Shown here one piece after another: positions 1 through 64,000 of a stretch of 64,000 nucleotides of DNA. The notes below the pieces were generated by a model. It was not told the DNA's origin. It saw only the letters and a list, made by a program, of their open reading frames with translations, and did no database searches. Position numbers and translations under genes: made by a program. The stretch is from Thermoplasmata archaeon. GTDB lineage: Archaea; Thermoplasmatota; Thermoplasmata; Methanomassiliicoccales; Methanomethylophilaceae. The stretch covers positions 90,446 through 154,445 of the forward strand of contig SUSU01000001.1 of assembly GCA_015063225.1 (NCBI GenBank), in the 5' to 3' direction. Numbering within the stretch: the first letter of the stretch is position 1; each line of letters begins with the position of its first letter.

Positions 1-855
1 GCTGGCGCCCTCGCCTGCGTTGAAGGTGAATGTAATGTACTTTGTCAGTACCCAGTTGGAGCAGTGGTCGATGGTGAAGGTGACGTATCCGTCGGCATCC
101 ACGGGGAACTGTCCGATGGGCTCGGAGTCCTTTTCGTTCTGGACGCTGATGAGCGTGCCGGCGGGGAACACGTCGGTTCCGATGAAGTATTTGATGGTGG
201 ACTCGTAGGGCAGGGTACCGCCGTATTTGAAATCCAGGACGATCTTCTTCTCGGTTTCGAGATCATCGGTTTTAGGGGTGACGGTGGTATCCATCGCCTC
301 GGCCGGATCATATCCCTTCTGGGTGGTCGCGGCGCCGTTGAAGGTCCATGAGAGGGTCTCCTTGCCGGTGGCGTCCTTGTTGACGACGGTCAGGGTCTTG
401 CCGGCGGTGATGGCGCTGACGACCTCGTTAAGGATGGTCTTGTCGGTCGCATCGTCGTTGAATGTGACCAGCACGTCGGACACATTCGATATCTGGTCCA
501 CCGACGTGGGGGTGGCATTGGGGGCCAGGACGAGCTGCCACTTGGCATAGACCGTGATGTCCTTCTCCGTGCCCTTCGCGACCTGTGACACGGGGCTGCC
601 GGAGAAGTCGGCGTTCTCGTACCATCCGAGGAAGGTATAGCTGCCCGACCTGACGGGTGTAGAGAGATCGAAAGTGTCTGTGTTCTTGGTGAACGTCTTG
701 TCATCGATGGCGTCTCCGCCGTTCGTGACGTACTTCAGCGTATACGAGGTCTCGCCGTCGGACTTGTCCCCCTTGAGCAGGAAGACGGCGCCGACTGCGG
801 CCGCAGCGATGACTGCGATGACCACGATGATCGCTATCAATTTGTTCTGTTCCAC
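1..855 (-). CDS. Cell-surface protein with N-terminal TM/signal anchor and InlB B-repeat-like (Listeria-Bacteroides) domain, partial (continues beyond window start)
   Basis: My own translation from GTG at 855: (M)EQNKLIAIIVVIAVIAAAAVGAVFLLKGDKSDGETSYTLKYVTNGGDAIDDKTFTKNTDTFDLSTPVRSGSYTFLGWYENADFSGSPVSQVAKGTEKDITVYAKWQ...; open to position 1. The FLGWYENADFSG...ITVYAKW pattern is typical of the InlB repeat. Confidence 0.85.
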   Translation of the reverse strand, partial: MEQNKLIAIIVVIAVIAAAAVGAVFLLKGDKSDGETSYTLKYVTNGGDAIDDKTFTKNTDTFDLSTPVRSGSYTFLGWYENADFSGSPVSQVAKGTEKDITVYAKWQLVLAPNATPTSVDQISNVSDVLVTFNDDATDKTILNEVVSAITAGKTLTVVNKDATGKETLSWTFNGAATTQKGYDPAEAMDTTVTPKTDDLETEKKIVLDFKYGGTLPYESTIKYFIGTDVFPAGTLISVQNEKDSEPIGQFPVDADGYVTFTIDHCSNWVLTKYITFTFNAGEGAS

Positions 856-1085
856 CGGAATACCTCTGAAAAACTGCTTGCTTGATCCCAGGCGTTATAT
901 GGACAACTAAGGGATTTGTAAAAAGACACGCAAGTTCCGCGTATAGAGTGTCCTTTAGGACCGCTCCCGTGGCATGCGCGCTGTTCCGAAGAACGCCTGT
1001 TCTCAGCCACGCAAGAATATCGCGTGCTTAACATATAAACGCGACTGACAAGAAAAAGCAAAAGTCTAACAGATGTTGGTTTTTG

Positions 1086-1604
1086 TCAATTCTCGTACTG
1101 TTCACAGTTTTTATCCTCGCAGCGGGCCTTGAGGATGTTAGCCGCGTAAGCGATGGCCATCATGAGCACTACACCTAGCATAATCGGCCTGACGATGTAA
1201 ATCGGTCCGAAGAATCCGCTCACCACGCAGGTCAGTGCGGTGGCGCCTCCCGGGGGGTGGACGGTCCCGGTGAGGACCATGGCGGTGATGGCGAGGCTCA
1301 CGGCGAGGCCTGCGGCGAACCACCAGTAATCGCCGAACAGGTCCAGGGCATCGAATGCCATGGCGATGGATACTCCGATGATGGCCGAGAAGAGATGTCC
1401 GAAGAACACGTTCTTGGGCTGGGAGAAGGGGGCCTTCGGCGCACCGTAGATCAGGACCGCCGTGGCACCGAACGAGGCCACGAGGTACGGATCCTCGAAC
1501 TTATGATCCAAAAGGGCGATGACCGCGATCGCGAGCAGCGAGGATACGGCGGTGATGAGCACGATCCTCATGTCCTTCTCGGCGGGTTTGAACGGGTTCT
1601 CCAT
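1086..1604 (-). CDS. HPP family integral membrane protein
   Basis: ORF 172 aa; multiple TMs; VASFGATAVLIYGAPKAPFSQPKNVFFGHLFSAIIG...HPPGGATALT signature. Confidence 0.9.
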   Translation of the reverse strand: MENPFKPAEKDMRIVLITAVSSLLAIAVIALLDHKFEDPYLVASFGATAVLIYGAPKAPFSQPKNVFFGHLFSAIIGVSIAMAFDALDLFGDYWWFAAGLAVSLAITAMVLTGTVHPPGGATALTCVVSGFFGPIYIVRPIMLGVVLMMAIAYAANILKARCEDKNCEQYEN

Positions 1605-1693
1605 GTTAACAGATTTCCCTTACCCCGTGGTCGGATAAATAGGGTGGAGTTTCCGGAGGGATATCGGGCCGGGGTCCGAATCCCTTGGAAAAC

Positions 1694-3370
1694 TCATTCC
1701 TGGCTCTTCCTGCATACCAGTACGGGGCAGTATGCGGAACGGACGACTTTCTCGGCCACGGAGCCGAGCACGGCCCTCTTCGCATTCGTCCTTCCGACAG
1801 ACCCGCAGACAACCAGGTCGTGGTTGGCCGATTCCTGGGTTATCATGTCTGCGGGCTGTCCGATGAGGACCTTGGTGTTGAGCTCCACCCCCGCGGATGC
1901 GCACAGCTCCCCCGATTTCGCGAACGCATCAGCGGAGGCATTCAGCGCAGCGCTCTCGATGTTCTCCGCGGAGTCCAGGGCGCCTGCGATGTTGGACAGC
2001 GAGGAGGGGTCGATCACATACAGCACCGTCAGTGGCGCTCCGTTCTTCTTCGCGATGTTGACGGCGTTCCTGACGGCATAGTCGCTGTTCTCGCTACCGT
2101 CGGTGGCGACGAGGATGCTGGAGTACATGCTGGGGAACTCCCCGGGGTCCCGGGGGACGGTTTTGGTCCTGACTACTGCGGGGGCGGCTGACCTGTCGCG
2201 CGCCTTGATTGCGAGCACAGCGACCATCACCGCGAAACCGATGATCCCCATTACGAGGTAGGAGTTGCAGTAACCTCCGAAAACCGCGAGTATGGGAGTG
2301 AACACGATGGTAGTGATGAAGTTCGAGAGGTTGAGGAACACGGAGTATCCGCCCATGACCTTCCCGGAGGACTTCCTGGTGGACAGCATGGACAGCCTGG
2401 CGATCACAGTGGGCATCAGGAGTCCGAGAGAGCAGCCCATGAGAATCATGCTGATAAGGGTCACGGGCAGGAGCTGGATGTACAGGAGCACGAGGCTGGC
2501 GCCCATCATTGCGAACGCGAGTGCGAATGCGTTGTAGTCGCTGAGCCTGGTGGCCCTGCGGGTGTATAGGATGCTGAAGACCGCCTGGGATACGCCCATG
2601 ATCCCCAAGAGGATGCCCATCATGACGTAGGGCTGGTCCATCTCGGAGATGTAGTATGAGAAGTTCATCGGCACGGTGAACATGAGGAACATCTCCAGGA
2701 ACACCATGGCGTAACAGAAGGCGATCTTCCCCCTCAGGTTGGGGATGTCGAGGGTCTCCGGCATCCCGTTCTCCTGTGAGGAGGTGTCCCTAACCATGCG
2801 GGAGGGATCCTTGACGGATATCAGTCCGAGGAGTATGATCGGTACGCCGATGAGGTAGATCAGGAAGGGGTAGTTCCACCCGATGTCCGCGAGGGAGCCG
2901 CCGAGGGTCTCGAGTACGAGGGTGCCCACGCCGATGGCGGCTGCCTGGTATCCGATGACCTTGGCGCGTGTCATTCCGGTGTAGTACTCACCGATGAGCG
3001 CGGTGGTCGTCAGGGAGATGCCTGTTATGCCCACTCCGAGTATGAAGCGGAAGACGAGGATCAGCGGGAAGTTCTCGAGGAAGAAGCTGATGGTCCCCGA
3101 GACAGTGAAGATCACCATGGCGATGAAGAACACCCTGACCTTCCCGAGGCGGTCAGCAAGGATCCCCATTCCGAAACCGGTGATGGCGACGGACAGGGAT
3201 GGCAGGCTGACGACTAGCGAGACGAGGAACTCACTCTCCCCGAAATGTTCCTTCATGGGCATGAGTGCCGGTGCTACGGCGGCGGCACCCATGAGGATGA
3301 CCATCGAGGAGAGCAGTATGGTTATGAGGGTAATGGCGTTAGGGACGAACGCCTTTTTGGTATCGGACAT
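1694..3370 (-). CDS. MFS transporter fused to C-terminal universal stress protein (UspA) domain
   Basis: 558 aa; ~12 TM MFS part followed by MYSSILVATDGSENSDYAVRNA...GSVGRTNAKRAVLGSVAEKVVRSAYCPVLVCR (USP ATP-binding motif). Confidence 0.9.
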   Translation of the reverse strand: MSDTKKAFVPNAITLITILLSSMVILMGAAAVAPALMPMKEHFGESEFLVSLVVSLPSLSVAITGFGMGILADRLGKVRVFFIAMVIFTVSGTISFFLENFPLILVFRFILGVGITGISLTTTALIGEYYTGMTRAKVIGYQAAAIGVGTLVLETLGGSLADIGWNYPFLIYLIGVPIILLGLISVKDPSRMVRDTSSQENGMPETLDIPNLRGKIAFCYAMVFLEMFLMFTVPMNFSYYISEMDQPYVMMGILLGIMGVSQAVFSILYTRRATRLSDYNAFALAFAMMGASLVLLYIQLLPVTLISMILMGCSLGLLMPTVIARLSMLSTRKSSGKVMGGYSVFLNLSNFITTIVFTPILAVFGGYCNSYLVMGIIGFAVMVAVLAIKARDRSAAPAVVRTKTVPRDPGEFPSMYSSILVATDGSENSDYAVRNAVNIAKKNGAPLTVLYVIDPSSLSNIAGALDSAENIESAALNASADAFAKSGELCASAGVELNTKVLIGQPADMITQESANHDLVVCGSVGRTNAKRAVLGSVAEKVVRSAYCPVLVCRKSQE

Positions 3371-3738
3371 AAAGATTGGGGATTTGGTTCAGTCCTTAAT
3401 GTTAACGCGACATCTATAGTATGCACTTCAAACAGCAATTCGTTCCGTTTGTAGATGACAAATGCACCGTGTCCGATATTGGACAGCATTTTTCATCGAT
3501 ACGGGATCGACGGTCGAATGGATGTGGAGCGGCGATCATTCTCTTCATTCGCGCGAAAATATCGGGTTCTGCGGATGCTTCCGAAAGGGGTGTCCGATTT
3601 GTCTCTAGGGCGATTAACCGTTGGTACGGGGTCGCGCATGTCTCTTTTTCAACGCATCCGACATTCGGTGTTCGTTTTCGAACATCATACTTATAACCGT
3701 GATTCAAATGCACGCATTTTACCGATTGGTGGTCCATC

Positions 3739-4761
3739 ATGACATACAAGGTTGGAATCATAGGCGGAACGGGATACACCGGGAGCGAGCTCTCCCGCAT
3801 CCTCTGCCGCCATCCCGACGTGGAGCTCGCCGCCCTCACTTCCCGCGCGAACGCGGGCAAGAAGGTCTCCTCCGTGCATACGTTCCTCAGCGGATACACG
3901 GACATCGAGTTCACCGAGAAGATCTCCGACACCAAGGACCTGGACTTCGTGATGGTCGCCACGCCCTTCGGCGTGGCCATGGACGAGGTCCCCGCTCTCC
4001 GCGAACAGGGCATCAAATGCATCGACCTGTCCGGGGACTACCGCATGAAGGACCCCAAGGTGTACGAGAAGTGGTACGGAAAGGAGCACACCGATCCCGA
4101 GGGCCTGAAGGAGGCCGTGTTCGGACTGCCCGAGCTGTTCCGCGACAAGATCAAGGGGGCCTCCCTGGTCGCCAACCCCGGATGCTACGCCACATCCGCG
4201 ATCATCGCCATCGCCCCCCTCATGAAATCCGGTCTCGTTCACCCCGACGTGTTCGTCGACGGGAAGTCCGGGACGTCCGGTGCGGGCATGAAGCCCTCCG
4301 AGCGCCTCCACCACCCCGTCTGCGGGGAGTCGGTCATACCCTACAAGGTCGGCACCCACCGCCACCAGCCCGAGATCGCCATGGCGGCCGGGATGTTCGC
4401 CGGTGCCGAACCCGACGTGGCGTTCGTGCCCCACCTGATCCCCATAGTCCGCGGGATCATCTCCTCGTGCTACTTCCGCGCAAAAGGCGAGGTCACGCAG
4501 GAGGAGGTCGACGAGGCCTTCCTCAAGGTCTACGGCAAGGAACGCTTCATCCATTACGTACCAGAGCCCTCGATCCGTGCGGTCGTCGGCAGTAACCACG
4601 CCCAGGTCGGAAGCAAGATCCTGGACGGAAACCGCATAGTGGCCTTCGGGGTCCTCGACAATCTCGTCAAGGGTGCCTCCGGACAGGCCGTGCAGAACAT
4701 GAACCTGATGCTGGGTCTGCCCGAGGCCGACGGCCTCGACTTCCCCGGCCTAGGAGTGTGA
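3739..4761 (+). CDS. argC: N-acetyl-gamma-glutamyl-phosphate reductase
   Basis: MTYKVGIIGGTGYTGSELSRIL...NPGCYATSAI; first gene of argCJBD. Confidence 0.95.
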   Translation: MTYKVGIIGGTGYTGSELSRILCRHPDVELAALTSRANAGKKVSSVHTFLSGYTDIEFTEKISDTKDLDFVMVATPFGVAMDEVPALREQGIKCIDLSGDYRMKDPKVYEKWYGKEHTDPEGLKEAVFGLPELFRDKIKGASLVANPGCYATSAIIAIAPLMKSGLVHPDVFVDGKSGTSGAGMKPSERLHHPVCGESVIPYKVGTHRHQPEIAMAAGMFAGAEPDVAFVPHLIPIVRGIISSCYFRAKGEVTQEEVDEAFLKVYGKERFIHYVPEPSIRAVVGSNHAQVGSKILDGNRIVAFGVLDNLVKGASGQAVQNMNLMLGLPEADGLDFPGLGV

Positions 4762-4766
4762 GAAAG

Positions 4767-5993
4767 ATGGTAGAGATAATCGATGGTGGAATCACTTCAC
4801 CGCAGGGCTTCCGCGCCGCCGGGGTGCACTCCGGTGTGAAATACCGCTCCCTGGACCTCGGACTGCTGGTGTCCGACGTCCCCGCCACGGCGTTCAAGGC
4901 CTTCACGTCCAACAAGGTCAAGGCCGCCCCTGTGCTGCTCATGATCTCCCAGGACACCCCCCGCCTGTCGGCGATCGTGGTGAACTCCGGGAACGCGAAC
5001 GCCCTCACCGGCCGCCGCGGACTCGAGGATGCGCAGGCCATGCAGAAGGCCGTCGCCGCCGAGCTGAACCTCGTCCCCACCGAGGTGGGGGTCATGTCCA
5101 CCGGTCTCATCGGCCGTTTCATGGACATGCACAAGGTGCAGTACGGCATCGGACGTGCGGTCAAGGACCTCGCCGTCGGCCACGACGCCGACGCCCGCAT
5201 CACCGAGGCCATCATGACCACCGACACCGTGAAGAAGGAATGCGCGGTCCGCGTCCGCCTCAAGGATGGGACGCTTGTCTACATCGCCGCCATCTCCAAG
5301 GGGTCCGGTATGATCGCCCCCCACCTGAAGTCCCTCCACGGCACCACCCTCACCATGATCACCACCGATGCGGTGCTCACCCCCGCCTTCGAGAAGAACT
5401 TCCAGAAGATTCTGGACGACTCCATGAACATGGTCTCCGTGGACGGCGACCAGAGCACCAACGACACCTGCCTGATGATGGCGAACGGACTCGCCGGCGG
5501 CACCCCCGCCGACGACGACCCCGCCTTCTTCGAGGCGCTGTCCGTCGTGATGACCAAGATCGCCCGCACAATCGCCATGGACGGAGAGGGAGCCAGCAAG
5601 CTCATCACCGTGCAGATCAACGGCGCCGTCGACGACACCCAGGCCCGCATCGCCGCCAAGACGATCATCAACTCCCCCCTCGTGAAGTCCGCCATCTTCG
5701 GATCCGACCCCAACTACGGCCGCGTCATGATGGCCCTCGGGAACTCCGGCGTCGACTTCAACCTGGAGGAGGTCCACCTCACCATCAAGGGAGGCGACAT
5801 GGAGGTCCCCATCCTGGACTCCGGCGCTCCCGTGTTCCAGGAGGAGAGATCCGTCGAGGTCGTCCGCATGGCGATGGACAACAAGGAGGTCATCCTCGAC
5901 CTCGACCTCGGTGTCGGGGACGGCAAGGCCACCGCATGGGGCTGCGACCTCACGTACGACTACGTCCGCATCAACGCCGAGTACGCCACCTGA
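4767..5993 (+). CDS. argJ: Bifunctional ornithine acetyltransferase/N-acetylglutamate synthase
   Basis: MVEIIDGGITSPQGFRAAGVHSGVK...NSGNANALTGRRG...KGSGMIAPH family signatures. Confidence 0.95.
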   Translation: MVEIIDGGITSPQGFRAAGVHSGVKYRSLDLGLLVSDVPATAFKAFTSNKVKAAPVLLMISQDTPRLSAIVVNSGNANALTGRRGLEDAQAMQKAVAAELNLVPTEVGVMSTGLIGRFMDMHKVQYGIGRAVKDLAVGHDADARITEAIMTTDTVKKECAVRVRLKDGTLVYIAAISKGSGMIAPHLKSLHGTTLTMITTDAVLTPAFEKNFQKILDDSMNMVSVDGDQSTNDTCLMMANGLAGGTPADDDPAFFEALSVVMTKIARTIAMDGEGASKLITVQINGAVDDTQARIAAKTIINSPLVKSAIFGSDPNYGRVMMALGNSGVDFNLEEVHLTIKGGDMEVPILDSGAPVFQEERSVEVVRMAMDNKEVILDLDLGVGDGKATAWGCDLTYDYVRINAEYAT

Positions 5994-6003
5994 AGGAATA
6001 CGG

Positions 6004-6819
6004 ATGGACGGCATATTCGTCATCAAGTTCGGCGGGAACACCCTCGCCGACCCGGCCAACGTCGACAGCCTCGCCGCCGAGTTGAAGGAGCTCCAGGAGA
6101 AGGGCACGAAGATAGTGGTGGTCCACGGCGGAGGCAGCTCCATCTCCGCGGAGATGAAGGCCCGCGGCCTCACCCCTGTGATGGTCGGCGGACAGAGGAT
6201 CACCGACGGTCCCGCCATGGAGGTCGTCGAGGACGTGCTCCACAGGATCAACGTGGAACTGGTGGAGAAGTTCACCGCCGCGGGCGTCAGGGCCGTCGGC
6301 CTCGGCGCCTTCAGGTTCACGCTCTCCGAGCCCCGTCCCCCCTACAAGGTCATCGAGGACGGCGTGGAGAAGACCTACGACCTCGGCCTCGTCGGGACCG
6401 TGACCTCGGTGGACCCCAACCCGCTGCTCGACCTCCTCGAGGCGGGCATCATCCCCGTCGTTTACCCCGTGGGCACCGACGGCGAGAGGAAGCTGAACGT
6501 CAACGCCGACACCATGTCCGGCGGCATCGCCGTCGGCATCGGGGCGGACGAACTCCTCGCCGTCACCGATGTGCCAGGCATCCTGAGGAACTTCCCCGAC
6601 ATGGACTCGAAGATCGACCGCGTGACTCTCTCCGAGATTGACGGGCTGATCACGTCCGGAGTGATATCCGGCGGGATGATCCCCAAGGTGGAGGCCGCGG
6701 CATCCGCGGTCCGCGCCGGTGCGAAAGCGGTCCGCATGGTCAACGGGACCGGCGGCAAGAACGAAATATCAAGATCGATCAAGGGCGAACCCCTTGGAAC
6801 CCTCATAGTCAAAGAGTGA
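6004..6819 (+). CDS. argB: Acetylglutamate kinase
   Basis: MDGIFVIKFGGNTLADPANVDSLAAEL...VVVHGGGSSIS; the longer ORF start at 5911 is upstream extension. Confidence 0.95.
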   Translation: MDGIFVIKFGGNTLADPANVDSLAAELKELQEKGTKIVVVHGGGSSISAEMKARGLTPVMVGGQRITDGPAMEVVEDVLHRINVELVEKFTAAGVRAVGLGAFRFTLSEPRPPYKVIEDGVEKTYDLGLVGTVTSVDPNPLLDLLEAGIIPVVYPVGTDGERKLNVNADTMSGGIAVGIGADELLAVTDVPGILRNFPDMDSKIDRVTLSEIDGLITSGVISGGMIPKVEAAASAVRAGAKAVRMVNGTGGKNEISRSIKGEPLGTLIVKE

Positions 6820-6824
6820 TTCAA

Positions 6825-7997
6825 ATGGAATTCGAGACTGTCAAAGAACTGAGCGACAAATACCTCTTCCAGAACTACGCGCGCATGGACATCGCCTTCG
6901 AGAACGGCGAGGGGTGCTACCTCTACGATACGGAGGGGCACAAGTACCTCGACTCCGCCTCGGGAATCGCCGTGTGCTCCCTCGGATACTCCCACCCCGC
7001 GTGGGTGAAGATAATGCGCGACCAGATCTCCCACCTGGTCCACGTCTCCAATCTGTACTACGTGAAGGAGCAGGCCCTGCTGGCGCAGCGCCTGAACACC
7101 ATAACCCCCGACGCCATCACCCGCTCCCTGTTCGTCAACTCTGGAGCGGAAGCCAACGAGGGTGCCCTCAAGACCGCCGTCAAGTACACCGGCCGCGGGA
7201 AGGTCCTCTCCGCCCTGAACGGTTTCCACGGACGCACCTCCGCGTCCCTCGGAGCCACCGGGCAGGCGAAGTATCAGGACCCGTTCCGCCCCCTCATCTC
7301 CGATGCCTACGACTACTACACCTACAACGACCTCGAGTCCCTGAAGGCCAAGATCGGCTCCGACACCGCCGCCGTCATGGTGGAGGGCATCCAGGGAGAG
7401 GGAGGGGTCATCCCCGCCACCGCCGAGTTCCTGAAGGGTGTCCGCGACCTCTGCACCGACACCGGCGCGCTGATGATCGTCGACGAGGTGCAGACCGGCA
7501 TCGGACGCACCGGGAAATGGTGGTGCATGGACCACTTCGGCATCGTCCCGGACATCATCACCTCGGCCAAGGGCCTCGCCGCCGGTCTCCCCATCGGCGC
7601 CATCATGACCACCGACGAGATCGCCGCCTGCATGACCCCCGGAACCCACGGTTCCACCTTCGGCGGGACTCCCCTTGTCTGCGCCTCGGCCATCGCCGTG
7701 CTCGACATCATCAACCGCGAGCGCATCCTCGAGAACGTCAACACCGTCAGCGAGGAGTGGTTCAAGGACCTCCGCGCCCTCAAGTCGAAGAAGATCAAGG
7801 ACATCCGCGGACGTGGGTTCCTCATCGGCGTCGAGCTCGAGACCGAACAGGACGCCGCGGCGGTCAAGTCCAAGATGCGCGACGCAGGCATACTCGTCAA
7901 CGTATGCCACGGCAAGACCGTCCGCATCATGCCCCCGCTCATCTTCTCCCTCAACCAGGAGAAGCAGTGGATGAAGGCCTTCGAGGCCTGCCTCTGA
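6825..7997 (+). CDS. argD: Acetylornithine/succinyldiaminopimelate aminotransferase (class III)
   Basis: ...FVNSGAEANEGALKTAVKYTGRGKVLSALNGFHGRTSASLGATGQ...IVDEVQTGIGRTGKWW; adjacent to argB. Confidence 0.95.
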   Translation: MEFETVKELSDKYLFQNYARMDIAFENGEGCYLYDTEGHKYLDSASGIAVCSLGYSHPAWVKIMRDQISHLVHVSNLYYVKEQALLAQRLNTITPDAITRSLFVNSGAEANEGALKTAVKYTGRGKVLSALNGFHGRTSASLGATGQAKYQDPFRPLISDAYDYYTYNDLESLKAKIGSDTAAVMVEGIQGEGGVIPATAEFLKGVRDLCTDTGALMIVDEVQTGIGRTGKWWCMDHFGIVPDIITSAKGLAAGLPIGAIMTTDEIAACMTPGTHGSTFGGTPLVCASAIAVLDIINRERILENVNTVSEEWFKDLRALKSKKIKDIRGRGFLIGVELETEQDAAAVKSKMRDAGILVNVCHGKTVRIMPPLIFSLNQEKQWMKAFEACL

Positions 7998-8004
7998 AAC
8001 CACA

Positions 8005-8024
8005 GCCCCGGAGAGATCCGGGGC
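8005..8024. terminator. Hairpin downstream of argD / between convergent genes
   Basis: GCCCCGGA-GAGA-TCCGGGGC perfect 8-bp stem. Confidence 0.6.
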
Positions 8025-8032
8025 AATCCTTC

Positions 8033-10009
8033 TCAATGTCCGAGGTCGGGCTTCCCAGTCGCCCTCGCGGTGACCGTCGCACCGCGGAACGCCTTCTTCC
8101 CGTTCCCCAGTTCGAACGATTTCTCCTCGATGCTCACGACTACGTCGGGATTGCTGGCACCCGATCTCTTGGCACGTTGGAGTGCGAGTTCTTTGGCGGT
8201 CTTCTCGGCAAACTCCATCGCCTCACCTGGCTCCGGGAACGTGCGTACGTCGGAACCGGTGAAGACGTCGCATTCGGGATCCAGGACGGGGTCCTTGGGT
8301 GTGGCGCGGACGGTGACCTCCGCGGTCTCCGACACATATCCGGTGATCGCGCCTATCGCATTGCCTATGGAGGAGTTCTCGGGGAGGATCAGTTCCGTCC
8401 CCAGCAGGTCCGCGACGGCTGGCAGCCATGCGCCGGTGGGGGCTCCGATTCCCACGATGGGGATGTTGAGCCTGAATCCCACGGAGTATTCCCCCCGGGC
8501 GTGGAGGGCACGGTCGATCAGGTACGCCTGTTCGGGGGTGACGGTGTCGGTATCGTTCTCCCTGAGCATCACGGTCTCCATCAGGGACCTTGCGATCTTC
8601 TCGGTTATCATCTTCTTGACGCGGGAGATGTAGTCCGCCGTGTCCATCCCGGTCTTCCTTGCCTGATATTCGACCGCTATCCTTGATGATGCGACATCGA
8701 AGGCGTCGTAGGTGCCCTCTGCACAGAGGATATCCGTAGGTGTGACAGCGATCCTCGTGACGAATCCGCGGCTTTCCATGAGGGCGACATCGAATGCGTG
8801 GGGTGCGAGGTCGGTCTCTGCGGCGATATCGCAAATCCTCCTCGGTTTCTCGCGGACGAGGTCCAGGAACATCTTGTCTGTGTCGGAGAGTGTGCTTTCC
8901 GGCGGTTCGTGTGTGAATGTGAAGAACTCCGTCTCCTGGACAATCTTGGGTACGGGGTATCTCTCCATGGGTGGGAAATCCTCGCAATCGCGCAATCCGG
9001 CGATGGTCTCCTTCACATTCGGCCATACGGATGCGGCGATACAGAGGGGGATGGCACGGACGGGGGTGATGAGGATTTCTTTCCCGTTAACGAGTATGCG
9101 GCTGTCCCCTCCCAGACCGTAGGTGGCGATCTCGGCGGCCATGACCCTGGTCCTCTTACCGGCGATCCTGGCTCCTTCGGGATCTATCTTCGGGATGCCG
9201 TTCCTCAGGAGACCTATATCGGTGGTCGTACCGCCGATGTCCACCACGGCCGCATTGGTGACGCGGGTGAGTGCGCGGGCCCCTGTTATGCTCGAAGCGG
9301 GACCGGAGAGGATGGTCTCCACCGGTTTCATGGCGGCGACGTCCTCCCTCATCACGGACCCGTCACCCTTCACGACCATGAGGGGGGAATCGATGCCGAA
9401 TTCACGCAGGACATTCTTCACCGAATCAATAAGTTCCTTGATGGTGGGGATGAGCCTTGCGTTCATGATCGCCGTGGTGGCCCGTTGTTCGAATCCCAGC
9501 TTAGATGTCAGGGTGTGGGCCATCACGATGGGGATTTTCAGTTTCTTCGCGGCCATTTTGGCGCAGCGGAGCTCGTGATTTGGGTAGCGGACGCTGAGAT
9601 AGCCCGCTATCGCGAGGGCGTCGATCTTCCCATCCATGGCCTCCAGCGCTGCGGAGATCTGATGCACGGCGAGGGATTCCTCCTCCTCGCCGTCCATGGA
9701 GAACCTGCCTCCGACCTGGAAGTACATGTCGGACCCGCCCCCGTTGTACGGTTTACCGATGGATATGAGACCCGCCCTGCACCCCTTCCCCTCCACGACG
9801 CTGTTGGTGGCGAGGGTGGATGAAAGCGAGGTCAGAGAGACTTGTGCCAGTATATCCCTGTCGAGTCCGGCAAGGGAGTTCCTGATCCCTATGGACAGGT
9901 CGTTGCGGGTGGTAAGTGCCTTGTTCCCGGTGACGAAAGAACCGGTCTCCATGTCGATGACGGCGGTATCCGTGTACGTGCCGCCCGCATCGATCCCGAG
10001 ACCGTACAT
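8033..10009 (-). CDS. Hydantoinase/oxoprolinase family protein
   Basis: MYGLGIDAGGTYTDTAVIDMETG...VDIGGTTTDIGLLRNG; 658 aa. Confidence 0.9.
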   Translation of the reverse strand: MYGLGIDAGGTYTDTAVIDMETGSFVTGNKALTTRNDLSIGIRNSLAGLDRDILAQVSLTSLSSTLATNSVVEGKGCRAGLISIGKPYNGGGSDMYFQVGGRFSMDGEEEESLAVHQISAALEAMDGKIDALAIAGYLSVRYPNHELRCAKMAAKKLKIPIVMAHTLTSKLGFEQRATTAIMNARLIPTIKELIDSVKNVLREFGIDSPLMVVKGDGSVMREDVAAMKPVETILSGPASSITGARALTRVTNAAVVDIGGTTTDIGLLRNGIPKIDPEGARIAGKRTRVMAAEIATYGLGGDSRILVNGKEILITPVRAIPLCIAASVWPNVKETIAGLRDCEDFPPMERYPVPKIVQETEFFTFTHEPPESTLSDTDKMFLDLVREKPRRICDIAAETDLAPHAFDVALMESRGFVTRIAVTPTDILCAEGTYDAFDVASSRIAVEYQARKTGMDTADYISRVKKMITEKIARSLMETVMLRENDTDTVTPEQAYLIDRALHARGEYSVGFRLNIPIVGIGAPTGAWLPAVADLLGTELILPENSSIGNAIGAITGYVSETAEVTVRATPKDPVLDPECDVFTGSDVRTFPEPGEAMEFAEKTAKELALQRAKRSGASNPDVVVSIEEKSFELGNGKKAFRGATVTARATGKPDLGH

Positions 10010-10013
10010 GATA

Positions 10014-10703
10014 TCAGCTCAGCGGAGGGAACATTCCCTTCATGTCAGCGACGGATTGGAGGATGACGTCGCCGTCGCGTACGAACCCTTTCCATCTGTT
10101 CTCGTCCACATGCCCGGTGCACACGGCGATGAACGGGATGCCCGAGTTGGAGGCGGTGAGCCCGTCCACCTCGCTGTCTCCCACGAAGACTATCTCAGAG
10201 GGCTTCACACCCAGCCTTTCGGCGATGTGGTCGATGGATTTCGGGCTCGGCTTGGCCTCCTCGTGTCCGAAATCGTCGCGGGCGACGGTAGCATCGAAGA
10301 GGTCCCCGGTATCCGTGATACGGAGGACGGTCTCCATGTACTCTCTGCCCCCGCGGGTGAGGATGCCCACTTTGTATCCGTAGGAATGCAGTTCGCGGAT
10401 AACGTCGAGGGCTCCCGGGAACGGTTTCGCCAGGTCCACGTTCTCCATCTCGACCTTCGTGGCGCGGTCCCCGATCCTCTTGTCGATTCCTCTGAGGGCC
10501 TCGGGTTTGTTCTCGACTATCCACTTCATGCAGTTGTCCGTGGTCTGCACGGCCTTGTCCTTGGCGATGATCTCTTCGGGTACGCCTAGGCTGATGATTT
10601 CGTCCTCGGTTACGCGCGCCAAGGCGACGTAGTCCACCTTGGTGTCCATGACCGTGCCGTCCATGTCGAAGACGACCGCTGTGATTCCGGGATATCTGTT
10701 CAC
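10014..10703 (-). CDS. HAD-superfamily hydrolase (phosphoglycolate phosphatase-like)
   Basis: VVFDMDGTVMDTKVDY...ILTRGGREYM...PSPKSIDHIAERLGVKPSEIVFVGDSEVD. Confidence 0.9.
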   Translation of the reverse strand: MNRYPGITAVVFDMDGTVMDTKVDYVALARVTEDEIISLGVPEEIIAKDKAVQTTDNCMKWIVENKPEALRGIDKRIGDRATKVEMENVDLAKPFPGALDVIRELHSYGYKVGILTRGGREYMETVLRITDTGDLFDATVARDDFGHEEAKPSPKSIDHIAERLGVKPSEIVFVGDSEVDGLTASNSGIPFIAVCTGHVDENRWKGFVRDGDVILQSVADMKGMFPPLS

Positions 10704-10895
10704 GCCAGTCGTATCGTACGGCGGTTTTTATCCGTTGGCTTCCGACAACAATGTAGGAATCCGTCGTAAACGACGTTCTCGAATCCGAAAAGCGTCTTTT
10801 TGACCGCAATGGAGACATATGGCGTGCAATTCCGCGGAACTGCGACAGTTTGTTTGGTGTGAGACATAAATACATTGTTCGCGTTCCTGTTATCC

Positions 10896-11585
10896 ATGGT
10901 AGAGAATGTCAGCAGAGAAAGTCTGGCGGAGAAGACCCGCATCTACATCGATGCCCACCCCAGCGTCAAAGACTGCGTCTCGAAGGGACTCATCAACTAC
11001 TCCTCCCTCGCCCGTCTCATCATGAAGGACACTGGCGTGGAGAACGAGGAGGCCGTGATGATTGCCTGCCGCAGATACGCCGGTAAGCTCAACGTCACCA
11101 CCGACCACGAACTCTCGATCCTCAAGATCATGAAGGACTCCCGTCTGGAGATGAGGACGAAGACCTGCATCGTCACCGCTAAGAACGACTGGACCGTCCT
11201 CCACAAGATGGATAACCTCTTCAAGGACCTCTGGAACGAGAACTCCATCATGCAGTGCGTGCAGTCCGCATCCGCGGTCACCATCATCGCCGAGAAGATG
11301 CTGAAGGACCGCATCATGGACACCGTCGGCCGCTTCAACATCATCAAGGTCAGGGAGAACCTGGTGGAGATCGTCGTCAAATCGCCCGAGGGAATCGTGG
11401 ACACCCCCGGAGTGATCGCATACCTGATCACCAACCTAGCCGATGCGGGGATCAACATCGAGGAGACCGTATCCTGCCACACGGATACCATCTTCATCGT
11501 CCAGGAACCGGATATGATCAACGCCTACACCGTACTGACCAAGTGCATCCAGTCGGCTGAGGAGACCGTGTCCGCGGACAACTAA
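10896..11585 (+). CDS. ACT-domain containing regulatory protein (archaeal)
   Basis: MVENVSRESLAEKTRIYIDAHPSVKDCVSKGLINYSSLARLI...; C-terminal ACT-like segment (TPGVIAYLITNLADAGINIEETVSCHTDTIFIV); TAA stop. Confidence 0.7.
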   Translation: MVENVSRESLAEKTRIYIDAHPSVKDCVSKGLINYSSLARLIMKDTGVENEEAVMIACRRYAGKLNVTTDHELSILKIMKDSRLEMRTKTCIVTAKNDWTVLHKMDNLFKDLWNENSIMQCVQSASAVTIIAEKMLKDRIMDTVGRFNIIKVRENLVEIVVKSPEGIVDTPGVIAYLITNLADAGINIEETVSCHTDTIFIVQEPDMINAYTVLTKCIQSAEETVSADN

Positions 11586-11594
11586 ACACTCATA

Positions 11595-11622
11595 CGTCCG
11601 CCGGACGTCTGGCTGGCGGACG
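11595..11622. terminator. Hairpin after ACT-domain gene
   Basis: CGTCCGCC-GGACGTCTGGCT-GGCGGACG then AT-rich tract. Confidence 0.45.
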
Positions 11623-11668
11623 ATAATTTATTTATCATGATTAATCGGTGCGGACTCTGAGTGATATT

Positions 11669-12202
11669 ATGGCTCAGAAATCCCTTGCAGATTTGGCTGA
11701 TGGAAACGGCCTCCTGCTCGCCATCATGTATATCCTTGTCGGTATCATCATGGCCGCTTTCGGAAACGGTTCCATCAACTTCATCTTCTGGCTCTCTGGT
11801 GTTATTTTCATCCTCATCGGTATCATCCAGATTCTTCTGAAGTCTGTTGATCTGAAAGGTGGACTTATCACCATCATCATCGGTATCATCCTTATCATCA
11901 TAGGATGGATTGACCCCGTCGCCAAGATCCTCGTCGGTATCATCCTGATCCTCTCCGCCCTGCCCGCCGTCCTCGGTACGTCCAGCAGCCTCAGCGAGAA
12001 GTTCGGAATGAAGCCTGTCGACGTCGGCAACGCCACGATTAACAAGATCATTATGATCGTCCTTCTGATCGTCGGTATCTGCCTTATCGTCGGTCTTGCC
12101 CTCGATGTCGCTTCCGGTGTCGCTGACATCCTCATCAGGGTCGGCGGAATTATCCTTCTCATCGTCGGTATCATCGACCTTGTCAAGGCTGCCAAGAGCT
12201 GA
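11669..12202 (+). CDS. Multi-TM membrane protein (DUF308-like)
   Basis: MAQKSLADLADGNGLLLAIMYILVGIIMAAFGNGSINFIFWLSG...; repeated hydrophobic helices. Confidence 0.65.
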   Translation: MAQKSLADLADGNGLLLAIMYILVGIIMAAFGNGSINFIFWLSGVIFILIGIIQILLKSVDLKGGLITIIIGIILIIIGWIDPVAKILVGIILILSALPAVLGTSSSLSEKFGMKPVDVGNATINKIIMIVLLIVGICLIVGLALDVASGVADILIRVGGIILLIVGIIDLVKAAKS

Positions 12203-12431
12203 AACTCATTTACCCGTCCCAACGGGCGGGTCCCTTTTATTTGGATTTAGAACACCATGGTACTCGCTATGGTTTATAAGTATATAAACCAAAATATGTT
12301 ATAGAAGTTATTCGCATCTTCGGATTATCTGGCTCATATGTGTTAGATGATTGTTTTCCGCACCGGATCGATAAACCGTCGATCGCCGGTCGTCCCCACC
12401 ATCTTTTATACCGCGACTGTTACCCCGATTT

Positions 12432-13940
12432 ATGGTTACATTCGAGGAGCTGGGGTTGCCCGCAGGTTTGTGTGATGCGGCCCGTGCCGCAGGTTGGGAA
12501 TCCCCTACTCCCGTGCAGGTCTCCGCCGTGCCCGCCGGGATGTCCGGCAGCGACATCAAGGTCCGTGCGCAGACCGGTACCGGAAAGACGGGCGCTTATG
12601 CGTTCGTCCTCCTCTCCATCACATCCCCGGGTTCGCAGAACCCCACATCCATCGTGATCGCCCCCACCAGGGAACTCGCCATGCAGGTCGACACCGAGAT
12701 CCGCAGGCTCGCCAAGGGTTCGGGGCACACATGCGTCCCTGTCTACGGCGGCGCGGACATCTCCAACCAGATCCGCCAGCTGAGGAGGGGCGCCGACATC
12801 GTCATCGGTACCCCCGGCAGGCTCCGCGACCTCATCACCCGTGGGGAACTCGCTCTCGATAACGTATCCGTCGGTGTCATCGACGAGGCCGACCGCATGC
12901 TGGACATGGGCTTCCAGGAGGACCTCGACTTCATCCTCGACGCCCTTCCCGAGGAGAGGCAGACCATGATGTTCTCCGCCACCCTCGACGGCCCCGTCGC
13001 CGATTTGGCCTCGGAGAAGCTGAAGGATCCCGTGGACGTCGACGTCTCCGGACACGATGCCGTCACCGGACTCACCAGGCAGTACTTCGTCAAGTGCATG
13101 AGGCAGGAGAAGAAGGACCTTCTCCGCGTCCTGGTGAGCAGGGGCACCCCGAAGGTCATAGTGTTCGTCGCCACGAAGGTTTACGTCGACGAGATCTACC
13201 ATGAGATGAAGGACGACGGTCTGAAGGTCGGCACCCTCCACGGCGATATGCCGCAGGACCTCAGGGAGAAGGTCATCGGCCTCTTCAGGGACAACCGCAT
13301 CACGATTCTCCTCGCCACGGACGTCGCCGCCCGCGGTCTCGACATCTCTGACGTGGACATGGTGGTCAACTACGACATCCCGTTCGATGCCGAGACGTAT
13401 GTTCACCGCATCGGGAGGACCGGCAGGGCAGGCAAGGAGGGTATCGCCGTATCCTTCGTCACGACCAGGGACATGAGGTTCCTTCCCGATTACGAGGAGG
13501 CTACCGGCGTCTCCGCCGAGTTCATCGAACCCACGGAGATGGAGCCTATCATCGCCGACCACCCCGTTGTGGAGAGGAAGAAGAGGGAGCCCCGCAGGAA
13601 GGAGGGCAGCCGCAAGTCCCCCGCCGGCAAGAGGGGTCCCAAGGCCAAGGCGGACAGGAACGCCCCCCTCTATGACACCACGACCATCGAGATTAGCCTC
13701 GGTAAGGCCGACGGATTCAAACGTGTGGAGATTGCTAACATAGTCCGTAAGCGCGCTAGGCTCGACGACGGCGCCGTCGGGAAGGTGGGGCTGAGCGAGA
13801 ACTCCTCGTTCGTGGAGGTCCCCTCCGACATGGCGGAATACATCATCGGCGAGCTCGACGGATGCACCGTCGAGGGAAGGAAGATTACCGCGCGCGCAGC
13901 ACCCCGCAAGACGAAGATGGGCGACCGCAAGGAGGAATGA
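12432..13940 (+). CDS. DEAD-box ATP-dependent RNA helicase
   Basis: AQTGTGKTGAYAF...APTRELAMQ...VIDEADRMLDMGF...MFSATL...HRIGRTGRAGKEG. Confidence 0.95.
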   Translation: MVTFEELGLPAGLCDAARAAGWESPTPVQVSAVPAGMSGSDIKVRAQTGTGKTGAYAFVLLSITSPGSQNPTSIVIAPTRELAMQVDTEIRRLAKGSGHTCVPVYGGADISNQIRQLRRGADIVIGTPGRLRDLITRGELALDNVSVGVIDEADRMLDMGFQEDLDFILDALPEERQTMMFSATLDGPVADLASEKLKDPVDVDVSGHDAVTGLTRQYFVKCMRQEKKDLLRVLVSRGTPKVIVFVATKVYVDEIYHEMKDDGLKVGTLHGDMPQDLREKVIGLFRDNRITILLATDVAARGLDISDVDMVVNYDIPFDAETYVHRIGRTGRAGKEGIAVSFVTTRDMRFLPDYEEATGVSAEFIEPTEMEPIIADHPVVERKKREPRRKEGSRKSPAGKRGPKAKADRNAPLYDTTTIEISLGKADGFKRVEIANIVRKRARLDDGAVGKVGLSENSSFVEVPSDMAEYIIGELDGCTVEGRKITARAAPRKTKMGDRKEE

Positions 13941-14779
13941 GATTGGCATTCTGGAACCGCAAGAAGACCGAGGAGGAGCCGCCGAAGGCCCCCGTGATAC
14001 TTGATTCAGCCAACTGGCACGAGTGGGAGGCCGGTGCGAAGAAGGCCCTCAACAATGGCGATTTCGTACATGCCATCGAGTTCTACAAACAGGCGGTGGA
14101 CCGTTTCGAGGGTACTGACAGGGAGCTCGACAGGCTCGTCGGACGCATCGCCGCCGACATCGTCACGTACACCAAGTTTATCGCCGCCAACGGGCACGCC
14201 GTCCCCGTCCACCTCATGGCCGAGATCGACAGCGAGGTCATGGTGAAGTTCCCCGACATGGCCCCTTCGAAGACCATGTGCGACTATGTGATCGACGGCA
14301 TCGACAAGGCGATCGACGAGGCTAAGGGGCCGGGGGAGGCCGTCATGCTCGGTCTCACCGCCGCCTGCGCCATGCTCGGATACCTCAGGTTCTCCTGCGA
14401 CATGAGGGAGGACCTGCTCCGCTGCGCCCGCATCTCCGAGATGTGCTATCTCGCCTCTGACAGGGCCTCCACCCTGAACAGGGTCAACGGTCAGCTCCGT
14501 CCGATGGAGGCCTCCGTGTGCCTCCGCGTGTACGGTGATTTCTCCGAGTCCCTGAAGAATTGCATTGCGGTCATCATAAACGACATGTCGGACGACGAGC
14601 TCGACCGTCTCGCCGACTACCGCGCATCCCACCCCATCGACATGGTGGACACCCTCGTGGAGGGTCTCGACTCCGCCAATCATACCATCCTCTCGAAGAA
14701 GAAGGACAAGGCCCGCAACCGCGAGAAGTGGCTTGACGACGTCAGGCTGTTCGCCGAGGAGAAGTCCTCGATGGATTGA
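13937..14779 (+). CDS. Hypothetical protein, possibly TPR-like helical
   Basis: MRLAFWNRKKTEEEPPKAPVILDSANWHEWEAGAKKALNNGDFVHAIEFYKQAVDRFEG...; ATGA overlap with helicase gene. Confidence 0.75.
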   Translation: MRLAFWNRKKTEEEPPKAPVILDSANWHEWEAGAKKALNNGDFVHAIEFYKQAVDRFEGTDRELDRLVGRIAADIVTYTKFIAANGHAVPVHLMAEIDSEVMVKFPDMAPSKTMCDYVIDGIDKAIDEAKGPGEAVMLGLTAACAMLGYLRFSCDMREDLLRCARISEMCYLASDRASTLNRVNGQLRPMEASVCLRVYGDFSESLKNCIAVIINDMSDDELDRLADYRASHPIDMVDTLVEGLDSANHTILSKKKDKARNREKWLDDVRLFAEEKSSMD

Positions 14780-14825
14780 GTTGATGAACGTTTTGTTAAC
14801 TCCCCGACCACCATTCAAATAATCC

Positions 14826-17030
14826 TTGGGACACTCCGTCTCGGGGATTCTTTTGAGGTCCGACGAGATTAAGGGGATATGCATCAAATCGGCGGATGAC
14901 ATGCTCGCCTACAGCGAGCTGTTCGGCGCGAGCGAGTCCGTCGTGAGGGTGAGGAGTTTCAAGCTGTCGGGGAGGGGGCACGTCCTGCTCCAGCTCGACA
15001 CCCCGGTTGCCGACCCGTCAGGCATCTATCTGAGGGTCAACGGGGATGTCTTCGAGGCATCCTGTTTCGAGATATCGTTCTGCGATCCGCGTTCGCGTAC
15101 GCTCGCGTTACGTTTCGTTCAGGGCCGCACCGACGTCATCTTCGCGGGCGAGCCCGAGGTGGAGGTCGTGGTGGACCTGAGTTTCCTGGTGAGGAAGGCC
15201 CGGGACTACTACGAGGAATTCGGAGACCTGGTGAGGTATCCCGATGAGACGCCGTCGTTCCTCCCGTCCGATTACCCCTTCCCGCAGGGCAGTGTGCCCA
15301 CCGAACAGCAGAGGGAGGCCGTGAGGACCATCCTGAACAGCAGGCTGTCTTACGTGTGGGGGGCGCCGGGCACGGGGAAGACGCAGCTCGTCCTCGCGAC
15401 ATGTATCATGGCCTATGTGAGGCGCGGGAGGAGGGTGGCGGTTATCGCCCCCACCAACAACTCCGTGGAGCAGGTCCTCCGCGGACTCGTCAGTGCGATA
15501 GCCGGGGATCCGGAGTATTCCCGGACAATCGACCTAAACAGGGACATAGCCCGTATCGGCACCCCCACCCCGGGATTCATCAGGGACTTCCCGGGGATGT
15601 GCGAACCCCGTGCGGCGGAGTCCGTATCGAAGAGGGAGGAGAAGGACAGGGAGGTCCTGGAGAACATAATCATGGAACGCCGGATGGACCGTGCCAGACC
15701 CCACATAATGGATTGTCTGGCTCATATGTCCGCGGATGACAAGAAGGCAGCTGAGGCAGCGGCCGCGAAGGCGACCGAGGCATTGGGGCATTCCTCTGTA
15801 TTCTACAACGTCAACGCATGTTTGTCCAAACTAGACGAGATGGGCCTGGAGTACTGCGCCCGCAGGATGTACGCCCGCGACCGTCCGCTGAAGGACATCG
15901 GATAGTACGAGGGATGCGACGACGATTCGATTCTCGACGCCATCTCTTCCATGGGGGAGACCCCCGAGGGGCATGCTGACCCGGAGGGATGCCTCATCGT
16001 GGCCTGCACCCCCCAGACCTACATGGCCCGTTTCGGTCCCAACGGTTCCGACGGACAGAAACCCGCCCTTGGCGTGGACCACATATTCGTCGACGAGGCG
16101 GGATACTGCAACTGCATGATGAGCCTCGCATTGCTGGCCAACGGGGTGCCGGTGACCATGCTCGGGGACCATAAGCAGCTCCCTCCCGTGTGTACGGTGG
16201 ACGAGGAGGACCTGCGCAGGTACATCTCCCGCGGAGGATTCATGAGGTACGGTTTCCTGTGGTCCCAGTCGGCACTGTTCACGGAGAGCGTACTAATCGG
16301 GGACCCGGATTCGGTGTCGAAGGCCTTCGTTGAGCTGTCCGACCCCGTCTTCGACCAGACGCTGAGGGTGGACCTGACGGATTCCCACCGTTTCGGATAC
16401 AATCTCGGGGAGGTCCTCGACCGCTATGTCTACAGGAACGGGGTGAAGGGTCTCGGCAGGGATCCGTTGGAGATCGTCTGCATAGATGCGGCATGCGGGC
16501 CGCGCGACAAACGTATCAACATACCCGAGGCTGAGGCGATAAGGGCGTATCTGGAATCGCATGTGGAGGGAGAGTACTGCATCCTCTCCCCTTACCGCAC
16601 GCAGATCGATGTCCTGAAGCAGGTCATGCCTAAGGAGGAGCAGAGGATCCTCACCGTCCACAAGTCTCAGGGGAGGGAGTGGGATACGGTCATCCTCAGC
16701 GTGCAGGACGGCGAAGGATGCAAGAGGGACGTGCCTCTCAGGTTCACATCCTCCAAATCCGACGTGGGGCTGAAGGTCATAAACACGGCCGTCTCCAGGG
16801 CCAAGAAAAGATTGGTCATTGTCTGTGATTTGAAGTTCTGGCTCAATCGCGGGGAGGAACTGATATGCGGTCTGATCCGTGAGGGGGGCGGCCGCAATTC
16901 CTTCGTCTGGAACGGCAGTTCACTGGAAAACGCCCCGATATTTCTAAATAAAACCGAGGGGGGTTACGGTACAGGCGAATCAAATGGCTACAAGCAAGAA
17001 GCAGAACACTGCCAAGAAGCACGCCCGTGA
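14826..17030 (+). CDS. UPF1-like SF1 helicase (AAA_11/AAA_12) with in-frame UAG codon (15903-15905), candidate pyrrolysine; about 734 aa if read through
   Basis: ORFs 14826-15905 and 15951-17030 are in the same frame. Walker A GAPGTGKTQ lies before the TAG; FVDEAGYCN, MLGDHKQLPPV and ILTVHKSQGREWDTVILS motifs lie after it. Start codon uncertain (TTG at 14852 is an alternative). Confidence 0.85.
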
Positions 17031-17130
17031 CGCTGAGAAGGAGGAGCTGGCTGCCAAGGCCGCCGCCGGCGACACCTACGCCGCCGAGAAACTCAAGCGC
17101 ATGGAAGCCCGTGACAAAAAGAAAAAGTGA
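16984..17130 (+). CDS. Small Lys-rich protein (48 aa)
   Basis: MATSKKQNTAKKHARDAEKEELAAKAAAGDTYAAEKLKRMEARDKKKK; TATA-like tttctaaataaa upstream; overlaps helicase 3' end out of frame. Confidence 0.7.
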   Translation: MATSKKQNTAKKHARDAEKEELAAKAAAGDTYAAEKLKRMEARDKKKK

Positions 17131-17248
17131 AAACGATTTTCGGGCCCTCGGGCCCCGTTTTATATACACGAATATAAGCCAACAGCCGAAAATAAAGGTA
17201 AGTGCTTTATATTTAGTAAGAAGATTACTTGAGCGAGGGATTCACTCT

Positions 17249-17818
17249 ATGTCTTTCCTTGATAACCCTAGAAATGCTGGAACCGTCCTCTGGATTATCG
17301 GTATCCTCAACATCATCCTTGGGCTCGTGTCTATTATCATGGGCGTCATCGATGACGATACCGACCTGGTGTACGGTGTGATTAACGGTATCGGCGGAAT
17401 CATCGTCGGTATCATCTACTTCGGATTTGGAAAATCGATTCGCGCTGGAGAGATCTCCGAGAAGTGGGACATCCTTACCCGCTTCGTCCTCGTTTCTGCT
17501 ATGGCTGTTGCTATCGGCGGTATCTTCGGATACGATGAGGACCTCGGACAGTACGCCGTCAACATCGTCGTCTCCCTGATTATCGCCCTCATCATCTTCT
17601 GGATTTACAAGAAGATGACCGACGGAAAGGCCGACACCGTTGACAAGATCCTCTGGGTTCTCCTCGTTCTGTTCTTCATCATCTCCGCCATCTTCGACAT
17701 CATTTCCCTGATCGCCTTCCCCATCGGAACCATCATGGGTATTGCCGGACTCATCGTTGACCTGTTCATGCTCCTTGCCCTCCTGGACAACGACGTGAAG
17801 GCCAAGATGGGAATGTGA
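17249..17818 (+). CDS. Multi-TM membrane protein, unknown function
   Basis: MSFLDNPRNAGTVLWIIGILNIILGLVSIIMGVIDDDTDLVYGVINGIGGIIVG...; followed by hairpin terminator. Confidence 0.75.
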   Translation: MSFLDNPRNAGTVLWIIGILNIILGLVSIIMGVIDDDTDLVYGVINGIGGIIVGIIYFGFGKSIRAGEISEKWDILTRFVLVSAMAVAIGGIFGYDEDLGQYAVNIVVSLIIALIIFWIYKKMTDGKADTVDKILWVLLVLFFIISAIFDIISLIAFPIGTIMGIAGLIVDLFMLLALLDNDVKAKMGM

Positions 17819-17839
17819 ACCTAATCGAATAAACCATTC

Positions 17840-17857
17840 AAGGGGCTTCGGCCCCTT
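17840..17857 (+). terminator. Hairpin + T-tract terminator
   Basis: AAGGGGC-TTCG-GCCCCTT followed by CCCTCTTTTT. Confidence 0.7.
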
Positions 17858-17896
17858 CCCTCTTTTTATCACAACCGATTTACGCACGGCCGTTCA

Positions 17897-18292
17897 TTGC
17901 CGTTCGTGTACGCCCTCCTGATGATGAAGTACTACCTCGACGAGATCGTCCGCGGTGACAAGACCACGGATGCGAGGCTGTATCCAACCGACATCCGCGG
18001 CACAATCGCCCTGGGAGATTCATCGACCGACAAGGTCTATGCCACAGCGGAACTGACGGCATGCGAGGAGATTTCCTACGACGAGTTCGTCAGATGGCAC
18101 CGCACGGGGCCGTTCGCGGATGTGGAGTTCGCACCTTACCACGAGGGGAAGACCTGCTATAGTTACGTTTTCGGGAACATCCGCACCCTCCCCGTTCCCG
18201 TGAGGATCGACAATCCCTCGGGCAACCGCATGTGGGTTCGGGTTCCGGAGAAGGTCTCCAAGAACTTCTTCTCGCAGAAGACACTGTTTTGA
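17897..18292 (+). CDS. ASCH/PUA-like domain small protein
   Basis: LLMMKYYLDEIVRGDKTTDARLYPTDIRGTIALGDSSTDKVYATAELTACEEISYDEF; sequence style of ASCH domains. Confidence 0.5.
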   Translation: MPFVYALLMMKYYLDEIVRGDKTTDARLYPTDIRGTIALGDSSTDKVYATAELTACEEISYDEFVRWHRTGPFADVEFAPYHEGKTCYSYVFGNIRTLPVPVRIDNPSGNRMWVRVPEKVSKNFFSQKTLF

Positions 18293-18328
18293 GTTGTCTG
18301 TTTATATGCGTTCGTATATGAATCCCCC

Positions 18329-19699
18329 ATGAGCGGTTTCGCCGACGCGGTAGACCATTATTTTCGCATAACGGAAAGGGGGTCGTCCATCGGGACCGAG
18401 CTCAGGGGAGGAGTGATCACATTCCTCTCGATGAGCTACATCCTCGTCGTGAATCCGCTGATTCTCTACTCGGACACCGGCGATATCACCATGGCGCAGC
18501 TGTTCACCGCCACGGCGGTCGCTAGTGCCATATCATGTCTTCTGATGGGTCTCTATGCCCGTCTCCCCGTCGCATTGGCTCCCGGGATGGGTCTGAATAT
18601 CTTCCTTTCAACGACCATCTGCTACACCATGGGATTCACGTTCGAGCAGGGCCTCATGGTGGTCCTGATATCGGGTTTAGCGTTCTTCATCATCTCGGTA
18701 ACCGGCCTTAGGGCCGCCCTTCTGAACTCCATCCCGAAATCCGTTAAGGTATCCATAGCCGCAGGCATAGGTTTCTTCATAGCCTTCTTGGGGCTGTACA
18801 ATTCGGGGATCATCGTTCAGAATTCCGGTTCCGCACTCGTCCTCGGCGACCTTACCGATCCTGGTGTCCTGCTCGCCCTGATGTGCATCTTCATCACGTT
18901 CATCCTTTGGCAGAGGGACAAGTGGTATGCCGTTTCCTTCGGTATTGCCTTCACATGGGTGGCGGGCATTCTGTTGAGCCAGCTGGGGGTCAGCTCGTAC
19001 ATATCCCCCATCCCGTCCCTGGATGATGCGGAAATCGTATCCTCTCCGGATTTCGCACTCTTCGGAGTGGCGTTAACCGGATTAGACGGGATTGCCAACA
19101 CGATGTGGGTATCGTTCTTGAGCGCCATACTGTCGCTGTGCATCGTTAATCTGTTCGATACCACCGGTACGCTGATCGGCGTGGGCACCGCTGCCGACAT
19201 GATAGACGAGGAGGGAAACGTCCAGGATTTCGACAAGGCCCTCGCCGTAGACTCCATCGCCTCCGTCGCCGGGGCCGTCTGCGGAACGTCCTCCACAACA
19301 TCCTACATCGAATCCCTGACCGGAATTCAGGCGGGTGCCAGGACCGGCTTGATGGCAGTCGTTGTGGGTATTCTGTTCGTTATATCCCTGGCGTTCCTCG
19401 GAGTCATCACATCGGTCACCAGCTGCTGTACCGCGGGTGCGCTCGTGCTGGTCGGTACCATAATGCTCATGAATCTCGGCAAGGTGGAGTGGAAGGACGG
19501 CATCAGCAGCTTCACCACCATCGTCACCGTGTTCATGATGGGACTCACGGGCTCCATAACGGACGGTATCGCATTCGGTATCATCGCCTATGTGTCCAGT
19601 TCCGTGGCGTCCGGGAAGGCGCGCGACGTATCGGTCACGATGTGGGTTCTGGTGGCGGTCTTCATCCTGTATTTCTTCACGGTCAACGTCATCCACTGA
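18329..19699 (+). CDS. NCS2 family (AzgA-like) purine permease
   Basis: SIGTELRGGVITFLSMSYILVVNP...APGMGLNIFLSTT...LFDTTGTLIGVG...GTSSTTSYIESLTGI. Confidence 0.95.
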   Translation: MSGFADAVDHYFRITERGSSIGTELRGGVITFLSMSYILVVNPLILYSDTGDITMAQLFTATAVASAISCLLMGLYARLPVALAPGMGLNIFLSTTICYTMGFTFEQGLMVVLISGLAFFIISVTGLRAALLNSIPKSVKVSIAAGIGFFIAFLGLYNSGIIVQNSGSALVLGDLTDPGVLLALMCIFITFILWQRDKWYAVSFGIAFTWVAGILLSQLGVSSYISPIPSLDDAEIVSSPDFALFGVALTGLDGIANTMWVSFLSAILSLCIVNLFDTTGTLIGVGTAADMIDEEGNVQDFDKALAVDSIASVAGAVCGTSSTTSYIESLTGIQAGARTGLMAVVVGILFVISLAFLGVITSVTSCCTAGALVLVGTIMLMNLGKVEWKDGISSFTTIVTVFMMGLTGSITDGIAFGIIAYVSSSVASGKARDVSVTMWVLVAVFILYFFTVNVIH

Positions 19700-19864
19700 C
19701 CGTACTCCCGTGCATTAGCCACACCTCCGGAATCCGTACTCCTACAAAACGGGCTTTTTGTCGAGCCAGATGTTTGAAAAGAGGTCTTGTCGATAGTATT
19801 TTAGTTTGGAAACAGCTTGCGCCCGATGGGATACGGCATTTCGCCGTGGGATAGGATGGGATAC

Positions 19865-22800
19865 ATGACGAAGTTAGAATTGGATTTCGTGGAGAAGGTA
19901 AGCGTCATCGCTTGCGGCTCGAACAACAGCCTGGTGGTGTCCGCTTCCGTCGAATGCGGGTCCGAGGGATTGAGGGACATTTGCATCACCCTCACATCGG
20001 AACCGGCCTTCTTCTCTTGCCTGCCCGTGAGGTTCGAATCTTTCGAGGCGGGCACTGTCAATCAGATTACGGACAAGATAACCGTCCGTCCGGATCCGGA
20101 TTTCATCGCGTCTTTGGAGGAGAGCGTCCCTGCGACCGTCACGATGTCGCTCTAGGACCTCGAGGGGACCGTCATCGAACAGGTCTCCCGCGCCACCGAG
20201 ATCCTGCCGTTCAACTATTGGCCCGGGATGGACATGGTGGAGTCTGTGGCGGCGTTCGTCACCCCCAACGCGGACATCCTCGCGAGCGTCCGCACGGACG
20301 CCTCGGACGTCCTGTCGCGTCTCGGTCTCAGTCCCTCCCTCGGAGGGTATCAGGGGGATGTGAACAGCGTAACGGCCATCGGTGCTGCGGTGTTCACCGC
20401 CCTGCACCGCCGCAACATCACATACGTCAACCCTCCCGCAGGCTTCGAGGTCAGGGGACAGAGGGTCCGCCTCCCCGCCGAGGTTCTCGAGAAGTGCGAG
20501 GGAACATGCATAGACCTCGCGGTGCTCTACTGCGCCGTTCTCGAATCCATCGGCCTCAACACCGTCATATTCATCTCCAAGGGACATGCGTTCGCAGGCT
20601 TCTGGCTCATGGACGACCATGCCCCCGACATCGTCACTCCCGACCCGTCCAAGTTCTCCCGTTCCGTCCGCAACGGCGAGATGCGCGCCGTGGAATGCAC
20701 CCTCCTCACCAACGCCCACAGCGCTAATTTCGACGAGGCCTCCGATGCCGGTCTCGCCCATCTCGACGATCTCGATTCGTTCATCTGCGCCGTGGATATC
20801 GCGGCCGCCCGTTCGAGCATCCGCCCCATGCCCACCCGCACCCTCGTCGACGGGAGATGGGTGGTCGACAAGGAGCAGCTCGACGATGAGTCCATCCCCA
20901 AGTTCACCCCCGGGCAGATCTACGAGGACCCCGCCCTCCGCAACCTCACCAAGGTGGACCGCTGGAAGAGGGAACTCCTCGACATCGGGGTCAGGAACTC
21001 CCTCATCAACATGAAGGCCGGCACCAAGATCCTCCCCCTGATGATATCGGAAATCGCCGCCTTCGAGGACCTCTTCTCCACCGGGAAGGAGTTCTTCATA
21101 CATTCCAAGCCCCAGGACTGGACCGGTTCCCAGGCCTACGAGGCACGCCCCTTCGAATCAGAGTTCTACATCGCTAACTACGCGTCCGCCGCCCCCGCTG
21201 ACATCAAGCGCGGGTGGATCCGCACTCCGCTGACCGACGGTGAGACCGAGCAGTCCCTCCGTTCGATCTACCGCGGTGCGGTCAGGGAGCTGGAGGAATC
21301 GGGATGCAACTCGTCCTTCCTCGCGCTCGGCGTCCTCCGTTGGTACGAGGGGAAGGGCACCGTGCCCCACTTCGCCCCGCTCATCCTCCTGCCCGTGGAG
21401 GTGAAGAAGAGGAACACGGGATACAGCGTCCGCCCGCTCGACGAGGAGCCGGTGTTCAACGTCACTCTGACGGAGCATCTCCGCCAGAGTGACGTTGAAC
21501 ACCGGCTCCTCGTCACTCTGGCGGAGATGCTCCGTCAGGAGCACGAGATACAGATCCCCGGCACCGACCCCCTCCCCGCAGATGATAACGGCGTGAACGT
21601 GGACCAGATTCTGCAGACCGTCCGCCGTGCCGTCTCCGGGATGGAGGGATGGGAGGTGCTCAGCGGCGCCGCCCTCGGGATATTCACGTTCTCCCAATAC
21701 GCCATGTGGAAGGACCTCGACCGCAACATCGCCCGCCTCCGCGAGAGCGAGGTGGTCAGGTGCCTCGTCGACGGCACCGTCATGTCCGGCACTCAGGAGA
21801 TCGATGCATCCGCCGATCCCTACGGGTTATGTCTCACCGTGCCTGCGGACGGTTCGCAGATCAGGGCCGTCTCCGCCGCCAGGGACGGGCAGACCTTCGT
21901 CATGCACGGACCTCCGGGAACCGGTAAGAGCCAGACCATCACAAACATCATCACGGATTCGCTCTTCCGCGGGAAGACGGTGCTCTTCGTTGCGGAGAAG
22001 AGGGCTGCCCTCGAGGTCGTCCAGAAGAGGTTGGAGAAGGTGGGTGTCGGGAACCACTGCCTCGAACTCCACTCCAACAAGACCGAGAAGTCCAAGGTCG
22101 TCGAACAGCTGAAGGCCTCCCTCGAATCCTGCAAGGCCGTCGACTCCTCCAAGCTCGAGGAGCTCATGGCCGACATCGAGAAGGAGAAGGCGGTCCTCGA
22201 CTCCTATGTAGAGGAACTGCACGCCGTCCGTCCGTGGGGACTCAGCGCGTACGATGCGATTTCCCGCTACGAATCATATTCTTCAGAAGGGCTGCCCGAT
22301 GTGAGGATACCCGACAGGTACGTTTCGTCCCTCTCCCCCTCGTCCATCGGCGAGCTCGAGGATAGGACATCCCGTGCGGAACGCGTCTTCGCCTCGGTTT
22401 CGGATATCAGGTCTCCCGAGATGAATCATGTGAAGATGGATAACTCCGTCCTCGGCATCGATGACGACGTCCGTCTCGCCCTCGAGGAGACCCGCGCAGC
22501 CGCCGACAGGACCGAGAGGGCGATGGCGGTCATGAACTCCGTAGGACTCCCCGTGGACTTCACTGACCTCCACAAGGCCTGCGGTTTCGTCTCCAGCGTG
22601 CTGTCCGTTCCCCCGGATTCCGCCAACGACTGCAACATCAACGTCACGATCAGCCTCCTGGAATCTCTGCGCGCCCTGTCGGACAACGTCCGCTCCATGG
22701 CGTCCACTTTCCGCGAATCGGAGTTCGCCCTCCTGAGGGCCGACCTCTCCGACGTCGCCTCACGCGCCGAGACCCTCCTGAGGGACCTCTCCGCACACGG

Positions 22801-25747
22801 AGTGCGCATACCTGCCGCGGAATCCCTCGCCAGGGAGCTCCGCTCAGCCTCCAACGAGCAAGCCTCCGTCGCCGACGAGGCCATGAGGATCCTCGACAAG
22901 TGGAAGGGTTCCGTCTTCAGGGCGGATGCCTCCATAGGGATATCCAACATCTATTCCGACGCCGAGTCCGCCGGTTTCTTCTCCAAGAAGAAGGCCCGTT
23001 CGGCGTTCATGGATGCTGTGTCCGCGCACCTCCGCAACCCGAACGCACAGTTCGAGTCCCTTGCCGACACGGCGAAGCAGATGTCCCGCGTGGCGCCCGT
23101 CGTGGTCAACGCCTACGACTGTTTCTACCGTGCCGATGCCGCCGCCGCGGAACTCGAGACCGCAGGGCCCGAACTGGCGAAGATCCTCGCGGAGACCGCC
23201 AACAAGTTCGCCGAGTTCGGGGTGCCGGTTACCGACCTGCCCGCGGTCCGCGTCAAGATAGAGTCCTCGCGCGGACAGATCGAGGAGCTGCGCGGAGCGT
23301 CCGAATCATTCACCGAATCCCTCGGGAAGACGGTCTCCCTGCTCGCCTACGACGTGCCGGTCACGACGATAGCCGAGTTCCGCACCATGTATGACGGCCT
23401 CGTCCCCTACGAGGGACGCTTCTTCGACTGGGCCGGATGGAACGTCGTCCTCAGTTGGTTCGCCGCCCACGACCTCACCTCGGTCACCGACCTCATCGTC
23501 TCCGGTCCCCGTCCCGGCGTGGCGCCCGCGGCCGCCTCCAGGGGCATGTACCGCACGATGTTCAACCTCTGCCGCCAGCAGTCCGAGACCCTCAGGCTCT
23601 TCAGTTCCGACAGCTTCGAGAACAGCATCGCCCGCTTCCGCAAGCTCGATGAGAAGTACTCCGCATACAACCGCAACCTGCTGAAGTACAGATTGTACCA
23701 GAACACCCCGCGTGACCTCGATTCCTCGGTGAACGGTACGGAGGCGGCAATACTCTTCAAGGCGATCAACAGCTCCCGCATGCGCAAGTCCATCAGGCAG
23801 CTGCTGTCCGAGATACCGAACATCCTGCCTAGGGTGTGCCCCTGCCTCCTCATGTCCCCCCAGTCAGTGGCGCAGTACATCACCCACGACTTCCCCAAGT
23901 TCGACATCGTCATCTTCGACGAGTCCTCACAGATCGTCACCGCGAAGGCGGTCGGCGCTCTCGGGAGAGGGAAGTGCGCCGTCATCGCGGGCGACAACAA
24001 GCAGCTCCCGCCCACATCGTTCTTCCAGAAGAGGATAGAGGCGGACGAGGACGATTCCATCGACGTGGAATCCTTCCTGGATGACTGCCTGAGCATCAGG
24101 ATGCCGGAGACCTATCTCGAATGGCACTACCGCAGCCGCCACGAGTCCCTTATCGGGTTCTCTAACACCATGTTCTACGGGAGCCGCATGCTCACGTTCC
24201 CGTCCCCCAACGACAGCGCGACCCGGGTCTCCCTGGTCCGCGTGAAGGGTACGTACGAGAGGGGAAGGAGGACCAACCCCGTGGAGGCCCGTGCGGTAGC
24301 CGAGGATGTCCGCCGCCGCGTGCTCGATCCCGAACTGAGGAAGATGAGCATAGGCATCGTCGCGTTCTCGATCAGTCAGCAGAGCGCCATCGAGGACGAG
24401 CTCGACGAGATGGAGAAGAACGACAAGGAGTTCTCCGTCGCACTCGCGTCGATGCCCGAGCCCCTGTTCGTGAAGAACCTCGAGACCGTACAGGGGGATG
24501 AGAGGGATGTCATCCTCTTCTCCATCGGTTACGGCCCCGGCAAGGACGGCACCGTGTTCCAGAACTTCGGACCCGTCAACCGTGCGGGAGGAGGGAGGAG
24601 GCTGAACGTCGCCGTCTCCCGTTCGCGCATGGAGATGGTGGTGTTCTCCTCGATGACGCACAACGACGTCAAGGTGACCCCCGCATCCTCCTCGGGGGTG
24701 AGGGCGATGAAGGAGTTTCTCCGTTATGCCGCCAACGGCGGACGCTTCGGAGGCGAATCCGGGGACGACGAACCCCGTCCGGGCGAGACCGCCATCATGT
24801 CCGAACTGGCGGAGGCCCTCACCGGAAGAGGATACACCTGCCGCTTCGATGTGGGTACGTCCGAGTTCCGCGTGGACCTCGCGATAGCGGATCCCGACGA
24901 TCCCGACAGGTACATCCTCGGTATCCTCAGCGACGGCGAATCCTATAGAGCCAGCGTCAACACCCGCGACCGCGAGTACGCCCGTGCGGACGTGCTCAGG
25001 AACCTCGGATGGGCCATCATGCACGTGTGGTCCGTCGATTGGTACTTCAGGCGCGAGAGGGTCATCGACTCGGTCATCGCCGAGATAGAGCGTGCCCGTT
25101 CCGCCCGCGGCGTGCCCGAGGAGGAAGAGGAGGAACCGGAGATCGACGACGAGTCGTTCGGCACCTCGGACCTCCCTCCCGTGGAGAACCCCGAGTACAT
25201 GTCCTGCCGCGAGGACTACGTTCCCTGCAAGGACGCCGTCATCAACAACCTCACCGACCCCTACGGTCGCGCCGCGGTGAAGGCGGTCTGCGAGTTCATC
25301 ATCGCATCCGAATCCCCCATCGCGGAGGAGCACCTCGTCCGCACCTACTGCCGCCTCACGGGGATAAAGAGGCTGCTGGCGGACAAGCGCCGCCGCATCG
25401 TCGACCTCATGAGGATCGAGTTCGCCCCCAGGCTCCGCGGGAGCTTCGTCACCTATTGGTACGGGGGTATAGTCCCCGAGGGATTCCGCATGTACCGCGT
25501 CCCCGTGGTCCCCGAGGAATCGAGGGACATCGACTGCATCCCCATCGAGGAGATCCTGTCATGTATCGACGAGGCCGTGAAGAGGTACGGTTCCATAGAA
25601 CAGGATGCCGCACCGAAGGTCATCGCGGCGATGTTCGGGTTCTCTCGTACCGGCGACCGCATCCGCGAGATTGTCGGCGAGGCGTTCGAACAGGCGCTGA
25701 TGGACGGCATCGTGGTGCTCGAGAACGGAAGATACTCCGCACCCTGA
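19865..25747 (+). CDS. DUF4011-type SF1 helicase with REase/Vsr-like and DUF3320-like C-terminus (Hhe-like defence architecture), in-frame UAG codon (20153-20155); 1960 aa if read through
   Basis: ORFs 19817-20155 and 20228-25747 share one frame. The segment after the TAG but before the next ATG (TEILPFNYWPGMDMVESVAAFVTPN) resembles the conserved DUF4011-helicase N-terminal motif. Walker A HGPPGTGKSQTI; IFDESSQIV; VIAGDNKQLPPTSFF; LNVAVSRSR; C-terminal FRVDLAIADPDDPDRYILGILSDG...DREYARADVLRNLGWAIMHVWSVDW. Confidence 0.85.
21443..21538. repeat. Nested perfect inverted duplication inside helicase CDS
   Basis: 21467-21511 is the exact reverse complement of a 45-nt unit whose nt 1-24 lie at 21443-21466 and nt 19-45 at 21512-21538. 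Confidence 0.95.
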
Positions 25748-25748
25748 A

Positions 25749-27413
25749 TCAGGCCTTGGACTTGGCGACTTCCTTCACCGTCTTGCCGACGTTGTAGAAG
25801 TGGTCGGCGACCCTCTCGAGATCCGACGTAAGTGCGAGGAACTCCGCTCCTACGCTCACGGTGCAGGTCCCGTCGGAGAGCCTCCTGATGTGGGCCTCAG
25901 CCATCTCCTCGGTGAGGGCGTCGATGCTCTGCTCGATGTCGTGGGCCTGTTTCAGGAGCTCCCTGTCGTTGCTCTTGTAGGTCTCCATGACCTTGAGGTA
26001 GAGGCTCTCGATGGTCGCGCGGGCGTGCTCGATCTCCTGCTGCGCCGCCGGGGAGAAACCCTCACCGATGGCCTGCAGCTTCTCCGCGTAGCCCACGATG
26101 TTCTCCGCGTAATCCCCCACCCTCTCGATGTCCGTGATGGTGCGGAAGGCCGTGGAGATGTACGCGTTGTCTTTCGCCCCGAGCTCGGCGTTCGAGAGCT
26201 TCGTGAGGAAGCGGGTGAGCTGTTTGTTGGTGTAGTTGAGCTGCTTCTCGCACTTCTTGAACGCCTCGGCCTCGGAGAAGTCGAGGGTGGTGACGATGGA
26301 ACAGGCGCGGGTGACGTTGGACATCGCTATGTCCGCCATGTTGACGATCTCGTTCTTGACCTCCATGACCGCGATGGCGGGGGTCTTGAGCATGTGGTCG
26401 TCCACATAATAGAGACGGGGCGCGTCCGCTTCCTCCGGAGGCATCTCCCTGTCGGGAATGATGCGCATGACGAGCCTGATGAGGGCGGCCGTGAAGGGTA
26501 TCATGATGATGACGGTGATGATGTTGAACACCGTGTGGAACATGGCGAGGTCGATCTCGTCGCTGGCGAACAGCCTGCCGAAGATGTCTCCGAAGGAGGT
26601 GTCGAACAGCACGCCCATGGCGAATCCGGCGATCACGAAGATCACCACGCCTATCACGTTGAAGAGCAGGTGGATGAGGGCGGTCCTCTTGGCGTTGATC
26701 CCGGAGGTGAATCCGGCCATGATGGCGACGACGCACGAACCGATGTTGGAACCCAAGGTCATGTAGATTCCCTGGTCCAGGGTGATCATGCTCCCGGCCA
26801 GCATGACGATGATGACCGACGTCATGACCGAGGAACTCTGAACGATGGCGGTGAGTGCGGCTCCGAGGAGGACGAGGATGACTATGTTGTCGACGCTGGA
26901 GAGGAAGTCCATGACGGACTGTTCCTGAGCGAAATCCTCCATGGCGGTCTGCATCAGCTCGAGTCCGACGAAGAGCATGCCGAACGCGGCGACGACGATC
27001 CCGATGTTCCTGGTCTTCGCCTTCTTGGCGTAGGCGGCGACGAACGCACCTATGCCCGCGGCGGCGGCGAACCACATGGTGAGCGAGAGGCTCCCTCCCC
27101 ATGCGACAATCTGTGCGGTGATGGTGGTACCGATGTTTGCACCGTAGATGACCGCGGCGGCGAGGGTCAGGGACATGATCCCGGCGTTCACGAAACCTAT
27201 GACGAGGACGGTGGTAGCTCCGGAACTCTGGATGGCGGCGGTGGCGACGGTACCGATCCCCACTCCAACGAGCTTCTTGTCGGAGGCGCGGGCGAAGAGG
27301 TTCCTCAGCTTGTTGCTGCAGATCGCTTCTAGGTTGGAACTGAGCATGGAGCAGGCGATCAGGAATACGCCGATGCCGGCGAGAAGTGTGAGAATCGCTA
27401 CGGTTGCGTCCAT
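25749..27413 (-). CDS. Na/Pi-cotransporter family protein with C-terminal PhoU-like domain
   Basis: GTVATAAIQSSGATTVLVIGFVNAGIMSL...GANIGTTITAQ...VQSSSVMTSVIIVM...GSNIGSCVVA; helical PhoU tail. Confidence 0.93.
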   Translation of the reverse strand: MDATVAILTLLAGIGVFLIACSMLSSNLEAICSNKLRNLFARASDKKLVGVGIGTVATAAIQSSGATTVLVIGFVNAGIMSLTLAAAVIYGANIGTTITAQIVAWGGSLSLTMWFAAAAGIGAFVAAYAKKAKTRNIGIVVAAFGMLFVGLELMQTAMEDFAQEQSVMDFLSSVDNIVILVLLGAALTAIVQSSSVMTSVIIVMLAGSMITLDQGIYMTLGSNIGSCVVAIMAGFTSGINAKRTALIHLLFNVIGVVIFVIAGFAMGVLFDTSFGDIFGRLFASDEIDLAMFHTVFNIITVIIMIPFTAALIRLVMRIIPDREMPPEEADAPRLYYVDDHMLKTPAIAVMEVKNEIVNMADIAMSNVTRACSIVTTLDFSEAEAFKKCEKQLNYTNKQLTRFLTKLSNAELGAKDNAYISTAFRTITDIERVGDYAENIVGYAEKLQAIGEGFSPAAQQEIEHARATIESLYLKVMETYKSNDRELLKQAHDIEQSIDALTEEMAEAHIRRLSDGTCTVSVGAEFLALTSDLERVADHFYNVGKTVKEVAKSKA

Positions 27414-27495
27414 GCTCTCCGATTCCCGTATCTGCCTTTTACAATAAAAGTAACGGTGGCGTTATGGTGCCGACCGGACGGTGCTTTTCAGCATA

Positions 27496-27509
27496 TTAGG
27501 CAATCCTAA
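27496..27509. promoter_or_regulatory. Candidate DtxR-family operator
   Basis: TTAGG-CAAT-CCTAA perfect inverted repeat 35 nt upstream of the DtxR-family gene. Confidence 0.5.
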
Positions 27510-27543
27510 CCTTTTTAATCAGAGTATTGGATACCCCAATTAC

Positions 27544-28206
27544 ATGACGACAAGCAACCGCGAGGACTACATCATCGCAATTCTGAAACTCACGGAGAAC
27601 GGAGGCGTTGCCAAGACCACCGAGCTGGCACAGTTCATGAAGGTCTCCCCCGCATCCGTCAGCGAGATGCTCAAGATCCTCTCCAAGGACGGGCTTGTCG
27701 AATACGCCAAATACCGCGGCGTGAAGCTCACCGAGAAGGGTCTCACCGAGGCCCGCCTCACCAGGAAGCGCCACCACGTCGTCGAGAGGTTCCTCATCGA
27801 CGTCCTCGACATGGACCCCTCCGCGGCACACGAGGAGGCCTCCCGCATCGAGCACTCCATCTCCGACGAGGCCACCATCAACATGTGCAACATGCTCGGC
27901 AATCCCCCGGACTGCGACTGCCAGTGCTGCATCAGCCCCTGCAAGGCGGTCTCCACCACCGGGGTATCCATCACCATGCAGCTCTCCGACATGCGCCCAG
28001 GGGAGAAGGGGAAGATGTCCCACCTCAAGTCCGAGGACACCCTCGCCGTCAAGAAGCTCCTCAACATGGGATTCGTCCCCGGAAGGGAGATCACCCTCGA
28101 TAGCCGCGATTCCGAAGACTCCCCGTCCGTCGTCATCGTCGGCACTCAGACCGTGGTGCTCGAACCCGAGCTCTGCGCGATGGTATACATCGTCGTCGGT
28201 CAGTGA
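27544..28206 (+). CDS. DtxR/MntR-family metal-dependent transcriptional regulator with C-terminal FeoA domain
   Basis: MTTSNREDYIIAILKLTENGGVAKTTELAQFMKVSPASVSEMLKILSKDGLVEY...; C-terminal FeoA-like LNMGFVPGREITL. Confidence 0.93.
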   Translation: MTTSNREDYIIAILKLTENGGVAKTTELAQFMKVSPASVSEMLKILSKDGLVEYAKYRGVKLTEKGLTEARLTRKRHHVVERFLIDVLDMDPSAAHEEASRIEHSISDEATINMCNMLGNPPDCDCQCCISPCKAVSTTGVSITMQLSDMRPGEKGKMSHLKSEDTLAVKKLLNMGFVPGREITLDSRDSEDSPSVVIVGTQTVVLEPELCAMVYIVVGQ

Positions 28207-28253
28207 GCCTTCCGCAAATCAATTTAAGGTGTTGCGGGATACTCGTTTTGAGC

Positions 28254-28937
28254 ATGCCCAAAGTTTCCAAGTCTAGGGACGAGAAGCGGGAGGAATCCCG
28301 CCGCAAGATCCTCGATTCCGCCATGGTCCTGTTCTACGAGAAAGGCTACGATGCCACCACCACGCGCGACATCATCAAGAAGGCGGGGATCCTGAACGGC
28401 AGTCTCTACAACCGCTTCCCCAGCAAGGAGGACATCCTCCTGGCCATAGTCGAGGAGTATCTCAGCGAGACCGCCGTCCCCCTGAGGAACGCCACCTCGG
28501 ACAAGCACCCCGCGATGGCCTTCATAATCCCCGGTGCCCTTCTGCTGTATGTGTCAAGCCATTCCCCCAAAGCGGCGGAGATGATCTACCGCGCAAGCTG
28601 CTCGATGGCCGCCGTGGATATGTACATGGAGTTCTACAGGACCGTGTCGGGCGAGGTCTTCGGCGAGAGGCTGGGGGATTTCTTCGACAGCGAGATCAAC
28701 AGGATGAAGGTCTCCTCCATCATCGGGATGGTCGGCAACATGTGCGGCCGTTATTCCTCTGGATACACCGTCCCGTTCAAGGACGCCCTCGGATACGTCA
28801 TCCACATAGTGTCCGTGATGCTGTCCCTCCCGGTGTTCGATGCCCCCTCCCTGGTCGACGACGTCTCCGTTGCTCTCGATTCCCTGAACATCTCGGTATG
28901 CGGTCACCGCCTCTCCGAGTTCCCGGATTATCACTGA
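28254..28937 (+). CDS. TetR/AcrR family transcriptional regulator
   Basis: REESRRKILDSAMVLFYEKGYDATTTRDIIKKAGILNGSLYNRFPSKEDIL HTH. Confidence 0.92.
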   Translation: MPKVSKSRDEKREESRRKILDSAMVLFYEKGYDATTTRDIIKKAGILNGSLYNRFPSKEDILLAIVEEYLSETAVPLRNATSDKHPAMAFIIPGALLLYVSSHSPKAAEMIYRASCSMAAVDMYMEFYRTVSGEVFGERLGDFFDSEINRMKVSSIIGMVGNMCGRYSSGYTVPFKDALGYVIHIVSVMLSLPVFDAPSLVDDVSVALDSLNISVCGHRLSEFPDYH

Positions 28938-28987
28938 GGGCGTTTCCCTCCCCTTTTGATATATATTCATAAGCGCATTGCCCGTGC

Positions 28988-30250
28988 ATGGCAATAGATT
29001 ACTCGGATGCCCGCAGGGTATCCCAGAAGGTGGATCCCGACGGATACGACGCCACCCGTTACATGCAGCAGGACCAGGACGCCACCTGGCTCTTCGAGGA
29101 CCTCAACGGAGGCAGGGCCGCGGGCAACGTGTACTCCACCAGGGAGAAGATCGCGAAGGCCATGGGCATCAAGAGGGAGGACATCGTCCGCCACGTCATG
29201 GAGTCCATGGAATCCCCCGAGGCCCCCGAGGTCACCGATTCCCCCGCCTTCAAGGAGTGCGAGCTCCCGCTGGACCTCACCAAGCTCCCCATCGTCAAGT
29301 ACTTCCCCGAGGATGCCGGACGTTACATCTCCGCAGGCATCGTCGTCTCGGAGTACAACGGCAGGAGGAACGTGTCCTTCCACCGCATGCTCATCCGCGG
29401 CAAGGACGAGATCGGTATCCGTCTGGTTCCCCGCCACACCTTCACCCTCTTCAACGAGGCTAAGAAGAATGGCGAGGATCTGAAGATCGCCATCTGCATC
29501 GGCGCCCCCGTGGAGGCCATGGTCTCCGCCGCGCTGTCCGTGGATTTCGGACTCGACGAGCTCACCATCGCCTCGTCCATGTACAGGAAAGGGCACGGTG
29601 CCCCCCTCAAGGTCGCCAAATGCGCCAACGGACTCACCGTCCCCGCGGACTGCGAGTACGTCATCGAGGCCCGCATCACCTCCGCCACGGCCCCCGAGGG
29701 TCCCTTCGTGGATATCGCCGGGACCTACGACGAGATCAGGGACCAGCCCGTCGTCAAGGTCGACAGGATATGGTCGAAGAAGGACCCCGTATTCCAGATC
29801 CTCCTCCCCGGAGGATTCGAGCACTTCCTCCTCATGGGAGTCCCCAGGGAACCCGTCATCTTCCGTACCGTACGTCAGGCCGTCCCCAAGGTCAGGAACG
29901 TCCGTCTCACCGAAGGTGGGTGCTGCTGGCTCAATGGTGTCGTGTCCATCTCCAAGAACCGCGAGGGAGACGGTGTGAACGCCATCATGGCCGCATTCAC
30001 CGGACACCCCTCCATGAAGAGCGTCATCATCGTCGACGAGGACATCGACATATTCGACGACCGCGAGGTCGAATGGGCGGTAGCCACCCGCATGCAGGCG
30101 GACAAGATCATCAAGATTCCCGGAGCCGGAGGTTCATCTTTGGATCCCTCCGCGCACGGCACCACCTGGAAGGTCGGTTACGACGCCACCCTGCCCCTCG
30201 GAGCGGACCGCGCACCCTTCACCAAGGCCGTCGTTCCTCCGAAGGACTGA
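28988..30250 (+). CDS. UbiD family decarboxylase (possible anhydromevalonate phosphate decarboxylase)
   Basis: 420 aa UbiD-like; ...MGIKREDIVRHVMESME...YNGRRNVSFHRMLIRGKDEIGIRLVPRHTFTLF...; archaeal-size UbiD. Confidence 0.85.
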   Translation: MAIDYSDARRVSQKVDPDGYDATRYMQQDQDATWLFEDLNGGRAAGNVYSTREKIAKAMGIKREDIVRHVMESMESPEAPEVTDSPAFKECELPLDLTKLPIVKYFPEDAGRYISAGIVVSEYNGRRNVSFHRMLIRGKDEIGIRLVPRHTFTLFNEAKKNGEDLKIAICIGAPVEAMVSAALSVDFGLDELTIASSMYRKGHGAPLKVAKCANGLTVPADCEYVIEARITSATAPEGPFVDIAGTYDEIRDQPVVKVDRIWSKKDPVFQILLPGGFEHFLLMGVPREPVIFRTVRQAVPKVRNVRLTEGGCCWLNGVVSISKNREGDGVNAIMAAFTGHPSMKSVIIVDEDIDIFDDREVEWAVATRMQADKIIKIPGAGGSSLDPSAHGTTWKVGYDATLPLGADRAPFTKAVVPPKD

Positions 30251-30258
30251 AACTCAAC

Positions 30259-30272
30259 GGGCCCAAGGGCCC
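30259..30272 (+). terminator. Hairpin after ubiD homologue
   Basis: GGGCCCAAGGGCCC then TTCTTTTCTT...TTTTTT. Confidence 0.55.
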
Positions 30273-30500
30273 ATTCAACCTTCTTTTCTTCTCATTTTTT
30301 GTTGATATCGCACCTCGCGACACCAGTTATTTACATTTTTACCATTATTGTGGTCATTCCAATATATAATGTCGATAATTGAGCATATTCAGTAATATGC
30401 AGGTTTATCTGCAGTTTTGTAGGATGGATTGATATTGAATATTTGAGCATAATCAAATAAATTAAATATCGCACATCCATGGACAGCCCGAGGAAATGAT

Positions 30501-33116
30501 ATGTTTGCAGGATTGGCAAACGCAGTAACGAAACATTCCAAAGCAGTGATCGTGCTTTGGATAGTGATCGTCCTCTGTTCCCTCCCCCTCGGTCTGAAGG
30601 TCGGTGGCGTACTCGAGTACAACCTGACCGATATGGCCGGTTCCGACAGCGAATCGTCCGAGGGCAGTGACATCATGGACGAGTACTTCAGCAACTCGAT
30701 CTCGATGAACGAAGTCGTCGTGATAGAATACACGGATATCTCCCAGGCCGTCGCCCTCGGGACGAAGATTACCGAGCTTCTTCACGACTATGACAATACC
30801 CTCACCACTACCGCTGTCGGGACATACCACAGCGAGGGTTCCGATTTTTCGATAATACTCTATTCCGTATCCTCCTCCGATGAGGATTTCGACTTCTCGA
30901 ACGAGACCGGAAACATCAGGGACGTGGTCTCCCAGGCGAAGAAGGATACGGGCATCAGTCTCACTACTTACGTGACTGGCGACTCCGCTCTCACTTATGA
31001 TACGATGCAGTCCTCCTCCGAGGACATCAAAAGGATCGACCCCCTCAGTATCGTCCTGATCTTCGTCCTTCTCATGGCCTTCTTCGGTGCGCTGGTGACC
31101 GCTGTCGTGCCCCCCATGGGATTCGGTGTCGCATACGGGGTCTCTCTTCTGGCTCTTTATCTCATCGGTTCCGCGGTCGGTGTGTTCTACCTTACCGAGA
31201 CGCTGATTCTAGTCACCATGCTCGGTGCTGGGTGCGATTACGGTATCTTCATCATCTCCCGTTACCGCGAGGAACTCAAGAAGGGTTCGGACCATCACTC
31301 CGCCATCCTCACCGCGGTGGAATGGGCAGGTGAATCCGTGTTCACCTCGGGCATGTCCGTCATCATCGGTTTCGCATGCCTCGGCCTCTGCACCTTCATA
31401 CTCGTCCGCAGCATGGGAATCGCCCTTGCGGTCGGAATCGTGTTCGCCCTCATCTCCGCACTCACCTTCGTCCCCGCCCTTGTGAACCTCATCGGGGAGA
31501 AGGTCTTCTGGCCTAACTCCATCGCCAAATACAAGGCGGTGGCGGACGGATCCGCCACTGGTGCATACGCAAAGGCCTCCAGGTTCTTCGGACGTTATTT
31601 CCACTGGGTCGCCCGCGTCACCCGCAGGCACGCCGTGCCCATCGTGGCCGTCGCGGTGCTCATCTCCATCCCCACGTTCTACATCTACGCCACCTCCGAC
31701 GATTCCTACGATATGATCTCGGTGGAGCCCGACGGCGAGGCCAAGGAAGGTCTCTATTCCATCATGGACCAGACCTACGGCGGCACACTGATGCCCACTT
31801 ATGCCGTGATAGAGTTCCATCAGACCGTCGTCAGCGACATGGGTGTCGATACGCTCGGCACTAATTCGGTGCCGTACGTGAAGTGGAACGGGTACGGTCT
31901 CAACACCGAAAACCTCACGGGCGTGGTCCCTGCCATCATGGTCATCTCCAACGATATCTCGGCCAAGTACGACCTCGTCGCAAGTGCATCCGGTCTCAAC
32001 TCCTGGCATGTGCTGTTCATGCAGGTCGCATCCGAACAGGTCACGCAGTCCCTCAAGGCCCTCTACCCGAGTTATACGGATGAGCAGATTGCTGCCATGG
32101 TGCCTACCGCCATCAACTCTCTGACAGAGGCTCAGGTGTATGCCATCAACAGCGCCATCGCCGATAAGATGCCTACCGCCGTGAAAGACCATGTGAAGAC
32201 ACTTATCGGAGTCGCTCACCTTCATGCGGATGATGCAAATCCCTCGATACCTTCCTTTGTGCTCTCCGCCTCGGGGACCACCCTCGCGAACTTCATCGAC
32301 GGTATCCTGAATGTGGGCACCGGCCTCATCTCCGATGACGGGAGATATGTTTCCATAATGATCGTCACCACCGAGGAGCCCATGTCCGACAACACCATGG
32401 ACTTCGTCTCGGAGTTACAGTCAGCGTTCCACGGAGACGACGGATACGATGACACCTATTCCGCTGTGATTGATGAATCGTATATCACCGGCAGGAATGC
32501 CGTGCTCTACGACATCTCCGAGAACGTCAGCGCCCAGTTCTTCTCCATCCAGGTGCTGGTGGTCATCCTTCTGGTGATCCTGCTGTTCTTCATCCTCGGC
32601 TGCTATTTCACCCCGATTCGCGCCATAGGATGCATCCTGCTCAGCGTCATATGGACGCTCGCCCTGACGTTCGTGGTGTTCAAGGATATCATGGACATCC
32701 CCGTTTGTTGGATTGTACCGATCGTCCTGTTCGTGGTGCTCCTCGGATTGGGAATGGATTATGATATCTTCATCACCACCAGGGTGAGGGAGAACAAGGT
32801 CCGCGGTATGTCCAACGACGATGCCATCGATGCCGCCATCTGCAGTGCCAGCGGTGTCATCAGCCTCTGTGCGCTCATCATGGGAGGTACCTTCCTCACC
32901 ATGCTGGCCGGAAGCTCCTCGATGCTCCAGGAGTTCGGTTTCGCATTGGGCGTCGGAATCATCATTGACGGTCTCTTCATGGTGACCTTCGTCGGTCCCG
33001 CCCTCATGCACCTGATGGGCGAATGGAGCTGGAAGGGACCCGCATTCCTCGCCCGCAAGCACGTCGATTCGGACGCACAGGAAGTCCCCGGAGAGAGCGA
33101 CGGGGAACAGGCCTGA
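30501..33116 (+). CDS. MMPL/RND family transporter
   Basis: 871 aa, two repeated 6-TM blocks; LGAGCDYGIFIISRYREEL and LGLGMDYDIFITTRVREN. Confidence 0.92.
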   Translation: MFAGLANAVTKHSKAVIVLWIVIVLCSLPLGLKVGGVLEYNLTDMAGSDSESSEGSDIMDEYFSNSISMNEVVVIEYTDISQAVALGTKITELLHDYDNTLTTTAVGTYHSEGSDFSIILYSVSSSDEDFDFSNETGNIRDVVSQAKKDTGISLTTYVTGDSALTYDTMQSSSEDIKRIDPLSIVLIFVLLMAFFGALVTAVVPPMGFGVAYGVSLLALYLIGSAVGVFYLTETLILVTMLGAGCDYGIFIISRYREELKKGSDHHSAILTAVEWAGESVFTSGMSVIIGFACLGLCTFILVRSMGIALAVGIVFALISALTFVPALVNLIGEKVFWPNSIAKYKAVADGSATGAYAKASRFFGRYFHWVARVTRRHAVPIVAVAVLISIPTFYIYATSDDSYDMISVEPDGEAKEGLYSIMDQTYGGTLMPTYAVIEFHQTVVSDMGVDTLGTNSVPYVKWNGYGLNTENLTGVVPAIMVISNDISAKYDLVASASGLNSWHVLFMQVASEQVTQSLKALYPSYTDEQIAAMVPTAINSLTEAQVYAINSAIADKMPTAVKDHVKTLIGVAHLHADDANPSIPSFVLSASGTTLANFIDGILNVGTGLISDDGRYVSIMIVTTEEPMSDNTMDFVSELQSAFHGDDGYDDTYSAVIDESYITGRNAVLYDISENVSAQFFSIQVLVVILLVILLFFILGCYFTPIRAIGCILLSVIWTLALTFVVFKDIMDIPVCWIVPIVLFVVLLGLGMDYDIFITTRVRENKVRGMSNDDAIDAAICSASGVISLCALIMGGTFLTMLAGSSSMLQEFGFALGVGIIIDGLFMVTFVGPALMHLMGEWSWKGPAFLARKHVDSDAQEVPGESDGEQA

Positions 33117-33126
33117 AACCTCTTAG

Positions 33127-33144
33127 ACGGGGCTCCGGCCCCGT
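33127..33144 (+). terminator. Hairpin after MMPL gene
   Basis: ACGGGGC-TCCG-GCCCCGT. Confidence 0.55.
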
Positions 33145-33191
33145 TATAAACCATCACAAGACATTTTGATTCGTTCCTCGATGGGGTATCG

Positions 33192-33827
33192 ATGTCAAGA
33201 GCGTTCACGTCCGAGGAGTACGAGGCCCCGGAGGTGGTGATCGAGGTGCCTGAAAAGAGGGAACCCTCCGCCGATATGGAGCTCGTTTTCGCATATTCCA
33301 AGGACAGGAGCCTCAGCGACCCCTCCCTCCCTTACGAGATCGGGATGCATTTCCTGGAGGGTTCCGGAGGGTTCTTCCAGAGCGACGAGTTCGCGGTGAA
33401 GTGGCTGGACAACGCCGTGAAGGAGGGGTCCGTGGATGCCATGATGGCCCTTGCGGACTTCTATCTGAAGGATACCAAGACGCATGGCTACAGGAAGCCC
33501 GCGTCACTCCTGAAGATGGCAGCGGACAGGGGTAATGAGGATGCCAGGGCCCGCCTCGACATGGACCACATCGATGATCCCACATCTAGGAAGACGTTCA
33601 ATGCATACCGTTTCAACGCCGAGCTCGGTGACGTCATGGCGATGAACCTCCTCGCCGAGGGATTTGAGAAGGGCCACTTCGGGAAGAACAAGGAGAAGGC
33701 CGCCGCGTTCTGGTATACCAAGGCCTTCAAGAAGGGTGACAAGGACGCTGCGAAACGCGTGCTGGCTCTTTATTACAAGAAGCGTATCGAACTCACCGAG
33801 GAAGAGCTCAGGTTCCTCCGTTCGTGA
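33192..33827 (+). CDS. Sel1-like repeat protein
   Basis: AVKWLDNAVKEGSVDAMMALADFYLKDTK...AAAFWYTKAFKKGDKDAAKRVLALYYKK. Confidence 0.75.
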   Translation: MSRAFTSEEYEAPEVVIEVPEKREPSADMELVFAYSKDRSLSDPSLPYEIGMHFLEGSGGFFQSDEFAVKWLDNAVKEGSVDAMMALADFYLKDTKTHGYRKPASLLKMAADRGNEDARARLDMDHIDDPTSRKTFNAYRFNAELGDVMAMNLLAEGFEKGHFGKNKEKAAAFWYTKAFKKGDKDAAKRVLALYYKKRIELTEEELRFLRS

Positions 33828-33880
33828 GCGGTGGCCCGCCCCCAAATGCGGGGGCGGGGTGATGTTCGGAAACGTTTTGA

Positions 33881-34678
33881 TCAGTTTTTGAGGTGTGCCT
33901 CGAAGGCCTCTTTCGCGGTGAATCCCTTCAGGCAGATGTCGCTGATGGCGCCCATGATGCCCTGGACGTCCCTGTGCTGGAAGACGTTCCTGCCGATGGA
34001 TACCCCGTGTCCTCCCGCGTGGAGGGAATCGGAGACCATGTTGAGGATGTCCATGTCGGAGTCCATCTTGGGTCCGCCGGCGATGACGACGGGCACCTGC
34101 GCACCGTCGACCACCCTGGAGAACGAATCGATGTCGCCGGTGTAGGAGCACTTGACGATGTCCGCGCCGATCTCGGCACCGACCCTTGCGGCGTGGGCGA
34201 CCGCGGTGGGGTCGAAGGAGTCCTTGATGGAGGGCCCGCGGGCGTAGGTCATGGCGATGAGGGGCATTCCCCATTCCATGCACGAGCTGGAGACCCTTCC
34301 GGCATCGGCGAGCATCTGGGGTTCCTCCTGCGCGCCGACGTTGATGTGGATGGAGATCGCATCGGCACCGAGCTTCAGACCGTCCTCGACGGTGGCGACG
34401 AGGACCTTGCTCTGGGAGTTGACGCCGATGTCGGTGGAAGCGGAGAGGTGGAGAATCAGACCGACGTCGTGTCCGGACGTCCTGTGTCCGTGGGGGACCA
34501 TTCCTTTGTGCATCAGGACCGCGGTGGCGCCGCCGAGAGTGACGTCGCTGACCGTTTTCTTGAAATCCACGATTCCGGGGATGGGACCGACGCTGATCCC
34601 GTGGTCGAGGGGGACGATCACGCAGTTCCCGGTGTTGCGGTCCATTATCCTTTCCATTCTGACATTCTTTCCGAACAT
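33881..34678 (-). CDS. 2-amino-3,7-dideoxy-D-threo-hept-6-ulosonate synthase (class I aldolase, ADH synthase)
   Basis: MFGKNVRMERIMDRNTGNCVIVPLDHGISVGPIPGIVDFKKTV...MHKGMVPHGHR...VKCSYTGDIDSF. Confidence 0.92.
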   Translation of the reverse strand: MFGKNVRMERIMDRNTGNCVIVPLDHGISVGPIPGIVDFKKTVSDVTLGGATAVLMHKGMVPHGHRTSGHDVGLILHLSASTDIGVNSQSKVLVATVEDGLKLGADAISIHINVGAQEEPQMLADAGRVSSSCMEWGMPLIAMTYARGPSIKDSFDPTAVAHAARVGAEIGADIVKCSYTGDIDSFSRVVDGAQVPVVIAGGPKMDSDMDILNMVSDSLHAGGHGVSIGRNVFQHRDVQGIMGAISDICLKGFTAKEAFEAHLKN

Positions 34679-34775
34679 GTTGTTCACCGTGTTATGTGCT
34701 AACACGTGACACGCATATCCATTATATAAAGAATTTGAAAACGGAATGATGCGGGCTGATGCCCGCTGAAAAGTT

Positions 34776-36080
34776 TCAGGCCCAGTAGGACTTGCGGCGG
34801 GAGATGGTCTCGTCGCGGTCAGGTCCGACGGATATAATGTCCGCGGGGACGCCGGTGGACTTCTCGATGAACGTGATGTAGTCCTTCATCTCCTTGGGGA
34901 GGTTGTCGTAACCTCCCTTCACGACGGCCTCGGTGTCCTCCCATCCCTTCCAGCCCTTCAGGGTGGTGTAGACGGGCTTCGCCCTCTCGAGCTTCCTGAT
35001 GCTGCCGGGGAAGTACTTGGTCTTCACGCCGTCGATCTCGTACTCCGTACAGACCTTGACCTCCTCGTAATCGTTGAGGACGTCGAGCTTGGTGATGGCG
35101 AGGGAGTTGAATCCGCACATCCTGTTGGCGTGGTTGACGACGACGAGGTCGAGCCATCCGCAGCGGCGTCCGCGGCCGGTGGTGACGCCGACCTCGTGCC
35201 CCCTCTTCTGGAGGTAGTCGTGGGCCTCGCCCTCGAGCTCGGTGACGAAGGGTCCCTCGCCGACGCGGGTGGTGTACGCCTTCACGACCCCCATGACGGT
35301 ATCGAGCCTGCTGGGCGCGATGCCGGCCCCGGTGCAGACGCCCCCGGCCATGGTGGCGGAGGAGGTGACGTAGGGGTAGGTCCCGTGGTCGATATCGAGC
35401 ATGGCCCCCTGGGCGCCCTCGAACATGACCTTCTTGCCGGCGTCGAGGCCCTCGTTGATGAGGACGGAGGTGTCGACGATGTGGTCCCCGAGTTTCTTTC
35501 CCCAGCCGAGCATCTTGTCGAGGAGGCTCTCAACGGTGCAGGAGCAGCCCTCGGCCTCGAGCATGTTCATGAGGTCCTTCTTGTAGGGGAGGACGACCTT
35601 GATCTTCTCCTCGAGGGTCTCCTTCTCCAGGAGGTCGCCGGCCCTGAATCCGATGCGGGCGATCTTGTCCTCGTAGGAGGGGCCGATGCCCTTCCCGGTA
35701 GTCCCGACCTTCTTTCCGCCCTTGTATTTCTCCTGGGCGCCGTCGAGCTTCTTGTGGTAGTTCATGATCAGGGAGACCCTGTCGGAGATGCGCAGCCCGT
35801 CGACGGAACCGCCGGCCTGCTCCACCTGTTCGATCTCCTCGAGGAGTTCCTCGATGTTCATGACGCATCCGTTGCCGATGACGGCGAGCTTCCCGGGGCG
35901 GACCACACCGGAGGGGAGGCCGTGGAGTTTGAACACGGTGTCTCCGACGACGATGGTGTGTCCGGCGTTGTTGCCGCCCTGGAAACGGACGATCATGTCC
36001 GCGTCCTCGTCAAGGTAGTCGATGATCTTGCCTTTACCCTCATCTCCCCACTGGGAGCCGATGACTGCTAAGCTCGGCAT
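34776..36080 (-). CDS. purA: Adenylosuccinate synthetase
   Basis: MPSLAVIGSQWGDEGKGKIIDYLDEDADMIVRFQGGNNAGHTIV...; the longer ORF start at 36587 is out of the conserved region. Confidence 0.96.
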   Translation of the reverse strand: MPSLAVIGSQWGDEGKGKIIDYLDEDADMIVRFQGGNNAGHTIVVGDTVFKLHGLPSGVVRPGKLAVIGNGCVMNIEELLEEIEQVEQAGGSVDGLRISDRVSLIMNYHKKLDGAQEKYKGGKKVGTTGKGIGPSYEDKIARIGFRAGDLLEKETLEEKIKVVLPYKKDLMNMLEAEGCSCTVESLLDKMLGWGKKLGDHIVDTSVLINEGLDAGKKVMFEGAQGAMLDIDHGTYPYVTSSATMAGGVCTGAGIAPSRLDTVMGVVKAYTTRVGEGPFVTELEGEAHDYLQKRGHEVGVTTGRGRRCGWLDLVVVNHANRMCGFNSLAITKLDVLNDYEEVKVCTEYEIDGVKTKYFPGSIRKLERAKPVYTTLKGWKGWEDTEAVVKGGYDNLPKEMKDYITFIEKSTGVPADIISVGPDRDETISRRKSYWA

Positions 36081-36136
36081 TGTATCTGATGTGCGGATGT
36101 GGGCGATGTTTATATTCATTCGTACGCGCGCGAGAA

Positions 36137-36937
36137 TCAGTCGTCGATGCCGACGATGCCCTCCGCTGCATACTCCAGAACGTCCTGCGGGATGTCCTTG
36201 GCGGGCATCATGTAGGCGCAGTGGAGGCGCGGGTTCATGATGCCGATGTTCCTGACATCGGCCAGGGCGGGGTCCTTGGAACCCCTGGAAAGAACATATC
36301 TGATAAGAAGAGCCAGACGTGCCTTTTCGGGCAGAGGGTCGGGGGAGGTGGTGACGTCCCAAAGGCATTCGTCGGTGAGGAACATCCCGAATCCGGAGCT
36401 CACCGCACGGCCGTACCCTCCGGGGAATCTGAAGCAGATCCTCCTCACAGGCCCCATCACGTCGAGGAAGGCATTCATCCTCGCCACCATCGTGAGGATG
36501 TTGGTGCAGGTGCGGTCGTCCGCCCTCACCCTCGAGGGGTTGGAGTACCCCGCGTCCTTCCTCTGCATACAGTACGAGAGTTTGCACGCGCAGTCCGCCG
36601 CGGCGTTGTCGAAACCGCCTATCCTCGGGGAGATGCCGCCGGCGAAGGCTTCCGCATAGCGGGAATCGGGGACCTCGGAATGAGTCCTCTCGAACACGGT
36701 CTCCTCGACCCTTTTCAGGAGGAGCCTGTCATCGACGTCGAAACCCGTATCGCGTACCAGCGCGTCGAGGCAGCTGAGAATCTTCACCGCACCGTCGATG
36801 ACGTCCCCGGGCAGGTTCTCGCGACTGAGCACGCGGCCGTCGTTGAGAGAGATGGGGACGGGATCGAAGAACTCCAGTTTCAGGAGGCCGCCGTTGGGCT
36901 GTTGGACGCCGGCGGTGCCGGCGATGATCCCGGTCAC
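36137..36937 (-). CDS. Hypothetical protein, Cys/His-containing, unknown family
   Basis: 266 aa ORF whose ATG overlaps the Trm1 stop (ATGA); no family recognised. Confidence 0.75.
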   Translation of the reverse strand: MTGIIAGTAGVQQPNGGLLKLEFFDPVPISLNDGRVLSRENLPGDVIDGAVKILSCLDALVRDTGFDVDDRLLLKRVEETVFERTHSEVPDSRYAEAFAGGISPRIGGFDNAAADCACKLSYCMQRKDAGYSNPSRVRADDRTCTNILTMVARMNAFLDVMGPVRRICFRFPGGYGRAVSSGFGMFLTDECLWDVTTSPDPLPEKARLALLIRYVLSRGSKDPALADVRNIGIMNPRLHCAYMMPAKDIPQDVLEYAAEGIVGIDD

Positions 36938-38064
36938 TCCGATTTCCCCTGGGGCGGGGGTGTGGGATGGCCGATCTCGCGGTATGCCGCGAGGATGTCC
37001 TCCAGGGACTGGGTGGTGGCGAAGGATGTGGGGGAGAAGTGCGTGCGCGAGGCGTCGCCGGTCTCCCTGAGCTTGGCGACCATGTCCTCCAGGGAGGGGG
37101 GCGAGAGCTTCGTGAAGCGGGACAGCTCGCTGAGGTCGTAGATGTAGGGAACGGAATCAATCTCCTCCTTCCAGATCTCGAGGGTCTTGGCGCACTTCTT
37201 CTCGCGTGCCATCCCCGAGGGGTCCATGCGGGAGATGAGCTCCTTGTCGAACAGGGGGCCGGTCCAGAACGGGCCGAGCCTGTGGGTCTGGTCGTACTCG
37301 GGGGAGACGCTCCTCTCCAGGGTCTTCATGTCGTAATGGAGGTATCCGAGCTGGTCGAGCATCTTGTCGCAGGCGGACGTGCCCGGGACGAGTTCCACGT
37401 AGCAGCGGTAGTAGTGGTCCGCGAAGAACGAGAGGATCGGACGCATGCCGATGTCGAATTTCCCGACCTCCCTGGCTATGTTGCAGAGGAGTATCCTCAG
37501 ACCTCCCTCGTGGCAGAGGTATCCCTTGACGGGTTCGCACTGGTAGCGGCGGCGGCACTTGGGCGCCTGTGCGCCGGCGAGGGGGGCGGTATCGGTGGCG
37601 GTGATGGCCATGACCCCTCTCTTCTTCGTGCCCCTGACGGCGCTCTGAATGAAGAGGGACGGGGAACCGAAGGGGTCGAGGTCCACATAGTCGAACGACT
37701 CCTCGGCGAAAAGGGATACCATGTTCCCGCGGTGGGCGCGGATGTTGGTGAGTCCGTTGAGTTCGATGTTGCGTTCTATGAACGGTATGGCGACGGGGTC
37801 GATGTCGTTGGCGGTCACATCGGTGCCGGGGACCTCGTTGGCGATCCTCACGGCGCGGGCGCCCGTGGCGGTCATCGCATCGGCGACGGTCATAGACGGC
37901 CTTTCCAATGCGCGGAGCAGCATGATGCTAACGTCGCGGTTGAACGCCATCTGCTCGTTGAAGAAAACCGAACCGGATTCTATGCGGCCTGGACCGTTGA
38001 CGGAATGTGTCTCGGGGACCAGTAGCTTGGTCGCTCCCTCGGTGATGACGGTTCCTTCAGGCAT
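36934..38064 (-). CDS. trm1: tRNA (guanine(26)-N2)-dimethyltransferase
   Basis: VFFNEQMAFNRDVSIMLLRAL...DAMTATGARAVRIANE...DPFGSPSLFIQSAVRGTKKRGVMAITATDTAPLAG. Confidence 0.95.
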   Translation of the reverse strand: MPEGTVITEGATKLLVPETHSVNGPGRIESGSVFFNEQMAFNRDVSIMLLRALERPSMTVADAMTATGARAVRIANEVPGTDVTANDIDPVAIPFIERNIELNGLTNIRAHRGNMVSLFAEESFDYVDLDPFGSPSLFIQSAVRGTKKRGVMAITATDTAPLAGAQAPKCRRRYQCEPVKGYLCHEGGLRILLCNIAREVGKFDIGMRPILSFFADHYYRCYVELVPGTSACDKMLDQLGYLHYDMKTLERSVSPEYDQTHRLGPFWTGPLFDKELISRMDPSGMAREKKCAKTLEIWKEEIDSVPYIYDLSELSRFTKLSPPSLEDMVAKLRETGDASRTHFSPTSFATTQSLEDILAAYREIGHPTPPPQGKSE

Positions 38065-38618
38065 CAGGTGTACTCTCCCTTCATGAGACTGACGATCTTG
38101 AAGGGGAGGATGTTCCTGTTGGTGGGGGTGACCTCGAGAATCCTGACGTCATCCCTCCTCCTGATGTCCTGCAGGAGCGGGTTGCGGGACTTCTTGTGCA
38201 GGGTGATGATCATGGGCTTGTCGATGTCGAGGGCCTCGTTGACCGCGTCGACGAAAGCCTGACTCTCGACCTCCACTTTACCGACCTCGTCGATGATGAC
38301 GATGTCGCACTGTTCGCAGGCGTTCTTGATCGCGGCGATGGACACGGATTCGAAAAGGGCGAGGTCCACGCCGAGGCTGCCTACCATGATTTTGCTCTCG
38401 ATGTCGGGTCCGGCGAAGATCTCGGATTCGTTGGTCTGGAGGTTCGTTACCTTCAGTCCGACTTTTTTGCGTCCGGTCTCGTCGGTGACCTTCTCGTCGA
38501 TGATGCCTCCGATGGTGAGCTTCCCGTCGTTGGTAAGCATCTCGATGACTCTGCGGAGCGTGAAAGTCTTCCCCGCTCCTGGAAGTCCTGTTATGCCTAT
38601 CTTGACGTTGTTGACCAT
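38064..38618 (-). CDS. THEP1-family nucleoside-triphosphatase
   Basis: MVNNVKIGITGLPGAGKTFTLRRVIEML...IIDEVGKVEVESQAFVDAV. Confidence 0.9.
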   Translation of the reverse strand: MVNNVKIGITGLPGAGKTFTLRRVIEMLTNDGKLTIGGIIDEKVTDETGRKKVGLKVTNLQTNESEIFAGPDIESKIMVGSLGVDLALFESVSIAAIKNACEQCDIVIIDEVGKVEVESQAFVDAVNEALDIDKPMIITLHKKSRNPLLQDIRRRDDVRILEVTPTNRNILPFKIVSLMKGEYT

Positions 38619-38692
38619 CGAAAGTCCCCACTCAGTTATTGTCATTTAACTATTTATACTATGACAGATGCTACCCCGCTGTTTGGTGTTTG

Positions 38693-39070
38693 TCAGATAC
38701 CTACTTTTGACACAAACATGAGAGGATAGTCGAGTTCGGGGTCGTAACGCATCTCGGCCGTGACCTCCGCATCCCCGACCTTTATGACGACGACTGCATC
38801 GATCATGTCGCCCGTTAGGGAGTTGTACGAGTATTGGTCGGACTTGTCCCCGCACACGGCATTGATCGATACCCTGGCATCGACGACGTATGGCTGGGTC
38901 CTGATGCATTCGGATATCGTCCTCTCGAGCCCCTCGCGGTTGGCCGCGCAGAAAGGGGTGCCCGTGAACTGGTGGTAGATGGTGGCGAGTTTTATCCCCG
39001 CCTCGAAGCACGCCCTCTGCATATCGTCGCATGCGAAGCGGGATGAGGCGTCTTTCTCCCTTTCACTCAT
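38693..39070 (-). CDS. mptD: Archaeal dihydroneopterin aldolase (MptD family)
   Basis: RACFEAGIKLATIYHQFTGTPFCAANREGLERTISECIRTQPYV; family size ~125 aa. Confidence 0.85.
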   Translation of the reverse strand: MSEREKDASSRFACDDMQRACFEAGIKLATIYHQFTGTPFCAANREGLERTISECIRTQPYVVDARVSINAVCGDKSDQYSYNSLTGDMIDAVVVIKVGDAEVTAEMRYDPELDYPLMFVSKVGI

Positions 39071-39147
39071 GATTGGGTGATGGTTTCCGCCTATAATAGT
39101 GGTTGGTGAAACATATGTTTATATCGTCTTCCCGATACGCGCATTCC

Positions 39148-40050
39148 ATGGATGATATCGGCGACCGTATCCGGGCACTGAAGCAGGCCAAGAACGCGGT
39201 TATCCTCGCTCACAACTACACCTCCACGGAGGTTCAGGACCTCGCGGATTACGTCGGGGACTCGCTCGGCCTTTCCAAGACCGCGGCCTCTACCGATGCC
39301 GACATCATCGTTTTCGCCGGCGTGTCGTTCATGGGCGAGACCGCCAAGATCCTCTCCCCCGGGAAGAAGGTCCTCCTGCCCGAGCCCGAGGCGAAGTGCG
39401 CCATGGCCGCCATGTGCTCCGCGGAACAGATCCGCCAGGTGAAGGAGAAGTACCCCGGTGTACCCGTGGTCGGGTATGTGAACACCGAGGCCGAGTCCAA
39501 GACGGAGATGGACTGCTGCTGCACGTCCTCCAACGCCGTCAACGTGGTATCCTCCATCGATTCCGACAAGGTGATCTTCCTTCCCGACAGCAACCTCGGC
39601 CGTTACGTCGCCAGAGAGACCGGCAAGGAGATCGTCCTCTGGAGCGGGTTCTGTCCCGTCCACCAGTGCGTCACCCTCCGCAGCGTGAACGCGCTCAGGG
39701 AGAAGTATCCCGAGGCATTGGTTGTAGCGCACCCCGAATGCCGCCTCGAGGTCCTCGACGGTGCGGATTACGTCGGTTCCACCGAGGGCATCCTGCAGTA
39801 CTGCAAGAAGTCCCCCGCGACCGAGTTCATCGTCCTCACCGAGATGGGTATGGGCCACAGGCTCGAACAGGCGTGCCCCGGCAAGAAGTTCTATTTCACG
39901 TCGCAGTCCCTCTGCACCACGATGAAGATGATCTCCCCCGAGTCCATCCTCGATTGTCTGGAGAACGAGACCGGCGAGATCACTCTCCCCGCGGACGTCA
40001 TCGAGCGTGCGTACAAGCCCGTCAAGCGCATGACCGACATCCTCGGTTGA
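39148..40050 (+). CDS. nadA: Quinolinate synthase
   Basis: AVILAHNYTSTEVQDLADYVGDSLGLSKTA...VVAHPECRLEVLDGADYVGSTEGI... Confidence 0.95.
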   Translation: MDDIGDRIRALKQAKNAVILAHNYTSTEVQDLADYVGDSLGLSKTAASTDADIIVFAGVSFMGETAKILSPGKKVLLPEPEAKCAMAAMCSAEQIRQVKEKYPGVPVVGYVNTEAESKTEMDCCCTSSNAVNVVSSIDSDKVIFLPDSNLGRYVARETGKEIVLWSGFCPVHQCVTLRSVNALREKYPEALVVAHPECRLEVLDGADYVGSTEGILQYCKKSPATEFIVLTEMGMGHRLEQACPGKKFYFTSQSLCTTMKMISPESILDCLENETGEITLPADVIERAYKPVKRMTDILG

Positions 40051-40146
40051 TTTATCCGCGGACGCGCATGCGGTATGCGAGAACGGTCCGGATGACGATT
40101 AACCTAGGCTGATTCGTGATGAGCCCTATGAGTGCCGACGGCCTTC

Positions 40147-40734
40147 TCAACTGTCCTCTTCGAAGGCGGCGTCCTCCTCGTACGGGAGCATCTCGCTCTC
40201 GTCCGAGACGAACTGCGTCGTATCCACGAACTCCAGGAGCTCGGAGAGTTTTATCCCGTTGTTCCACCGGAGGATGAAGTTCCCCCCGCGGCTGACCTCC
40301 ACGTAGGGGATCCTGCCCCTGAGCATAGCGGCCGTCCCGCAGAGAGAGGCGTCGGAGGGCATGGTGAAAAGTCTCCACGGGTCGCCGCGGACGTTCTTGC
40401 GGCGATAGGCGTAGATGGGGATGATGTGGCTCCTGTTGCAGGTCTCGATCATGGTCTCCGCCTGTTCCGCCAGCCTCTCGGAGCGGCTGAGGTAGAGTAC
40501 GTCCTTCTCGCTGCTCTTGACCTCGATGGGGAAGGAGAAGTCCCATCTGAGCGCGACGAGGTCGACCCCCAGGGAGCCGGCGGCGCGGATCACGAGGAAC
40601 GGGCGGTCCATCATCGAACGGTAGGCGGTGGCCTCGGCTACGTCGCAGGTCTTGATCATCCTGTTGACCGCCTTCTCCTCACCGCTGAGGAGGGCCTTGA
40701 GTTCGCGTTCGTATGTGTCGCCCGGAGCTGCCAT
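40147..40734 (-). CDS. Holliday-junction-resolvase (Hjc)-like nuclease
   Basis: GDTYERELKALLSG...FLVIRAAGSLGVDLVALRWDFSFPIEVKSSEKDVLYLSRSERLAEQAE: Hjc-like PD..ExK pattern. Confidence 0.75.
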   Translation of the reverse strand: MAAPGDTYERELKALLSGEEKAVNRMIKTCDVAEATAYRSMMDRPFLVIRAAGSLGVDLVALRWDFSFPIEVKSSEKDVLYLSRSERLAEQAETMIETCNRSHIIPIYAYRRKNVRGDPWRLFTMPSDASLCGTAAMLRGRIPYVEVSRGGNFILRWNNGIKLSELLEFVDTTQFVSDESEMLPYEEDAAFEEDS

Positions 40735-40844
40735 TACAACTCAATCGAGCGCGGGGTATATAAGCGGGTGCGGGGGAGGTAACCGAATACCGCCGAAAAT
40801 CGGTGTTGCCCGTCCGGAGACCGGACGGGAATGTGTTTGTGAAA

Positions 40845-42155
40845 TCAGGGATAGAGCCTGTTGAGGTCCCTGGGGAAGAGGACGGCCTCGCGGACGTTAG
40901 GGAGGTCGAGCATCTTCTCGATGAACCTGTCGATCCCGATGCCGAAGCCGCCGTGCGGGGGCATGCCGAACTTGAAGGCGGCGAGGTAGTCCTCGAAGTC
41001 ATCGGGGTTGAGGCCCTTCTTCTCCATACGAGCCAGGAGCCTGTCGTAGCGGTGCTCCCTCTGTCCTCCGGAGGAGATCTCCTGACCCTTGTAGTCGAGG
41101 TCGAAGGAGAACGAGTAGGGGGTACCGTCCTTCTCCATGATGTAGAAGGGCTTCTCCTCCTCGGGGTACTCGCAGATGAAGTAGAGGGGGAATCCCTTCT
41201 CGGCCATGTAGTCGCCGACGAGCTTCTCGCCGTCGGTACCGAGGTCGGCTCCGTCGGCGAGGTTCAGTCCCTTGGCCTGGACGATCTTCAGGCACTCGGA
41301 GTAGGTGAGCTTGGGGAAGGGCTCGGCGCTGACCTCGATGGCCTCCTTGCCGAGGATCTGCAGCTGCCTGGCACACCTCTCGTTGATGCCCTTGATGATG
41401 TAGCGGACGGCCTTCTCGATCTCGTCCATGACGTCTTCCTCCTTCTCGATCCAGCAGAACTCCCCGTCCCAGGAGGTGAACTCGGTGACGTGGCGGGTGG
41501 TGTTGGAGTGCTCCGCGCGGAAGGCGGGGCCGATCTCGTAGACCCTGTCGAGCCCGGTGGACATCAGCATCTGCTTGAAGAGCTGGGGGGACTGTGCGAG
41601 GAACGCGGGTTTTCCGAAGTAGTCCACCTTGAACAGGGTGGCGCCTCCCTCGGCCCCGGCGGCATTGATCTTGGGGGTGGCGACGTTGACGAAGCCGTTG
41701 GCGATCATGTACTCGTGGATGAGTGCGGTGGCCATGGAACGGATCTCGAAGACGGCCCTAACCTCGGGCTTGCGGAGGTCCATGAACCTGCTGTTGAGAC
41801 GGGTGTCCATCTCCACGTTGACCTTGTCGACGACTCCCAGGGGGAGGGGGGTGGCGGCTTCGGAGATGACCTCGCAGGCGGAGGGGATGAGCTCGACGCC
41901 GAGGGCGGTCTGGTTGCTCTCCTTGACCTCCCCGGTGACGGAGACGACGGATTCGCGGGAGACCTTGGTGAGTGTCTCGAAGAGGGTCGGCTCGATCTTC
42001 TTCTTGGGGAGAGTGATCTGGATGGTGCTGTTCCTGTCCCTGAGGGTGACGAACGAGATGCCGCCGAGGTTGCGGGTGTCCTGCACCCAGCCGCGGACGG
42101 TGACCGTCTCGCCGGCCATCGACGAGATGTTGCCTGAATCGGCGTATTTTGCCAT
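40845..42155 (-). CDS. aspS: Aspartyl-tRNA synthetase (archaeal/non-discriminating type)
   Basis: MAKYADSGNISSMAGETVTVRGWVQDTRNLGGISFVTLRD...QSPQLFKQMLMSTGLDRVYEIGPAFRAE...GIGIDRF. Confidence 0.95.
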   Translation of the reverse strand: MAKYADSGNISSMAGETVTVRGWVQDTRNLGGISFVTLRDRNSTIQITLPKKKIEPTLFETLTKVSRESVVSVTGEVKESNQTALGVELIPSACEVISEAATPLPLGVVDKVNVEMDTRLNSRFMDLRKPEVRAVFEIRSMATALIHEYMIANGFVNVATPKINAAGAEGGATLFKVDYFGKPAFLAQSPQLFKQMLMSTGLDRVYEIGPAFRAEHSNTTRHVTEFTSWDGEFCWIEKEEDVMDEIEKAVRYIIKGINERCARQLQILGKEAIEVSAEPFPKLTYSECLKIVQAKGLNLADGADLGTDGEKLVGDYMAEKGFPLYFICEYPEEEKPFYIMEKDGTPYSFSFDLDYKGQEISSGGQREHRYDRLLARMEKKGLNPDDFEDYLAAFKFGMPPHGGFGIGIDRFIEKMLDLPNVREAVLFPRDLNRLYP

Positions 42156-42271
42156 GTGCTTCCCGAAAGGACACCGCATAATAACAGTTGCGCACGCGGG
42201 TGCGTTCTTACCCATCCCTATACTTTATAATATGATGGCACCGATGAGGGGGGCACTTAATCGGTGTAACT

Positions 42272-43459
42272 ATGGCAGAGAAAGTCACTGTTTCGATTAT
42301 CAAGGCCGACATCGGATCGATCGCGGGTCACATGACCCCCCACCCCTCCATGATGGCCAAGTGCAAGGAAATCCTGACCGACAAGCAGGCTCAGGGAATC
42401 ATCGAGGACTTCTACGTCACCCGCTGCGGAGACGACATCAACCTCTACCTCACCCACTACAAGGGCGAGAACAATTCCGAGATCCACGGAGCCGCCTGGG
42501 AGTGCTTCCAGGAGGCCACCAAGCTCTCCAAGGCCATGCACCTCTACGCCGCCGGACAGGACCTCCTGACCGACGCCTTCTCCGGCAACGTCAAGGGTGC
42601 CGGACCCGGATCCGCCGAGATGACCTTCGAGGAGAGGCCCGCCGAGCCCCTGCTGTTCTTCATGGCAGACAAGACCGAGCCCTCCGCATACTCCCCCATC
42701 CTCTCCAGGATCTTCCTCGACCCCTTCACCACCACCGGCCTCGTCATCGACAAGAGGGCCAAACAGGGATTCGACGTCGAGATCCAGGACGTCCTCGATA
42801 ACAAGTTCGTGACCATGTCCGCTCCCGAGGAGACCTACAGCATCCTCTCCCTGCTCGGCGACACCTACAGGTACGCCATCAAGAGGGTCTACAGCCGCGC
42901 CGGCCTCGGCCCCGCCGCCGTCGTCTCCACCGACAAGCTCAACATGACCGCCGGCTCCTACGTCGGAAAGGACGACCCCGTCTGCATCTGCAGGTGCCAG
43001 TCCGGATTCCCCTCCGTCGGAGAGTACACCCAGGTCTTCCAGAACGTGTTCTTCGCCGCCGGCTGGATGAGGGGTTCCCATATCGGTGCCATGTACCCCT
43101 GCAGTCCCGAGGACTCCAACCCCGTCTACTACGACGGACCGCCGCGCATCTGCTGCCTCGGATTCCAGCTCTGCAACGGCAAGCTCCAGGGCCTCGAGGC
43201 CCCCGGTGTCAAGGGCGGCGACCACAAGCCCGTCGACATCTTCGGCAGCAACACCTGGGACCTCGCCAGGCAGAATGCCATCAAGGCCTCCGTTCTCATG
43301 AGGCGCCAGGGCCCGTTCATGCCTTCCATCCTGGGAGCCGACGAGATGGAGTACACCTCCAGGCCCGCCGTCCTCGAGGACCTCAAGAAGAGGTTCGTGT
43401 CCCCCAAGGACGAGGGCAAGTGCTGCTGCTCCAAGAAGGACAAGACCGATGTCGAGTGA
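42272..43459 (+). CDS. fbp: Bifunctional fructose-1,6-bisphosphate aldolase/phosphatase
   Basis: MAEKVTVSIIKADIGSIAGHMTPHPSMMAKCKEIL...; archaeal FBPA/P. Confidence 0.95.
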   Translation: MAEKVTVSIIKADIGSIAGHMTPHPSMMAKCKEILTDKQAQGIIEDFYVTRCGDDINLYLTHYKGENNSEIHGAAWECFQEATKLSKAMHLYAAGQDLLTDAFSGNVKGAGPGSAEMTFEERPAEPLLFFMADKTEPSAYSPILSRIFLDPFTTTGLVIDKRAKQGFDVEIQDVLDNKFVTMSAPEETYSILSLLGDTYRYAIKRVYSRAGLGPAAVVSTDKLNMTAGSYVGKDDPVCICRCQSGFPSVGEYTQVFQNVFFAAGWMRGSHIGAMYPCSPEDSNPVYYDGPPRICCLGFQLCNGKLQGLEAPGVKGGDHKPVDIFGSNTWDLARQNAIKASVLMRRQGPFMPSILGADEMEYTSRPAVLEDLKKRFVSPKDEGKCCCSKKDKTDVE

Positions 43460-44129
43460 TCACGCCAAGCGCGTGATCCTGGTCAACTTCAAGGCCTATC
43501 CGCAGGTCCAGGGAGAGGGAGCCATAGCCCTCGCCCAGACCTGCGAGCTCGTGGCCCTTGAGACCGGAGCGCCCATAGCCATCGCACCCCCCGTGGTGTC
43601 GCTTTCCGCCGTCGCCGCGGCCGTGGACATCCCCGTCTACGCCCAGAGCATGGACCCCAAGGTCCCCGGTTCCGCGACAGGGTGGGTCACCGCGGACATG
43701 ATCGAGGCCACCGCCGCCGTCGGCACCCTCATCAACCACGCCGAGCACCGCTACGATGCCGAGACCGTGAAGAAGTGCGTTGCCCTCGCGAAGGAGTGCG
43801 ACCTCATCACCTGCGTCTGCGCCAACGACATCGACGCCGCGAGGGAACTCGCCGCGTTCAAGCCCGACTACATCGCGGTGGAGCCCCCCGAGCTCATCGG
43901 CGGCGACATCTCCGTCACCACCGCCGACCCCGGGATAGTCTCCGATACCGTCGGAGCGGTCCACGAGGTCGCTCCCGAGGTCTCCGTCCTCTGCGGAGCG
44001 GGCGTGAAGAACGGCAAGGACGTCAAGGCCGCCTTCGACCTCGGTGCCGACGGTGTCCTGCTCGCTTCCGGCGTCGTCAAAGCGAAGGATCCCGAGGCCG
44101 TCCTCAGGGACCTCGTGTCCTATTTCTGA
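43449..44129 (+). CDS. tpiA: Triosephosphate isomerase
   Basis: RVILVNFKAYPQVQGEGAIALAQTCE...LINHAEHRYD; archaeal TIM. Confidence 0.95.
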   Translation: MSSDHAKRVILVNFKAYPQVQGEGAIALAQTCELVALETGAPIAIAPPVVSLSAVAAAVDIPVYAQSMDPKVPGSATGWVTADMIEATAAVGTLINHAEHRYDAETVKKCVALAKECDLITCVCANDIDAARELAAFKPDYIAVEPPELIGGDISVTTADPGIVSDTVGAVHEVAPEVSVLCGAGVKNGKDVKAAFDLGADGVLLASGVVKAKDPEAVLRDLVSYF

Positions 44130-44138
44130 AACACTAAC

Positions 44139-44152
44139 GGGCCTTCGGGCCC
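44139..44152 (+). terminator. Hairpin after tpiA followed by C10 and T4
   Basis: GGGCC-TTCG-GGCCC then CCCC...TTTT. Confidence 0.55.
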
Positions 44153-44211
44153 CCCCCCCTTTTGTTAACTCCCGTAGGACCTGTTATTATCCCCGTCGAC
44201 GTTGACCGTTC

Positions 44212-46179
44212 ATGGGATGCAGATCGGTCCTCGTTTCGGTTCTCGCGGTGCTCGCGCTCCTGCTGTGCGCGATGCCGGTGTCCGAGGCCGGAACGAATGC
44301 GCCGGGACTCTACGGCGTCTATCCTGTCGGGGACGGTGTGGTGATAGGGCCGCTCTCCCCCGGTCAGGACCTGAAGGACTATTCCGTCCGTGACGGTTCC
44401 GGGAGACTCACTTTCAACCAATCATTCGTTCCCTCGGAATCCTACGTTCTCGTCGCTCCGAAGGCCGACACGAGGCTCCCCGACTCCTATCAGACGGTCA
44501 TCGCCGGGGAGAACGGACTTACGAAGAGCGGCAGCTTCTCGCTCAACGACAAGGGGGATTCCGTGTCCCTCTACAAGTCGGAAACACTCATCGAAACGGT
44601 GTGTTACGGCACATCTTCGGGTGCGGACGGATGGACCGGGCCTGCCGTGGGGATAGGTTCGGGCAAGCATCTGATACGCACGGGCGAGCCCGGATCCGCG
44701 GCTGGTTGGGTGCTGACGAAGGACGGATGGACAAACATCCCTGAGTGGTCTGGCTCATATGTTGCCACGGTCACCCCGTTCACTTTCCCCGAGTCCTGCG
44801 GTGCACCTGTCCTGCAGGCCCTCGAGGATGCGGATACGAGCATCGCGATCTCAATCTACCTCCTCAGTAGCAGGAACACCGCCGCCCTCTTGGAATCCAA
44901 GGCAGCGGCGGGGGTAGACGTGAGGATCCTCCTCGAGGGTAGTCCCCTGGGGACCAACATAGTCTCCGGCGAACTCCCTCTGATGAAGGCCGTCGCCGAT
45001 GCGGGAGGGGACATCAGGCTCATCAACAATCCCGAGATCACCCGCTACACCTACCTCCACAACAAGTACGCCGTAATAGACGGGGACACCGTCGTTCTTA
45101 CCAGCGAGAACTGGACCGGTGGGAACATCGGAAACAACGGTAACCGCGGATGGGGTGCGGTCATAGAATCCCCGGAATATGCTTCGTTCATGCTGGATGT
45201 GTTCGAGAACGATTTCAGCAAGGATTACGGGGACGTGACGTCACTCTGCGATGCGTACACAAACCTTGTTGCGGACCACGCATTCTACGAATCCCCTACG
45301 GCATTCTCGGGAGAGAGTTACACGGCCACGGTATCGCCTGTCCTCTCCCCGGACAACTCATGGGATTCGATGCGTGACTTCATCGGTTCCGCGACCACGA
45401 GGGTCTACTCCGAACAGCTGGACCTCGGTTCGAATCTGTGCGATGCATCCGGGGACAATCCTGTATCATGGATGGCGGCACGGGCCTCCGAGGGCCTCGA
45501 CGTCAGGTTCATCCTCGATGCATACAACAACACCGATGCGCATATGGGCTATGTGGATACGGTCAACGCCACCACTGCGGTGAAGGCACAGGCGGTGAAC
45601 GGCCGCAGCGGGTTCGATCTAATCCACAACAAGAGCGTGATCTGCGATGATGCCGTGTGGGTGGGTTCGGTCAACTGGACCTCCAATTCATTCCTCAACA
45701 ACCGCGAGACCGCCGTGGTGATACGTTCGCCCGAGATCGCCGATTACTTCGCGGGGTACTACATCGCGGATTGGGGCGTGACCATCGACACGGTGAGGGA
45801 GAACGGGATGGGATTCCGTGTCAACTACAACGAATCCGAAGGCGTGGTCGAGCTCATAGCCCTGGTGCCGGACGGCTACGAGGTCCTCTTCGAATTGGGG
45901 GACGGGACCGAACGCACATCAGCCAGGGGATATTCGGTATTCGATGCTCCGAGCGCCGGCAAGTATAGAGCCAGAGCCACGATTGTCGGCACGGACATCT
46001 CGGAGGAGTTCAGCTACGAGGTGGCCCGCGAAGGCATCCCGGTCTCGTGGATTATATATGCCGCTGCGGCTTGCATACTGCTGCTGGGGACTATCCTGGC
46101 GGTAAGGAGGGAGAGGTCGAATGCTCGCAGGAGAGGTCGCAGGGGTGGAAATACGCGCCATGCGTCCCGCAGACGCTGA
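44212..46179 (+). CDS. Secreted/membrane-anchored protein with two phospholipase D (HKD) domains, N-terminal lamin-tail-like and C-terminal PKD-like region
   Basis: Signal peptide MGCRSVLVSVLAVLALLLCAMPVSEA; HNKYAVIDGDTVVLTSENWT and HNKSVICDDAVWVGSVNWTSNSF; C-terminal TM WIIYAAAACILLLGTILAV + RRR tail. Confidence 0.88.
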   Translation: MGCRSVLVSVLAVLALLLCAMPVSEAGTNAPGLYGVYPVGDGVVIGPLSPGQDLKDYSVRDGSGRLTFNQSFVPSESYVLVAPKADTRLPDSYQTVIAGENGLTKSGSFSLNDKGDSVSLYKSETLIETVCYGTSSGADGWTGPAVGIGSGKHLIRTGEPGSAAGWVLTKDGWTNIPEWSGSYVATVTPFTFPESCGAPVLQALEDADTSIAISIYLLSSRNTAALLESKAAAGVDVRILLEGSPLGTNIVSGELPLMKAVADAGGDIRLINNPEITRYTYLHNKYAVIDGDTVVLTSENWTGGNIGNNGNRGWGAVIESPEYASFMLDVFENDFSKDYGDVTSLCDAYTNLVADHAFYESPTAFSGESYTATVSPVLSPDNSWDSMRDFIGSATTRVYSEQLDLGSNLCDASGDNPVSWMAARASEGLDVRFILDAYNNTDAHMGYVDTVNATTAVKAQAVNGRSGFDLIHNKSVICDDAVWVGSVNWTSNSFLNNRETAVVIRSPEIADYFAGYYIADWGVTIDTVRENGMGFRVNYNESEGVVELIALVPDGYEVLFELGDGTERTSARGYSVFDAPSAGKYRARATIVGTDISEEFSYEVAREGIPVSWIIYAAAACILLLGTILAVRRERSNARRRGRRGGNTRHASRRR

Positions 46180-46597
46180 GGCGGTCCATTCCCTCATGAT
46201 GTCGTCCCTCGACGAGTTCTTCTCCCCGGAGATCCCGCTGTACTTCCTCAACCAATGGCCCCGCGGTTCCTTCGTCGCTGCGGATTTCATGGGTAATATG
46301 CTCGGATACGTCGCGGGCGCGAGTCTCGCCGGGGGCAGGGCATCCGTGGCCCTCCTTTGCGTTAAGGCGTCCGCAAGGGGGCGCGGAATCGGTTCCGCAC
46401 TTCTCCGTCATCTCGAGACGGCTGCGAGGATGGAGGGCATGCGCGCCGTCCAGCTGGAGGTCAAGTCCTCCAATCTGGGCGCGATACGCTTCTACGAGCG
46501 CAGGGGTTTCATCCGTGCCGAGGAACTCCCGGGCTTCTACAACGACGGTTCCGACGGCATCCGCATGGTATCATCATCGTTCGGATCGGCTAACTGA
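46121..46597 (+). CDS. GNAT family N-acetyltransferase (RimI-like)
   Basis: VALLCVKASARGRGIGSALLRHLETAARMEGMRAVQLEVKSSNLGAIRFYERRGF; start may be internal (GTG 46145 or ATG 46160). Confidence 0.88.
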   Translation: MLAGEVAGVEIRAMRPADAEAVHSLMMSSLDEFFSPEIPLYFLNQWPRGSFVAADFMGNMLGYVAGASLAGGRASVALLCVKASARGRGIGSALLRHLETAARMEGMRAVQLEVKSSNLGAIRFYERRGFIRAEELPGFYNDGSDGIRMVSSSFGSAN

Positions 46598-46639
46598 CCC
46601 TCCGAATCCATTTTAATCAAAAAGTCGGATGCGTCCGGT

Positions 46640-47347
46640 ATGACAGAACCCGGTATCGCGGAAGGTCTGCGCCTCCGCGACGATGCAGAGGAGAAACTAT
46701 CCGAGGCCTTCCAGATCTTTGTGAGGGAGGCGGAGTCCGGCGATCCCGAGGCGGTCTACCAGCTCGCCAGGATGTTCGATGCAGGTTACGGGTGCACCCA
46801 GAACTGGAAGGCCGCCATGGAGAGGTATTCCAGGGCAGCCGAGGCTGGACACAGGGATGCGATATTCTCCGTCGGGATCATGTATTATTACGGCCGCTCG
46901 GTCGAGAAGGACTACGCCAGGGCCATGGAGTACTTCGCGAAGGCGGCGGACCTCGGCCTCGCCAAGGCCGCATACAACGTCGGCGTGATGTACGATTACG
47001 GTACGGGCTGCGACATCGATTACGCCAAGGCCATGGAATGGTATCTCAAGGGCGCCGAACTCGGTTCCGCCCGCGCCATGTACAACATCGGCGTGATGTA
47101 CTCCAAGGGACACGGTGTGGAGGTCAGCCACGAGGAACAGTTCAAATGGTACCGGAAATCCGCCGATCTCGGTCTCGTGAACGCAATCCACGGAGTCGGC
47201 ATTTGTTATCACAACGGATTCGGCGTACCCAAGGACGATTTCGAGGCCATGAGGTGGTTCGTCCGTTCGGCCGCCATGGGCAACATGCGTTCCCAGAAGA
47301 TGGTAGATTCCCTGAAGAAGAGCGTGAACGTCTTCACGATTTCGTGA
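46640..47347 (+). CDS. Sel1 repeat protein
   Basis: Tandem 36-aa repeats: AAMERYSRAAEAGHRDAIFSVGIMYYYGR / AMEYFAKAADLGLAKAAYNVGVMYDYG / AMEWYLKGAELGSARAMYNIGVMYSKG. Confidence 0.93.
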   Translation: MTEPGIAEGLRLRDDAEEKLSEAFQIFVREAESGDPEAVYQLARMFDAGYGCTQNWKAAMERYSRAAEAGHRDAIFSVGIMYYYGRSVEKDYARAMEYFAKAADLGLAKAAYNVGVMYDYGTGCDIDYAKAMEWYLKGAELGSARAMYNIGVMYSKGHGVEVSHEEQFKWYRKSADLGLVNAIHGVGICYHNGFGVPKDDFEAMRWFVRSAAMGNMRSQKMVDSLKKSVNVFTIS

Positions 47348-48197
47348 TTCTCTGACTGCGGACCTTCGCGGCGAACTCCGCGAGGCCGTCCTCGAAGTTC
47401 ACGCCGAACCTGACGTCGGTTCCCGCTTCATAGGTCCTGCGTATGGAGTCCGTGGTGAGGTCCACGGCCATCTCCGTGGCCTTCCCGAGGCTGTGTCCGC
47501 TGCCGACGGCGGCGACTACCGCGGAACAGAAGACATCACCCGTCCCGTGGTAGTATCCGGGGACGGTGTCCCTGAGGTGGTACTCGACCTTCCCGGTGGA
47601 GCAGTCGTAGGATGCGGCGCCGATCTTCGATTCATCGAAGCTCACACCGGTCAGGATGATGTTCCTGGCACCTATCTGCGATAGTTCCTTCAGGAGGTCC
47701 TCGATCCATTCCTTCGTGTAGGGTCCGGGCCTGTATTCCCTGCCGAGCATCATGCAGGCCTCGGTGATGTTGGGCTTGATGATGTCCGCTACGGAGCAGA
47801 GCTCCCTCATGTAAGGGGGGAACTTGGAATCGAAGATGGGATACAGTTTGCCGTTGTCCGCCATGGCGGGGTCAACGACCACGAACGTCCCTTCGCCGCG
47901 GAGGCCTTCGATAGCCGTCCTAGCGATGTCGATCTGCTCCTTGGTGCACATGAATCCCGTGTAGATGCCGTCGAACCTCAGTCCGAGCTTCTTCCAGTGT
48001 TCTATGATGGGGACCATCTCCCCGGTGAGGTCCCTCAGAGTGAATCCTTCGATGGCGGTGTGCGTGGAAAGGACGCAGTTGGGGAGGATAGTACATTCCA
48101 GGCCCGTGGACGAGATGATCGGAAGTGCGACAGTGAGGGAGCATTTCCCGAAGCAGGAGATGTCGTTGAGGGCGAGTATGCGTTTCTGGACAGGCAT
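47334..48197 (-). CDS. pdxY: Pyridoxal/pyridoxamine kinase
   Basis: RILALNDISCFGKCSLTVALPIISSTGLECTILPNCVLSTHTA...GTGDVFCSAVVAA. Confidence 0.9.
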   Translation of the reverse strand: MPVQKRILALNDISCFGKCSLTVALPIISSTGLECTILPNCVLSTHTAIEGFTLRDLTGEMVPIIEHWKKLGLRFDGIYTGFMCTKEQIDIARTAIEGLRGEGTFVVVDPAMADNGKLYPIFDSKFPPYMRELCSVADIIKPNITEACMMLGREYRPGPYTKEWIEDLLKELSQIGARNIILTGVSFDESKIGAASYDCSTGKVEYHLRDTVPGYYHGTGDVFCSAVVAAVGSGHSLGKATEMAVDLTTDSIRRTYEAGTDVRFGVNFEDGLAEFAAKVRSQRITKS

Positions 48198-48281
48198 CGC
48201 TAATCCATTTCCTAAGGCCGTTATAAGGGTATTGACGGCATCAAACGGGTTATTGTAATTCCTACTGAAAAGGAAGGTTAA

Positions 48282-48404
48282 TCAAGGTTTATTTTCGCCG
48301 TTAGAGCCGGTGGAGGGCTCCTCGTGCGGGAGGACGCAGCCGCAAGACTGACAGATCGAAAAAGGGTTCAGGCCGCAATCCACTCCGCACATCGGACACT
48401 TCAT
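48282..48404 (-). CDS. Zinc-ribbon microprotein (40 aa)
   Basis: My translation: MKCPMCGVDCGLNPFSICQSCGCVLPHEEPSTGSNGENKP*; CPMC/CQSC knuckles. Confidence 0.65.
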   Translation of the reverse strand: MKCPMCGVDCGLNPFSICQSCGCVLPHEEPSTGSNGENKP

Positions 48405-48800
48405 AATCAAGGGAATGCGAGCGGGGTATTTACCTCGTTCCGTGGATGTGTAAACCATCCATCGAAGGGGCCCGAAAACGGGTTTTGCAAAGTGTGGCTC
48501 ATCTTCATCATGGTTGTTGCAATGTTAATGAGCCAGTAATCGAAAAGCGCGTTAAATTGGATGTAGATTGTATTGGTTTTCCATACACGGATGCTAGTAC
48601 TTTCAGGTCCTTGTCCGAGTGGTCGGAAATCGTCGCGGGAGATGGCCGTACGGACCTATTTTTTTCCGCATCATCAGATGATCGAATCATTTGAATCGTC
48701 GTCAACATTGACATGTTGTCCAAATAAGTCCAGTTGGGATGAATCCTTACACATTCCGTTTTCTGAAAGGATGTACGTTATAAAGGGGAATAATCATCCA

Positions 48801-49610
48801 ATGGCAATGACAGCAAAGAAAGCGATTCTCGTAGTCAGCTTTGGCACGAGCTTTAACGACAACCGTGCCAAGACCATCGGAGCGGTCGAGAAGGACATCG
48901 CTGCCGCATTCCCCGATTACGAGGTGAGGCGCGCTTTCACCTCCAAAATGATTATCGCCAAACTCAAGAAACGTGACAACGAGCACATCGATTACATCAC
49001 GGAGGCCATCGACAGGCTCGCGGATGACGGGTTCACCGATATCGTGGTTCAGCCCACCCACATCATGAACGGCATCGAGTACGACTTCGTGGCAGCGGCG
49101 GTGAAGGAACGCGCTGGAAAGTTCCAGTCGGTGAAGATCGGGAAGCCCCTGCTCACATCCGAGGAGGATTACAACAAGATCCTCGATGCGGTCGGGAAGG
49201 AGTTCGTCCCCGAGGCGGAGAAGGCAGCCGGTGGAAAGGCCGCCATCGTCTTCATGGGCCACGGTACCGAGCACTTCGCCAACGCCACCTACGGCGAACT
49301 CCAGATCAAGTTCATGGTATCGAACCTCCCCAACGTGTTCGTCACCACCGTCGAGGGATTCCCCGGCTATTACGACACCCTCAAGCTCATGGACGGCAAG
49401 GGAATCCGCAGGGTCGTCCTCATGCCCTTCATGCTCGTTGCAGGCGATCATGCCAACAATGACATGGCCGGGGATGACGATGATTCCATGAAGAACGTCT
49501 TCTCCAAGGAGGGTTACACCGTCACCTGCATCGTGAAGGGACTCGGCGAGTACGCCTCTTTCAGGAAGCTCTTCGTGGAGCACGTGGCCGACGCCATCAA
49601 GTCCGAGTGA
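48801..49610 (+). CDS. cbiK: Sirohydrochlorin cobaltochelatase (CbiK family)
   Basis: AILVVSFGTSFNDNRAKTIGAVEKDIAAAFPDYEVRRAFTSKMI...FMGHGTEHFANATYGELQ; TATA-like cgttataaagg ~20 nt upstream. Confidence 0.93.
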   Translation: MAMTAKKAILVVSFGTSFNDNRAKTIGAVEKDIAAAFPDYEVRRAFTSKMIIAKLKKRDNEHIDYITEAIDRLADDGFTDIVVQPTHIMNGIEYDFVAAAVKERAGKFQSVKIGKPLLTSEEDYNKILDAVGKEFVPEAEKAAGGKAAIVFMGHGTEHFANATYGELQIKFMVSNLPNVFVTTVEGFPGYYDTLKLMDGKGIRRVVLMPFMLVAGDHANNDMAGDDDDSMKNVFSKEGYTVTCIVKGLGEYASFRKLFVEHVADAIKSE

Positions 49611-49612
49611 AC

Positions 49613-50047
49613 TCAGTCGTTGATGTCGGCCTTGGGTTCCTTGAGTCCTTCGATGACGGTACCCGTCTTCTTGCAGTAATCCCACAGCGCCGCGTGGATC
49701 GCCTCCTCGGCGAGGAGCGAGCAGTGGATCTTCACTACCGGCAGGCCGTCGAGTGCTTCCATGACGGCCTTGTTGGTGATTTCCATTGCCTCTTTCACGG
49801 ATTTGCCTTTGACCATCTCGGTAGCCATGCTGCTGCTCGCGACCGCGGCTCCGCATCCGAAGGTTTTGAACTTGCAGTCCCGGATAATGCCGTTCTCGTC
49901 GATGTCGAGGAAGATCCTCATGATGTCTCCGCACTTGGCGTTGCCGACCGTCCCGACACCGGAAGGGTTCTCGATCTCCCCCACGTTGCGGGGGTTGGTG
50001 AAGTGGTCGATGACCTTGTCGCTGTATTCTCCGTCGTACATTCTCAC
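49613..50047 (-). CDS. iscU: Fe-S cluster assembly scaffold IscU/NifU-like
   Basis: YSDKVIDHFTNPRNVGEIENPSGVGTVGNAKCGDIMRIFLDI...FGCGAAVASSSMATEM. Confidence 0.95.
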   Translation of the reverse strand: MRMYDGEYSDKVIDHFTNPRNVGEIENPSGVGTVGNAKCGDIMRIFLDIDENGIIRDCKFKTFGCGAAVASSSMATEMVKGKSVKEAMEITNKAVMEALDGLPVVKIHCSLLAEEAIHAALWDYCKKTGTVIEGLKEPKADIND

Positions 50048-51240
50048 ACCTTCTGGCTCTTAACGAAATCATCATAAAGCGGGGAGAGCGACCTCATGGC
50101 GGCGACCGTCTCCTTCAGACAGTCGACGGCATAATCGATCTGCTCCATGGTGGTATCCTCGGGGATGCTCATCCTCACGGATCCGTGGGCTATCTCGTGG
50201 GGGAGGCCTATCCCCAGCAGGACGTGGGACGGGTCGAGCGACCCGGAGGCGCATGCCGATCCCGTGGAGATGTAGATGCCCTTCATCCCGAGGCTCATGA
50301 GCATGGATTCCCCCTCGATGAACTGGAAGCTGAAGTCCGCGTTGCTCGGGAGCCTCATGGTCCTGTGGCCGTTGAGGCGGGAGTAGGGGACCTCGGCGAG
50401 GACGCGGTCGATGAGGTGGTCCCTCATTCCGATCAGCCTCTCGTTGTTCTCCTTCATCTCCCTGCAGGCCATCTCTGCGGCCACTCCCATTCCGACGATG
50501 CCGGGCACGTTCGTGGTTCCTGCGCGGCGTCCCTCTTCCTGTTCGCCTCCGTGCATGAAGGAAGGGATCCTCAGTTTGTTCCTGATGAACAGGAATCCGA
50601 TACCCTTGGGGCCGCCGAACTTGTGTCCGCTGACGCTTAGCATGTCCACGTTCATCCTGCGGACGTCGATAGGGATGTGTCCGAACGCCTGAACGGCATC
50701 GGTGTGGAAGAGAATGCCCTTCTCGTGTGCTATCCTCCCGATCTCCTCGATGGGTTGGATGGTGCCGATCTCGTTGTTCGCCGTCATCACGGAGATGAGG
50801 ATGGTGTCCTCGCGGATGGCCTTCTTCAGGGCCTCGAGGTCGAGCACTCCGAATTCATCGACGGGCACCTTCGTGACCTCGAATCCCCTGGATTCCAGGT
50901 ATTTCGCGGTCTCGAGGATGGCGTGGTGTTCGATGGTGGAGACGATGATGTGCTTCCCTTTCGATTGTAATATCTCCGCCGTGCCTATGAGGGCCCAGTT
51001 GTCGGATTCGGTACCTCCGGAGGTGAAGAAGATCTCCGAGGGTTCGGCGTTTATGCATTTGGCGATGGTCTCCCTGGCAGCCTTCACCGCAGCCCTGGGC
51101 TGCCTGGACATGGCGTGGATGCTCGAGGGATTCGCGTATTCGTCGGTCAGGTAGGGCATCATGGCGTCGAGGGCTTCTTTCCTCAGGCGCGACGTGGCCG
51201 CATTGTCGAGGTACACATTGTAACGACAGTTCCCGCTCAT
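50044..51240 (-). CDS. iscS: Cysteine desulfurase (IscS/NifS)
   Basis: VYLDNAATSRLRKEALDAMMPYL...FTSGGTESDNWAL...SVSGHKFGGPKGIGFLFIR; ATGA overlap with iscU. Confidence 0.95.
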   Translation of the reverse strand: MSGNCRYNVYLDNAATSRLRKEALDAMMPYLTDEYANPSSIHAMSRQPRAAVKAARETIAKCINAEPSEIFFTSGGTESDNWALIGTAEILQSKGKHIIVSTIEHHAILETAKYLESRGFEVTKVPVDEFGVLDLEALKKAIREDTILISVMTANNEIGTIQPIEEIGRIAHEKGILFHTDAVQAFGHIPIDVRRMNVDMLSVSGHKFGGPKGIGFLFIRNKLRIPSFMHGGEQEEGRRAGTTNVPGIVGMGVAAEMACREMKENNERLIGMRDHLIDRVLAEVPYSRLNGHRTMRLPSNADFSFQFIEGESMLMSLGMKGIYISTGSACASGSLDPSHVLLGIGLPHEIAHGSVRMSIPEDTTMEQIDYAVDCLKETVAAMRSLSPLYDDFVKSQKV

Positions 51241-51273
51241 GGAGGATTATCATAAGGCCCGTATTTAGAAATT

Positions 51274-51290
51274 CCTACTAAATTGGTAGG
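51274..51290. promoter_or_regulatory. Candidate operator, near-palindrome upstream of iscS
   Basis: CCTACTAAATTGGTAGG. Confidence 0.45.
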
Positions 51291-51306
51291 TGATTAAAGA
51301 AGGGTT

Positions 51307-51801
51307 TCAGACACACCCTCGAAGTGTGTATCCGAAGGCCAGGTATTCGTCCCTGTAGAACCTGTGGTACGTGAGTCTCCCGAACTCCTCAGAGAGGCAG
51401 TAGACGTTATCGTCATCCGGGAATGTAAGCACCCAATCGTGGTCAAGCCTGCGGACCTCGGTCAGCACCGCGCCTTCGTATTTCGAGAGGATCGCGTCCC
51501 GGAAGGAACCGATGTCCGTGCCCGAATTCATCAGGCCGATGACATCAACCATCCTCTCGTCATGGGGCATCGCGGATATCCTGGCACTTTCCGATTCGGA
51601 TATGTTGACCCTGATGCGCCCGGGCAGCGCCTCGGCGGTGATCCCCCCGAACTCCGATGCCGCCGAGAGGAGTTCCTCCGCAAGGGCGGGTGGGTCCTCG
51701 GCCGGATAGTACAGGGATATGCTCCCGCTGGAATCGCCGATCTTGAGGACTATCTCCTGCACGGTCTCGATGACCCTTCTGAGGAGGATGTCGCCGTTCA
51801 T
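51307..51801 (-). CDS. Hypothetical protein upstream of iscSU
   Basis: 164 aa ORF, MNGDILLRRVIETVQEIVLKIGDSSGSISLYYP...; own TATA/operator region. Confidence 0.75.
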   Translation of the reverse strand: MNGDILLRRVIETVQEIVLKIGDSSGSISLYYPAEDPPALAEELLSAASEFGGITAEALPGRIRVNISESESARISAMPHDERMVDVIGLMNSGTDIGSFRDAILSKYEGAVLTEVRRLDHDWVLTFPDDDNVYCLSEEFGRLTYHRFYRDEYLAFGYTLRGCV

Positions 51802-51804
51802 AAT

Positions 51805-51821
51805 CCTACTATAATGGTAGG
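51805..51821. promoter_or_regulatory. Candidate operator at promoter of hypothetical-iscS-iscU cluster
   Basis: CCTACTATAATGGTAGG, same 17-nt architecture as 51274-51290. Confidence 0.45.
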
Positions 51822-51881
51822 AATATATTATCCCTCCCGAAGGAGGGTAGAAGGGGGCCGGGGCCCCCCGTTAAGGTTTGT

Positions 51882-53417
51882 TCACCCGAACATGGTGTCG
51901 TCGTTGCCCACGGGACTCTCCATGATGTAGTTCTGGGAGTTCTGCTTCTGGGCATCGGAGATGTCGGTGCTGATTCCCTTCTGGTAGGAACCGTAGCGGG
52001 CCTTGATCTGCTCCTCGACGGGGCGGGCGATGGTGACTGCCCTCTTCACGTGGTCCGCGGTGATCAGCTTAGCACCCTCCATGACGGCGATGTCGCCGGC
52101 GGCCCTGATGAGTCCGCCGAGTTCCCTGAGCCTGAGGGTGAGGGAGCTCATCTGGTTGTCCATCTTGGCCCTCTTGCGGCCCTCGGTGATGATCTCTTCG
52201 ACGGCCTCGATGGTGGCGTGGGGGATGTGTCCGTCCATGGTGACCTCCTGGGCCACGAACTGGGCGTACTTTGCGCGGTTGTGGCTGTTGTCGGGCATGG
52301 CGACGTCCACCAGGACCTCGTAACCGTTACCGATGATCCTCGACCTCAGGGGCGAGAGGATGTTCTGCAGGTCCTGCATGTTGCAGGCCGCCACCAGGAT
52401 GAAGTCGCAGGGGACGGCGTCGACCTTGACGCTGGCGCCGGACGACTGGGGGTTCCTGCCGGTGATGGGGAACTGCTTGTCCTGCATGGCGGTGAGGATG
52501 TACCTCTGCAGGGGCCCGAGGTGGGAGATCTCGTCGACGAACAGCACGCCCTCGTGGGCCTCGTGGATGGCCCCGGGGATGACCCTCTGGTAGGCGGGGA
52601 CGCCGATCTTCTCGTGTCCGCCGTAAGGGTCGTGCCTGACATCGCCGAGCAGCTCGGTCTCGGACGCGCCGGTCGCCATGACGAAGGGCTGCCTGCCGAG
52701 GGGGACGATGGTCTTGACGTTGCTGTTCTTGCTGAGGGTGTTCCTCTTCTGGAGGGCCTTGGTGTTCAGTTCCCTGATCTTGTTCCCGGCCCTCTCGAAC
52801 ACAACGGTCTCCTCGGTCCCGTCGGGGAGGAGGTGGGTGGTGTTGACCCTCTCCTTGCCGGCGGTCGGGTTGCCGTTGAGGTTGTTCATCAGCTGCGACA
52901 TGATGTCGTTGAACGGATTGCTGCCGGTGTTCTCCCTCTCCACCTTGTTCTTGCCGCACTGGGGGCAGGAGACGTCGGTGGGAAGGGAATAGGCGCCGCA
53001 GGACGCGCAGCGGTAACCGAGCTTCTCGGCGACGCGGATGGGGACGTCCTCGGGGTTGCGGAGCTTCCCGTCGCCTTCGGCCTGTTCGGACGCCTCGGCG
53101 AGGACGGATGCCTCGTCGAGCACCTCCAGGAACGGACGCTCGGGGTTCTCGGGGTTGTGGGCGACGCGGATCTCGCTCTTCGCCTTGGGGAGGTTCATCG
53201 AGATCGCGCGGGCGATCATCGACTTACCGGTTCCCGGGGGACCGACGAGGAGGAGGTTCCTCCTCTGCACGGCGGCGATCTTCGCGAGGGAGATGGCCTC
53301 CTCCTGTCCGAGGACGCGGTCGATGGGGTCGGAGGGGATGAGCACCTCGGCGGTGCTCTTCATCCCCTCGACGTCCTCCCATGTCTCCACGGGCCTCTGT
53401 TTCTTTGTAGCTGCCAT
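51882..53417 (-). CDS. LonB-related AAA+ ATPase with zinc-ribbon insertion, lacking protease domain
   Basis: VLGQEEAISLAKIAAVQRRNLLLVGPPGTGKSMIARAI...CASCGAYSLPTDVSCPQCG...PGAIHEAHEGVLFVDEISHLGPLQRYILTAMQDKQFPITGRNPQSSGA...; ends shortly after ARPVEEQ. Confidence 0.9.
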   Translation of the reverse strand: MAATKKQRPVETWEDVEGMKSTAEVLIPSDPIDRVLGQEEAISLAKIAAVQRRNLLLVGPPGTGKSMIARAISMNLPKAKSEIRVAHNPENPERPFLEVLDEASVLAEASEQAEGDGKLRNPEDVPIRVAEKLGYRCASCGAYSLPTDVSCPQCGKNKVERENTGSNPFNDIMSQLMNNLNGNPTAGKERVNTTHLLPDGTEETVVFERAGNKIRELNTKALQKRNTLSKNSNVKTIVPLGRQPFVMATGASETELLGDVRHDPYGGHEKIGVPAYQRVIPGAIHEAHEGVLFVDEISHLGPLQRYILTAMQDKQFPITGRNPQSSGASVKVDAVPCDFILVAACNMQDLQNILSPLRSRIIGNGYEVLVDVAMPDNSHNRAKYAQFVAQEVTMDGHIPHATIEAVEEIITEGRKRAKMDNQMSSLTLRLRELGGLIRAAGDIAVMEGAKLITADHVKRAVTIARPVEEQIKARYGSYQKGISTDISDAQKQNSQNYIMESPVGNDDTMFG

Positions 53418-53426
53418 TTCCCAGCC

Positions 53427-55139
53427 TCAGTCGAGGTCGTCTTTGACCCAGACGGTGATCTCGGAGGGGAGCTTGGTGATCTTTCCCTTCTTCTTCCCGA
53501 CCAGGACGGGGATGTTCTTCTGGGCGGCGACGTCCACCAGCCTCTGTCCGATGACTCCGTCGGAGGCGATGGCGGCGATCTCGGCGGGGGAGTCGGGGCC
53601 GTTCAGGTACTCGGCGAGCTCCTTGACCTGGATCTTGCCGATCTCCTGGTTGTCGCCGTCGAGCAGGACGGCGTTGTGGGTGCCGATGACGTCGAGCAGG
53701 ATGGTCCTGAGGGCCTCCTGCTGGGGGGTGAGCATCTTGGAGCTCTTCTTATTCTTGGCGTCCCTCTTGTTGGGGCGGAGCTCTATGGCGGGGGCCTCCT
53801 CCTCGGGCTCGGTGGCGGGCTCCTCTGCGGGGGTCTCGGCGACAGCCTCCTCCTCGGGTTCGGCTGCGGGTTCGTCGATGACGACCTCCTCTTCGGCGGG
53901 CTCCTCTGCGGGGGTCTCGGCAGCGGTCACGGGCTCTTCGTAGACGGTCTCCTCGGCGGGCTCCTCATCGGCGACCTCGACCTCCACCTCTACCTCGTAG
54001 TCGTCGGGGATCTCCTCGGTGCGCCTCTTCTTGAAGCGGTCGGCGGCATCGTTGTCGAAGCGGTTCTCGGAGTGGCGTCCGCGCCTCTCGGAACGGTCGC
54101 GGCGCCTCGGGCGGGCATCCTCCTCCTCATCCTCGTAATCGCGGGAACGGCGCTCGCGGCGGTTCCTGCGGGAGTCGTCCTCATCGAAGTCGCGTCCGCG
54201 CCTCTCGGAACGGTCGCGGCGCTCGCGGCGGGGTTCGCGCTCCTCTTCCTCCTCGGGCTCCGCGGCGTGGGGCTCCTCGGTCTCGAGCTCGGTGTTCTCG
54301 AAGTGGAGGTTGTTCATCTGCATGTACTGGTCGCCGGGGACCTTGTTGCGCAGGCACTTGACCAGGGCCTTGGCGGTGAGCTCCTCGACCTCCTGGGAGC
54401 GGGGGGCGCGGGCGACGAAGTCGATCTCGGAGGTCTGGAAGAGCTCCCTGAGGATGAGCTCTCCTCCCCTGTCGCCGTCGACGAAGGCGGTGGTGACCCT
54501 CTCGCGGGACAGGTCCTGGATGGACTTGGGGATGTTGGTCCCCTCGACCGCGACGGCGTTCTTGATTCCGGCGCGGAGGAGGTTGAGGACATCGGAACGT
54601 CCCTCGACGATGATGATGGCCTCGGAATTCTTCACGTTGGGTCCGGCGGGGCACCTCTCCTTACCGAAGGTGGTGATCTCCTCTACCTGGACGCTCTGGC
54701 GGATGTTGTTCGCCAGGTTGGATCCGGTGTCGCGGGCCTGCTCCACGAGCTCGGCGAGGAGCTCCTTGGCGCGGTCGACAATCTTCTCGCGTTTGGTGAT
54801 GCGGACGTCCTCGATTCCGATGACCTTAATGGAAGCCTTGCAGGGTCCGACGCGGTCGATGGTCTCGAGCGCGGCGGAGATGATGGAGGTCTCCACCTGG
54901 TCGAGGGAGGAAGCCATGGTGATGATACCGTCGGATTTCCCGCCCTTGCATGCGACATCGACCTCGATCCTTCCGATGCGTCCGGATTTCTGGAGGTCGC
55001 GGAGGTCGAGGTCGTCCCCGAGGAGTCCCTCGGTCTGACCGAAAATGGCACCGACGACGTCGGGCTTGTCAACGACCCCGTCGGCATTGATTTTGGCCTT
55101 GACGAGGTACTTGGTTGCATTGGGATCAATGCTGTTCAT
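53427..55139 (-). CDS. dnaG: Archaeal DnaG primase with long charged low-complexity linker
   Basis: VVGAIFGQTEGLLGDDLDLRDLQKSGRIGRIEV...SEAIIIVEGRSDVLNLLRAGIKNAVAVEGTNIPKSIQDLSRERVTTAFVDGDRGGELI (TOPRIM). Confidence 0.95.
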   Translation of the reverse strand: MNSIDPNATKYLVKAKINADGVVDKPDVVGAIFGQTEGLLGDDLDLRDLQKSGRIGRIEVDVACKGGKSDGIITMASSLDQVETSIISAALETIDRVGPCKASIKVIGIEDVRITKREKIVDRAKELLAELVEQARDTGSNLANNIRQSVQVEEITTFGKERCPAGPNVKNSEAIIIVEGRSDVLNLLRAGIKNAVAVEGTNIPKSIQDLSRERVTTAFVDGDRGGELILRELFQTSEIDFVARAPRSQEVEELTAKALVKCLRNKVPGDQYMQMNNLHFENTELETEEPHAAEPEEEEEREPRRERRDRSERRGRDFDEDDSRRNRRERRSRDYEDEEEDARPRRRDRSERRGRHSENRFDNDAADRFKKRRTEEIPDDYEVEVEVEVADEEPAEETVYEEPVTAAETPAEEPAEEEVVIDEPAAEPEEEAVAETPAEEPATEPEEEAPAIELRPNKRDAKNKKSSKMLTPQQEALRTILLDVIGTHNAVLLDGDNQEIGKIQVKELAEYLNGPDSPAEIAAIASDGVIGQRLVDVAAQKNIPVLVGKKKGKITKLPSEITVWVKDDLD

Positions 55140-55436
55140 CTGTTGTATCTCCTATATCGGGGATACCACGTGGCCTGTCCGCTGTAACGCGCCCCGTATC
55201 CGTCGGTACGCAGGCATCCTGCCTGTGCTGCCCGGCCTTCCGGGTTCCATTTCCCATTTTCTGACTAGTCCGAGGTGTCCCGTCGGGAGCGTCGGACGAT
55301 TTGCACCGGGTTCGGCCGGTGCGGTGATTGTGATATGTGAACAGGAGACGCAGTCCCCTTGAGTTCGGACAATACTTGATTCTATTATAAGGTTGGTGAA
55401 CGGCAAATGACTCCAATAGGGGTTTCCGGGACCGGG

Positions 55437-57491
55437 TCACAGTTCGGTGACCGCGGCCCCGGCGGATGCGAGCATGTCGCGGGTGGCGGAGTTGCATGTG
55501 AAGTACAGCACCTGGGCGGAGACGGAGAGTTCCTTAAGGGCCCTGATGCACCCCTCCTTCCTGACATCGTCCGAGGTCATCAGCACGTCGTCGAGGATCA
55601 CGGGGGGTATGTCGCCCGAGAGGCTCAGCGTCAGCCCCATCTTCATGGCCAGCTTCACCTGGTCCTCGGTCCCGGACGACCATTTCTTGACGCTCGTGCG
55701 TTCGCCGGTGACCTTGTTCTCGATCGTGAGTTCGGACGTGCGGATGTCCGACACTATGCCGTACTTGCCTCCGGTCATCGCGGTGAGGAAGCGGTCCGCA
55801 TCCGTGTACACGGACGGGCGGTTCTTCTCGGAGAGGGTGTCGCACGCGGTCTCGAGCATGTGCTTCTCGGCTGCCAGCATCAGCCATCTGCGGACCGCCG
55901 CCTGATATCTCCCGCTGGCAGCCGCGGCCTCCGTGAGGGCCTCCTCGGTGGCGGTGTCGGAGAGGATAGCCTTCTTCTTCTCACGGATGGCGGTGAGCCT
56001 GTCCGACAGGTCCCCGGTCTGGTTGCGGACGTCCATGTAGGTCTGTTCAGCATCGCCGGATACGGGTTCGATCTTCTCTTCGGGAACGGTCTCCCTCAGT
56101 GCGCCTATCGCGGCATCGATCCGTTCGATATCCTTAGACGCCTCGAGTGCCCTGGCGTATCCCTCGTCACCCCCGTAACGGTCCGTGATGGATGCGATGT
56201 CCGCATCCACGGAGGCGAGCCTCGACCGTGCGGAATCGAGTTTGTTCTTCAGATCCGAGACGGTCGCGGCGGCACTAAGCATCGAGGTCATGCGCACGTG
56301 GTCCCCGCGGATGTCCCCCTGACTGATCCCGAAACCCGAGCAGAGCTCCTTCCAGAGTTTCTCGGTACGGTCCGCGGAGGGGTCCGCGACGGCCGTCGGT
56401 CTCTTCCTGAGACCGATGATGGCGATGACCGCACCGGCGGCGATCATCCCTATCCCGGCGAACACGTTGAACACTGCTGCCACGGCCGCACCGCCTACGG
56501 CGACGGCCGCACCGATGATGACAATGGGATTGACCCCGTTCCCTCTCCGGGCCCCGTCGCGGGAGTACAGATACTCGGGAATGGATTCGCCGAGGGTCTT
56601 CACCTTCGGGGCGAGGGGGGTTATGACGGAGGGTTCGGGTCCGCTGTAAGTCTCCAGTGCGGTGCCGTAATCCGATTCGGCCTTGGTCAGGTCCTCCTCG
56701 CTCCTGCGCCTGTCGGCGCATAGGCTGTTGTACTTACCGACCGTGAAGGGGTCGGGGATGGCGATGTCCGCGTATGCCGCGCGTTCCTTCTCGAGTTCCG
56801 CTATCTTCGCGAGGTTCTGCTTCGTGCCCTCCCTGATCTGCGATTCCTTGAATTCCTCGAACGCCGCCGCCTCGTCGCCCTTCGACGTCTCGAGGAGGTT
56901 CATCAGGTGGGCCTCCTCCATGACGAGCTGCCCGTAGGCGGAATCACCGTCGGCGGATGCATTCATCTCCAGCACCCTGTCGTCGGCCTCCTCGGATGCG
57001 CTCCTGAGCCTCGACACGGTGCAGTTCGCGGACCTCCTGCTGTCCGGCAGGAGGGATGTCCTCTCCTTGTCGATGGACTCCTCCGCTGAAGGGACCGCGG
57101 ATGCCCCCGGGACGGTGAGGAGACGGGAGCGGACGGAGTCGATTCCGCCCATGTCCCTGAGCCCGAGGGGGTCGAGGGAATAGATCGAACGGTATTCGTT
57201 TCCGGTGATGCAGCACATGTCGGGCGCGGGACTGTTGGATTTCTTGCCGTTGCGGGTGATCGTCTTGGAGGTGCCGTCCGGCAGCTCGATGTCTACCTCC
57301 CCCGAATCCGATGCTTTCGAAGCGGGATAGGCGGGCATGCGGTCGGGGAACAGGGTGCCGGTGATGAAAGATTTGAGTGTGGTCTTCCCCGATTCGTTCT
57401 TCCCGTAGATGACGTTGAGTCCCGGGGACATCCTCACCGTGCGGTCCCTCGTGCCCCCGAACGAGGTGATGTGGATGCGGGAGATCCTCAT
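55437..57491 (-). CDS. YhaN-like SMC/Rad50-related AAA ATPase with central transmembrane segments
   Basis: MRISRIHITSFGGTRDRTVRMSPGLNVIYGKNESGKTTLKSFITGTLF...; central hydrophobic NPIVIIGAAVAVGGAAVAAVFNVFAGIGMIAAGAVIAIIGL; C-terminal KKWSSGTEDQVKLAMKMGLTLSLSGDIPPVILDDVLMTSD. Confidence 0.88.
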   Translation of the reverse strand: MRISRIHITSFGGTRDRTVRMSPGLNVIYGKNESGKTTLKSFITGTLFPDRMPAYPASKASDSGEVDIELPDGTSKTITRNGKKSNSPAPDMCCITGNEYRSIYSLDPLGLRDMGGIDSVRSRLLTVPGASAVPSAEESIDKERTSLLPDSRRSANCTVSRLRSASEEADDRVLEMNASADGDSAYGQLVMEEAHLMNLLETSKGDEAAAFEEFKESQIREGTKQNLAKIAELEKERAAYADIAIPDPFTVGKYNSLCADRRRSEEDLTKAESDYGTALETYSGPEPSVITPLAPKVKTLGESIPEYLYSRDGARRGNGVNPIVIIGAAVAVGGAAVAAVFNVFAGIGMIAAGAVIAIIGLRKRPTAVADPSADRTEKLWKELCSGFGISQGDIRGDHVRMTSMLSAAATVSDLKNKLDSARSRLASVDADIASITDRYGGDEGYARALEASKDIERIDAAIGALRETVPEEKIEPVSGDAEQTYMDVRNQTGDLSDRLTAIREKKKAILSDTATEEALTEAAAASGRYQAAVRRWLMLAAEKHMLETACDTLSEKNRPSVYTDADRFLTAMTGGKYGIVSDIRTSELTIENKVTGERTSVKKWSSGTEDQVKLAMKMGLTLSLSGDIPPVILDDVLMTSDDVRKEGCIRALKELSVSAQVLYFTCNSATRDMLASAGAAVTEL

Positions 57492-58768
57492 CTGGAACCC
57501 CCCTCTATGCGGCTGAGGAGCTCCATCTCGGCCTCCTGGAGGACCTCGCGGAAGGTCCCCGCGTCGATCATGGCGCGGACCGTGTCCTTGATGTCGGACG
57601 CCGGGCCCTTGCAGAGCATATCCATGATCTCGCTGTCGTCCATGGCGAACATCCCGTCCGCCGTCCTGACGATCTCCGACATCAGGGTCTCGCCCTCGCG
57701 GATGCGTGCGAGGTCGATGTCCGGGACGGTCCTGACCGCCTCCACGGACGCCCGGCATTTCCTGGCCGAGGCGATGGCGTCCGCAATGCCGTCGGGGTCC
57801 GCCCGAATGGCCCTGTCGAGCTGTCCCTTCCCGGCGAAAGTGACGGAAACGACGGATCCCCTGGGGACCTCCACGGAGGATATGAGTTCGTTGACCGTCC
57901 GTTTCCCGGTGATGTCCGCCGTGACCTCGTCGAAGACAACTCCCTGGGTGGGGATGAAGCGGAGCTCCTCCCTGTCCCCGGTGACCGATACGAGATAGCA
58001 GCCCTTCTCCCCCGTCTCGCGGACGTTGCGCCCCTGTATGTTGCCGGGATACACGACGGCGGGGCCGTGCTCCCTGACGACAGTGCGTTTGTGGATGTGC
58101 CCGAGGGCCCAGTAATCTATGTTCCTCCCCGAGAGGTCGTTCAGGGAACACGGGGCGTAGTCCCCGGAATCGGCAATCTCCTTCAGGCTGCAGTGGAGCA
58201 CGGCGATCGTGTATGCGTCGGGTGAACCCTTGAGTTTCACGGCGAGGTTCTCGGAGGTGTGCCATTCCGCGTAACTCACGCCGGCGACCTCCACCTTACG
58301 TCCGCGGATGTTCATCCTCATCACCCTCGGTTCGCCGGGGAAGAGGTGGACGTTGGGCGGGTACGGGATGGTCTCCTCCCACTGGTCGCCGAAGTCGTGG
58401 TTTCCCTTCACGATGAAGACGGGCTTTCCGTATCTCGCCGCCTCCTCGCAGAACCTGTTCTTGGTGCGGGGAGTCATGAAAGCCTCGTCGAAGAGGTCTC
58501 CTGAGATGACCATGAAATCGGATTCCTTGATCCCCGCATCGATGATCCTTGCGAAGGAACCGAAGATGGATTCGTACACCTCCGACCCCAGTTCCGGGTC
58601 GGAGGAGGAGAGTGAACGCAGGCGGCTCCCCAGATGCAGGTCCGCTGCGTGGATAAAACTGAAATCGCATCCCATAGGGGGTAATCCCCCGTCTGAGTAT
58701 ATCACCCTTGGTTTGTTATATCCCGGCAATACTTCGTGTCCGGTGTTTTCCGGGAGGGTTCTGGGCAT
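57488..58768 (-). CDS. Metallophosphoesterase, SbcD/Mre11/YhaO-like exonuclease subunit
   Basis: FSFIHAADLHLGSRLRSLSSSDPELG...VISGDLFDEAF...IVKGNHDFGDQWEE...YWALGHIHKRTVV; ATGA overlap with YhaN-like gene. Confidence 0.92.
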   Translation of the reverse strand: MPRTLPENTGHEVLPGYNKPRVIYSDGGLPPMGCDFSFIHAADLHLGSRLRSLSSSDPELGSEVYESIFGSFARIIDAGIKESDFMVISGDLFDEAFMTPRTKNRFCEEAARYGKPVFIVKGNHDFGDQWEETIPYPPNVHLFPGEPRVMRMNIRGRKVEVAGVSYAEWHTSENLAVKLKGSPDAYTIAVLHCSLKEIADSGDYAPCSLNDLSGRNIDYWALGHIHKRTVVREHGPAVVYPGNIQGRNVRETGEKGCYLVSVTGDREELRFIPTQGVVFDEVTADITGKRTVNELISSVEVPRGSVVSVTFAGKGQLDRAIRADPDGIADAIASARKCRASVEAVRTVPDIDLARIREGETLMSEIVRTADGMFAMDDSEIMDMLCKGPASDIKDTVRAMIDAGTFREVLQEAEMELLSRIEGGSR

Positions 58769-58892
58769 TTTCTAGTAGTGTTCAAAAAGCAGGATGGGTG
58801 GTTGCGGCCGCGGTAAAAAAACAGAGTCGTTGTGCAAAAAATTGTAATTTAAACCACATAATACTAATAAACCCCTCTTTAAATTCGACTAC

Positions 58893-60077
58893 GTGGACAA
58901 TAGGACCGTTTTGCGTGGCAGGTACCTCGGAAAACTCATGGACCTGACCGCGGATTCTCGCATTAAGGTGATTTACGGTCCTACCTGCATCGGAAAGACC
59001 GTTTTGCTCAGACAATTCAGGTACGAACTCGTCAAAAGCGGTGTTCCGGACACCACAATCGTAACCGTTTCCTTCGACAGGGGTTACAACATCGCGGAGA
59101 CCCCCGAGGCGTACCTCAACCTTCTGACATCCGCTTGCAGGCCCGGTACGAGGTACCTTCTCGTGGACAGCGCACACCTGTCCCCCGGATACTCGGATGT
59201 CATCGCCGCCGTCCACAGGAAGTTCGAGTCCGTCGGAATATACATCACCGTCTGCACCAACAGCATCAGCCATTCCTCGGACCCGCTCTGGGAGAAGGAG
59301 GATATCGCCGTCGGGATCCCCCTCTATCCGTTCACTTTCCGTGAATACCTGGCGCTCCGCCCCGGGGACAGGAACGCCGCTTTCTCCGAGTTCATGAGGA
59401 TCGGAGGCGTGCCGCTGATGTACAAGGACCTCGGTGCCGAGGACCTCTCCATACTGTCGCAGAGCTACGCCCATCTCGTCCTCAACATGCTCATCATGCG
59501 CGAGTCCAAGATCAACCCCACCGCCATGGGCGAGCTCCTGTTCTACATCATCGCACACACCGGGCTCCCGCTCACCATGAAGGAGCTCATCGCGCACTCC
59601 AGCATCGTCGACAACCGCACCCTGGAGAAGTATCTCGAGCGTTTCACCAGCTCCGGCGTCCTCTACTGCTGCGACGGTTACCAGATGGACAGGGGAATGA
59701 AGCCCAGCGCGAAATCCGTGTTCTTCTCCAACGACATCATGTCGGGGACCGTCTTCACCCCCAGGGGCATACAGCCCGCTCCCGCGATATCGCTCCTGTA
59801 CAATCTGGTGTACATCGAGCTCAGGGTCCGCGGGTACAAACCCAGCATACTCATCGCCAAGGGCGGTGTCGTGGGGTTCTGCGTGGGCGAGGGCGGGGAC
59901 AGGGTCATCATCCGTGTAGCCGAATCGGTGGATTACGACAGGACCACCCCGACGTTCTCCACCTACCGCTCCTCCCTCCAGAGGAAGGTCCTGCTCACCC
60001 TGGACCAGCCCAGGCCCGATTACAGCAGGTACTGCCAGAGGAACATCGTCGAGTTCCTGCTCGACGACAGGCTCTGA
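58893..60077 (+). CDS. Archaeal ATP-binding protein (AAA_14/DUF4143-like)
   Basis: KVIYGPTCIGKTVLLRQFRYEL...TRYLLVDSAHLSPGYSDVI...YPFTFREYLAL...IGGVPLMYK; GTG start. Confidence 0.85.
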   Translation: MDNRTVLRGRYLGKLMDLTADSRIKVIYGPTCIGKTVLLRQFRYELVKSGVPDTTIVTVSFDRGYNIAETPEAYLNLLTSACRPGTRYLLVDSAHLSPGYSDVIAAVHRKFESVGIYITVCTNSISHSSDPLWEKEDIAVGIPLYPFTFREYLALRPGDRNAAFSEFMRIGGVPLMYKDLGAEDLSILSQSYAHLVLNMLIMRESKINPTAMGELLFYIIAHTGLPLTMKELIAHSSIVDNRTLEKYLERFTSSGVLYCCDGYQMDRGMKPSAKSVFFSNDIMSGTVFTPRGIQPAPAISLLYNLVYIELRVRGYKPSILIAKGGVVGFCVGEGGDRVIIRVAESVDYDRTTPTFSTYRSSLQRKVLLTLDQPRPDYSRYCQRNIVEFLLDDRL

Positions 60078-60121
60078 ACGAACGGGTTTTCAATCCCTTC
60101 GGCGATAGGGTGCCGATACCG

Positions 60122-60823
60122 ATGATCATCGAATACTGGTCGGACTTCACGTGCCCGTTCTGTTACATCGCGGAGACCCGTCTCAGGAAGGCGCTCGCCG
60201 ATCTGGACCTCACCGGGGAGACGAAGATAGTCTTCAAGGCGTTCAGGCTCAACCCGGGCGCGTCCGTCACCCCGAAGCGCAACATCGTCGAGGGGTTCGC
60301 CCATCACTACGGTATGTCCATGGAGGCCGCGGCCGCCCGCGTGGAGAGCATTTGCGCCATGGGGAGGGGCGAGGGCCTCGATTTCAACTACGGTACGGCC
60401 CATGCGACTAGCACGTTCGACGCCCTCAGGATGGCCAAGTTCGCCCAGTCCAAGGGGAACGACATCTGCAACAGGTTCGTGGACCTCGCATACGAGGCGT
60501 TCTTCTCGAAGAATCTCATAATGTCGGACAGGGAGACGATCCTGGGGATCGCCGAGGGTTGCGGTCTCGACCGTGCCGAGGCAGAGGAGGTCCTCGATTC
60601 CGGTGCCTTCTCGGCGGAGGTCGAGAGGGACGAGGCCGAGGCCTCGATGCTCGGACTCAGCGCCGTGCCCTTCTTCGCTATCAACCACGCCTACGGGATC
60701 CCGGGCGCGGTGGACGTCCGCGACTTCAAGCGCGTGCTCATGAGGGCGTACTCCGAGGAGGAGGCCGAATCGGTCTCGGGGGCGGTCTGCGGCCCCGACG
60801 GATGCGGTCCAAAGTCTACATAA
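60122..60823 (+). CDS. DsbA/FrnE-family oxidoreductase
   Basis: MIIEYWSDFTCPFCYIAETRLRKALADLDLTGETKIVFKAFRLNPGA...SAVPFFAINHAYGIPGA; TAA stop. Confidence 0.93.
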   Translation: MIIEYWSDFTCPFCYIAETRLRKALADLDLTGETKIVFKAFRLNPGASVTPKRNIVEGFAHHYGMSMEAAAARVESICAMGRGEGLDFNYGTAHATSTFDALRMAKFAQSKGNDICNRFVDLAYEAFFSKNLIMSDRETILGIAEGCGLDRAEAEEVLDSGAFSAEVERDEAEASMLGLSAVPFFAINHAYGIPGAVDVRDFKRVLMRAYSEEEAESVSGAVCGPDGCGPKST

Positions 60824-60854
60824 ACAATCAATAGGATACCGAATCCATCCAGGG

Positions 60855-62681
60855 ATGACCATGAGGAGCATTGTGAAGAAAGTGGCCGAGGAGATCGAGA
60901 GGGGCAACATCGGTTCCAACCATGAGTGCCCGTACCACCCTGCGCACTTCACCGGACAGAACTGTTCGTTCTGCTACTGTCCGTTCTATCCCTGTCAGGA
61001 CCCCGATCTCGGGGAGAACATCAAATCCAAGCACGGAGGGGACATATGGTCCTGCTCCGATTGTCTTTTCATCCACCGCAACGAGGTCGTGGAGTTCATC
61101 TACAGGAAGATCGCGGAACTCGGCCTGCAGGCCGGCGACCCCCGTTTCCAATCCGAGGTACTCCCCGAGGCGAAGAGGAGGTTCTGGAAGAGGGGCAGGG
61201 CGGTCATGGTCGTCGGAGCCACCTCCGATGCCGGGAAATCCGTCACCGTCGCGGCCCTCGGGAGGATACTCCACAGGAAGGGATATCTCGTAGCCCCCTT
61301 CAAGAGCCAGAACATGAGTCTGAACTCCAAGGTCACCGTACGCGGCGGCGAGATCGCCATGATACAGGTCCTCCAGGCGCAGGCCATGGGGCTCACCGTG
61401 GCGGACCTCCACATGAATCCCATCCTCATCAAGCCCAAGGGGAACACCGAATCCCAGGTTATGGTGGAGGGGAAGCCCTTCGGGGACTACGACGCCGTCA
61501 CCTACTACTCCGACTTCGTCGAGAACCACGGGGAGGCGATTGTCCGCAGGAACATAGTCTGGCTCAAGAACCGTTACGATTACGTCGTGATGGAGGGGGC
61601 CGGTTCCCCCGCGGAGATAAACATCTACGATAAGGATATCGCCAACATGCGTGCGGCCCGCATAGCCGACGCATCCTGCATCCTCGTGGTGAACGCCGAG
61701 TGGGGCGGGGCGTACGCCTATGCCTGCGGTACCGTCGACCTGCTCCCGCCTGAGGACAGGAAGAGGGTTAAGGGCATCATAATCAACAACGTCCGCGGCG
61801 ACCCCTCCAAGATGAGGTCCGGGGCGGACGAGCTCGAGAGGCTGACCGGGATCCCGGTGATAGGCATCATCCCCCACATCGAGGCCAATCTCCCCTCGGA
61901 GGATTCCGAGGCGCTGCGTTCCAAGACCCGTGTCGGGGAGGGGATCATCAAGATCGTAGTCCCCAGATTCCCGCGTCTGGCTAATTTCACCGACCTCGAC
62001 CCGATGTACGGCGAGGACACCACCGTGGTCTTCGCCGAGACCCCCGAGGAGATCAGGGCCGCTGACGTCATAGTGCTCGCTGGTACGAAGAACTCCGTCA
62101 AGGACCTCCAATGGCTGAAATCGAACGGCATGTTCGAGGCCATCCGCGAGATGAGGGGCAAGGTCCCCATAGTCGGCATATGCGGCGGATACCAGATGAT
62201 GGGCAAGGTCCTCCACGACCCCAAGGGCATAGAGGGAGGGGTGCCTGGAGACCACGAGTGCCTCGGTTTCTTCGACAACGAGACCTCGTGGGAGGAATAC
62301 GACAAGAGGGTCATCCGCGACCACGCCGTCATGATCGAGGGCGGGGGACAGGTGGAAGGATACGAGATTCACATGGGCATGAGCGACGTCCGCGAGAAGC
62401 CCCTGTTCAGGATAGTCAACGTGGGGAGGGAGAAGGAGACCGAGGGTTCCGTCCGCGAGGATGAGATGCTCTTCGGCACATACCTCCACGGATGTTTCGA
62501 CAAGCCCGCCTTCAGGCGCTACGTACTCTCCTTCGCGAAGTGCGGAGGAAAGGAGGTGGAGTTCAAACCCGTCGAGGACTACGACGAGATAGTCGACAGG
62601 AACCTCGACATCCTCGCCGACGGGTTCCAGGAGAATCTGGACATGGATGCCTTCATGAGGATCATGGAGGGGAAGGAATGA
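60855..62681 (+). CDS. cbiP: Cobyric acid synthase with N-terminal cysteine-rich small domain
   Basis: CPYHPAHFTGQNCSFCYCPFYPCQDPDLG...WSCSDCLFIH then VVGATSDAGKSVTVAALGRILHRKGYLVAPFKSQNMSLNS...GICGGYQMMG. Confidence 0.93.
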   Translation: MTMRSIVKKVAEEIERGNIGSNHECPYHPAHFTGQNCSFCYCPFYPCQDPDLGENIKSKHGGDIWSCSDCLFIHRNEVVEFIYRKIAELGLQAGDPRFQSEVLPEAKRRFWKRGRAVMVVGATSDAGKSVTVAALGRILHRKGYLVAPFKSQNMSLNSKVTVRGGEIAMIQVLQAQAMGLTVADLHMNPILIKPKGNTESQVMVEGKPFGDYDAVTYYSDFVENHGEAIVRRNIVWLKNRYDYVVMEGAGSPAEINIYDKDIANMRAARIADASCILVVNAEWGGAYAYACGTVDLLPPEDRKRVKGIIINNVRGDPSKMRSGADELERLTGIPVIGIIPHIEANLPSEDSEALRSKTRVGEGIIKIVVPRFPRLANFTDLDPMYGEDTTVVFAETPEEIRAADVIVLAGTKNSVKDLQWLKSNGMFEAIREMRGKVPIVGICGGYQMMGKVLHDPKGIEGGVPGDHECLGFFDNETSWEEYDKRVIRDHAVMIEGGGQVEGYEIHMGMSDVREKPLFRIVNVGREKETEGSVREDEMLFGTYLHGCFDKPAFRRYVLSFAKCGGKEVEFKPVEDYDEIVDRNLDILADGFQENLDMDAFMRIMEGKE

Positions 62682-63514
62682 GATCCATCCTCTTCCTCGG
62701 GACCGCCTCCGGTGCCGGAAAGACCACCCTCGATGCGGTGTTCTGCCGCTACCTCGTCCGCAAGGGCATCAGAGCCGTTCCTTTCAAGGCCTCCAACCTC
62801 TCGCTGAACTCCTTCGTCACAATCGACGGCAAGGAGATCGGCATGGGTCAGGCCCTCCAGTCGTGGGCCTGCGGCGTAGAACCGAGTGCCCACATGAACC
62901 CCGTTCTGCTCAAGCCGGCCGACGGTCACCGCCTCCAGGTAATCCTCAGGGGGGAGCCCCTGCTGGATGTCGGACCCGACAGGGATTACGACAGGAAGAT
63001 GGTGATGGAGAGGGCCTGCGAGAGCTACGACATCCTCGCTGAGGAGAACGATTTCGTGGTCTGCGAGGGCTCCGGTTCCCCCGCGGAGCTCAACCTCCTC
63101 TCTACCGACATGGCGAACGTGGGGATGATGCGTGCCCGCAGGGTTCCGAGCGTGCTCGTCGCCGACATCGAGAGGGGAGGCGTGTTCGCCGCCATCTACG
63201 GGACGTGGAAGCTCATCCCCGACGATGTCCGTCCCCTACTGAAGGGTTTCCTCATCAACAGGTTCCGCGGGGATGCCTCGCTCCTCGATTCCGGCATCGA
63301 GAAGATTGAGGAGCTCACCGGGATGAAGTGCATCGGTGTCGTTCCCTACGAGAACCTCAGGTTGCCCGAGGAGGACTCCCTTTCCAGCAGCGGCGGGAAG
63401 ATCGGCAAGGGCGACATCCGCAGCGGGTTCATCGACAACCTCGACAGGATGCTCGAGGAGGCCGAGGCCGCCAGTGTTGATTTCTCGATGATCGAGGATA
63501 TGGCGGAACACTGA
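62678..63514 (+). CDS. CbiP-like paralogue with only the N-terminal synthetase domain (no GATase)
   Basis: MRSILFLGTASGAGKTTLDAVFCRYLVRKGIRAVPFKASNLSLNSFVTIDGKEIGMGQALQSWACGVEPSAHMNPVLLKP; ATGA overlap with cbiP; ends at 278 aa. Confidence 0.9.
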   Translation: MRSILFLGTASGAGKTTLDAVFCRYLVRKGIRAVPFKASNLSLNSFVTIDGKEIGMGQALQSWACGVEPSAHMNPVLLKPADGHRLQVILRGEPLLDVGPDRDYDRKMVMERACESYDILAEENDFVVCEGSGSPAELNLLSTDMANVGMMRARRVPSVLVADIERGGVFAAIYGTWKLIPDDVRPLLKGFLINRFRGDASLLDSGIEKIEELTGMKCIGVVPYENLRLPEEDSLSSSGGKIGKGDIRSGFIDNLDRMLEEAEAASVDFSMIEDMAEH

Positions 63515-63709
63515 TCATCCGCCGGATGCTACCCTTATCGCCCTTATCGTGGCGTTGTCGGGGATGTCGCTGTCCATGGGGACGGGCGTGTTCCCGATGG
63601 CGAAAACATAAGCGGAAGGATTGAAACCGAGGTCGCGGACAGCATCCGAGATCGACATGCCTGGCTCAATCTCGAATTCCTGGTTCTGTATGGTGATCTT
63701 GGATGTCAT
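63515..63709 (-). CDS. ThiS/MoaD/SAMP-like ubiquitin-fold protein with C-terminal GG
   Basis: MTSKITIQNQEFEIEPGMSISDAVRDLGFNPSAYVFAIGNTPVPMDSDIPDNATIRAIRVASGG*. Confidence 0.85.
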   Translation of the reverse strand: MTSKITIQNQEFEIEPGMSISDAVRDLGFNPSAYVFAIGNTPVPMDSDIPDNATIRAIRVASGG

Positions 63710-63821
63710 GTTCCATTCTCCGCATCCTCCGAATCCCGCATTCCGAATAACTACCTTTGCCCGGTCGGCAGTGTTGCATAACATCCGATGTTTCATATCC
63801 TTGCGTGTATTCGCGGGGAAC

Positions 63822-64000
63822 ATGTCCGATTTCAAGACCGGTTTGGATCTGTATGTCAGTGCGAAACCTGACAGGATCCTCCTTCTCGATACCGAGACCA
63901 CCGGTCTGAAAGGAGGCCTTTTCGACAAGGACCCGGGCTTCCGTCCGGCGACCGATCCCGAGGAATCGTCCCGGCTGGATTCCCTTAACTGGAACAATTA
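63822..64000 (+). CDS. DEDD-type 3'-5' exonuclease-like protein, partial (runs off window)
   Basis: My translation: MSDFKTGLDLYVSAKPDRILLLDTETTGLKGGLFDKDPGFRPATDPEESSRLDSLNWNN...; DTETTGL ExoI motif. Confidence 0.7.
   Translation, partial: MSDFKTGLDLYVSAKPDRILLLDTETTGLKGGLFDKDPGFRPATDPEESSRLDSLNWNN

Follow-up and report, generated by a model that had tools for sequence, protein, structure and literature searches.

Pyrrolysine (Pyl) was reportedly found in 2009 by Heinemann et al. in the tRNA-His guanylyltransferase of Methanosarcina; the evidence is said to have been experimental, and neutral evolution was offered as the explanation. The helicase-nuclease gene described here resembles that case in that Pyl would stand where homologues carry ordinary residues. 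It differs in organism and protein, and in that the helicase-nuclease is known from its sequence, whereas the guanylyltransferase case has experimental evidence. A report from 2025 is said to have proposed archaea in which every TAG codon is translated as Pyl; these are similar to the present genome (G000) in that TAG has been nearly lost as a stop codon. In the methylamine methyltransferases MtmB, MtbB and MttB, whose genes are present in G000, UAG is read by the same tRNA-Pyl. Their Pyl is catalytic and conserved, whereas column 97 of the helicase-nuclease is variable and not part of an active site.

In 'Ca. Methanomethylophilus alvus' 1.6% of the stop codons are TAG (Borrel et al. 2014, PMC4153887, Table 7). 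For this species sixteen Pyl proteins other than methyltransferases were predicted, Cas1 and a helicase among them, and it was argued that with a constitutive tRNA-Pyl an in-frame TAG becomes a stable mutation (PMC4153887). G000 is like 'Ca. M. alvus' in its order (Methanomassiliicoccales), in its 1.6% of TAG stops and in having single TAG codons in non-methyltransferase genes with sense-codon homologues. It is, however, another species, and the DUF4011/NF058533 helicase-nuclease is absent by name from the published list (PMC4153887). A TAG column shared across species, as in the neighbouring helicase here, is not described in that paper either. The UAG of the helicase-nuclease adds one more case to a phenomenon already known and fits the description of Borrel et al. 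The original prediction had considered Pyl in a large helicase-nuclease unusual; the protein does fall outside the methylamine methyltransferases, but beside the predictions of 2014 the finding is less surprising.

The gene lies in the window, the whole stretch of 64,000 nucleotides that was analysed. Its frame begins with ATG 19865, runs for 96 codons to TAG 20153-20155 and goes on for 1,863 stop-free codons to TGA 25745-25747. With UAG read as sense the product has 1,960 residues. Re-reading of the frame bore out the layout originally predicted (96 codons, TAG, more than 1,860 codons to TGA 25745), as well as the claim that the gene has no other lesion. The gene and its parts are as follows.

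19865..25747, plus strand: DUF4011/SF1 helicase-nuclease gene of the NF058533 family (NF058533, PADLOC PDC-S37, G010 homologue)
19865..20203, plus strand: N-terminal beta-sandwich domain, aa 1-113, extending across the TAG (AlphaFold2 model, alignments)
20153..20155, plus strand: in-frame TAG, codon 97, proposed pyrrolysine codon (variable column in 90 homologues)
20222..20884, plus strand: transglutaminase/cysteine-protease-like domain, ~aa 120-340 (conserved columns, weak Foldseek matches)
20972..21481, plus strand: DUF4011 domain, aa 370-539 (Pfam PF13195, E 3.9e-30)
21857..22075, plus strand: helicase domain 1, Walker A region, AAA_19 (Pfam)
23873..24652, plus strand: C-terminal part of AAA_11 and AAA_12, second half of the SF1 motor (Pfam)
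24803..25087, plus strand: MTES_1575 restriction-endonuclease-like nuclease domain (PF18741, E 2.3e-23)
25256..25372, plus strand: DUF3320 domain (PF11784)

The 1,960-codon product matched the NCBIfam family NF058533 ('anti-phage protein ProA') with 1616 bits (cut-off 1500), and its DUF4011 domain, split SF1 motor, MTES_1575 nuclease and DUF3320 domain agree with membership in this family. PADLOC PDC-S37 matched with 1012 bits; this profile starts only at about residue 362. The likeness to NF058533, PDC-S37 and Hhe extends over the whole length and includes the same domain order. The nearest full-length relative in the genus, from genome G010, is 49% identical over residues 1-1957 and stop-free. 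A defence role of the protein is putative here and differs in this from the named defence families: no obvious defence island was seen around the gene in the window, where the neighbours are transporters and other helicases, and a literature search on 'ProA' and PDC-S37 in defence yielded nothing useful. In the domain at ~aa 120-340, which has no Pfam label, C215 and H241 are near-invariant and D260 is invariant; Foldseek gave weak matches to 3isr, a transglutaminase and PNGase.

The original prediction had further stated that a DUF4011 motif follows the TAG and that the protein must begin upstream of it. The second part stood, residues 1-113 being a conserved domain of the family. The name of the motif did not, as Pfam DUF4011 comprises residues 370-539, wholly 3' of both the TAG and ATG 20228; the 'LPxxxWPG...AAFVxPN' motif lies between the beta-sandwich and the transglutaminase-like domain.

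Residues 1-113 align to relatives in the order and to bacterial homologues. The beta-sandwich domain encoded by the 96 codons before the TAG is possessed by 90 homologues from archaea and bacteria, and the protein therefore spans TAG 20153. In these 90 homologues the reading frame continues through the site: the residues at column 97 include E, S, F, A, W, K, R, T and Y, with a stop in none, thus neither a TAG shared with G000 (0/90) nor a fixed residue. Varied and never a stop, the column is a permissive site. An AlphaFold2 model of residues 1-340, built on a 28-sequence alignment, had a mean pLDDT of 91 and placed residue 97 last in strand 88-97, ahead of the turn into strand 103-113 of the beta-sandwich. 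With a variable column at the tip of a beta-hairpin, Pyl at codon 97 looks tolerated rather than functional. Folding of the RNA 3' of UAG 20153 was no better than that of shuffles (z = 0.64), and no PYLIS-like recoding element was seen there.

A recent nonsense mutation truncating the protein after 96 residues, which would make the gene a young pseudogene, could also account for a TAG that is private among the homologues, all the more as accessory helicase-nucleases are dispensable. The coding statistics of the 5' segment point the same way: in a dicodon model the 96 codons scored 0.12 per codon, under the 5th percentile of gene starts (0.16), and their identity to homologues is ~25-30%. They nevertheless clearly outscored the other two frames. 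Against truncation, the 1,863 codons 3' of the TAG are free of lesions and show full coding bias, the genome encodes a charged amber suppressor, and genes in G000, a core phosphomannomutase among them, are often interrupted by TAG and rarely by TGA or TAA (see below). We regard a young pseudogene as quite improbable.

Termination at the UAG could also be followed by a restart at ATG 20228, the sole ATG, GTG or TTG from the TAG up to the downstream ORF. This codon is in frame, 24 codons 3' of the TAG, and would give a 1,839-residue protein devoid of the beta-sandwich domain; the late start of the PDC-S37 profile leaves room for shorter family members. However, the stretch ahead of 20228 (TATTGGCCCGGG) has nothing resembling a Shine-Dalgarno sequence, and a start at this place, right after the invariant W119-x-G121 motif, would lose the motif. 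Together with the neighbouring helicase, for which a restart fails (see below), this makes a restart very improbable.

Reading of the UAG as Pyl presupposes the Pyl machinery, and pylT, pylS, pylB, pylC and pylD, which were sought in the genome, were all present. The tRNA-Pyl gene with anticodon CTA (CUA) was located by ARAGORN on contig C16 (L041:8459-8529), directly 5' of pylS-B-C-D. The pylS product matched TIGR02367 with 275.7 bits (curated cut-off 178.15). A model of the PylS N-terminal domain found no match in the genome, which carries no information, since a shortened PylS has been reported for Methanomassiliicoccales. Three ORFs straight after pylS were assigned by order and sequence, not by HMM.

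L041 9394-10458: pylB
L041 10455-11615: pylC
L041 11617-12438: pylD

Just upstream of the pyl genes on C16 lie two mtmB genes, each bearing its classical in-frame TAG, and mtbB (PF09505) and mttB (MTTB), each with an in-frame TAG, are on contig C12. All four were recovered in full length across the TAG. Synthetase, tRNA-Pyl(CUA), pylBCD and TAG-bearing methylamine methyltransferases together identify the organism as Pyl-decoding.

Stop codon usage was determined by running a dicodon gene caller over 1.18 Mb of the 1.46 Mb draft genome (~81%; 39 contigs). TAG is not freely used as a stop: the 1,106 called genes end with TGA (90.7%), TAA (7.7%) or TAG (1.6%, 18/1,106). In G019, a relative without pylS above the cut-off, TAG ends 11.6% of 361 genes (p = 4e-14 for the difference from G000). 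About ten of the 18 TAG ends interrupt longer genes, one belongs to an RlmKL-like gene, two come from spurious calls where contigs end and five are others. These five genuine ends have the next TAA or TGA at most 21 codons away. With TAG rare as a terminator and back-up stops close, the code is, in this ~81% of the genome, near-dedicated to Pyl; given the ~5 of 1,106 genes left, TAG may still terminate some translation.

The pattern of in-frame TAG interruptions exceeds chance because TAG-ended calls are far more often followed by a coding-like extension (10/18) than calls ended by TGA or TAA (123/1088; Fisher p = 9e-6). The extension counts take in neighbouring in-frame genes, and the TGA/TAA control is therefore conservative. 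Homology-based counting found one TGA inside alignments, as against the true TAGs. One further in-frame TAG candidate from tblastn, C30:72918, was rejected because it falls in a region full of stops ahead of a gene.

The ~10 interrupted genes comprise the two mtmB, mtbB, mttB, both helicases of the window and genes for a phosphomannomutase, CobN, a C5 DNA methylase and a DUF4443 protein. The TAG-interrupted genes outside methylamine metabolism and the window, with the RlmKL-like gene, are listed here.

L065 6028-7389 (G000:C26): core phosphomannomutase, in-frame TAG within Pfam domain I
L091 5498-9220: CobN
L080 6206-7342, minus strand: C5 DNA methylase
L086 230-874, minus strand: DUF4443 protein
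L058 9230-10225, minus strand: RlmKL-like methyltransferase, 29 residues gained by reading through

All 14 genomes of the genus contain a single orthologue of the phosphomannomutase (57-66% identity) with no stop in the match; the in-frame TAG is limited to the G000 gene. The sole other homologue in G000 is a 24% paralogue. As the only close copy is interrupted by TAG, UAG decoding would be needed for the product. Under table 11 such genes are cut short or called in pieces; large defence-type helicases and this core sugar-phosphate mutase are among them.

An assembly or sequencing error at 20153 might be expected of a draft in 39 contigs. Errors would create TGA and TAA equally likely, yet the in-frame interruptions concentrate on TAG; the genome, moreover, decodes Pyl, and the TAG of the neighbouring helicase is seen in independent genomes. 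An error is thus extremely improbable.

The candidate Pyl codon of the original prediction is supported at the level of the genome by the presence of the pyl genes, the rarity of TAG stops, the domain that spans the TAG in homologues continuous through the site, the interruption of other genes by TAG and the TAG conserved in the neighbouring helicase (see below). We consider that UAG 20153 is very probably decoded as Pyl. As a sense codon it would be read by tRNA-Pyl(CUA) charged by PylS, with Pyl supplied by PylB, PylC and PylD, and the outcome would be a full-length helicase-nuclease with one Pyl at the beta-hairpin tip of its N-terminal domain. A point mutation most likely created the codon, in a lineage with TAG near-dedicated to Pyl, where such a mutation would be tolerated and not inactivate the gene. 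We infer that the cell places Pyl at this site, instead of inserting some other residue or terminating, and that its effect on the protein is near-neutral.

The neighbouring helicase carries the more unusual TAG of the two. ORFs 14826-15905 and 15951-17030 are a single SF1 helicase gene split by TAG 15903.

14826..17030, plus strand: second SF1 helicase, 734 codons with its one in-frame TAG read as sense (TTG start uncertain)
15903..15905, plus strand: in-frame TAG, codon 360 (TAG at the same column in G001, G010 and G013)

The Walker A domain is encoded 5' of this TAG, and AAA_12 with motifs IV-VI, the C-terminal motor domain, 3' of it; a restart therefore cannot rescue this helicase. The G001 and G010 orthologues are 48-51% identical to the window helicase, and the G013 orthologue is a near-copy of that in G010. 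The orthologues share the context RDRPxxxI[GP]-TAG-Y. At the codon-360 column four of six genus members have TAG and the remaining two carry Arg and Glu; Glu also prevails in the sister genus, and TAG is one step away from its codon GAG. All genomes carrying the shared TAG have pylS. In the genus of this gut or rumen methanogen UAG serves, for practical purposes, as a codon for Pyl.

In the gene tree the six genus members formed one clade (100/100), and the TAG rows are explained by at most two changes; a single ancestral gain followed by loss is possible. The window helicase is separated from the other TAG carriers by path lengths of more than 1.5 changes per site, and over such distances a nonsense codon would not be expected to persist in otherwise intact genes. 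In an alignment of the three lineages 36% of all columns are identical (15% at the codon level). With so many columns equally conserved, the shared TAG proves tolerance, not a need for Pyl, and retention by itself is no proof of selection for Pyl. That Pyl has been kept in these helicases, outside methylamine metabolism, as a residue with a possible function is rather unlikely, though a real chance exists; if true, their translation would depend on the Pyl pathway. The shared TAG provides a test case for Pyl kept for reasons other than methyl transfer.

Two further members of the second-helicase family (L252, L257) have a TAG elsewhere in the gene. A giant ORF of 2,855 aa with two in-frame TAGs, extended past the first of them, was noticed in the first 200 kb of G010:C1 (~148152-160052).
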